Shown in pieces: positions 1 to 38,790 of a stretch of DNA of 38,790 nt (its first letter is position 1; the number at the start of each line of letters is the position of its first letter). A model generated the notes under the pieces. That model was not told where the DNA came from. It saw only the letters and a list, made by a program, of their open reading frames with translations, and did not search any database. Both the position numbers and the translations under genes were made by a program. The DNA lies in NCBI GenBank assembly GCA_945861435.1, contig CAMAUX010000054.1, positions 1-38,790 on the forward strand. Reading direction: 5' to 3'. The DNA is from Chthoniobacter flavus (GTDB lineage Bacteria; Verrucomicrobiota; Verrucomicrobiia; Chthoniobacterales; Chthoniobacteraceae).

Positions 1-148
1 TGAGAGCAATTAGCCGGTGGTGGACGCAGTCCGCAAAGCGGACGAAGGGAACCACCGGATCCCAATCCCCCACGCGCCGCGCCCCGGTCAGGGGCGCGAG
101 AAGGACGACCACGATCAAATCATCGCCCAACGCCGACTCCCCCCGCAT
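1..148 (-). CDS. Possible 5' end of an unidentified gene, cut by the window edge
   Basis: On the minus strand an ATG at 148 opens a frame that stays open to base 1, giving at least 49 residues. It starts inside the last codons of the acyltransferase gene (which stops at 120) in a different frame, a typical arrangement for translationally coupled neighbours. The visible part has a hydrophobic stretch (DDLIVVVLLAPLTG) followed by GDWDPVVPFVRF, which looks like protein rather than random frame. I do not recognise the family. The stretch also contains inverted repeats (CCGGTGGT 14-21 with ACCACCGG 51-58; GTCCGC 29-34 with GCGGAC 38-43), so it could instead be a structured 3' region. Existence is uncertain because the rest lies outside the window. 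Confidence 0.35.
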   Translation of the reverse strand, partial: MRGESALGDDLIVVVLLAPLTGARRVGDWDPVVPFVRFADCVHHRLIAL

Positions 149-1220
149 CACATCGAGTCCCACAAAGTTCCCTCAGATAAGGCCTCCGTAATCGGAGAAA
201 CGGCGCCTCGATAAATCGGAAACTCAGCGCAGCGGGAATGGCCATCAGGCAAAAAGCGCCAACCGCCCAAAAGCTGGCGACGTAGTAATTCGAGAGATCC
301 ATCACCCTGCCGTGCACCCAGAGCGCTGCTCGGAACACGACGAAGAAATGGAGCAGATAAACCGAATACGAACGCTCCCCCATCCACCCCAACCATCCCG
401 AAAACCCCGTCTGGGCGGGAGAAAACGAACTGTCATACCACGCAATCAGAACCGCATACGCCACTCCCTCCACCGTCGGTAAAAAGATCCAAAACCCGTC
501 AGGCGCCGCGTTCCAACCGCCGCACCGGTCGAACCACCAGTAAAACGCGAGGAACCCGAGCAAGGTCCCGAGTGCAGCACCGTGCCGGCTGACGAACCCG
601 CCACGGAAACGGCACAGCACCATTCCCAGGAGAAACTGATCAATCCGCCCCGCGAGCGTCTCGTAAGCCAGCGTGCGCAGCGGAACCCCCTGCCCGTAAA
701 AACCCCACCGCATCCCCACCGCGAGCACCACCACCAAGAGCGGAAGCCACCGCGAACGCCCCAGCATCCAAAGAAAAAACGGCAGCAGGAGATAGAAGTG
801 CAGCTCCACCGTAATCGACCATGCCCCGTTCGGAAGCGTGGGAAACACCAACCCTTTGAACACCGAGCGCCCATACTCCGCCATCCCCTGCCCGTGGAGA
901 TATCCCTGCAATCCCGCCAGAACGATCACCACCACGAGCAAGGGCAGCAACCGCACGGCACGGTTCCAAAGAAACGCTCCCACATCCATCCCTCGCCCTT
1001 CCAAGAGCTTGGAAAACAGATAACCGCTGAGCGTCATAAACAGCGCCACTCCCGTGTGCCCCTCCTCCAACACAGCCAACGGAACCCATCCAGGCACATT
1101 CTCAAACGGCACCGGAATCCCGTCCCGTCCGTGGACAAAATGCCACGCGAACACCAAGAACGCAGCCACTGCCCGGACATGATCCAAGGCCACAAAATGG
1201 CTGCCAGCAGAAGATTTCAT
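120..1220 (-). CDS. Acyltransferase family 3 membrane protein (OafA/YrhL-like)
   Basis: This 366-residue integral membrane protein belongs to acyltransferase family 3, whose members move acetyl or other acyl groups onto surface sugars such as O-antigen, peptidoglycan or exopolysaccharide. The N-terminus carries the family signature LDHVRAVAAFLVFAWHF, with the invariant His in the first membrane segment. About ten hydrophobic segments follow, and near the C-terminus GERSYSVYLLHF matches the conserved family block that precedes the last helices. Length is normal for a stand-alone enzyme without the extra SGNH domain. The start at 1220 gives a family-like N-terminus, although the upstream bases (pyrimidine-rich on the coding strand) show no Shine-Dalgarno. 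A second minus-strand frame overlaps its end, so it may be co-transcribed with a surface-polysaccharide gene outside the window. The substrate cannot be told from sequence. Confidence 0.88.
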   Translation of the reverse strand: MKSSAGSHFVALDHVRAVAAFLVFAWHFVHGRDGIPVPFENVPGWVPLAVLEEGHTGVALFMTLSGYLFSKLLEGRGMDVGAFLWNRAVRLLPLLVVVIVLAGLQGYLHGQGMAEYGRSVFKGLVFPTLPNGAWSITVELHFYLLLPFFLWMLGRSRWLPLLVVVLAVGMRWGFYGQGVPLRTLAYETLAGRIDQFLLGMVLCRFRGGFVSRHGAALGTLLGFLAFYWWFDRCGGWNAAPDGFWIFLPTVEGVAYAVLIAWYDSSFSPAQTGFSGWLGWMGERSYSVYLLHFFVVFRAALWVHGRVMDLSNYYVASFWAVGAFCLMAIPAALSFRFIEAPFLRLRRPYLRELCGTRCDAGGVGVGR

Positions 1221-1919
1221 GAAATGGGGGCACTCTTAGCGAACGCCCCAAAGGCATTAGCCAAGACTCAATCGATGCCCCTTCACTAAACCACGCATCA
1301 ATTACTCACGATTCCAAAACCGTGCCCCGCCCTACCGATCTGGCCACCACCGCCTCCCCCCAAAGCCCAAAGCCCACTCCAAGCCCCACTCCGCTGCTAC
1401 CGCCCCAACCCCAGCCAAAGTCGACGAATCTTTCCTCACCGGCGCGCCCCCCACTCCCACCACCCACTTTCAATCCCTCGCCCGCGCCCGCCGCAATTGC
1501 CACCGTCTCATCCAGAGAGAACAGCCTCGTCGCATTCCTCAAGACATGGATCGAGGACGGCGCCTCAAACGACACAAAACAGTTCGTGCGCGGATACGCA
1601 GACGTCGTCAACTCCTGCTCCGGCACACACAAGACCCCGCGCGCGGCAATCGCGGAAGCAACCCGCCTTTTCCTCCGACAAGAGCCAAGACCCGTGTGTT
1701 TAGTTCAGTTCGCCGTCCCTTGTTCCCTTGTTATTTTCCACGTTGGACCACCTTTGTCCGACCCCCTGTGCTTTATTAGCGAAATATCGATCCTATCGCA
1801 TTTCTTACCCCCTTCAGATCCAGTCCGATCGCCCGCCGACAAGAGCACCCCCCTTCACCCCACCGCCCTCAGCGACCTCACTCCCGCCCTCTAGTTTCAG
1901 CCCACCTCCTCCCACCGCC
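1221..1919. other. 699-base intergenic region, no convincing gene
   Basis: The region separates the divergent acyltransferase and sbcD genes. Bases about 1321-1500 are extremely C-rich on the plus strand, with runs such as CCCCAAAGCCCAAAGCCC; the open frames there are low-complexity Pro/Ser/Thr (plus) or Gly-rich (minus) and match nothing I know. The part from about 1690 to 1830 is richer in A+T and is the likely promoter region for sbcDC. It holds an imperfect inverted repeat (GTTGGAC 1742-1748, GTCCGAC 1756-1762) that could be an operator or short hairpin. I cannot place a promoter with confidence. Confidence 0.5.
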
Positions 1920-3221
1920 ATGCTTCACCTCTTCCACACCGCCGACTGGCATCTCGGGCAGACCTTTCATGGGTACGACCGCGACTATGAACATGCGCGG
2001 TTTTTGGAGTGGTTGCTCACCGCTCTCGTCGAACACCGCCCGGACGCCCTGCTGCTGGCGGGCGATGTCTTTGATTCCATCAACCCCTCCGCACAGGCAC
2101 AGCGGCGCTTTTATGACTTCCTCAAATGCGCGCACCAAGCTCTGCCCCATCTCCAGTGCGTGATCACCGCCGGCAATCACGACGCAGCCTCCCGATTGGA
2201 AGCCCCGTCCGCTCTGCTCTCCACCCTCCATATCAATGTCATCGGCACGGTGCCCCGCGATGCCAGCGGCGTGATCGATCCGACCCGATTCGTGATCCCG
2301 TTGAAAAACGCGGAAGGAAAAGTCGAGGCGCTGGCATTAGCCGTGCCCTTCCTGCGGCCGGCGGATGTGCCAATGCTACCCGGCTCCTCGGATCCGTATT
2401 TGGAGGGAATCAAGGAACTCTACCGCCTCGCAACCGAGGCTGCCGTGGCGTTGCGCGACGCGCATTATCCAGGGGCCGCGATTGTCGCGCTCGGGCACTG
2501 TCACCTCGCCGGCGGTGAAGCATCCAAGGACTCGGAGCGCCCCTTGATTATCGGTGGCAGTGAATCGCTCAAACCCGACACGTTTCCCGCGCCACTCGCT
2601 TATGTCGCGCTGGGACACTTGCACAAACCGCAGTCCATCGACGAAGGCCGCATCCGCTACTGCGGCAGCCCGATCCCTCTTTCCTTTTCTGAAAAGAACT
2701 ACAAGCATCAGGTCCTTCACGTCACTCTCGATGGAGGTGGCGTCCGCTCTGCAGCACCGCTCTTCATTCCTTCCACTGCGTCGCTCCTGCGGATTCCGGC
2801 GCAGGGTGCACTCGGTGTCGAACCCTTGCTGCAGGAAATTTCAGGCAGGGATTGGAATGCCAATCTCCCCGCCGAACAGCACCCGTTTCTGGAAGTGCAC
2901 GTTCTCGACGAAGGCCCGGATCCCACCCGGCGCAACCGCATCGATGCCGCTTTGGCCGGCAAACCGGTGCGTCTCGCGTCCATGAAACTCGTGCCGCGGC
3001 AGCTCGACACCTCCGCCGATGACCCGGGCGAACCCGCCACCGCGCCCCTGCCCGATCTGAATTCCCTCGAACCGGAGGAGCTCCTCCACGACACGTTTGT
3101 GGCGAGATACCAGAAGCCTCCGTCCCCTGCTCTTCTGGAAGCACTGCGCGAAGTCCTCCTCGCTGAAGCCACGGCCGAACCCTCCACCGCCGCCCCCGGC
3201 GCACCCTCCACGCCACGCTGA
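1920..3221 (+). CDS. sbcD: Exonuclease SbcCD, nuclease subunit SbcD (Mre11-type)
   Basis: SbcD is the metal-dependent nuclease half of the SbcCD complex, which opens DNA hairpins and trims protein-blocked ends during repair and replication. The 433-residue product shows the calcineurin-like phosphoesterase motifs in order: TADWHLGQ at residues 7-14, GDVFDS near 50, GNHD near 85, LGHCHL near 195 and ALGHLHKPQ near 230, followed by YCGSPIPLSFSE, typical of SbcD. These supply the two-metal centre. The C-terminal part is the capping domain, which contacts SbcC. The frame is open upstream to 1728, but that portion is low-complexity Pro/Ser sequence and the family N-terminus fits the ATG at 1920. 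No Shine-Dalgarno is visible. sbcC follows after 52 bases on the same strand, consistent with an operon. Length is normal. Confidence 0.95.
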   Translation: MLHLFHTADWHLGQTFHGYDRDYEHARFLEWLLTALVEHRPDALLLAGDVFDSINPSAQAQRRFYDFLKCAHQALPHLQCVITAGNHDAASRLEAPSALLSTLHINVIGTVPRDASGVIDPTRFVIPLKNAEGKVEALALAVPFLRPADVPMLPGSSDPYLEGIKELYRLATEAAVALRDAHYPGAAIVALGHCHLAGGEASKDSERPLIIGGSESLKPDTFPAPLAYVALGHLHKPQSIDEGRIRYCGSPIPLSFSEKNYKHQVLHVTLDGGGVRSAAPLFIPSTASLLRIPAQGALGVEPLLQEISGRDWNANLPAEQHPFLEVHVLDEGPDPTRRNRIDAALAGKPVRLASMKLVPRQLDTSADDPGEPATAPLPDLNSLEPEELLHDTFVARYQKPPSPALLEALREVLLAEATAEPSTAAPGAPSTPR

Positions 3222-3273
3222 CACCGCGCGCGACTCCTCCCCTCCTCGCACCGAGCGCCCCCACCTTCACCCG

Positions 3274-6200
3274 ATGAAAATCCTTCGCATCACCCTTCGC
3301 AACCTCGCCTCCCTGGCCGGCACGCACACGGTCGATTTCACCCGCCCGCCACTGAGCACTACTGGACTGTTTTCAATCAGCGGCCCCACCGGCTCCGGCA
3401 AGAGCACCCTGTTGGATGCCCTCTGCCTTGCCCTTTATGATAACACGCCGCGATTGGGGTCCGTCCACGGCACGATTTCTCTGCGCGATGGAGAGAAAGA
3501 GATCGCCCAGAAAGATCCTCGCAACCTCCTGCGCCGCGGCACTGCCGAAGGCTTTGCCGAAGTCGCGTTCGTCGGTGTGGATCAGCAAGTCTATACCGCG
3601 CGATGGAGTATCCGGCGCGCCCGTGGAAAGGTGGATGGTTCCCTTCAAAACACTGAAATCGTGCTTTACCGGGCCAATGTGATCGCAGGCACCGAGGGCG
3701 TCGTGGAGGTCGGCGGGAATAAGAGCGACGTGCTCCCGGCGATCACCGCCAAAGTCGGGCTCACATTCGCCCAATTCACCAGAGCCGTGCTGCTCGCGCA
3801 AAATGACTTCGCCGTGTTCCTGAAGGCGGAGGACAAGGAACGCGCGGCCATCTTGCAGGCACTCACCGCGACGGAACGTTTCGAGCGGATCTCCATCGCG
3901 GTTTTCGACCGGAACAAAATCGAGCTCGAAGCACTCGAGAGATTGAACCACCAAATGGCGGGCAACGCCCCGCTCACGCCCGAGGCGCGGTCGGAGGCCG
4001 ACACGGCACGAAACGGCGCCGCCCAGAAACTAACAGACGCGGAGCGTGCACATGAGGAACGCAAAAAACACGCCGAGTGGTTTCTCCGTCATGCAGAGCT
4101 CATCAAGGCGTCGAACCAAGCTCAGCAGACGCACGACGAAGCCTCGCGTCTTTCCATCGAAGCCGACCCGCGCCGACGGGATCTCGAAGTCGCCGACGAG
4201 ATTTGTCGCGATGCACGCCCGCTGCGTGACTCCGTTCACCGCGAAGCCAAGCAACTCGACCTGGCTCAACAGGCGCACGCCGCGGCTCAGGTCACAAAAA
4301 CACAAGCCGAACAGCAGCTTGCTTCCAAGCAGACGCAATTGGTCACCGTGACCACCGAACGCGACCGCGCCCGTCAGGACGCCGCGACCCTCGCACCCCA
4401 ACTCGAACGCGCGCGCGCCCTGGACAACCAACTGGAGCCATTGGCCACGACTCTCAAAGCCGCGAGCGCTGCACGCGCAACTGCAGAAGAGGACGCACTC
4501 CTTGCGGCCAATAAGCCCGTTCAATTGGCAAAGGATGTCGCGACCCGGGCGACCGCCGCCGACCAACTCAGGATCCGCCGGCTCCCACTGGCACCACTCG
4601 CACTTTTCGCGCCAGACGCTGCCGCATGGAGGGACCGTATTAAAAACGCAGTCGATGCCCGCAACGCCCGCGAAAATGCCGCGGGTGAACTCAAGACGAA
4701 AGCGGGCGAATCGTCCCTTTGGGACGCTCGGAATCAACAAGCGAAGAGCGACGTCGAATCCCGCCGGAAGACGCTTATCGAAAGCCAAGGTGTGCGCAAC
4801 CAAGCAGAGCAGGCGCTAAAAGCCTTCGATGCCGACAAGATAGAACGCGAACGCACCGCGCTGGAGGGGACGCAAGGTGCCCTAAACGAACTGCGAATCC
4901 ACCTCGAGAAAATTACCGGCCTCACGACTCGCACCTCCCAGCTTGAATCCGATCAACGCGCAGCCCAGGCCACTTGCGACCATGCGGCTCAAAGGATCCT
5001 CGACCTCACCCGCACTTATTTACCCGCGGCAGAAAGCGCCTATAAAGCCCTCGAAGACGCCCGGAAAGCCGCGGAGGCCGCCGCCAATCCTGCAACCGCT
5101 TTGCTACGCAGCGCACTGCGCCCGCAACATCCCTGCGCGGTCTGCGGTGCGACCGATCACCCGTATTCCCACCAAGCGCCCACAAACGAGGCCGCGGCCC
5201 TGACGGCACTCCGCGAAAAGGAACAGCAGGCAAGGAACGCCCTCGATGCCCTCCTCCACGATCTCACCACGAGCCAATACAAACAGGCGCAGAATGCCAC
5301 CCTTGTCAGCACGCGGGCAGCAGACCTCGCATCGCTCCACAATGAACTCGCCACAACCGATCCCGCGCGCCTCGCAGCCGACCATCCCCTGCGGCACCCC
5401 ATCGCACAAGCGATTCTAGCGATCCTGCCCGCTGACCAAGCCGCCGAACTGGCCACGAGACTCACCCAACTAAGCGAGCGCCGGAGCTCCTTTGACACTC
5501 TCTGCGAGCGCCGGAGACACGCGCAGGAAGCCTTCGATTTAGCCCGCAACAACCACGAAGCAAGTTTGGAACAATTTCGCCTCGCTGAGCGCGATCAAGG
5601 AGCGCTGGCGACCAAGCTTTCGGCCGCCAGCACCGAACACCAGTTGGCCAAAGTCACCGCTGCAACCGCCGCGATCTCCTTAACGGCCCGCCTAGACGAC
5701 CTCACTTCCCTCTTCACAGAACTCCCAGACGCTCACACTCGTTTCAACACCGATGCCAGCGCCTTTCTGGAAGGCTTCAACGACAGCGTGCGGCAACTTC
5801 AGGAGATCGACCGGGAGCTGAACGCGGCCGAACAGGAGGCCCTGCGCGACGCCAACACAATCGCCGCCCTGAACGATGCGGCGAATACGGCGGCCGCCGC
5901 GCTCAACACACGCCGAACCGAGGAAAAAACAGCCTCCGAAAACCATGAGAAGGTCCGCGCCGAGCGGAGCAAGCTGCTGGACGGGCGGACGGTAGAGGCC
6001 GTGGAAGCCGAGCTAAAGCAAGCGAGGGAAAAAATGGAAGCGGATCACGCGTCCACGACGACGGCGCACACCCACGCCAAAGAAGCCCTCGCCACCGCCG
6101 CTGAAACCGTCCGCACGACGCAGGAAACTTGGAACACCGCACGCCTCCGAAATCAGGCGGCGACGACAGAACTCACCGACTGGATCACCGCTTTCACAAA

Positions 6201-7380
6201 CCGGACAGGGCGTGAACTCAATGAGGCTTCGATGGAGACCTGGCTCGAGCGCGAAGAGAACTGGTTTCAAACCGAGCGGGCCCAATTGAAGGTCCTACAA
6301 GATGCCGTGAAAACCGCGGAGGGCGCACTGCAAGTCCACCGCAACACCTTCAATCAGCATACCGCCGCCCGCCCGACAACGGATGACGAGGCAACGGTGA
6401 CGACCGACCTCGCCCAGCGCGAACGAGACAAGGAAGCGGCCGAAAAACTCCATGACGCGGCGAGGATTACGATCACGCTCGATGATGAGCGCCGCACCGA
6501 ATGCGCCCGACTGCTCGAGCAACTCAACGCGCAAAGAACCAAAGCCGAACCCTGGGGCCAGCTGAATGAACTCATCGGCTCGGCAGACGGCGCCAAGTTC
6601 CGCGGCATCGCGCAGCGCCGCACACTCGACCTGCTGCTGGGCTTCGCCAACGCGCAACTCGATCTGCTCTCGTCGCGCTACAGGCTCGAACGCCTCCCGG
6701 ACTCCCTCAACTTGAGCGTCTGCGACAGGGATATGGGAGATGAACGCCGCTCGATCCACTCCCTCTCGGGAGGAGAGTCGTTCCTCGTCTCGCTGGCTCT
6801 GGCGCTCGGCCTCGCGTCGCTCACCTCCAACCGCCTGCGCATCGAGTCGCTCTTCATTGATGAAGGTTTCGGCAGCTTGGACTCGGCCACACTCACCACG
6901 GCCATGAACGCCCTCATGCAGTTGGAAGCGCAGGGACGAAAGGTCGGCGTCATCTCCCATGTCACCGAGATGGCCGACGCCATCCCAGTCCAAATCAAAA
7001 TTGAAAAAGGACGCGGGGGCGCCTCCCGCCTCAGTGTCCCCGGCGCGGAGCCTCTGCTGTGCGATGCTCCAAACACTGAGAGAGATGATCGCGAAAAACC
7101 GCGCCCTGCCGCGGGGCGCAACCCCGCCGCGACAGTTCCTGCTCTGGAGATCCCAGCACAGGAACTCTCGCAGCGCAGTGAGGAGTTACTCCATCAACTG
7201 CGAACCGCAGGCGGCAGCGCCGGTAATGTGAGCCTGCGCGCGACGCTTGGCTGGGAGGAATCAACCTACGACGCCGTGAAACGTCATTTGGTGTCCCATG
7301 GCAGAGTCACTCCCGGCAAAGGCAGGGGCGGCTCGCTGAGTCTGCCGGTCACCTCTGGTTCCGACACTCCCACGCAGTAA
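3274..7380 (+). CDS. sbcC: Exonuclease SbcCD, ATPase subunit SbcC (Rad50-type), with C-terminal winged-helix-like extension
   Basis: SbcC is the SMC-like ATPase that clamps DNA and gates the SbcD nuclease. In the 1368-residue product the Walker A motif GPTGSGKST lies at residues 37-45, long Ala/Glu/Arg-rich coiled coils fill roughly 190-600 and 650-1100, and the zinc hook is Cys621-Ala-Val-Cys624. The ABC signature SLSGGESFLVSLALALG and Walker B with D-loop SLFIDEGFGSLD lie near 1165 and 1195. The ATG at 3274 gives the typical MKILRITLRNLASLAG start; the frame also runs back into sbcD but that part is not SbcC-like. After the normal end comes an Ala/Pro/Arg-rich linker and a compact module at about 1299-1368 containing LRATLGWEESTYDAVKRHL and KGRGGSLSL, which resembles small winged-helix modules seen on other DNA-processing proteins. 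This extension is not part of classical SbcC. Confidence 0.95.
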   Translation: MKILRITLRNLASLAGTHTVDFTRPPLSTTGLFSISGPTGSGKSTLLDALCLALYDNTPRLGSVHGTISLRDGEKEIAQKDPRNLLRRGTAEGFAEVAFVGVDQQVYTARWSIRRARGKVDGSLQNTEIVLYRANVIAGTEGVVEVGGNKSDVLPAITAKVGLTFAQFTRAVLLAQNDFAVFLKAEDKERAAILQALTATERFERISIAVFDRNKIELEALERLNHQMAGNAPLTPEARSEADTARNGAAQKLTDAERAHEERKKHAEWFLRHAELIKASNQAQQTHDEASRLSIEADPRRRDLEVADEICRDARPLRDSVHREAKQLDLAQQAHAAAQVTKTQAEQQLASKQTQLVTVTTERDRARQDAATLAPQLERARALDNQLEPLATTLKAASAARATAEEDALLAANKPVQLAKDVATRATAADQLRIRRLPLAPLALFAPDAAAWRDRIKNAVDARNARENAAGELKTKAGESSLWDARNQQAKSDVESRRKTLIESQGVRNQAEQALKAFDADKIERERTALEGTQGALNELRIHLEKITGLTTRTSQLESDQRAAQATCDHAAQRILDLTRTYLPAAESAYKALEDARKAAEAAANPATALLRSALRPQHPCAVCGATDHPYSHQAPTNEAAALTALREKEQQARNALDALLHDLTTSQYKQAQNATLVSTRAADLASLHNELATTDPARLAADHPLRHPIAQAILAILPADQAAELATRLTQLSERRSSFDTLCERRRHAQEAFDLARNNHEASLEQFRLAERDQGALATKLSAASTEHQLAKVTAATAAISLTARLDDLTSLFTELPDAHTRFNTDASAFLEGFNDSVRQLQEIDRELNAAEQEALRDANTIAALNDAANTAAAALNTRRTEEKTASENHEKVRAERSKLLDGRTVEAVEAELKQAREKMEADHASTTTAHTHAKEALATAAETVRTTQETWNTARLRNQAATTELTDWITAFTNRTGRELNEASMETWLEREENWFQTERAQLKVLQDAVKTAEGALQVHRNTFNQHTAARPTTDDEATVTTDLAQRERDKEAAEKLHDAARITITLDDERRTECARLLEQLNAQRTKAEPWGQLNELIGSADGAKFRGIAQRRTLDLLLGFANAQLDLLSSRYRLERLPDSLNLSVCDRDMGDERRSIHSLSGGESFLVSLALALGLASLTSNRLRIESLFIDEGFGSLDSATLTTAMNALMQLEAQGRKVGVISHVTEMADAIPVQIKIEKGRGGASRLSVPGAEPLLCDAPNTERDDREKPRPAAGRNPAATVPALEIPAQELSQRSEELLHQLRTAGGSAGNVSLRATLGWEESTYDAVKRHLVSHGRVTPGKGRGGSLSLPVTSGSDTPTQ

Positions 7381-7404
7381 AAAAAAGGGCACGCCGGAGC
7401 GGTT

Positions 7405-7450
7405 GGCTGCAGCGGCCCTGCCACACCACGCCGCCCCATGGGCCGCAGCC
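7405..7450. repeat. GC-rich inverted repeat between sbcC and the Sel1 gene
   Basis: GGCTGCAGCGGCCC (7405-7418) can pair with GGGCCGCAGCC (7440-7450) apart from a three-base bulge, leaving a 21-base loop. There is no T-run after the right arm, so it is not a standard intrinsic terminator for sbcC, though it could slow polymerase or protect the 3' end of the sbcDC transcript. Its position argues against the longest possible start (7403) for the next gene. Confidence 0.35.
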
Positions 7451-7507
7451 CCTTGGCAGATCACCGCTCTCATTCCCCCGTTAAATCACCCCACCCAATC
7501 CACTCCC

Positions 7508-8722
7508 ATGTTCTCCCTTTCCGCACTGGTCAGCTTCACCGCCCGCACGTCGCCCCAGTGCATCTCCCGAGACACTGAATCCCCGATGGATCCGGCGGAT
7601 CTGATCGAGATGGCCGAAGACGGCGACCCCACGGCCCAATTCAATCTCGGCGTCATGTACACCGAAGGCATCGGTGTCCCCAAAGATGCGGTCCGGGCGG
7701 TCGAATGGTACCGCCGTGCGGCCGAACAGGGGTGCGGCATGGCTCAGACGAATCTTGCCGGCATGTATGAAAACGGACAAGGCGTGGAGACGGATCTTGC
7801 GGCGGCCTTTGAGTGGACTCTCAAGGCGGCGAAGCAGGGACTCGCCCAGGCCCAGCACAATCTCGCCAGCATGTACGGCCGAGGCCAAGGCGTTCCCAAG
7901 GACGAAGCCATAGCCCTGAAGTGGATCACCAAGGCCGCAAAACAGGGGCACGCAGACTCTCAGCGCATACTCGGTGAACTGTCGCCTGATCCGGGCCTCT
8001 CTCTGCGCTGGTTCCTCAAGGCAGCCACGCAGGGACATGTCGAAGCCCAGTCACAGGTCGGCCACATGTATGAAACGGGGATGGGCACAGAGGTCGACGG
8101 GATCCTCGCTGAGAAGTGGTACACCAAAGCCGCACTCCAAGGAAATGCCGACGCCCAAGACCAACTCGCCACCCTTTACCTCCGGGGCACGAGCATTCCC
8201 ATCAATGCGCAGAAAGCTGTGTACTGGCATCTCAAGGCGGCCAGACAAGGAGTGGCCCGCTCGCGCTACCACCTCGGTGTCTTGTACACCAAGGGCCTCG
8301 GCGTTGAGCGGGATCCAGCCCAGGCCTTGCACTGGTACCTCCAAGCGGCCGAGTTGGAACACTCCTGGGCCCAATACAATCTCGGTGTCATCCACCACCA
8401 AGGCGATGACGTGCCCAAGGATCTTATCAAGTCATTCGACTGGTTTATGAAGTCCGCCAGAAACCAATGCCCCCACGGACAGCACAAGCTCGGCGTCATT
8501 TACTCAGAGGACGAATTCTTCCCAAAAAACCTCGTCGAAGCCTTCGCATGGATCAGCCTCGCAGAGCAGAACCACTACGAGGACGACAAACGGCAGGAAT
8601 CCATCAAGGCGCGGGAATCCCTCGAGAAACAACTGACGCCAGAGCAGTTGATTGAGGCCCGAGCACGCTCCGAGGAACTCGCCGTGGAGCTCGCCCTCGC
8701 GCCTAAGGCCGACGAGAGCTGA
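7508..8722 (+). CDS. Sel1-like repeat (SLR) protein
   Basis: The 404-residue product is almost entirely Sel1-like repeats, TPR-related alpha-helical hairpins of about 36 residues that mediate protein-protein contacts. Roughly ten units are visible. Early ones are near consensus (AQFNLGVMYTEGIGVPKDAVRAVEWYRRAAEQG), the one around GELSPDPGLSLRWFLKAA is shortened, and the last are more divergent and charged. No signal peptide or membrane segment is evident, so it is probably cytoplasmic. The start is uncertain: ATG 7508 is chosen, but ATG 7586 (MDPADLIEMAEDGD) begins exactly at the first repeat and is equally plausible. Neither has a Shine-Dalgarno. The same repeat type recurs in the receiver protein immediately downstream, whose first unit shares the core AQFNLGV.Y, suggesting that both belong to one signalling unit. 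Confidence 0.88.
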   Translation: MFSLSALVSFTARTSPQCISRDTESPMDPADLIEMAEDGDPTAQFNLGVMYTEGIGVPKDAVRAVEWYRRAAEQGCGMAQTNLAGMYENGQGVETDLAAAFEWTLKAAKQGLAQAQHNLASMYGRGQGVPKDEAIALKWITKAAKQGHADSQRILGELSPDPGLSLRWFLKAATQGHVEAQSQVGHMYETGMGTEVDGILAEKWYTKAALQGNADAQDQLATLYLRGTSIPINAQKAVYWHLKAARQGVARSRYHLGVLYTKGLGVERDPAQALHWYLQAAELEHSWAQYNLGVIHHQGDDVPKDLIKSFDWFMKSARNQCPHGQHKLGVIYSEDEFFPKNLVEAFAWISLAEQNHYEDDKRQESIKARESLEKQLTPEQLIEARARSEELAVELALAPKADES

Positions 8723-8806
8723 GCTCCCTGCCCTTGCGCTTCTCACCGCAAACCACACGGGTTACCCGCAGCAGTCCGCCCAGTGGGCATCCCGCCATGG
8801 CGTTGC

Positions 8807-8853
8807 CTCATAAAAAGCGTTGCGATGCCGCATGGGTTGGATGAGGAGGGGGA
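8807..8853 (+). promoter_or_regulatory. Conserved leader, copy 1, upstream of receiver-Sel1 gene
   Basis: This stretch, from CTCATAAAAAGCG to the G-rich run GGAGGGGGA, is nearly the same as 9887-9932 in front of the second receiver gene, so the two genes were duplicated with their leaders. It contains the mini-frame ATG CCG CAT at 8825, encoding MPHGLDEEGESIP and ending in TGA 8864-8866, right where the receiver reading frame begins. An ATG at 8841 (ATGAGGAGGGGG) is in the third frame. The receiver frame itself has a stop at 8842-8844. The purine run could act as a strong Shine-Dalgarno, as a frameshift site, or both. Confidence 0.45.
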
Positions 8854-9693
8854 ATCGATTCCCTGATCCTCTGCATCGACGACGACCCAGCGCTGCTCGC
8901 CAACCATTCCAGGAGTCTGCGCAAGCACTTCACCGTGCACACCGCTCTCAATGGTGCCGACGGCCTTGCCGCCATGACCCATGGCATCCAGTACTGCGTG
9001 ATCGTCGTGGACATGGGGATGCCGGGCATGGATGGCATCGAGTTTCTCAGCCACGCACGCAAGCTCTCGCCGCAAACCGTGTTCGCGATGCTCACGGGCA
9101 ACGCTGACCAGCAGACCGCCGTGCGCGCGCTCAACGAAGGCCGCGTGCACCGGTTTCTCAACAAACCCTGCAGCACGTCCATGGTGGTGGAGACCATCAC
9201 GGCCTGCATCGCGCACTTCCGCGGAAACGAGGAACCAGAGCCCAAGATCGCCCTCGTGGATGCACCCCAGGAACCACCCGAAGACGACCATGCTCAAAGC
9301 GCAGCGCACCAGCTTCGCGAGGCCGCAGAGAAAGGCATCGCCGCAGCGCAATTCAATCTCGGCGTCCTCTATGCCAGCGGCACGGGTGTCCCGAAGGATG
9401 CCGTCAAAGCGGTCGAGTGGTACCGGAAGGCAGCCCTGCAGGGATTCCCACAGGCACAGTTCAATCTCAGCCTCGCGTATGAGGAAGGCCATGGCGTCCT
9501 TCGCGATGACACCGAGGCTTACGCGTGGATGAATCTGGCCACAGTAAAACTCCGCGAAGCCGCAAAGCTCCGGAACGCGATGGAAGACGCAATGCCTCCA
9601 ACGCAACTGCCCGCCGGACAAGCGCGCGCGCGCGAACTGGCGGCACAGATCCAAGCACGCGCGCGATGGGGCTGGTCGCGCGAGATGCGGTAA
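8854..9693 (+). CDS. Response-regulator receiver domain fused to Sel1-like repeats; start codon not canonical
   Basis: About 279 residues. The N-terminal receiver domain has the acidic pair in LCIDDD, the phospho-acceptor Asp in VVDMGMPGMDG, the Thr in MLTGN and the Lys in FLNKPC, so it should be phosphorylated by a kinase. A short acidic linker (EEPEPK to PPEDDH) leads to two to three Sel1 repeats (AQFNLGVLYASGTGVPKDAV and following) and an Ala/Arg-rich C-terminus. The first ATG/GTG/TTG in frame is GTG 8935, inside the receiver fold, and would delete the acidic pocket. Upstream the frame is closed by TGA at 8842-8844, leaving only ATC 8854, CTG 8863 or ATC 8866 as possible starts, or entry by frameshift. 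I set the start at ATC 8854 because it follows the G-rich run and is shared with the paralogue. The kinase at 11272 is its likely partner. Confidence 0.8.
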   Translation: MDSLILCIDDDPALLANHSRSLRKHFTVHTALNGADGLAAMTHGIQYCVIVVDMGMPGMDGIEFLSHARKLSPQTVFAMLTGNADQQTAVRALNEGRVHRFLNKPCSTSMVVETITACIAHFRGNEEPEPKIALVDAPQEPPEDDHAQSAAHQLREAAEKGIAAAQFNLGVLYASGTGVPKDAVKAVEWYRKAALQGFPQAQFNLSLAYEEGHGVLRDDTEAYAWMNLATVKLREAAKLRNAMEDAMPPTQLPAGQARARELAAQIQARARWGWSREMR

Positions 9694-9720
9694 TCCAGGG
9701 ATCTCCGACCGCTGATCGCG

Positions 9721-9771
9721 TTGGCGTTGGCGTTGGCGTTGGCTTTGGTGGCGTTGGCGTTGGCGTTGGGG
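9721..9771 (+). repeat. TTGGCG hexanucleotide tandem repeat
   Basis: Three perfect TTGGCG units, two variants (TTGGCT, TTGGTG), a GCG interruption, two more perfect units and TTGGGG fill the space between the two receiver genes, 28 bases after the stop of the first. The evenly spaced GG pairs could form a two-layer G-quadruplex on the plus strand. Being a short tandem repeat, it could vary in copy number. It lies outside the coding frames assigned here. Confidence 0.8.
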
Positions 9772-9886
9772 CAACGCTACGAATCGCACGCAGGCTCTTC
9801 GCCCGCGCATCCACCACGCACGGAATGGAGATGCAGAGGATGTCCCTCCCCCACACGGACGGCCCCTCCACAAAAGGCACGTTCTT

Positions 9887-9932
9887 CTCAAAAACTATTT
9901 GCGACGCTGCATTTGATGGATGAGGGGGGGGA
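9887..9932 (+). promoter_or_regulatory. Conserved leader, copy 2, upstream of receiver/HD-GYP-like gene
   Basis: This is the second copy of the leader at 8807-8853, from CTCAAAAACTATTTGCGACG to a run of eight G. The mini-frame here starts at ATG 9916 (MDEGGESTP) and ends in TAA 9943-9945, again a few codons into the receiver frame. A second ATG at 9920 is in the same relative frame as ATG 8841 in copy 1. The receiver frame is closed by TGA 9921-9923. Conservation of the G-run length, the offset and both overlapping mini-frames in two diverged copies suggests that the arrangement is functional rather than a sequencing slip. Confidence 0.45.
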
Positions 9933-11195
9933 ATCGACTCCTTAATCCTCTGCATTGACGACGACGCGGCGCTGCTCGCCAACCATGCGAGAAGTCTGCG
10001 CAAGCACTTCACCGTCCACACCGCACTCACCGGCGCGGAGGGCCTCGCGGCCATCGCGCAAGGCACCCAATACTCCGTCATCGTCGTCGACATGGGCATG
10101 CCGGGCATGGATGGCATCGAGTTTCTCCAACAGGCCCGCAAGCTCTCGCCAGACACTGTGTGTGCCATGCTCACCGGCAATGCCGACCAGCAGACCACCG
10201 TGCGCGCACTCAACGAAGGCGGCGTGCACCGGTTCCTCAACAAGCCCTGCACCAGCGCCATGGTCATCGAGGCAATCAACGCCTGCATCGAACATTTCCA
10301 CCAACTGCGCGCGCACCGGCAGGCCGAGGAAAAAGCCGTCGACGGCGGCATCCGGCTGCTCACGCAGGTGCTCCACGCAGCCGATCCCCAAGCACCGCAG
10401 CGCGCGGAAAATCTCATGGAGTATGTGCGCTCTTACTACAACACCGTCGACCCGCGGGGCCGTATGCCACGGGATTTGGAGCTCGCCGTCACCTTCTCCT
10501 CCATCGGCCTCGCGATCATTCCCGCAGCAATCCTGCGCCGCGCCAGGACCGGCGGTGCGCTCTCCACCTCGGAGGAACATCTGGTGGAATCCGCATCCGA
10601 GATGGGAGGGCAGATCCTTGGATTCATCCCGCACATGGAGAATGCGAGCGCCATTGTCCGCTACCAAGCCAAGGGCTTTGATGGCAGCGGCTATCCGAAG
10701 GACGCTGTGTGTGGAGAGGAACTCCCGTTCGGATCGAGGCTGCTGCGGGTCATGTCGGACCTCCTCAGACTGGAGGCGGAGGGCCTGCACCGCGTCGAGG
10801 CGCTGGCGAGAATGAGCGCCGCCGATCTTCCGTACGATCCGGAGATCCTCAAGGTGTGCCGCACGCGCTGGCGCCCCACGAGCACCAAGCGCATGGAACG
10901 CATCTGCGTCCAGGTCCCGGTGGCGGAGTTGTGCATCTCCGATGTCCTCGCAAGGCCGCTCCACACCATCTCCCACATTTTTCTGGCACCCGAAGGCACG
11001 GTGGTGACCAAGCCCCTCATGCGAAAAATCCGCCAATGGGAACGTCTGCAGATGCTCAAGGAGGAAGTGTTCATTTCCATCATGCGCCCTTCGCACCCGG
11101 AAGCCCTCGGCACACCGCCCCTGCCGCATCCCACTGTGAGCCCCACCTCGCCCACCGCGCCGACTTTCACCACCTCCCCCACTTTGCCGCTTTGA
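9933..11195 (+). CDS. Response-regulator receiver fused to a degenerate HD-GYP-like domain; start codon not canonical
   Basis: About 420 residues. Residues 1-125 form a receiver closely similar to that of the preceding gene, with intact phosphorylation residues (LCIDDD, VVDMGMPGMDG, MLTGN, FLNKPC). The second half has the HD-GYP layout but has lost the expected metal ligands: the usual HDIG is SSIG within FSSIGLAIIPAAIL (residues 188-201), the HPEIG-like block is SASEMG, and the HHE before the GYP loop is YQA, while FDGSGYP (249-255) is kept. It is therefore unlikely to hydrolyse cyclic-di-GMP, but could bind it or bind GGDEF partners. The C-terminus is a Pro/Thr/Ser-rich tail. The first canonical start in frame is ATG 10092, in the middle of the receiver; ATC 9933 after a G8 run is used here because it matches the paralogue. 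A histidine kinase gene follows after 76 bases. Confidence 0.82.
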   Translation: MDSLILCIDDDAALLANHARSLRKHFTVHTALTGAEGLAAIAQGTQYSVIVVDMGMPGMDGIEFLQQARKLSPDTVCAMLTGNADQQTTVRALNEGGVHRFLNKPCTSAMVIEAINACIEHFHQLRAHRQAEEKAVDGGIRLLTQVLHAADPQAPQRAENLMEYVRSYYNTVDPRGRMPRDLELAVTFSSIGLAIIPAAILRRARTGGALSTSEEHLVESASEMGGQILGFIPHMENASAIVRYQAKGFDGSGYPKDAVCGEELPFGSRLLRVMSDLLRLEAEGLHRVEALARMSAADLPYDPEILKVCRTRWRPTSTKRMERICVQVPVAELCISDVLARPLHTISHIFLAPEGTVVTKPLMRKIRQWERLQMLKEEVFISIMRPSHPEALGTPPLPHPTVSPTSPTAPTFTTSPTLPL

Positions 11196-11271
11196 CTCCG
11201 CGCGCTGGCATGCGGCGCCCCGAACACACTTCCCTGCCGCTCCCGCCTTCTCAGTCCAGCACTCACGTACC

Positions 11272-12732
11272 ATGCCTCCAGCCCTGATCCCAGCCGATGA
11301 AGCCGAGCGGCTCCATGCCCTTCGCGCTTACCACATTCTCGACTCGGCACCAGAGCCGGAATTCGACGCCATCACGCAGATGGTGAGCGAACTACTGCGG
11401 GTCCCCATTGCGCTGGTGTCCTTCGTCGACAGCCACCGGCAGTGGTTCAAATCCCGAGTCGGCACCGATCTGAAGGGAGGCGATCGCGACAGCGCATTCT
11501 GCGCCCACACCATCCTCGGAGACCATCCGCTCATCGTCCCGGATGCACGCGTGGATGAGCGATTCCGGGACAACCCCCTCGTCCTTGGGGCACCGTTCAT
11601 CCGCTTCTACGCGGGGATCCCGCTCAAGTCGGCACACGGATTCAATCTGGGCACGCTCTGCGTGATCTGCCATGAACCGCGGCACCTCTCGGAGCACGAG
11701 CTCCAGATTCTCCTGCAATTCGCCGACTTTGTCGGCAACGCACTGGCGCTGCGGCTCGCACGCAGGCAACTCTGCGAAAACCATGCGCGTCTTCTGCACG
11801 CCGAAAAGATGGCGGGGATCGGCAAAATCGCCGCCGGCATCGCGCACGAGATCAACACCCCGGTGCATTTTCTGGGCGGTGCCTGTGAGTTTCTGAGCGA
11901 CGGATTCTCGAGCATCAGCACGCTGCTCAAAGCCTGCATGGCCCTGCACGAAACCGTGAAAGGCTCCCCGGACTTCGAGGAACGCGTGCGCGCCATCGAT
12001 GCACTCGCCCAGGAGCACGACCTCGCCTATCTACTCGAACAAGTCCCAGTCGCGCTCACCCAGACACTCGATGGCACCTCACGCATTGCGGAACTGGTGG
12101 ACTCCATGAACCGATTCTCGCATCCCCCCTCCCCCACCCATCTTCCGGGAGACTTGAACGCGGCCATCCGTGCGACTGCCGTCATTTCAGGATCCGCATG
12201 GCGCCGGCACGCCACGTTGGAATTGCGGCTGGACCCCGTACTGCCGCTCATCCCGTGCAGTCTCGGGGAGATCAACCAAGTGGTGCTGAACATGATCATC
12301 AACGCCTCCCATGCCATCGAGGAGCGGTTGGCTCACAGCCCAAAGGAACCGGGACGCATCATCGTGCGAACCTCGCACACGGGCGACTCCGCACTCATCT
12401 CCATCCAGGACAACGGATCTGGGATTCCCGCGGGGATTCTTTCACGAATCTACGATCCCTTCTTCACCACAAAACCTGCGGGCAAGGGCACCGGACAGGG
12501 ACTCGCCATCGCCCACGACATCATCGTGAACAAGCATTCCGGGCGCATCGCGATCGACACGGAAATCGGCGTGGGAACCGTCTTCTCCATCCATCTCCCC
12601 ATGGCCACTCCTGCGAAGCCGCGCCATCGGTTTCCCATAGAATCCCGCGCGCACAGCCCGGAACCAGAACAGGAGCCTCAGCCGAGCTGCCTAGAATCAA
12701 AGCAGTACGGACACGACTTCTCGTACACGTAG
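11272..12732 (+). CDS. GAF-domain sensor histidine kinase
   Basis: The 486-residue product has no membrane segment or signal peptide and is probably a soluble sensor. Residues 1-165 form a GAF domain of the type found at the N-terminus of many hybrid kinases (RLHALRAYHILDSAPEPEFD, FCAHTI, FYAGIPL). The dimerisation/phospho-acceptor box is AGIGKIAAGIAHEINTPVHF with His192. The ATPase domain shows the N box (INQVVLNMIINASHAI), G1 (DNGSGIP), F box (YDPFFTTK) and G2 (GTGQGLAIAHDI). A Pro/Glu-rich tail ends the protein. There is no attached receiver, so phosphate should pass to separate receivers; the two receiver proteins directly upstream on the same strand are the obvious candidates. The last 55 bases overlap the convergent trhO gene. 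No Shine-Dalgarno is visible before the ATG. Confidence 0.93.
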   Translation: MPPALIPADEAERLHALRAYHILDSAPEPEFDAITQMVSELLRVPIALVSFVDSHRQWFKSRVGTDLKGGDRDSAFCAHTILGDHPLIVPDARVDERFRDNPLVLGAPFIRFYAGIPLKSAHGFNLGTLCVICHEPRHLSEHELQILLQFADFVGNALALRLARRQLCENHARLLHAEKMAGIGKIAAGIAHEINTPVHFLGGACEFLSDGFSSISTLLKACMALHETVKGSPDFEERVRAIDALAQEHDLAYLLEQVPVALTQTLDGTSRIAELVDSMNRFSHPPSPTHLPGDLNAAIRATAVISGSAWRRHATLELRLDPVLPLIPCSLGEINQVVLNMIINASHAIEERLAHSPKEPGRIIVRTSHTGDSALISIQDNGSGIPAGILSRIYDPFFTTKPAGKGTGQGLAIAHDIIVNKHSGRIAIDTEIGVGTVFSIHLPMATPAKPRHRFPIESRAHSPEPEQEPQPSCLESKQYGHDFSYT

Positions 12733-13508
12733 CGTGCGTCCGCCTGCTCCTTTGGCGAGAGCGGCATCTGGCAGCAGAAGCACAGAGCGGATCCCGTCTC
12801 CTGAAGGCGCGCATCCACGCCCACCCTCGCGTCGAACACGAAGCACTCGCCTTCGTAATGCGCGCCGCCCACTTCCTCGAAGTACTTCAGAATGCCACCG
12901 TCGAGTTGGTACACATCCGTGAATCCCCGCTGACTGAGCAAAGGCGCCGCCTTCTCGCATCGAATCCCTCCGGTGCAAAACGTCACCACTGGCAGCGTGC
13001 GCGCTTCGGACGGCAAACGATCCAGCGCAGCCGGGAAGTCACGGAATGTGCGGATGTCTGCATGGACGGCCCCGCGAAAGGTGCCCATGCGGATTTCGTA
13101 ATCATTGCGCGTATCCACCAGCACGCACTCGCGCCCCTCGTCCAGCCACTGCCTGAGCTGCGCGGCCGTGAGCCTCCGCGCTGGCTGCCGCGCGGGATCC
13201 ACCCCCTCGACTCCGAATGCGATGATCTCGCGCTTCACCTTCACGAGCATCCGATTGAAAGGCTGGCGCCGCCCGGGACTCTCCTTGGGTTGGATCTCGG
13301 CCAGCCCCGGCATCGATCGAATCAATTCGAGCACCGGCTCCAATTGTTCCCGGGTGCCTGCGAGGAAGAAGTTGATGCCCTCGCTCGCCAGCAGAATGGT
13401 TCCTTTGAGCCCGTGCTCCACACAGGCCCCAAGCAACCGCTCGCGCCACGCCGCAAGATCTTCGAGCGGTGCGAATCGATAACAGGAAAGGTTGATGACG
13501 CCGGCCAC
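12678..13508 (-). CDS. trhO: tRNA uridine(34) hydroxylase TrhO (rhodanese family, YceA-like)
   Basis: TrhO hydroxylates uridine 34 in the anticodon of certain tRNAs using oxygen, a first step toward 5-methoxy- or carboxymethoxy-uridine. The 276-residue product has the N-terminal acylphosphatase-like part (GLKGTILLASEGINFFLAG), the rhodanese domain with catalytic Cys178 in TFCTGGIRCEKAA, the GFTDVYQLDGGILKYFEE block, and the C-terminal Cys-rich tail (CFCC and SCPYC) typical of the family. The frame is open far upstream, but that part lies antisense to the hydrolase gene and is not family-like. GTG 13508 gives VAGVINLSCYRF, matching the usual N-terminus. The 3' end overlaps the convergent kinase gene by 55 bases. 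It looks like a stand-alone housekeeping gene. Confidence 0.92.
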   Translation of the reverse strand: MAGVINLSCYRFAPLEDLAAWRERLLGACVEHGLKGTILLASEGINFFLAGTREQLEPVLELIRSMPGLAEIQPKESPGRRQPFNRMLVKVKREIIAFGVEGVDPARQPARRLTAAQLRQWLDEGRECVLVDTRNDYEIRMGTFRGAVHADIRTFRDFPAALDRLPSEARTLPVVTFCTGGIRCEKAAPLLSQRGFTDVYQLDGGILKYFEEVGGAHYEGECFVFDARVGVDARLQETGSALCFCCQMPLSPKEQADARYVYEKSCPYCFDSRQLG

Positions 13509-13655
13509 AGCCCCGCAGCATTCGGTCGATCCCGACCTTCTGCAACGGTTTTCCTCCCACCGCCGGCCCCGTACCCACCCACCTCCGCACTGCTCCCAAC
13601 CATTGCGACGCGGTTGCGCTTCCGCCCCGAATCCTGTTGCCTCGGGCATCACCCC

Positions 13656-14558
13656 ATGCGCTTCACTCCATCCCAATTGCTCATTCCGCTCCTGCTCCTC
13701 GGATCCGCTCTGCTCGCAGCAAGCCCCCTCAAACTCCCCCTCTGGGATGGCGATGCACCGGAGGGTGAAGGGAAGTTTTCCCCAGCTCCCACTGCCGCAA
13801 TCAGCGTGCACCTCCCCGAGCCAGCGCAGAAGCCCACGGGCGCGGCAATGGTGATCTGCCCCGGTGGCGGCTACGGCGGCCTCGTCACTGGAGCGGAAGG
13901 ACACGGCATCGCCACGTGGCTCAACACACAGGGCATCGCGGGGATCGTCCTCGAGTACCGCCTGCCCGCCGGACGCCCCTTCGTCCCCCTGCTCGACGCA
14001 CAGCGCGCGCTGCGCACCGTGCGCCATCGCGCGTCGGAATGGGGCATCGATGCGAACCGGCTCGGCATCATCGGCTTCTCCGCCGGCGGGCATCTTGCCT
14101 CCACCGCAGCCACCCACTTCGACAAGGGCAAGCCCGGCGACAAGGACCCGGTGGAGCACCAAAGCTCCCGCCCGGATTTCGCGATTCTCGTCTATCCCGT
14201 CATCAGCATGGGGCAACAGGGCCACGCGGGCTCGCGAAAGAACCTGCTCGGCTCCAACCCCTCCCCCGGCATGGTGGACCTCTTCTCCAATGAACTTCAG
14301 GTGCGGGATGACTCACCGCCCGCATTCCTCGCCCACGCCAAAGACGACAAGGTGGTTCCGATCGAAAACAGCATCCTCTTCCACAAGGCCCAGAAGGCGC
14401 ATCGCATCCCGGGAAAATTGCTGGAACTCGAACGCGGCGGGCACGGCCTCAACGGATATCGCGGCCCCATGTGGGACGCATGGCAGACCCAATCCCTCCA
14501 GTGGCTGCGGTCCGTTGGCACACTCGGTGCCGCGCGCCCGCAACCATCCGCGCCCTGA
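13656..14558 (+). CDS. Secreted alpha/beta hydrolase (acetyl-esterase / BD-FAE-like)
   Basis: The 300-residue product begins with a signal peptide (MRFTPSQLLIPLLLLGSALLAAS), so it acts in the periplasm or outside the cell. The mature part is an alpha/beta hydrolase close to carbohydrate esterases that remove acetyl or feruloyl groups from plant polysaccharides. Visible features are the oxyanion-hole region CPGGGYGGL (about 69-77), the nucleophile elbow GFSAGGH with Ser142, Asp231 in KDDKVVP and His263 in RGGHGL. Such enzymes are common in polysaccharide-degrading Verrucomicrobiota; the substrate here is inferred only from family. The frame runs upstream to 12198 but that portion is antisense to trhO; ATG 13656 directly precedes the signal peptide. 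It has its own promoter or reads from upstream; no site is obvious. Confidence 0.87.
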   Translation: MRFTPSQLLIPLLLLGSALLAASPLKLPLWDGDAPEGEGKFSPAPTAAISVHLPEPAQKPTGAAMVICPGGGYGGLVTGAEGHGIATWLNTQGIAGIVLEYRLPAGRPFVPLLDAQRALRTVRHRASEWGIDANRLGIIGFSAGGHLASTAATHFDKGKPGDKDPVEHQSSRPDFAILVYPVISMGQQGHAGSRKNLLGSNPSPGMVDLFSNELQVRDDSPPAFLAHAKDDKVVPIENSILFHKAQKAHRIPGKLLELERGGHGLNGYRGPMWDAWQTQSLQWLRSVGTLGAARPQPSAP

Positions 14559-14773
14559 GTTTCTACGCGCTTCTGCGCCCCGTACTCGATGGTGGTCCCT
14601 TCTTTGGGAACGAGCCATCAGGCGCCTTATCGAACTCAAACTTCGCTCAAGCGCGACAGCCTGACGGGCTCCAGCAGGAGCGCTTTCCAAAGATCGGTGG
14701 CGGCACGATTCATCCCTCGCCAGAGAACTGAACCGCCGCGGCCAACCCCCAAACCGACGCAGGCCACACCTCC

Positions 14774-16453
14774 ATGGCGTCCCCTCTCCTAGGCTCTGTT
14801 CTGAGTGCAATTCGCGGCGTATTCCGCCGCAGAGATACGGACGCGAGCCCCGATTCTCTCAGCGCACTCGTCAACGGCTCCCCCGCGTTCCTGTTTCAAA
14901 TCAACCACAACGCCCAACTCGGACGACACGCGGTCGCATCGGCCGCACTCGCGGGAAGGGCGCCGGGCACGATCCTCCTGCGCGAGACCAGCGCTGTTTG
15001 GACTCCCACCGACGGCGGGATCACGTCCGTGTGCCACCACTGCGCCGCAGAGCTGGACAGTGCAGGTTCGCGACGCACTTCTTGTACAGGCTGCGATGGT
15101 CAGACCCACTACTGCTCGGCGAAGTGCCGCGACGCACATGCCCCCCTGCATTCACCCGTGTGTCGGCTGCACGCGAATGCACCAGTGCTGGCCGCGCGCC
15201 ACCACTGCCCCCAAAGCTTGGTACTCGCGCTCCTCGCACTCATCGCGAGACGCTGCCGCTCATTATCCCAACCCGCGGTGCACTCGCCTGCACAGGCACG
15301 CATACCCGCAGACCCGCTCACATTCGAAGCCGATCCCACCGCCTTCGCTCAGATGCATGGGGATCCACAGACCATCGACGCGGCAGCCCGGCGCTGCCTG
15401 CGCACCCTGGCCGACTCTTTGTGCGATGGTCTGCCGGAGGAACAGCGCCCCCCGTTCGATCTGTTCCTGAAATGGACCGCGCAGATCAACGCGAACTCGC
15501 ACGGCCTCCAGCGCGCCCACAAAACGCAGGAAGACTTCGGCCTCGGTCTCTTCCCGCTGAGCTCGCTCTTCAACCACTCCTGCATCCCAAACTGCACTTA
15601 CACCAATGAGGGTGCACAGATGGTGCTGCGACTCCTGCGCACCGTGGATGAGGGTGAGGAGCTTTGCGTCAATTACGTCGAACTCTACGCCGCACGCGAC
15701 GAACGCCGGGCTGAGTTGAAGGCAGGCAAGCGCTTTGAATGCCGGTGTCCCCGCTGCACCCACTCGCCACGCAACGCCGCAGAGACGCGCCTCCTCCAAT
15801 CCGAGCTTTTCGTGTCGGGCGTCCTCTGCGATCAGACCCCCGGATGCACCGGCCTGCTACGCGAGTGCAACGTGCACACCGACCGTGTGGGCGACCGCTC
15901 CGCGCAATGGGCATGCACCGCCTGCAACGCCCGCTGCACCTACGGTTCCATCGCGGACACCCACCTCACCCCCCTCCGCAACAGCCTCCAGTCAGCCACG
16001 ACCCTTTACTCCGAGGGATTGACCATCGCTTCCGCACCACGCATCCGGGCCGCCTTCGAAGCGGTGCTCAAAGAGGCACTCGTCCGACTCCCTCCATCCC
16101 ACGCGATCGTCTTTCACTGTCATCTGCCACTGATCAACTGCTGCTCCACGCTCGGCGACTATGAGGCAATGGCAACCCATGCACGCGCGGTCGTTGCATT
16201 GGCGGATGCCACACTGCCCCGCCACCTCCCTGTCGCCAATTACCTCGCCGCTCTGGCCAAGGCATTGGAATTGAGTGCAAACATGCGTCCCCCCCTCCCG
16301 CACGCTCTCCGCCGCCAACACGCGACCGAGGCCTGTGCCGCATGGGAGCGCGCCCTGGAAATCTACGAGGTCTGCCTCGGTGCGAAACATCCACAGACCG
16401 CCCGCACCCGTGCCCAACTCCTCAAAGCGCAGGCGGCCGCGAAGTCGCTTTGA
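14774..16453 (+). CDS. SMYD-like protein: split SET methyltransferase domain with MYND zinc finger and TPR-like tail
   Basis: The 559-residue product follows the order of eukaryotic SMYD lysine methyltransferases. Residues 45-75 match the N-terminal SET strand (LGRHAVASAALAGRAPGTIL). A MYND zinc finger interrupts the SET domain with Cys87, Cys90, Cys104, Cys107, Cys114, Cys118, His126 and Cys130. The SET core follows: GLGLFPLSSLFNHSCIPNC (about 256-274) with the cofactor-binding NHSC, then GEELCVNYVEL with the expected catalytic Tyr301, then the post-SET zinc cluster FECRCPRC (321-328). Further paired cysteines occur at about 352-388. The C-terminus is helical and ends in a TPR-like unit (ALEIYEVCLGAKHPQTARTR), as in SMYD proteins. 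All key residues appear intact, so activity on protein lysines using S-adenosylmethionine is plausible; the target is unknown. The 215 bases upstream (14559-14773) hold nothing I can identify. Base composition looks like that of its neighbours, so any transfer is not recent. Confidence 0.88.
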   Translation: MASPLLGSVLSAIRGVFRRRDTDASPDSLSALVNGSPAFLFQINHNAQLGRHAVASAALAGRAPGTILLRETSAVWTPTDGGITSVCHHCAAELDSAGSRRTSCTGCDGQTHYCSAKCRDAHAPLHSPVCRLHANAPVLAARHHCPQSLVLALLALIARRCRSLSQPAVHSPAQARIPADPLTFEADPTAFAQMHGDPQTIDAAARRCLRTLADSLCDGLPEEQRPPFDLFLKWTAQINANSHGLQRAHKTQEDFGLGLFPLSSLFNHSCIPNCTYTNEGAQMVLRLLRTVDEGEELCVNYVELYAARDERRAELKAGKRFECRCPRCTHSPRNAAETRLLQSELFVSGVLCDQTPGCTGLLRECNVHTDRVGDRSAQWACTACNARCTYGSIADTHLTPLRNSLQSATTLYSEGLTIASAPRIRAAFEAVLKEALVRLPPSHAIVFHCHLPLINCCSTLGDYEAMATHARAVVALADATLPRHLPVANYLAALAKALELSANMRPPLPHALRRQHATEACAAWERALEIYEVCLGAKHPQTARTRAQLLKAQAAAKSL

Positions 16454-16507
16454 ATCTGGACGCCGTAAGCCACACGGAAGCGCTTTAACCGCAGCGGCGA
16501 AATGTCC

Positions 16508-17272
16508 TCACGCTCCACCGAGCCATTGGGTGAGAAAGTGGAACAGCCACAGGTGCGCAGGATAGAAGCCATAAAACAGGTAGCGCAAATCGCGCCCCCT
16601 GCGCCCGTTGTACAGGTTGAGGAGAGGAAGCGAGAGGATGCACCCGAGGTTGATCAAGTTGATCAACCCATAGGACGGATCTCCCGTCCGCGCGCTGACC
16701 AGCGCGAACACGCCGCTGTTCACCAGAAGCAGTGCACCCATCACCACCGCAGTGCTTCCGGGGCGTCCGCGCGTGAGGTGAAATACAAACACCATCCAGA
16801 CTCCAAGATGCCACCAATCCAGAGTGAGAAAGATGCCTGCCGCACCCGCCGCCATCACGACTGCACTCACAAGCCATAGAGACCGGATCCGATCCGTGGC
16901 CCAGATCAACAGCGCCCCCGCAAGAAGATCGAAAAACACATTGAGCCCATGCGGGAAGACAAGGTGGTAAAACGGCTGGCTCACCACGGCGAAGACCAGA
17001 AGACGCGACAGGTAACGCCCGAGATGACGCGTTTGATGGTACCCCTCCACCAGCAGGAACGCGAACACCGGCATCGCGAACCGCCCCACCACCCGCATCC
17101 ACAGCGCTTCGGGAAAAACGAGGGCTCCGAGGTGGTCCACCACCATCGCCGCGATAGCGATGAGCTTCAGCGTGAACCCATCCAACCCCGCCCCGCCCTC
17201 TGCACTTTGGACACTGGGCGCCAAACGGGTTCTTTTGGAATGCGGTCGCGTCATCTTTGGGTTTCCGGGCAA
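16508..17272 (-). CDS. TraX-family integral membrane protein
   Basis: The 254-residue product is a polytopic membrane protein of the TraX family. TraX of the F plasmid is needed for N-terminal acetylation of F pilin; most chromosomal homologues have no known substrate but are distantly related to membrane acyltransferases. Family hallmarks are GFTLKLIAIAAMVVDHLGAL, with a conserved Asp-His pair in the first membrane segment, and VGRFAMPVFAFLLVEGYHQTR. About seven to eight hydrophobic segments follow. ATG 17254 (MTRPHSKR) is an alternative start 18 bases downstream. The first ~30 residues are basic and cytoplasmic. No conjugation or pilus genes are nearby, so a role in plasmid transfer is unlikely here. 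It converges on the SMYD-like gene with a 54-base gap. Confidence 0.85.
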   Translation of the reverse strand: MPGNPKMTRPHSKRTRLAPSVQSAEGGAGLDGFTLKLIAIAAMVVDHLGALVFPEALWMRVVGRFAMPVFAFLLVEGYHQTRHLGRYLSRLLVFAVVSQPFYHLVFPHGLNVFFDLLAGALLIWATDRIRSLWLVSAVVMAAGAAGIFLTLDWWHLGVWMVFVFHLTRGRPGSTAVVMGALLLVNSGVFALVSARTGDPSYGLINLINLGCILSLPLLNLYNGRRGRDLRYLFYGFYPAHLWLFHFLTQWLGGA

Positions 17273-17511
17273 TACAGGGGCGATAATTAGATATGGGCTC
17301 CGCCCCCCCGGAACCTAAAGCCTCAAACACTCTTTACGAGAACCGCCCCCCCGATGGGCGGCAAGGTCTCAAATGCTTCAACAGCCAGCGTCCCGCAGGT
17401 CTTGTCGCTTGCCCTTGGGGTGCAGAAGCACACCCCGGACACGGCGATCGAACCTTAGATCAATTTCTCAGATTATTTCGGTCTAAGCAGAGCCGGCACA
17501 TAGTCAGGCGG

Positions 17512-17541
17512 TTGACACCACGCATTTCCTCCCGCGAGAAT
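17512..17541 (+). promoter_or_regulatory. Candidate promoter of the oxidoreductase gene
   Basis: A perfect -35 hexamer TTGACA (17512-17517) is followed after 18 bases by GAGAAT (17536-17541), a moderate -10. The predicted transcription start would fall at or next to the ATG at 17550, implying a leaderless or almost leaderless message, which fits the absence of a Shine-Dalgarno. The -10 match is weak, so this is only a candidate. Confidence 0.3.
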
Positions 17542-17549
17542 TAGCAACC

Positions 17550-18962
17550 ATGAAACAACCAGAGACCCCCCTCTTCAGCCGCCGTGACTTCCTGAGGACC
17601 GCGTCGCAAACCGCAGCCGTCTCCGCACTGGCAGGGATTACGCTGCCGCACGTCCACGCAGCCGGCACCGACTCCATCAACATCGCCCTCATCGGCTGCG
17701 GTGGCCGTGGCACGGGTGCCGCCAAGAACGCCATGGACCAGAGTGGCCCTCCCATCAACCTCGTCGCGATGGCGGACATCTTCCAACACCGCTTGCAGGG
17801 CAGCCACGACACACTCAAGCGCCACCTGCCCAATCAGGTGCAGGTGCCCGATGACCGCAAGTTCGTCGGTTTCGACGGCTACAAGGGCGCCCTCGACAGC
17901 CTCAAGAAGGGCGACGTCGCCATCTTCACCACACCCATGGCCTTCCGCTGGGTCCATTTCCAGTACGCCATCGAGAAGGGTCTCAATGTCTTCATGGAAA
18001 AACCGGTGACCGCCGACGGCCCCAGTTCCCGGCGCATGCTCAAGCTCAACGAGGAGGCGGAAAGAAAGGGCCTCCGGGTTGGAGTCGGCCTCAACAGCCG
18101 CCACAGCCGCGCGATGCAGCAACTCCATGAGCGCATCAGCGGTGGTGAAATCGGAGACATCATGCTCATGCGCGGCTATCGCATGGCCGGCCCGATCGGC
18201 TCCGCTTTCTCGGAAAAATATCCCGGCCCGAACAACGACCTGCCAGGCAAGCCCAGCGAACTGCTCTGGCAGCTCTCCCGCTTCCACAGCTTCCTCTGGG
18301 CCAGCGGCGGCTGCTACAGCGACTTCAACATCCATCACATCGATCATCTCTGCTGGATGAAGAACGCGTGGCCCGTGAAGGCTCAGGCCATCGGCGGCCG
18401 CCACTATCGCGGCAACTTCGTCGACCAGAACTTCGACAGCTACGCGGTCGAGTACATCTTCGAGGATGGCGCGCGTCTTTACATGGACGGCCGCTGCATG
18501 GTCGGCGCCAACCAGCAGTACTCCAGCTACGTCCACGGCACCAAGGGCATGGCCATCGCCGCCAAGAGTGGGGACGCAGGCCTGCCTTCCAGCACCTTCC
18601 GAGGCCAGACCCCAAACCGGAACAACATGATCTGGACTTCCGACGTTCCAAAAAACGAGACCGAATCCCACTTCAACGAGTGGACCGACCTCGTCGACGC
18701 CATCCGTCAGGGCAAACCCTTCAACGAGGTCAAACGCGGCGTCGAAGCCAGTGTCGTCACCTCCATGGGCCGCATGGCTGCTCACACCGGACAGGAAGTC
18801 ACCTTCGAGGAAATGCTCAACCACGAGCACGAGTACTGCCCCAACGCCGACAAGATGACCATGGACAGCCCGTCCCCGCTCCCAGCTGGTCCCGACGGCA
18901 AGTACCCCGTCCCGACTCCCGGCGAGAAGAAGGGCAAGGTCTGGCAGGAATGGTACGCCTGA
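17550..18962 (+). CDS. Tat-exported Gfo/Idh/MocA-family oxidoreductase
   Basis: The 470-residue product starts with a twin-arginine signal (SRRDFLRTASQTAAVSALAG), so it is folded with its cofactor in the cytoplasm and exported. The Rossmann fold begins at INIALIGCGGRGTGAAKNA, and the family motif EKPVT appears near residue 150, followed by the C-terminal beta-sheet domain. Such enzymes oxidise or rearrange sugars with bound NAD(P); exported versions with a Tat signal are abundant in Planctomycetes and Verrucomicrobia and are usually linked to sugar or glycoside breakdown. The block GGCYSDFNIHHIDHLCWM contains conserved metal/substrate-site-like residues. The specific substrate cannot be predicted. 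The gene stands alone between a candidate promoter and a strong intrinsic terminator, so it is probably monocistronic. Confidence 0.92.
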   Translation: MKQPETPLFSRRDFLRTASQTAAVSALAGITLPHVHAAGTDSINIALIGCGGRGTGAAKNAMDQSGPPINLVAMADIFQHRLQGSHDTLKRHLPNQVQVPDDRKFVGFDGYKGALDSLKKGDVAIFTTPMAFRWVHFQYAIEKGLNVFMEKPVTADGPSSRRMLKLNEEAERKGLRVGVGLNSRHSRAMQQLHERISGGEIGDIMLMRGYRMAGPIGSAFSEKYPGPNNDLPGKPSELLWQLSRFHSFLWASGGCYSDFNIHHIDHLCWMKNAWPVKAQAIGGRHYRGNFVDQNFDSYAVEYIFEDGARLYMDGRCMVGANQQYSSYVHGTKGMAIAAKSGDAGLPSSTFRGQTPNRNNMIWTSDVPKNETESHFNEWTDLVDAIRQGKPFNEVKRGVEASVVTSMGRMAAHTGQEVTFEEMLNHEHEYCPNADKMTMDSPSPLPAGPDGKYPVPTPGEKKGKVWQEWYA

Positions 18963-19016
18963 GCCGCCGCAGTGATCGGCCATAGGCGGTCCGCACCATA
19001 GCCGCCCGCAATTCCA

Positions 19017-19043
19017 AGCGCCCGGAGCAATCCGGGCGCTTTT
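19017..19043 (+). terminator. Rho-independent terminator after the oxidoreductase gene
   Basis: AGCGCCCGGA (19017-19026) and TCCGGGCGCT (19031-19040) form a perfect 10-base-pair stem capped by a GCAA tetraloop and followed by TTTT, about 55 bases after the stop codon. On the opposite strand the hairpin lacks a U-tract, so it serves mainly the plus strand. The remaining intergenic bases 19044-19224 show nothing notable. Confidence 0.85.
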
Positions 19044-19224
19044 GCTTTCCTCCCCAACAAGCGGGCCCCTCCATCTCCCGCGGTTTCTGACCACGGGCCG
19101 CTCGCGCGCCAGTCCACGCCCACCGTTCCCCCTCCACTGGGTGCGCACGCAACCGGTCGTGTGGTGCCAAGCATGAACCCGCCCGGCGCCGATCAACGCC
19201 CACCTGATGAAGTCCCGATCGGCT

Positions 19225-22200
19225 CTACGGCAGCGTATTAAAGGGCACGTTCAGCAGCAGCACGGACTGGTTGGCATCCATGAAAATCACACGCACGGCA
19301 AACTTCCCATCCCCACGCGTGCTATGCCCCTGACTGGCACAGCCCGGCGCCGCTGACAGGACGGTGAACGAGCGCACCGTGCGCACCGTTCCGTCGAGAT
19401 CGATTTTATCTCCCTCACGCAGCAAAAGCTGCACGTCGCCGGCAGCATCCTGCACCCAGAAGCCGATGTCATTCGCCGTGGTCACCGAGTCGGCACCCCG
19501 CTGAAGTGTGGCCACAAAGGCAGGCCCCAGCCTCGCGTCGCCCTCGCTCCACGCCATCGAACGAATCGCCGCAAACTTCGCCCCGCCTGCCCCGGGAGCC
19601 ACTCCGCCCTCGCGTGCCAGCAGGCTCAAATCGCCCTCCTTTTCAACGCGCAGCAAACCGGTCTTTCCCGGTGGCAACAGCACACCCGCGCCCTCGCCCG
19701 CCAGTGCGGTACCCAGAAAAGCGACTGCACCGTCGGGTCCTGGTACGGGATCGCCTATCGCGCCCAACGGCGCCCCGTCCTGCTCCACCAACGTCACTCC
19801 TTTGCGAGCGCGGAGTCCGAGCGTCAACTGCTCGCCCTCGCCCGTGATTTCGATGATCACCGAGTCATTGCCGGCATCGAGTGCCAAGTCAGGCGGCGTG
19901 GTGAAGACACTGTCGCGATCCAGACGCGCAAGAAACACGACGCTTCCGTCCTCGCGCAGCGTGGGCAGGCTGAAGGACTTGATCGAGGCGCCACCGAGAA
20001 TCTCCAACGGTGCACCACTCTGAACCAGCAACTCGAGGCCCGCGCCCACGAACTTCACCAGCGCGCAGCTGCCGTCTTCAAATCCCACACGCGCCACGAT
20101 GACACCGCTCGAGTTGTAGCCGCGCCTCTGATCCAACGTACCCTGCAGCGAAGCAAACAGCGCAATCGAACGCACCACCCGGTCGTCGCCCTCAACCACC
20201 GAAAGCGTGTCCCCCTGGCTCAGCAATTCCGTGAGCGTGAGAGTGCCGTCTTCGGCCTGACGCTGACGCCAAAGCGAGACCAACTCAGGATCCGGCTGCG
20301 CATCGGGATCCTCGGAGACCACGGTCAAGGGAGCGGTGAAGACCAGATCACCGTTGTCTGCGAGCACGAGTTCGGAAACTCCCCCCAGATACAAACCCTC
20401 GTGATCCGGCACTTCCATCCTGCTGCGGAATACCAGTCCCAGAACTCCATTGCGACGCACCCACAGACCCGCCTCCGGTTCGTCCGATTCAAGGGTCGCC
20501 GTGAAGGCCACGTTCCCGGAGTTGTTCACCACCGGCACGCCAAAAAACTGGAACGGGAACGCGGCGCCTGGCGCCTGCGCGCCCTGACGCGCCACCACCT
20601 CGGTGCCTGCATAAATCACACGCCTGCGCAGGTTGGCCGCATCAGCCACGATTCCACCGAACGCCACCCCACCCACATAGGCCGAGGGCACACCAAAGCT
20701 CACGAACTTCGCACCGGGGAAGTCCGAACCGACCAAGCCGCCGGCACTCCGGAAGTCGGAGGAATCCAAGCTGAGTGCGGCCGTCGCGTTCACACGAACC
20801 CCACCCACAGGAATGGAAGTACCGAGATTCCCCTGAAGGTCGCGGAACTTCAGCACCACCTTGTAGGCACCGGTTGGAAGTGCGACCGCGCTTGAAAACA
20901 CGCCGCTCGCGAGCGGTGCCGCCGGGTCGAATCCGATCCGGTGTGGCCCCTCCCCGTTGAACCCGCTGCTGAGCACCATCGTGTAAACCGCCCCATTCGT
21001 GCCTGTGAAGGTCAGGGTCACACTCCCTGCCATCGCAGCTTCGGGCAGAGAGAAGGAAACCTGCAGCGGCTTCCCCGCCCCAGCCCGCACATGGCTCACA
21101 CTGAGGGTGGGCGCATCGGCAAAACCGTCCACGGTCACACGCGAGGCCGATGCAAGGGCGTCCGCGTTGCCGAGCAAATCCCGGTAACTGAGCACCACCG
21201 AATACACGCCATCGGGAATGGCGACCCCCGAAGCCACCTTCTCACTCGAAGTGGGATCCGCAAGATCGAGGGTGAAGCCGTGGGAACCGGCCGCACACTC
21301 CGTGTCCGCAAGAACCAACACCCGGTTAATTCCCCCAGCAGAAAACACCAACCGCAGGCTCCCGGGTTGCGCGACCTCCGGCAGCGAGTATTCGACCTGC
21401 ATGGACGTGCCCGAAGAACTCCCAACCGCCGGCCGCACAAGCGTGGGCGGGAGCGTCTTCGTGTCGATCCTGAACCCCGTGGCGGTCGGCGCCGACGAAG
21501 CCACGTTGGCCGCGTTGATGTAGCTCAGCGTCACCGCATACACCCCGTCCGGAATCGGCACCCCGCCCAAGACCGCCGCACTACCCACCTCCGGATTGGA
21601 GGGGTCAAACGAGAATCGGTGGCTTCCCGCACTGCGCTCGGAGTCGGCCAACTGCAGAACCCGCGGCGTCGTACCGTCCGAAAACGAGAGTTTCACGCTG
21701 CCTGCCTTCGCTGCTGCAGGGAGGCTGAACTGCACATTCACGGGCGCCTTCGAGACCGTGTTTTTCGCAGGACTGGCCAGTGTCGCTACCGGGAAGTTCA
21801 AGGTGACACCGCTCTTGGTCGTCACCGCCTCCGGATTACCCACCGCGTCCTGATACGTCACCCCAAACGTGTAGACGCCGGCGGGAATGGGATCGCCACT
21901 CGCCACTTCCGAACTCTTGGTCGGATCCAGCGGATCCAAAACGAACGTGTGCGCACCCGCGGTCTCCTGGCTAGCCGCCAGACGCAGCAGGCGGAGCGTG
22001 ACCCCATCGAAGAACCCAATTCCCACCGTTCCCGGCGCGGCAGCCTCAGGAAGGCTGAAGGAGATCGTGATGGTCGGATTATAGGTCCTGTTCGCCACCG
22101 GACTGGAAATGACCGGCGGCGCAGTCGCCCCATCCACCACCACGTTGCTTGCGACCGCACTCTCGAAAGTTGCCCCGGACGAGTCCTTATAAAAGAGCTT

Positions 22201-25200
22201 CACCGCGTAAGTGCCGTTGGGAAGCGACGTCCCTCCGGCCACCGAGGCGACCGCACCACCGATCGTCGGCGCGGCCGGCGAAAACGAGAAGCTGTGCATT
22301 CCGGCGGACTGTTGGCCCGCGCTCAGGGTCAGCGTGCGCACCACGGTCCCGGCCTTGAACTCCAGCTTCACACTTCCCGCCTGCGCGGTCTGCGGCAACA
22401 CGAAGGAGACCACCGCGTTGGCCGTCAGCACCGCGTTGCTCACAGGACCCGCAAGAATCGGTTTGGTGACAAGCGGAGGCACTGCCCGGAAAACGCTTTT
22501 GGCCAAGGCGTTGGTCACATAGAGCGTTCCGTCGGATTGTACCGCCACTCCCACGGGTCCCGAAAACCGAGCCTGCTGGCCCAACCCCCCGGTGTTCCCG
22601 GACTGAAACTGCATTCCACCAATCGTGCTGACCTCACCAAAGGCAGTGATCTTGTGAATGGTGCAGGCGGTATAATCCGCCACGTACAGGTTCCCCAAGG
22701 TGTCGAGCGCCATGCCAGCGATGCTCACCAATCCCGACTGCGTACCGCTGGATCCCTGCGTGTTCAGGGTCGCCACGGCGCCACCGGAAATCTTCCTGAT
22801 CACCCCGCTCGCCTCACCCACGAACACCGTCGCGCCCGCTTCATCCACGGCGATCCCGACGGGCAGTCCAAAGCGGGCCGAGAGCGCCGGCCCATCCAAG
22901 ATTGCCTCCGCCCCAACCACCCCTGCGAGCGTGGTCACGACTCCATCCACGCTCACCTTGCGGACCACGAAGTTTCCGGAATCCGCCACGTACACATTCC
23001 CAGCGCCATCCACCGCGATACCGGTGGGTTGGTTGAAGCTCGCCGTCAGAGCAGGCCCGTTCGTGCTGCCAGCCGTTCCGGAACCCGCAAGCGTGGACAC
23101 CTCCGGCGTCGTGCCCATCGTGATCTTCCGGATCTTGTGCGTGACGATGTCCGTCACATAGAGATTCCCCGCCCGGTCGATCGCGACCCAGCCAGGAGCC
23201 TGAAAACGCGCCTGCGCCAAGGAGCCGTCCTCATCGCCGGGCTTGTCCAGACCGCCCACCAACGTCGTCACCTCCCCCGTCCGACTGATCTTGCGGATCG
23301 CATGATTATCGGTGTCCGCCACATACAGGTTGCCATTGGAGTCCACCGCCGCCCCTTGGGGAAATCCGAAGCGCGCTTCCGCACCTGAACCGTCCGCATT
23401 TCCCCCCTGCGCGGACCCACCCGCGTAAGTGTCCACCGTGAGACCCGCACCCGTGTTCGTCCCACCACCAGTTCCTCCGCCAGTTCCCGTTGTGAAATTG
23501 ATCGTGCTCTGTGCACTCGCCAAGAACACCCCATCGCTCACCAACGTTTTGAGGGGCTGGCCCGCCGCGCTGCCCTGCCCCCCTTGGTAGGTGACGTTCC
23601 CCGGGGTCGTGAAGTACGCGTTCAGCGCCGAAGCCGTTCCGGCAAACGTTCGCACCGTCGACGTCCCACCCACGGTGACTCCGACGGCTGGCACCCCGTT
23701 GAGAACCCCAGCGTCCACGCTCAACGTCACGGTCAGGTTGCTGCTGTCGACATCGGCAAAAGGTGTCCCAATGTAAGTCAGACTGCCCGCCACTCCCTCG
23801 GAGACCGTGAAAGAAATCGGCGCCGCCACCGTCGGGGCGTCGTTCACCCACGCAAGGTTGATCGTCACCGTGGCCACGTCGGACGACAGCGAACCGTCGG
23901 AAGCCGTCACCGTGAAAGTCTTCGGCCCGTTGTCATTCGGGGCCGGTTCGTAAGTGAAGCCCCCCCCTGAGGAACCCGAATCAGCGGCCAGCGCCGCAAT
24001 CTCAGTCACGCTCAGTGCCCGCGAGTAAATCAGCACCTCGTCGATCAGGCCGTCGAAGTAGTCGTCGCCATAGGTCTTGCCAATCCCGAAATTCAGGGCC
24101 TGTACGTTCGCGCCGGAAACGCTGTCGAAGGCCGTCTTTTGCCCATTGAAGTGGATCGCCCGCTCGGAGCCGTTGTAAGTAGCGACCACGTGATACCAGG
24201 TCTGTGGCGACATCGTGGCCACTGCTGCGGAGAGGTCGTTGTCCCACCAATAGTTGAGTAACAGCCCGTCGCCATTCAGGCGAAACGCATTCACTTGGTT
24301 GCTTCCGCCATAAGCGCCCCAGCCAATGAATCCTTTGGATCCAAAAGACCTCGCCTTGAACCACAGCGCTACGGAGTAATTGCTGTCGCCAACCGGCAGG
24401 TTGTCGATCGTCCCCGAAATCGCGGAGAGTAATGACGCTCCGTCAAAATCAACCGCTCCCCCGCTCTTCCCGTTCGCACTCCAAGTGGCGCCGCCCGAGT
24501 TGCTGAGGGCCGCGCCGGTGACCGAGTTTTTCCCGAGATCATCGGCGGAATCAAACGACCAGCGGCCGATCAGGCCTTGGATAGGAACCTTGTTCAGATT
24601 GCTCAAGGGGATGACCTGCCCCGGAGACAACGCCACGCCATTCAGCTTCAGCGTTCCCGTCCCCGGGAGCGTCACAACGGTGATGCTCTCCAGCGCCCTG
24701 TTCCCGGCATTGGAGTAAGCCGTGGCGAAATGAACGGCCGTAAAGTTGAGCGGCGTGTCTTCCGTGCCATTCAACGCGATAGGGGCCAGCGCCGGCGCGT
24801 TGTTCCCTCCTGTGAAATTGATCGTGCTCGTTGCACTCGCCGAGAGCGATCCATCGCTCACCGTTGTCGTAAGCATCCGACTCCCCGTGCCGTTCAACGC
24901 GCTCTGGTAGGTGATCCTCCCCGGCTTCGTAAAATACGCGTTCAAGTCCGCCACCGTCCCGAAGAAAGTCGGCGCGGCAACCGTGCCGCCCACCGTGATG
25001 CCGCTGCCCTCGCCCCCGGTGATCGTCCCCTCCCCCGCGATGAGGGTCACCATCAGGCTCGCATTGTCGACGTCCGTGAAGGGCGCTCCGTTGTAAACGA
25101 GATCCCCCATCCCAACCGCGCTCAAGAAAAAGGAGGCGGGCGCAACCACCATCGGCGCGTCGTTCGCCGCCGTGACGGACACGTTCAAGGCCTTCTGTGT

Positions 25201-28200
25201 GACCACCAAACCATCACTCATCGTCACGATGAAGCCGTCGCCTCCATTCACGCGCAACGCGTTGATCCCCTGTGCGTCCGGCGTGAAAGTGTAAGCCCCA
25301 GTCGCCACGTTTACCGACAGCGTTCCAAAGGGCCCGGTCTGCGACACCACGCCGCCTGCCTCCGTCACCAACCTGCCCAGGATGGGGCCGCTGGGATCGA
25401 AGGCCACCCCTCCATTGTTGGCGACGGTGTGGTTGAACCCACTCGAATCCACCAGCAACTGGGCTGCAGACGCGGCCCGTAGCAGCAGGACGGTTCCCGG
25501 CACTACCGCCAACTCACCACTCGGCGGCGCGAAGTTCGCCATGTAAATCGCCCCACCTTTGATCATCCGAAAGTTCGAGATCTTTCCCTCCAGGTCGTAA
25601 CCCTCATAACTTTGAAGGCGCCCGAGACACGGACTTCCCTTCGTGATGTTCTGAGGCCGATCCCCGCTGACCACCGCAACCCCGTTCACAAAGATGGTGA
25701 TCACCCCCGCACGCCGCACCACCGCGTAATGCGCCCACTGGTTGGCCCATGCCAGATCAAACGGGCACCCAAGGTCGTTCGTGTATCCATCGATGCGGAC
25801 CTTCAGGACCCCTGAGTCACAAAAGAACGCGAAGCTGCCGGCGCTGTTCACGTCACCGCCCGAATCATAAAACGTGAAGAACCCGCCAGCCCTCACATAT
25901 CCCCATGTCTCCATCGTGAAGTCGCCGGTTCCAAACCGGAACTCATCCCCATCGGCCACGGTGAGGCTCTTTCCCGTCCTGCTGCCAAAATCCAAGCTCC
26001 CGGCGGGGAAGGCTCCCTTGATGCCGTAGGTCAGCGTGCCTCCCGTCCCCAGGACAGTACCTGCCACCGTACCCGTCACGGTCGCAAACGTCTCCGCCGC
26101 GCTCGTATCCGTGTAGGTCAGGATGATCGGTTCAGTCCCACCCGTCGTTCCTCCTGTCGTCCCCTCGATCAAGGTCAGCGTCCCGCCTACCGTCCCGCCG
26201 CTCAAGGTCAACGTCCCAGCGTTTGCGCTCGCCGTCGCACCCGTGAAGTTCAGCGTCCCAGCGGACACACCCATCTGCCCACCACTAGAACTCAGCGAGC
26301 CACCGGACAGAGTGAGCGTCCCACTCGTTGTCCCCGTTGTTCCATTGGTCAGACTCAACGTCCCGCCCGATACGCTCAAGGTCGACCCGAGCACTGTCAG
26401 ACTCCCACTCGCCACACTATACATTCCGCCGGATCCTCCCGCCAACTGCAGCGTCCCGCCCGAAAAAGGAGCGGGCGACAAATTCAAAGTCCCGCCGCTC
26501 ACAACGCCAACAGTCTGCGTGCCGACATTGGTCCCGATCGTTGCGGTGTTCTGCACCAGCGTCCCATCGGTTGTCCCCGTCGTTCCTCCACTCAAGGTCA
26601 GCGTCCCACCAGTCGTTCCCGTTGTTACTCCCGTCTGGACGAGCGTGCCTCCATTGCTGCCAATTGTTGCGCCGCTCAAGCTGAGCGTTCCGCTCGTCGT
26701 CCCACCGGTCACAGTCAGCATCCCGCCGCTCGTGCTTGTCGCCCCCCCACTCAAACTCAACGTCCCGCCCGACACACTGAAAACCCCACCGCTCCCAATT
26801 GCCGTCCCCCCAGTCCCACCGCTTAACGTCAACGTGCCAGTCGACACCGTCAGCGTCCCGCCTCCCGGTCCGCTGCTGTAGGTTCCAGCCGAAACATTCA
26901 GAGTCCCGCCCCCGCTCAAAGCAAACGTGCCTCCGGACACGTTCAGCGTCCCGCCACTCCCAAGATTCGTCCCCCCAACCAAAGTCAGAGCCCCGCCAGA
27001 GAAACTCGCATCCGCCAAACTGAAGGTCCCGCTCGTGGTGCCGGTTGATCCAGTATTCAAAGTGAGCGTTCCGCCTGCAATTGCCGTCCCGCCCGTACCT
27101 ACCCCGCCGCCCCCCACTGTCAGCGTACCACCTCCGTTTCCACTGCCATCCGAGGGCCGGATTCTGCGAATGCAAAAGTTGAGCGGGTCACTCACATAGA
27201 TTCCCGCCATTCCGGCCACGCCCACCAAAGCGATTCCCGCAGGCCCTCTGAACTTGGCGGATGATGCGGCCCCGTCTGCATAGCCCTCGCCGGCACCCGC
27301 AACGGTGAAGACACCACTTCCTTGTTTGATCACGCGAACCGCCTGATTTCCTGAGTCCGCCACGTACACCGAGCCAACCGCGTCCACGGCGATCCCGCGG
27401 GGTGCATTGAAGCTTCCGGGAACCCCGTCGGAGAAGCCCGCCGAGCCGGGCGTCCCTGCCAAGGGAGTCAGATTCTGCGTGACCAAATCCACCTTGCGCA
27501 CCGTGTGCTGCCCCTCCTCGACGACAAACAGGGTGCTCCCCGCACACGCCAGCGCACTCGGGTTGCTGAGCCTGCCCACACCCAAAGGTCCGCTGTCCAC
27601 ACCGGAGGCCCCCTCCACTCCTGCAATGATACTGTCCTGTCCACCCGCGCTCAGCCTGCGGATGGTGTGGTTGCCCGTGTCGGCAACGTAAAGTGCACCA
27701 TCCGCCCCCACCGCGATGCCCTTGGGGCCGTTGAATCCACGGGGCGATGCCGTACTGGTAACGGAGTTCCCAAGCACGCCCCCGACCGTCGTGACCACAC
27801 CCGCTGGGGAAATCTTCCGGATGGCATGGTTGCCCGTGTCCGCCACCAACACATTGCCCTCCAGATCCAGCGCCAGCGCCGTGGGATCCTTGAACAAACC
27901 CGACGTCGCACCTGAAATGGTGTAGTTGCCTGAAAACGCAGCGCTCGTGGCGGCGGAGATGATGAACGTCTTTGAATCCACCACGGAAATCACCACCGTC
28001 CCAGTCGGCACCCCCGCACCCGCCAGCGTCATGCCACTGCGCAGCCCGATGTTCTCAGCCGTATCCGACGCCGATGCGAGCGTCACCCTCGTCGATCCCG
28101 CAGACGCGCTCATCGCAAAGCTCGCCACGAGGGAAACCGAATTCTCGGCTCCCCGCACACCGGACCTCCCCGCAAGAGTCGACACCTGCCCCGCCACTGA

Positions 28201-29787
28201 AACCCTTCGCACGGTCTGATTATCGAGGAGGTAGAGGTTCCCCTGCCCATCAGCACACAAGGCACCCGGTTCCACAAAGCGCGCCATGCGCAATTCGCCG
28301 TCCTGTGTGCCCTGACCTCCGCCGCTCCCAGCGAGCGGAAACCAGTTGTAAAAACCCGTGGTATTGATGGCCGGCCCCGGCTCCCCGATGCTGATGCTGT
28401 GTGCCGCACGATTGGCCACAAGAATCCTGCCGTCATGCAGACGCACGATCCCCGTCGGTTCGTTGAACTTGGAAGCCGCCCCCACCCCATCCACCGTCCC
28501 AGCCATCCCCGCCTGACCTCCCACGGTGCTCACTGCCCCGGACATGGTCACCCGCCTCACCAATTGATTCCCGCGATCGCTCACCAGCAAATCCCCATTG
28601 GCGTCGCCCACCAACGCCACCGGTTGGTTGAAGCGCGCAACCGTCGCCGCACCGTCCCCACTGCCCACCTGCAACGCCGTGCCTGCGAGACGGTCCACCC
28701 GCGTCGCCACACCCGAAACCACCGTGATCTTGCGAATCAACTGATTGCCCGTGTCCGCCACATACACGTTGCCCGCTGCGTCCACCCAGAGCCCCTGCGG
28801 CGCATTGAACTTTGCCGCCGAGACCGCCCCGTCCGCACTCCCGGCGCTGTTGGGGATTCCGGCAAACAGCGTCACCGATCCCGCTGCGTCGACCCTCCGG
28901 ATCACATGATTGCCCGTATCCGCGACGTACAGCGCATTGTCGATCCCAAGCGCCACCCCAGCCGGCGTGTTGAAGCGCGCCACATTCCCCATTCCGTTCA
29001 CATACCCAGACACGGTGGCCTTGCCCGCAATCGTCACCACCCCGCCCTGAGGAGTGACCCGCCGGATCGTATGGTTGCCGGTGTCGGCCACATAAAGGCT
29101 GCCAGTTCGGTCCGCGGTCAATGCACGCGGAGCGTTGAACTGCGCCTCGGCCGCGTTCACCACCGTGCCCGTGAAGCTGTATGCGCCGCTCGCAGCGACG
29201 GTCAGCGCGCTGGAGAGCGTGAGCGTGTTCCCGTTCACCGCCACGACCTTCGTGCCTGCCACCACCCCACGCCCGCTCACCAACATACCGGGAAAAATTC
29301 CCAACTGCGACGGGTTGGCCGCCGCCGGAAGCGTGAGCGTGCTCCCTCCCAATGCCCCCGTTGGATTCATGGAAACCACCGTGGTCAACGAATCCCCCGC
29401 CCCAACTGCTCCCACAGTGCCTGCGTAAACAAACACGGAGCCGTCCGCAGACAGTTTCCGGATCACATGGTTGAGCGTGTCAGCAACAAACACGACGCCG
29501 TTGGGATCGGCCGCCATCCCGGAAGGCCCGTTGAAGCGCACGGCGCTGCCCACCCCGTCCTGGAAACCCGCATTGCCAGAACTGCCCGCAAAGTTGGCGC
29601 GCCACGCCACGCCCTGCGCCCCCTGACCAAAAACCACCGCAGCGGACACCAGCAGCATCCACAACCACATCCCTCTCATCCCCGGCACCCTCAAGCGGGG
29701 CAAATCCCAGTTCATAAAACTCAGCCTGCGCGGCCCTTTTTGTGTGCGGGTAGCAGGACGTCGGAAACTCGACTTTTGGAATATCAT
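19225..29787 (-). CDS. Giant secreted multidomain repeat protein (NHL, LamG, cadherin/VCBS-like, Ig-like repeats)
   Basis: The frame encodes 3520 residues. A signal peptide (MWLWMLLVSAAVVFGQGAQG) begins about 40 residues in; the real start may be MNWDLPRLRV at 29715. Going from the N-terminus there are twelve NHL beta-propeller repeats (29680-27150, pattern GLAVDxxGNLYVADTGNHxIRK); a Gly/Thr/Ser-rich stretch (27150-26135); a VCBS-like domain split by a LamG domain (about 25995-25480); a cadherin-like domain; another cadherin-like domain split by a second LamG (24585-24000, GRWSFDSADD to LIYSRALSVTEIAAL); six further NHL repeats (23430-22470); five Ig/FN3-like repeats of about 112 residues (22470-20780); and a C-terminal beta-rich region with NNSGNVAF-type repeats. 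Such proteins are surface or extracellular adhesins or sensors. No PEP-CTERM or sortase motif is visible at the C-terminus. Binding partners cannot be predicted. The gene is intact throughout. Confidence 0.9.
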   Translation of the reverse strand: MIFQKSSFRRPATRTQKGPRRLSFMNWDLPRLRVPGMRGMWLWMLLVSAAVVFGQGAQGVAWRANFAGSSGNAGFQDGVGSAVRFNGPSGMAADPNGVVFVADTLNHVIRKLSADGSVFVYAGTVGAVGAGDSLTTVVSMNPTGALGGSTLTLPAAANPSQLGIFPGMLVSGRGVVAGTKVVAVNGNTLTLSSALTVAASGAYSFTGTVVNAAEAQFNAPRALTADRTGSLYVADTGNHTIRRVTPQGGVVTIAGKATVSGYVNGMGNVARFNTPAGVALGIDNALYVADTGNHVIRRVDAAGSVTLFAGIPNSAGSADGAVSAAKFNAPQGLWVDAAGNVYVADTGNQLIRKITVVSGVATRVDRLAGTALQVGSGDGAATVARFNQPVALVGDANGDLLVSDRGNQLVRRVTMSGAVSTVGGQAGMAGTVDGVGAASKFNEPTGIVRLHDGRILVANRAAHSISIGEPGPAINTTGFYNWFPLAGSGGGQGTQDGELRMARFVEPGALCADGQGNLYLLDNQTVRRVSVAGQVSTLAGRSGVRGAENSVSLVASFAMSASAGSTRVTLASASDTAENIGLRSGMTLAGAGVPTGTVVISVVDSKTFIISAATSAAFSGNYTISGATSGLFKDPTALALDLEGNVLVADTGNHAIRKISPAGVVTTVGGVLGNSVTSTASPRGFNGPKGIAVGADGALYVADTGNHTIRRLSAGGQDSIIAGVEGASGVDSGPLGVGRLSNPSALACAGSTLFVVEEGQHTVRKVDLVTQNLTPLAGTPGSAGFSDGVPGSFNAPRGIAVDAVGSVYVADSGNQAVRVIKQGSGVFTVAGAGEGYADGAASSAKFRGPAGIALVGVAGMAGIYVSDPLNFCIRRIRPSDGSGNGGGTLTVGGGGVGTGGTAIAGGTLTLNTGSTGTTSGTFSLADASFSGGALTLVGGTNLGSGGTLNVSGGTFALSGGGTLNVSAGTYSSGPGGGTLTVSTGTLTLSGGTGGTAIGSGGVFSVSGGTLSLSGGATSTSGGMLTVTGGTTSGTLSLSGATIGSNGGTLVQTGVTTGTTGGTLTLSGGTTGTTDGTLVQNTATIGTNVGTQTVGVVSGGTLNLSPAPFSGGTLQLAGGSGGMYSVASGSLTVLGSTLSVSGGTLSLTNGTTGTTSGTLTLSGGSLSSSGGQMGVSAGTLNFTGATASANAGTLTLSGGTVGGTLTLIEGTTGGTTGGTEPIILTYTDTSAAETFATVTGTVAGTVLGTGGTLTYGIKGAFPAGSLDFGSRTGKSLTVADGDEFRFGTGDFTMETWGYVRAGGFFTFYDSGGDVNSAGSFAFFCDSGVLKVRIDGYTNDLGCPFDLAWANQWAHYAVVRRAGVITIFVNGVAVVSGDRPQNITKGSPCLGRLQSYEGYDLEGKISNFRMIKGGAIYMANFAPPSGELAVVPGTVLLLRAASAAQLLVDSSGFNHTVANNGGVAFDPSGPILGRLVTEAGGVVSQTGPFGTLSVNVATGAYTFTPDAQGINALRVNGGDGFIVTMSDGLVVTQKALNVSVTAANDAPMVVAPASFFLSAVGMGDLVYNGAPFTDVDNASLMVTLIAGEGTITGGEGSGITVGGTVAAPTFFGTVADLNAYFTKPGRITYQSALNGTGSRMLTTTVSDGSLSASATSTINFTGGNNAPALAPIALNGTEDTPLNFTAVHFATAYSNAGNRALESITVVTLPGTGTLKLNGVALSPGQVIPLSNLNKVPIQGLIGRWSFDSADDLGKNSVTGAALSNSGGATWSANGKSGGAVDFDGASLLSAISGTIDNLPVGDSNYSVALWFKARSFGSKGFIGWGAYGGSNQVNAFRLNGDGLLLNYWWDNDLSAAVATMSPQTWYHVVATYNGSERAIHFNGQKTAFDSVSGANVQALNFGIGKTYGDDYFDGLIDEVLIYSRALSVTEIAALAADSGSSGGGFTYEPAPNDNGPKTFTVTASDGSLSSDVATVTINLAWVNDAPTVAAPISFTVSEGVAGSLTYIGTPFADVDSSNLTVTLSVDAGVLNGVPAVGVTVGGTSTVRTFAGTASALNAYFTTPGNVTYQGGQGSAAGQPLKTLVSDGVFLASAQSTINFTTGTGGGTGGGTNTGAGLTVDTYAGGSAQGGNADGSGAEARFGFPQGAAVDSNGNLYVADTDNHAIRKISRTGEVTTLVGGLDKPGDEDGSLAQARFQAPGWVAIDRAGNLYVTDIVTHKIRKITMGTTPEVSTLAGSGTAGSTNGPALTASFNQPTGIAVDGAGNVYVADSGNFVVRKVSVDGVVTTLAGVVGAEAILDGPALSARFGLPVGIAVDEAGATVFVGEASGVIRKISGGAVATLNTQGSSGTQSGLVSIAGMALDTLGNLYVADYTACTIHKITAFGEVSTIGGMQFQSGNTGGLGQQARFSGPVGVAVQSDGTLYVTNALAKSVFRAVPPLVTKPILAGPVSNAVLTANAVVSFVLPQTAQAGSVKLEFKAGTVVRTLTLSAGQQSAGMHSFSFSPAAPTIGGAVASVAGGTSLPNGTYAVKLFYKDSSGATFESAVASNVVVDGATAPPVISSPVANRTYNPTITISFSLPEAAAPGTVGIGFFDGVTLRLLRLAASQETAGAHTFVLDPLDPTKSSEVASGDPIPAGVYTFGVTYQDAVGNPEAVTTKSGVTLNFPVATLASPAKNTVSKAPVNVQFSLPAAAKAGSVKLSFSDGTTPRVLQLADSERSAGSHRFSFDPSNPEVGSAAVLGGVPIPDGVYAVTLSYINAANVASSAPTATGFRIDTKTLPPTLVRPAVGSSSGTSMQVEYSLPEVAQPGSLRLVFSAGGINRVLVLADTECAAGSHGFTLDLADPTSSEKVASGVAIPDGVYSVVLSYRDLLGNADALASASRVTVDGFADAPTLSVSHVRAGAGKPLQVSFSLPEAAMAGSVTLTFTGTNGAVYTMVLSSGFNGEGPHRIGFDPAAPLASGVFSSAVALPTGAYKVVLKFRDLQGNLGTSIPVGGVRVNATAALSLDSSDFRSAGGLVGSDFPGAKFVSFGVPSAYVGGVAFGGIVADAANLRRRVIYAGTEVVARQGAQAPGAAFPFQFFGVPVVNNSGNVAFTATLESDEPEAGLWVRRNGVLGLVFRSRMEVPDHEGLYLGGVSELVLADNGDLVFTAPLTVVSEDPDAQPDPELVSLWRQRQAEDGTLTLTELLSQGDTLSVVEGDDRVVRSIALFASLQGTLDQRRGYNSSGVIVARVGFEDGSCALVKFVGAGLELLVQSGAPLEILGGASIKSFSLPTLREDGSVVFLARLDRDSVFTTPPDLALDAGNDSVIIEITGEGEQLTLGLRARKGVTLVEQDGAPLGAIGDPVPGPDGAVAFLGTALAGEGAGVLLPPGKTGLLRVEKEGDLSLLAREGGVAPGAGGAKFAAIRSMAWSEGDARLGPAFVATLQRGADSVTTANDIGFWVQDAAGDVQLLLREGDKIDLDGTVRTVRSFTVLSAAPGCASQGHSTRGDGKFAVRVIFMDANQSVLLLNVPFNTLP
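20780..22470 (-). repeat. Five tandem Ig/FN3-like protein repeats of about 112 residues
   Basis: Five units share the pattern: a Pro-rich opening, F(S/V)LPxxAxxGSVxLxF, xxLxLxxxxxxAGxHxFxxDPxxP, a GxxIPDGVYxVxLxYxD block and a short V.VDG linker. Visible anchors include VVSFVLPQTAQAGSVKLEF, ISFSLPEAAAPGTVGIGFF, VQFSLPAAAKAGSVKLSF and VSFSLPEAAMAGSVTLTF. The units have diverged enough to be stable at DNA level. Confidence 0.7.
26135..27150 (-). repeat. Coding Gly/Thr/Ser repeat block within the giant protein
   Basis: About 340 residues built from irregular GGTLTLSGG-type units (GGTLNVSGGTF, GGTLSLSGGAT, TTGTTGGTLTLSGG), almost free of Lys, Arg, Cys and Trp. The alternation of beta-prone TLTLS with GG turns suggests a beta-helix or a stalk. 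It sits exactly between the first NHL propeller and the first VCBS/LamG part, as a spacer would. The opposite strand is open as a Pro/Val-rich frame purely as a consequence of this composition. Confidence 0.8.
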
Positions 29788-30098
29788 CAGGCGCGGGTCT
29801 TAATAGCGTCTCATCCTGCTGCTTTCCGCCCTCTGCGGCAAACCGATTCGCCGCCAAAACAATGAAACCGCCCCCGTTCAAAACCAGCCTCCAACCACCC
29901 CCGAAAACCTGAGCCTTCACTTCGCGAAAGCCCCCGCGATCCGCTCACGGTGTGCTCCCCTTCTTGGCGCGCTTCGCCACCCGGCATCTCCCCGCAATAC
30001 CGACTCCCCTCACCCGCCCGCCTGCCAACTCCTTCGCCCTTACCGCTTTCAGACGGCTTGCCCTCAGAGACGATTGCGGATAATCGCCCTCCTCCCTC
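29788..30098. other. Divergent intergenic region between the giant gene and panC
   Basis: No convincing gene lies in these 311 bases; open frames are shadows. A candidate panC promoter is TTGCCC (30058-30063), a 15-base spacer and GATAAT (30079-30084), which would place transcription start only about 8 bases before the GTG. The region must also hold the promoter of the giant gene on the minus strand, which I cannot place. Confidence 0.4.
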
Positions 30099-30941
30099 GT
30101 GAAACTCCTCCGATCCCCCTCGTCCGTCCGTCGCCACCTTGGCGCAGCAAAGGGCACCGTCGTTCTGGTGCCAACAATGGGGGCACTCCACGAAGGGCAC
30201 GCCGCGCTCATTCGGCGCGCAAGACGCAAAGCGGGCCCCTCTGGAAACGTCGTCGTCAGCATCTTCGTAAACCCGACCCAGTTCGGGCCGAAGGAAGACT
30301 TCAGCCGCTACCCGCGCCCCTTTTCAGCCGACCGCGACCTCTGCGCGCGCCTCGGCGTGGATATCCTCTTCCACCCGGATGCCGCCGCGATGTACCCCAC
30401 GGGATTCTCCACCTATGTGCAGGAGGAGGAGGTCGGCATGGGACTGTGCGGCGGCTCACGTCCCGGCCATTTCCGGGGAGTCTGCACGGTGGTGCTTAAA
30501 CTCTTCCACATCGTCCAACCGGACGCCGCCATCTTCGGCCTCAAAGATTTCCAGCAGTGCATGGTGCTTCAACGCATGGTGCGCGACCTGAACCTGCCCG
30601 TGCAGATGATCTTCGCCCCCACGGTGAGGGAGTCCGACGGCCTCGCTCTGAGCTCCCGTAACCAGTACCTCTCGGCCCCGGAACGAGCCCAGGCCCCCAT
30701 CCTTCGTGCAGCGATTTTGGAAGCCCGAAAGGCCTGGCGGGGCGGCGTGACTGCAGCACGCAGCCTCCTCTCCGTCGTTCAAAAACGCATCGCCGCCGCC
30801 CCCCTCGCCCGCACCGATTACATCGCGTTTGTCGACGCAGCGACCCTCCAACCCGTCACCACCGTGCGCAGCGGGGATGCACTCGCCCTCGCCGTCTTCT
30901 TTGGAAAAACCCGCCTCATCGACAACCTCATCTTCTCATGA
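30099..30941 (+). CDS. panC: Pantothenate synthetase (pantoate--beta-alanine ligase)
   Basis: PanC joins pantoate and beta-alanine with ATP to form pantothenate, the precursor of coenzyme A. The 280-residue product carries the nucleotidyl-transferase motif PTMGALHEGH (residues 26-35), FVNPTQFGPKEDFSRYPR, GHFRGVCTVVLKLF, FGLKDFQQ (family usually GEKDxQQ) and ESDGLALSSRNQYLS. Length is normal. Translation is taken from GTG 30099, which gives the typical short N-terminal strand before the HIGH-like motif; no Shine-Dalgarno is present. The stop codon overlaps the nadB start by four bases (ATGA), so the two enzymes are translationally coupled; both pathways draw on aspartate. Confidence 0.95.
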   Translation: MKLLRSPSSVRRHLGAAKGTVVLVPTMGALHEGHAALIRRARRKAGPSGNVVVSIFVNPTQFGPKEDFSRYPRPFSADRDLCARLGVDILFHPDAAAMYPTGFSTYVQEEEVGMGLCGGSRPGHFRGVCTVVLKLFHIVQPDAAIFGLKDFQQCMVLQRMVRDLNLPVQMIFAPTVRESDGLALSSRNQYLSAPERAQAPILRAAILEARKAWRGGVTAARSLLSVVQKRIAAAPLARTDYIAFVDAATLQPVTTVRSGDALALAVFFGKTRLIDNLIFS

Positions 30942-32527
30942 AACGCTATGACTTCGTCGTGGTCGGCAGCGGGATTGCGGGCCTCAGCTTCGCCCTCAAG
31001 GCGGCGCGGCACGGGACGGTGGCCGTCGTCACGAAAAGCTCAGCCGGCGAATGCAACACCCGCTATGCTCAGGGGGGCATCGCCTGCGTCACCAGCAGCG
31101 AGGATTCCTTTGAACTGCACCTCAAGGACACCCTGGATGCCGGCGCAGGCCTCTGCGACGAGGAGGTCGTGCGCCAGATCGTCACCGACGGTCCCGAACG
31201 CATCCAAGAACTCATCCAGATCGGCGTCCAGTTCGACCAACGCGACGGCAACGGAGGCGGACCCGACCTCGGAAGAGAAGGCGGACACTCCATGCGCCGC
31301 ATCCTGCACTCGCGCGATGTGACCGGACGCGCCATCGAGGAAGCCCTCCTCGCCGCGGCCCACTCGGAACCCCGCATTGAGATGCTCGCCAACCACCTCG
31401 CGGTGGACCTCATCACCCTGCGCAAACTCGGCCATGTGAGCGCGGACCGCTGCCTTGGAGCCTATGTGCTCGACGAGTCCACCGGGCAGGTCCTCACCCT
31501 TCGCACCGACCGCCTCGTCCTCGCCACCGGAGGCTGCGGCAAGGTGTACCTCTACACCACCAACCCCGCGGTCGCCACAGGGGACGGCGTCGCCATGGCA
31601 TGGCGAGCAGGCGCCAAAATCGCCAACATGGAGTTCGTCCAGTTCCACCCCACCTGCCTCTACCATCCCGACGCAGGTTCCTTCCTCATCTCCGAAGCGG
31701 TGCGGGGCGAGGGCGCACGACTCCTCGACGCAAAGGGCCGCCCGTTCATGGCCAAGTACGACCCCCGCGCCGAACTCGCCCCCAGAGACATCGTGGCCCG
31801 CGCAATCGATGCGGAAATGAAACGCTCGGGAGCCAAGTGCGTATTCCTCGACATCACCCACAAATCCCCGGAATTCGTCCGCGACCGCTTTCCCAACATC
31901 CACGAGACCTGCCTCAAGTTCGGCATCGACATGACCCGCGAGGCGATCCCCGTGGTTCCGGCCGCCCATTACCAATGTGGAGGAGTGCTCACGGACGCCG
32001 ACGGGGCGAGCAGTCTGCCCGGCCTCTCCGCCATCGGCGAGGTCGGCTGCACGGGCCTGCACGGCGCCAACCGACTCGCCAGCAACTCACTGCTCGAGGC
32101 CGTGGTGCTGGCCGATCGCTGCTGCCGCCACCTGCTCAACTCGCCAACCGATGGCCCCCTCTGGCCGGAGACCCTCCCGGAATGGATCAGCGGCGACGCG
32201 CATGACGTCGATGAACTCGTCGTCATCTACCACAATTGGGATGAAGTCCGCCGCCTCATGTGGGACTACGTAGGCATCGTCCGCACCACCAAACGCCTCC
32301 AGCGCGCCGCCACCCGACTGCGCAACCTCCAGAGTGAGATCCAGGAGTTCTACTGGAACTTCAAGGTGACCACCGAGCTGCTCGAAATGCGCAATCTGGC
32401 GACGGTCGCCGGGTTGATCGTCGACTGCGCGCTCCTGCGCCGCGAAAGCCGTGGACTCCACTACACTCTGGACTACCCGGGGACTGATGACCGCTTCCTG
32501 AAACCCACCATCATCCAGCGCACATAA
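30938..32527 (+). CDS. nadB: L-aspartate oxidase (quinolinate synthase B)
   Basis: NadB is the flavoenzyme that oxidises L-aspartate to iminoaspartate, which NadA converts to quinolinate for NAD synthesis. The 529-residue product has the FAD-binding Rossmann motif VVVGSGIAGLSFALKAA at the N-terminus, NTRYAQGGIACV, the FAD/substrate blocks EFVQFHPTCLY and EAVRGEGARLLD, and GEVGCTGLHGANRLASNSLLEA, which separates aspartate oxidases from fumarate reductase flavoproteins. A C-terminal helical domain (about 420-520) completes the usual length. The gene starts inside the panC stop codon. nadA and nadC are not in the window. A short inverted repeat follows the stop. Confidence 0.95.
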   Translation: MKRYDFVVVGSGIAGLSFALKAARHGTVAVVTKSSAGECNTRYAQGGIACVTSSEDSFELHLKDTLDAGAGLCDEEVVRQIVTDGPERIQELIQIGVQFDQRDGNGGGPDLGREGGHSMRRILHSRDVTGRAIEEALLAAAHSEPRIEMLANHLAVDLITLRKLGHVSADRCLGAYVLDESTGQVLTLRTDRLVLATGGCGKVYLYTTNPAVATGDGVAMAWRAGAKIANMEFVQFHPTCLYHPDAGSFLISEAVRGEGARLLDAKGRPFMAKYDPRAELAPRDIVARAIDAEMKRSGAKCVFLDITHKSPEFVRDRFPNIHETCLKFGIDMTREAIPVVPAAHYQCGGVLTDADGASSLPGLSAIGEVGCTGLHGANRLASNSLLEAVVLADRCCRHLLNSPTDGPLWPETLPEWISGDAHDVDELVVIYHNWDEVRRLMWDYVGIVRTTKRLQRAATRLRNLQSEIQEFYWNFKVTTELLEMRNLATVAGLIVDCALLRRESRGLHYTLDYPGTDDRFLKPTIIQRT

Positions 32528-32530
32528 ATC

Positions 32531-32557
32531 GCAAGATGCTTATATCAAGAATCTTGC
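32531..32557. repeat. Inverted repeat after nadB
   Basis: GCAAGAT (32531-32537) pairs perfectly with ATCTTGC (32551-32557) around a 13-base AT-rich loop. It lies 4 bases after the nadB stop and about 105 bases before the next gene. Without a following T-run it is a weak terminator at best; it may be an operator-like palindrome. Confidence 0.4.
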
Positions 32558-32662
32558 AGTTAAACAGAGCCCCGGAAACAGCAGCGCCACCACCGAAAAA
32601 CCCCTTTACCCCCCGCACCGCCCCCGGTAAAAGGATGCCCTGAACACCGCCCCAAGGCGCGT

Positions 32663-33607
32663 ATGAAACGGCTCCTCTTCCTCTCTTTCGCTGCCAGTTT
32701 CGCTTCCGGACTCCACGCCCAGAACGCACCCGTGCGCACCAGCGGCGATTTCTCCCGGTACGCAGAGAAGCTCCGCGAAAGCGCCATTCTGCAGATCCCC
32801 AAAGTGGAGCCCCCCAAGCGGACTGCCGACATCCCCACACCGGCCCCCTCCACCACAAACGATTTTTCGTTCAACCCACGCCCTTCCCTCCAAGTCGCCT
32901 CTGGCATCTACCCTTGGAAGCTGGACATCGTCACCACGGTGTTCTGGGTGGGTGAGCGAGCCACCGTAAACAACCCGGTCCACAACCGCTCCAGCTCCTG
33001 GGACCTCAACTGGGCATCGAACTTCGGTGGCTTCGACGACCCCAATTCCCGCAGCGGCTACCTGCCCGCGCGTTTCACCCCTCGCCTCAACCCCTTTTAC
33101 GTCGCCCTCCCCTACAATGACGTCACCCGGGGAAGCACGAAACCGGAGGCCCGCAAGGTCATCCCATGGTTCAAACGGGATTTCGAAAAAGAGGGCCAGT
33201 CGGTCTGCAAAGATCGCTGGGTGGAAATCCGCAACCGCCAAACTAACAAGATAGCCTACGCCCAGTGGAGCGACTGCGGCCCCTTCAGCACCGATCACTG
33301 GCAGTACGTCTTCGGCAACGATCGCCCGAAACCCAACCTCAACAGGGGCGCAGGCCTCGATGTAAGCCCGGCCGTTCGCGACTCCCTAGGTCTCGCCTCC
33401 ACCGGCGTCACCGACTGGCGCTTTGTCGAGGAGCGTGATGTCCCCCCGGGCCCATGGCGCCAGTGGGGCGACAACAACACCTTCGTCCAGCGCGCACGCC
33501 GCAATTCCGATCAAGTGGTCATCAACAAAACCGCCACTCCAGCCTCCAGTCAAAAGGGGGCCCCGGGAAAACCCGCTCCCCGATCCAGCACGGACCGGGT
33601 GCCCTGA
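32663..33607 (+). CDS. Secreted protein with probable double-psi beta-barrel (RlpA/expansin-like) domain
   Basis: The 314-residue product has a signal peptide (MKRLLFLSFAASFASGLHAQ), so it is exported. Residues about 85-285 contain NPFYVALPYND, a pair of cysteines (SVCKDRW and WSDCGPF) that could form a disulfide, VEIRNRQTNKIAYAQWSDCGPF, and GAGLDVSPAVRDSLGL, ending in VTDWRFV and DVPPGPW. The DCGPF and GLDVSP blocks resemble the two conserved segments of double-psi beta-barrel proteins such as RlpA and expansins, with the Asp residues in the expected places. Many such domains cut or bind cell-wall glycans. This assignment is by motif only; I do not know a named family member. The C-terminal ~40 residues are Pro/Ser/Lys-rich and look disordered. 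A weak AAGGCG precedes the ATG. Confidence 0.65.
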   Translation: MKRLLFLSFAASFASGLHAQNAPVRTSGDFSRYAEKLRESAILQIPKVEPPKRTADIPTPAPSTTNDFSFNPRPSLQVASGIYPWKLDIVTTVFWVGERATVNNPVHNRSSSWDLNWASNFGGFDDPNSRSGYLPARFTPRLNPFYVALPYNDVTRGSTKPEARKVIPWFKRDFEKEGQSVCKDRWVEIRNRQTNKIAYAQWSDCGPFSTDHWQYVFGNDRPKPNLNRGAGLDVSPAVRDSLGLASTGVTDWRFVEERDVPPGPWRQWGDNNTFVQRARRNSDQVVINKTATPASSQKGAPGKPAPRSSTDRVP

Positions 33608-33615
33608 TTCACCGC

Positions 33616-33624
33616 GGAGAAAGG
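33616..33624 (+). promoter_or_regulatory. Strong Shine-Dalgarno before the delta-prime-like gene
   Basis: GGAGAAAGG sits 7 bases before ATG 33632. It is one of the few clear ribosome binding sites in the window, and it fixes this start. Confidence 0.55.
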
Positions 33625-33631
33625 CAACAGC

Positions 33632-34621
33632 ATGTCCTTCCCTGCGGACGCAGCATTCGCACTGCTCAGCCAGAGCCTTGCTCAGGACAGGTTCGCCCAT
33701 GCCTACCTGATCACAGGCCCCGAGGGATCCGGCAAACGTCAACTCGCCACCCGCTTGGCCGCCTTGCTTTTGGACGAAGCAAACGCCCCCCTCACCCACC
33801 CGGACTGCCACGTGCTCGAGCCCGAGAGCAAGAGCCGCCGAATCCGCATCGAGTCCATCCGCGAACTCGAGCACAAACTCCATATGCGCTCACTGCGCGG
33901 AGGCAAAAAGGTCGGCATCCTCTTCGATGCCGATCGGCTTGTGGAACAGGCGGCCAACGCTTTCCTAAAGACTCTGGAAGAGCCACCCCTGCATTCCCAC
34001 CTCCTCCTCGTAAGCAGCCTGCCGGATCAACTCCTGGAAACCATCCTCTCCCGCTGCATCGAAGTACCCCTCCACCGATCCACCCGCCCGACGCCATCGC
34101 CAGCCCAGACTCAACTCGTCGAAATCTTGGGAAAAGCCGCCACAACCCCCAGAATGACCGTCCCGGAGGTTTACCTTCTCATCCGTCAGTTCAACGAACT
34201 CCTTGGATCCGTCAAAGAAACCATCCGCTCCGAACACGACGCCGCGCTGAAAAAGGAAGAACCCCTCTACAAGCAGGTCGGCAACCGCGAAGGCCTCGAA
34301 GAACGGGAGGAATACTTCAAAGCCCTCACCGAAAGCCGCTACGTGGGCGAGCGCTCAAGGCTCCTCGCCGTGCTCGAGCAGTGGTGGGCCGATGTGCTCC
34401 GCCAGAAAGTCGGCGCTGCCCCGGAAGCCTCCGATCTTCCATATGCCCGCTCACAGACCGAAGCACTCGCCGGTCAACTGCCAATCCCGGATATTCTCCT
34501 CAGAACCCAAGCACTCTCCCGCCTCCGCTCCAACCTCGGACGCAATGTCCAGGAGGCCGTCGCCATCGAGGCCGGTTTTTTAGCGGTCTTTTCCGGAGGC
34601 CAGACCGCCTCCGTCCACTGA
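33632..34621 (+). CDS. holB: DNA polymerase III subunit delta-prime-like clamp-loader AAA+ protein
   Basis: Delta-prime is part of the clamp loader that places the sliding clamp on DNA. The 329-residue product has the AAA+ fold start FAHAYLITGPEGSGKRQLA (Walker A at residues 29-36), the sensor region KTLEEPPLHSHLLLVSS, and ILSRCIEVPL, the SRC motif that supplies the trans-acting arginine finger. The Walker A ends in GKR rather than GKT/S, which suggests poor ATP use, as in the E. coli subunit. The four zinc-binding cysteines present in many delta-prime and DnaX proteins are missing. A helical C-terminal collar domain follows. It lies 24 bases after the barrel-protein gene and its end overlaps the convergent fusion gene by 42 bases. 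Confidence 0.82.
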   Translation: MSFPADAAFALLSQSLAQDRFAHAYLITGPEGSGKRQLATRLAALLLDEANAPLTHPDCHVLEPESKSRRIRIESIRELEHKLHMRSLRGGKKVGILFDADRLVEQAANAFLKTLEEPPLHSHLLLVSSLPDQLLETILSRCIEVPLHRSTRPTPSPAQTQLVEILGKAATTPRMTVPEVYLLIRQFNELLGSVKETIRSEHDAALKKEEPLYKQVGNREGLEEREEYFKALTESRYVGERSRLLAVLEQWWADVLRQKVGAAPEASDLPYARSQTEALAGQLPIPDILLRTQALSRLRSNLGRNVQEAVAIEAGFLAVFSGGQTASVH

Positions 34622-37600
34622 GGCCGCCGCTCCCGCCGAGGCTTGGTCCTTGGATGCCGGCTTGCCTTCACGCTGGGATTTACCCGCCTTGCCATCCTCC
34701 TTTTTAGCCGCCGCCTTGAGCTCCTCCGCCGTCCACGTCGCAGTACGCTGGGAATAAGTCGAACGCACACGGCTCACTTCGGCCGTGGACACGGGCGATC
34801 CCTGATGCTCCCACTCCCGGCGCACGTACGTGAGCACCGACGCCACATCTTCATCCGAAAGTTGACCCAGCGCAGGCATCTCCAAACGCCACACGCTCGA
34901 TCCCACCGGAATCGGACCGGAAAGCCCGTGCAATAGAATCCGGATGGGACGGTCCGCCGCACCCAGCACCCAGTCGGAGTCGAGGAGCGGCGGCGCAAGC
35001 CCTTCCAACCCCGTCCCAGAGGCTTGGTGGCACCCCGCGCAAATGCCGGCATAGATCCCGCGTCCTTTTTCAAAAAGAGCCTGCTGCTCGGCATTGAGCG
35101 CCACTTTCTTTGGCGCAGGCGGCACGCCCGGCTTTCCCTCCCACGCAAGCACCGCATCGATGGCTTGCATGCTCGTTTTCGTGGCCGCACCACCCTTCAT
35201 CAACGCCGCAAACGCCTTGGGCTCCTCGTCCAGATACACCAGCTTCGGTTTGGCACCCTTGGCAAGAGGCTTGCCGGCCATGCCACTCAGCAGCGCCACC
35301 TGACGAGGGCTCCCCTCCTTCAAGCCGCCCACCAGCTCCAACAAGCGCGCGATGCGTGCAGACCGACGCTGACTCATCACCGCCCCGGAAAGCAGCGGCA
35401 ACACGCCACTGGACTGGATGGCATCGTCCTTCTGCGCGGACTCGCTCAGCAGGCGCTCGATGAACTCCAATTCCCGCCCCGCCATCCCGGAGACCAGCGC
35501 CTCCGACAAAACCGGCCCATCCCCTTTTTTCAAAAGCGCAAGCAGCGCCGCCTCCACTTCGGGGCCGGGCTGCGGGCTGAGCACAAAAGCCAGCTGGATT
35601 CGGACCTCCGCACTGGAATCCTTCACGAGCTTGAGCAACTCGGGAAGCAGCGTCCGGTCGGCCAGACGCACCGCCGCGGCGCGCACCTTCTCATGCTTGT
35701 CGCGCAGCGCCGCCACCACCAACTCGGGCGCAAGAGCCTTGATTCCATCCAAAGTCCAAAGAGCTTGGAGCCGCGTCTGAGGCGTCTTGCCATGGAGCGC
35801 AAGCTCCTTGAGGGCGGCGACGCTGGCACTGTCACCGCGCTCCACAAGGACGCGCTGCGCGGTATCCCGCACCCAACCGTTGGCATGGTTGAGCGCATCC
35901 ACCAGACCCGCCGTGTCCTTGGGCAGCTTGGTCATCGCCGGCTTGGAACCCTCCGGCACAATCCGGTAAATGCGCCCCAGACTGATGGGCGTCTCCAGCT
36001 TGCGATCCTCGATATTGGCCACCAGATAGTAGGTCAGGAAACCCTTGTGCTGGATCACCCCGCGCGCCATGTCCACAAGGTACAGCGCACCATCGGGCCC
36101 CGTGTACGCATTCACCGGACGAAACCGCTCGTCCGTGGAGGTGAGAAACTCACGCTCCTCATAGGCATTGGCCCCCGTCACCACACCGTTCTTCTCCGTA
36201 AGCACGAGGCGCTTCACCAAATTCGCCGACGGCTCGGGAACAAATGCATTCCCGCGGAACTCCTTCGGAAAAAGATCCCCGCGGTAAATGGCCGCACCGC
36301 ACGTGGCCGTCACCGAACGGAGAGTTCCATCCGCACGCAACGTCCCCTTGGTCACCTTCCCATCGGGTTGCACCGATTCCATCGTGTAGCCCCGGTTCAC
36401 CCCGGGCGTGGGATGCGAGGGCCATGTAGTCCCCTCCTTCATCGCGTTGAAGTTCAACCCCGTGCGCGAGGGCAGCCCGGGGTTGCGCAGGTAGAACTGC
36501 GGGGCAAAGAGGTGCAGATGCAGAAGGGCGCTGTTGTAGTTGAAATACGGGCGCCCCCAGTCGTCCTGCGTCAGCCCCCACTGACCACCCTGCGCCGTGG
36601 GCTCGCTCACCAACCCACCCTGATGCAACCGGTACCGGGATGGGTGGTTCGCCATCGTGATGGAGTTGTCCATCATCCACGTCGGACTGTTCACCATGTG
36701 CTCAGGCTGACCGCCCTCCTTCCCAAAATCCGTCGCCACCACCTCCACCTTGTCCGCCACGCCATCCCCATCGGTGTCCCGGAACCACTTCAGATTCGGC
36801 GGCTCCCCCACAAGCGCGCCGTCCCGGTACGCCATCACCGCACGCGGCATCAAGAGGTGATCCGCGAACACCGTCGCCTTGTCCATGCGCCCGTCCCCGT
36901 CGGTGTCCTCCAGACGCGAGATCCGCCCAATGGGCTGGTCCTCCCCCTTTGCATCCAAATCGTGCATGTACCCGCGCATCTCCACCACGTACATCCGCCC
37001 CTGATCATCAAAACTCACCGCCACCGGCGACTCGATCATGGGCTCGCTTGCCACCAACTCCGCCCGAAAACCCTTGGGCAACTTGATCCGCGCCACAGCT
37101 TCCTCCGGCGAAAGCACGGGCGGCACCGGCAGCTTGAACTTCAGCTCCGGATTCTCAGGACCACCCCCTGCACGCTTCGGCCCTTTTGCCGGCCCACCAG
37201 CAACCGCATTTGCGGAAAAATCCGATGCTTCCGTCTTAGACGCGGCCGCACTGGCCGACGCCCCCTCCGCGCAGGGCAGAGTGAAAGGCACGGTCTCCAC
37301 ACACGCCTGCGGTTTGCCACCCTGAGGTTTGGGAGCCGCCGGCGCCGGTGCGGGCTCGGCCTTCTTCTCCTTCGGCTTGGGCTGTTCCGCCTCTGAAGCA
37401 GTCACCTCCGGCACCGGATCCTTCGTCCCCGCGAAGGCGTTATAGACATTCTGAATTGCAGCGGCCGAGGGCAGCTCCCCGCGCATGATCACAAAGCCTG
37501 CCCGAATCACACGCTCCCCACCGGCGGGAATGGTGTCCTTGAACCACCCCCCAAAACGCCCGTAATTGCGATAAGCAGAAAACGGCGTTCCCTTCGGGTT

Positions 37601-38332
37601 CTTCGGATCATTGAGATACACCACGCTGAAACGCTCGCCCTTCAGCGTGAAGGACTCACCGACCCATGGGTAATCCCGGTCCTTGTGCGGTTCAGCCGCC
37701 TTGCGCGGATACAGGTACCGAGTCAGCGCCGTCTCCACCTCGTTCGCCGGCCGGAACTGAAGCCCGGCGTGCTCGGGATCCCCGTCCAACACCACCGGCC
37801 CCGCCACCGCCTTGAGCTTGGAGCGCATCTCAATCAACGCGTAGGCCCCCTCGGGCGGCGGCAGAAAACTGAAGGTCCGTTCCTCCTCAAGAATGACCGC
37901 ATCGCCATCGCCCGCCCACTGGACTTGCGAGGTGAAGGAACCGCGTTCGCCCCCGTCTTGGGAAAGAAACCGGACATGACGCTGCTCGCCCCCCTTCATG
38001 TGCCAGCGGTCGTACTGCTTGCCATCCACCGTGAGCTTGGCCCATCCGATGAAAATGCCTCGGTGATGAGTGAATGCTCCCCCAGGCCCCTTGGTGATGA
38101 ATCCCCCGCCCTCCGCGTCGAACACATGCAGGTAGGGCTTGTAATGCTCCCCGCGCTTTTCCGGAGTCGAACAATCCGAACTGTACATGTAGCGCGCCAC
38201 AGGACGCCCCGCCGAAAGCACATCGAGATGATCGCCCGGTTGATCTTTGAACTCATACCCCGCCCAAAGCAGACAGGGTGAAAAAAGCGTGGTGAGCAGC
38301 AGGACCGGGAGGGGACGCAGATAGGTGTTCAT
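34580..38332 (-). CDS. DUF6807 (PmoA-like) domain fused to PVC-type membrane-bound dehydrogenase, HEAT repeats and cytochrome c
   Basis: The 1250-residue exported protein starts at ATG 38332 (signal peptide MNTYLRPLPVLLLTTLFSPC); the frame opens at 38404 but that part is not signal-like. Residues about 26-315 form a DUF6807 domain (FTHHRGIFIGWAKLTVDG, DRDYPWVGESF). A Pro/Ala/Lys-rich linker of roughly 100 residues follows. Residues about 420-790 are a PVC-type dehydrogenase beta-propeller (ARIKLPKGFRAELVASEP, RLEDTDGDGRMDKATVFAD), about 800-1060 HEAT repeats, and about 1080-1190 a cytochrome c with haem motif Cys1098-Ala-Gly-Cys1101-His1102 and a distal Met-containing block (RLEMPALGQLSDEDV). 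The tail is Lys/Ala-rich. The propeller/HEAT/cytochrome part probably oxidises a sugar or similar compound and passes electrons to its haem. The role of DUF6807 is unknown. The gene's 3' end overlaps holB. Confidence 0.88.
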   Translation of the reverse strand: MNTYLRPLPVLLLTTLFSPCLLWAGYEFKDQPGDHLDVLSAGRPVARYMYSSDCSTPEKRGEHYKPYLHVFDAEGGGFITKGPGGAFTHHRGIFIGWAKLTVDGKQYDRWHMKGGEQRHVRFLSQDGGERGSFTSQVQWAGDGDAVILEEERTFSFLPPPEGAYALIEMRSKLKAVAGPVVLDGDPEHAGLQFRPANEVETALTRYLYPRKAAEPHKDRDYPWVGESFTLKGERFSVVYLNDPKNPKGTPFSAYRNYGRFGGWFKDTIPAGGERVIRAGFVIMRGELPSAAAIQNVYNAFAGTKDPVPEVTASEAEQPKPKEKKAEPAPAPAAPKPQGGKPQACVETVPFTLPCAEGASASAAASKTEASDFSANAVAGGPAKGPKRAGGGPENPELKFKLPVPPVLSPEEAVARIKLPKGFRAELVASEPMIESPVAVSFDDQGRMYVVEMRGYMHDLDAKGEDQPIGRISRLEDTDGDGRMDKATVFADHLLMPRAVMAYRDGALVGEPPNLKWFRDTDGDGVADKVEVVATDFGKEGGQPEHMVNSPTWMMDNSITMANHPSRYRLHQGGLVSEPTAQGGQWGLTQDDWGRPYFNYNSALLHLHLFAPQFYLRNPGLPSRTGLNFNAMKEGTTWPSHPTPGVNRGYTMESVQPDGKVTKGTLRADGTLRSVTATCGAAIYRGDLFPKEFRGNAFVPEPSANLVKRLVLTEKNGVVTGANAYEEREFLTSTDERFRPVNAYTGPDGALYLVDMARGVIQHKGFLTYYLVANIEDRKLETPISLGRIYRIVPEGSKPAMTKLPKDTAGLVDALNHANGWVRDTAQRVLVERGDSASVAALKELALHGKTPQTRLQALWTLDGIKALAPELVVAALRDKHEKVRAAAVRLADRTLLPELLKLVKDSSAEVRIQLAFVLSPQPGPEVEAALLALLKKGDGPVLSEALVSGMAGRELEFIERLLSESAQKDDAIQSSGVLPLLSGAVMSQRRSARIARLLELVGGLKEGSPRQVALLSGMAGKPLAKGAKPKLVYLDEEPKAFAALMKGGAATKTSMQAIDAVLAWEGKPGVPPAPKKVALNAEQQALFEKGRGIYAGICAGCHQASGTGLEGLAPPLLDSDWVLGAADRPIRILLHGLSGPIPVGSSVWRLEMPALGQLSDEDVASVLTYVRREWEHQGSPVSTAEVSRVRSTYSQRTATWTAEELKAAAKKEDGKAGKSQREGKPASKDQASAGAAASVDGGGLASGKDR

Positions 38333-38790
38333 GGATGGGAAGCGAGGGGGGTGTGCCGATTCATCCCGAAAGCAGGGAGCCTTGGGGGGAATCCAGCCAG
38401 TCACACATCTTCAGCAAAACCCCGGCCCGTGGGCGAATCCAAAAATGCCCCGGCTTGCCCAGGTTTTTAATCCATCCGGTGCGCAGGCCGCCCCCGAAGG
38501 GCAGCGCACTTGATTCCTAAAATGTGCAGCGGCCCAGCAATTGAACGATGACACTCGGAACGCCGGGCGCTTGAGGCGGCCACCCCGCCACTTCCCGCCC
38601 CCCAATCCCCACTTCCGCTATTGCCTCCAATCGCCAAGCACCTAACCCGCATAAATCACGGCGTGCGAGTTTGGAGTCAGTAATTTCAGATTTGGGTGGG
38701 GTAGCGACCTTGGCGTGACGCGATCAGGCGCCGCTGCGCGGTGATGACCGGGTTTTCTCGCTCGGTTGGCAGATTTGGAAGGCGCGGAGC
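38333..38790. other. 458-base region at the window end, no convincing gene
   Basis: This lies upstream of the dehydrogenase fusion and must hold its promoter on the minus strand, but no clear -35/-10 pair stands out. Short open frames on both strands look random. A GTG-ATG pair at 38739-38744 starts a plus-strand frame open to the window edge, too short to judge. Bases 38660-38700 are richer in A/T. Confidence 0.4.

What the first reader, a model, noticed from the sequence alone, without database searches (positions are those of the whole stretch)
14774..16453. A bacterial gene with the complete eukaryotic SMYD architecture
The sequence shows, in order, an N-terminal SET strand, an inserted MYND-type zinc finger with seven Cys and one His in place, the SET core with NHSCIPNC and GEELCVNY, a CxCxxC post-SET cluster and a TPR-like C-terminus. 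This split SET-MYND layout is established for eukaryotic SMYD lysine methyltransferases. Bacterial SET proteins are known, but the full SMYD arrangement is unusual. Inference: the gene was acquired from a eukaryote and kept, possibly to methylate a bacterial or host protein. Composition similar to neighbours suggests old acquisition.
Basis: partly seen in the sequence, partly recalled or inferred. Interest (0 to 1): 0.85.

Follow-up and report, generated by a model that had tools for sequence, protein, structure and literature searches.

The report
Bacterial SMYD methyltransferase in ubiquitin cassette
A group of verrucomicrobial bacteria carries a complete copy of an animal-, plant- and fungus-type protein-methylating enzyme (SMYD), under selection, passed between distant bacteria and usually sitting right behind a gene for an exported ubiquitin-like protein, which suggests a small eukaryote-derived toolkit whose job is unknown.

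Summary
The 559-aa ORF at 14774-16453 is collinear with SMYD1-3 from the S-sequence to the TPR-like C-terminus; all eight MYND ligands, NHSC, catalytic Tyr301 and the post-SET cysteines align. A tree separates it, with SMYD1-3, from ordinary bacterial SET proteins at 100/99 support; the best Foldseek matches are SMYD1-3 and Toxoplasma AKMT. I found five more full-length bacterial copies, one in a complete genome (IMCC26134). Core-SET dN/dS is 0.13: the gene is maintained. Copies in different verrucomicrobial families share 69-89% protein identity at dS about 0.3-0.7 where rpoB dS is 1.7-1.9, and similarity stops at the edges of a small block, so the block moves horizontally. In five of six copies the next gene upstream encodes an exported ubiquitin-Ig protein; in five of six a TraX-type acetylase lies convergent downstream. 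The window keeps SMYD-TraX and has an exported ubiquitin fusion elsewhere. Two lysine-channel aromatics of SMYD1-3 are His and Lys in the bacterial clade. Eukaryotic origin is likely; nesting within eukaryotes could not be tested. Best reading: an active cytoplasmic lysine methyltransferase with an unknown bacterial substrate.

The parts
14774..16453 (+). SMYD-type SET-MYND gene, 559 aa
14774..14884 (+). N-terminal extension, aa 1-37, absent from SMYD1-3; predicted amphipathic helix 3-18; fastest-evolving part (dN/dS 0.50)
14885..15019 (+). S-sequence (first part of the split SET domain), aa 38-82
   Evidence: alignment with SMYD1-3 and with 51 SET proteins from other loci
15032..15163 (+). 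MYND zinc finger, aa 87-130 (C87 C90 C104 C107 C114 C118 H126 C130)
15170..15538 (+). SET-I insertion, aa 133-255, including N241-S242-H243 (H243 aligns with SMYD3 Phe183)
15539..15688 (+). core SET, aa 256-305: NHSCIPNC, GEELCVNY, catalytic Tyr301
   Evidence: dN/dS 0.13 for aa 256-330 in relatives
15689..15763 (+). post-SET zinc cluster C323-x-C325-x2-C328; K319 aligns with SMYD3 Tyr257
15806..15949 (+). second Cys cluster C352/C358...C381/C384 (putative zinc ribbon), absent from SMYD1-3, invariant in relatives
15950..16450 (+). TPR-like C-terminal domain, aa 393-559, with the C-terminal I-x-V-x-x-G-x-x-H motif shared with SMYD1-3
16508..17272 (-). TraX-family membrane acetylase gene, convergent with the SMYD gene; part of the shared block
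   Evidence: Pfam TraX E 3e-37; absent from 56 relatives of the window genome like SMYD itself; downstream of SMYD in 5 of 6 loci

Best explanation
The gene encodes a genuine bacterial member of the SMYD family (split SET-MYND-SET-I-SET-post-SET-TPR), most likely captured from a eukaryote and then spread horizontally among Verrucomicrobiota in a small block with an exported ubiquitin-Ig gene and a TraX-type acetylase gene. Shown here: complete SMYD anatomy with all zinc ligands and the catalytic residues, purifying selection, transfer between bacterial lineages, and recurrent linkage. Inferred: it is a SAM-dependent protein lysine methyltransferase working in the cytoplasm (no signal peptide was recognised by eye), holding its substrate between the SET lobe and the TPR-like domain. 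The substrate is most likely a bacterial protein rather than host chromatin. The best single candidate is the co-encoded ubiquitin-Ig preprotein, methylated before export, possibly at Lys6 or Lys27 of its ubiquitin domain, the two lysines kept in all copies. I put about 0.75 on an active lysine methyltransferase and about 0.25 on that particular substrate.
For: Sequence: SMYD3 E 1e-21, non-SMYD SET no better than 0.03; full-length collinear alignment, all MYND and post-SET ligands, NHSC, Tyr301. Phylogeny: SMYD clade 100/99 against 36 other SET proteins. Structure: SMYD1-3 and AKMT lead. Function kept: core-SET dN/dS 0.13 against 0.29-0.50 elsewhere. Not contamination: found in the complete single-contig genome IMCC26134, host-like codon use, no introns. 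Cassette: ubiquitin-Ig 38-71 bp upstream in 5 of 6, TraX downstream in 5 of 6; DNA similarity limited to the block. All 3 SMYD genomes among 388 have ubiquitin, which only 14 of 388 have (hypergeometric p 4e-5, not corrected for relatedness). HGT: SMYD dS about 0.3-0.7 against rpoB 1.7-1.9, and the copy from the window's own order (G863) groups with other families.
Against: No activity data. Two of three aromatic residues of the SMYD1-3 lysine channel are replaced in the clade (Phe183 to His243, Tyr257 to Lys319), so substrate or even chemistry may differ. The window copy has no ubiquitin gene beside it, weakening any obligate pairing. The ubiquitin-Ig proteins are exported, so methylation would have to precede export. 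The model is weak in the MYND and active-site stretches (pLDDT under 50) and pTM is 0.47.
Confidence: 0.72

Rival explanations
1. It is a translocated effector that methylates histones or other proteins of a eukaryotic host or grazer, like Chlamydia NUE or Legionella RomA.
For: A eukaryotic-type enzyme next to an exported near-eukaryotic ubiquitin (72-89% identical to human ubiquitin over 72 residues) looks like host mimicry; Bacteroides fragilis exports a ubiquitin that blocks ubiquitination in vitro (PMC3352274); bacterial SET proteins used as effectors are known (PMC3980110, PMC2904774, PMC10653858).
Against: The FlhA/SctV family common to flagella and type III systems is absent in three of five SMYD genomes, including the complete one; other injection systems were not tested. 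No host association is established for these organisms.
Confidence: 0.2
2. The SMYD architecture is ancestral or independently assembled in bacteria, and eukaryotes received it from there.
For: The bacterial clade is on a long branch beside, not within, the eukaryotic sequences available; ordinary SET proteins are widespread in Verrucomicrobiota.
Against: Bacterial SMYDs are very rare and patchy (3 of 388 phylum genomes; 4 of 384 class genomes), whereas SMYD genes are described as present in all eukaryotes (PMC4521844). The tree lacks SMYD4, SMYD5, plant, fungal and protist sequences.
Confidence: 0.1
3. The protein keeps the SMYD fold but is not a lysine methyltransferase: a methyltransferase for another residue, or a binding scaffold.
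For: His243 and Lys319 replace channel aromatics in all six copies; SMYD3 Asn16 and Asn132 differ here, though they also differ in SMYD1-2.
Against: Catalytic Tyr, NHSC, the Phe before the post-SET cysteines and the zinc ligands are invariant, and the SET core is the most constrained part (dN/dS 0.13).
Confidence: 0.2
4. It is eukaryotic contamination or an assembly artefact.
For: Draft genomes in this set do contain what looks like eukaryotic contigs (G663).
Against: Six separate assemblies, one a complete genome, with shared synteny, no introns and host-like codon use.
Confidence: 0.01

Closest known systems
SMYD3 (and SMYD1, SMYD2) protein lysine methyltransferases of animals
   Same: Full domain order, 8 MYND ligands, post-SET zinc cluster, NHSC, catalytic Tyr, TPR-like C-terminal domain with its terminal motif
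   Different: 18-24% identity; 37-aa N-terminal extension; longer MYND loop; extra Cys4 cluster after post-SET; lysine-channel Phe and Tyr replaced by His and Lys; bacterial
Toxoplasma AKMT (SMYD-like apical methyltransferase)
   Same: Foldseek match over most of the model (E 1e-10)
   Different: No significant sequence match in the PDB search; eukaryotic parasite protein
Ordinary bacterial SET proteins (including Chlamydia NUE-type)
   Same: Core SET with NHSCxPNC, Tyr and CxCx2C-like post-SET
   Different: Mostly 140-220 aa, no MYND or SET-I insertion, no TPR domain; separate clade at 100/99
Bacteroides fragilis exported ubiquitin BfUbb (for the neighbour gene)
   Same: Near-eukaryotic ubiquitin with signal sequence and no terminal Gly-Gly (PMC3352274)
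   Different: Here the ubiquitin is fused to an Ig-like domain and sits directly before a SMYD gene

Membership tests
SMYD family (SET and MYND domain proteins) | SET domain with catalytic NHSC and Tyr | tested here: met
SMYD family (SET and MYND domain proteins) | SET split by a MYND finger with 7 Cys and 1 His | tested here: met
   all ligands aligned; Pfam over cut-off, just under
SMYD family (SET and MYND domain proteins) | large SET-I insertion and post-SET zinc cluster | tested here: met
SMYD family (SET and MYND domain proteins) | TPR-like C-terminal domain (SMYD1-4) | tested here: met
SMYD family (SET and MYND domain proteins) | groups with SMYD rather than bacterial SET proteins | tested here: met
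   100/99
SMYD family (SET and MYND domain proteins) | nests within eukaryotic SMYD classes | tested here: inconclusive
   only SMYD1-3 could be verified as references; a plant sequence recalled from memory was tried as a lead only
SMYD family (SET and MYND domain proteins) | protein lysine methyltransferase activity | not testable with these tools
   needs an assay
SMYD1-3 subgroup (animal) | Tyr-Tyr-Phe lysine channel | tested here: not met
   Y301 kept, F183 to H243 and Y257 to K319 in all copies
Type III secreted SET effectors (NUE type) | organism has a type III export apparatus | tested here: inconclusive
   FHIPEP present in the window genome and G863 (flagellar or type III not distinguished), absent in G192, G319 and G645

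The most novel reading that the evidence does not exclude
A mobile, eukaryote-derived protein-modification cassette in bacteria: an exported non-conjugatable ubiquitin-Ig protein, a SMYD methyltransferase that methylates it (or another bacterial protein), and a TraX acetylase, working as one system.
Probability: 0.22. Interest if true: 0.88.

Novelty: new variant of a known kind. Interest (0 to 1): 0.66.

Why it matters
The paper I searched on SMYD evolution (PMC4521844) does not mention bacteria, and a review of bacterial SET proteins (PMC3980110) does not mention MYND or SMYD. A complete SMYD in bacteria, under selection, mobile and linked to exported ubiquitin, shows that a whole eukaryotic modifying enzyme can be taken over by bacteria. 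IMCC26134 has a complete genome, which gives a defined gene set in which to look for the substrate.

Tried and rejected
Structure from the 4-ortholog alignment was poor (pLDDT 45); adding 51 SET proteins from other loci raised it to 71. Plasmid, phage and viral collections gave no SMYD. The first rpoB comparison read the wrong strand for two genomes and was discarded, then redone. TraX as native neighbour: rejected, it is as absent from relatives as SMYD. Assembly contamination: rejected. NCBIfam has no model for the protein.

Full report
What was checked. The ORF at 14774-16453 (+) encodes 559 aa. Pfam finds SET (E 8e-9), TPR_12 and a near-cut-off MYND; the six-frame search puts MYND over its cut-off at 15032-15163. 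Against all PDB chains the best hits are SMYD3 (1e-21), SMYD2 and SMYD1; other SET enzymes reach only 0.03. SMYD1, 2 and 3 sequences were confirmed against PDB chains and aligned: the protein is collinear with them from residue 38 to the C-terminus, including the terminal I-x-V-x-x-G-x-x-H motif. All 8 MYND ligands and 4 post-SET cysteines match, as do Asn267-His268, Tyr301 and Phe321.

How it differs. It has a 37-residue N-terminal extension, a longer MYND loop and an extra Cys cluster (C352, C358, C381, C384). In the lysine channel, which in SMYD1-3 holds two conserved tyrosines and one phenylalanine (PMC4307310), His243 and Lys319 stand where I place Phe183 and Tyr257 of SMYD3 (assigning those two residues to the channel rests on my own knowledge). 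The replacements are in all six bacterial copies.

Relatives. None of 56 relatives from the genus, family and order has it. In 388 Verrucomicrobiota genomes there are three full-length copies: the window, G319 and G192. G192 is taken to be Verrucomicrobia bacterium IMCC26134 (complete genome CP011265), because the two records share the locus and a contig length of 4001000. Further copies are G645, G863, which is of the window's order, and a 4.3-kb contig in a MAG labelled Gammaproteobacteria. That the phylum is Verrucomicrobiota is inferred from IMCC26134 being in the same class.

Phylogeny and structure. With 36 SET proteins from other loci, SMYD1-3 and four bacterial SMYDs form one side of a branch at 100/99. 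Whether the bacterial clade nests within eukaryotes cannot be told from three animal paralogs. The second AlphaFold2 model (pLDDT 70.9, pTM 0.47) has SMYD1-3 and Toxoplasma AKMT as its best Foldseek matches, with VIA-align Z 14-17 for SMYD chains spanning residues 36-559. The rmsd is large (6-9 A) and the MYND and active-site stretches are below pLDDT 50, so the model supports the overall fold, not the fine geometry.

Selection and transfer. Among the five closer copies, dN/dS is 0.13 in the SET core, 0.29-0.38 in most other parts and 0.50 in the N-terminal extension. SMYD dS is 0.50 between G319 and IMCC26134, whose rpoB dS is 1.7 and whose rpoB protein identity (66%) is lower than that of SMYD (73%). 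Nucleotide similarity stops at the ends of the ubiquitin-SMYD-TraX block. The gene tree puts G863, from the window's own order, with G319, G645 and the MAG. The block has therefore moved between verrucomicrobial lineages. For the window copy (56-59% identity, dS about 1.3) the date of transfer is open, but SMYD and TraX are both missing from all examined relatives, which fits joint acquisition.

Neighbourhood. In five of six loci the gene directly upstream, same strand, encodes a protein with a signal-peptide-like start, a ubiquitin domain (72-89% identical to human ubiquitin over 72 residues) and an Ig-like domain; the gap is about 66-71 bp in four and similar in G863 once its SMYD start is set by homology. 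G319 and IMCC26134 have two such genes in tandem. The ubiquitin lacks the terminal Gly-Gly and runs into further sequence, so it cannot be conjugated in the usual way. TraX lies convergent downstream in five of six, not within the stretch available in G863. The window genome has its ubiquitin on another contig, fused to an FGE-sulfatase-type domain.

Mechanism. Shown: anatomy, conservation, linkage, mobility. Inferred: SAM-dependent lysine methylation in the cytoplasm, with a bacterial substrate; the ubiquitin-Ig preprotein is a candidate only. The effector alternative is weakened by the absence of the FlhA/SctV family in three of five carriers, but other export systems were not tested.

Verdict. 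The protein passes every testable SMYD feature except eukaryotic nesting, which was inconclusive, and is a divergent bacterial member of that family in an unusual context: a new variant of a known kind.

Noticed in passing
G000:C18:46604-46813 (L017): The window's own genome encodes a protein with a signal-peptide-like start and a ubiquitin domain 92% identical to human ubiquitin over 72 residues, fused to a long C-terminal part with an FGE-sulfatase domain.
   Followed up: partly
L018-L033 (14 of 388 Verrucomicrobiota genomes): Near-eukaryotic ubiquitin domains occur patchily across the phylum in frames of very different lengths (171 to 2675 aa), mostly in genomes without SMYD.
   Followed up: no
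L014:14383-16000 and L015:11975-13757: Tandem ubiquitin-Ig genes; the IMCC26134 pair is 86% identical at dS 0.17, a fairly recent duplication or conversion.
   Followed up: partly
L130 / L141 (G663:C27): A SMYD-like SET fragment on a 46% GC contig in an unusually large (9.4 Mb) genome of the G319 genus; probably a eukaryotic contaminant.
   Followed up: partly
L034 (CAIRBI010000319.1): A MAG contig labelled Gammaproteobacteria carries the verrucomicrobial block; probably misbinned.
   Followed up: no
window 19225-29787 (-): A 3520-aa protein with NHL repeats, laminin-G-like and Ig domains.
   Followed up: no
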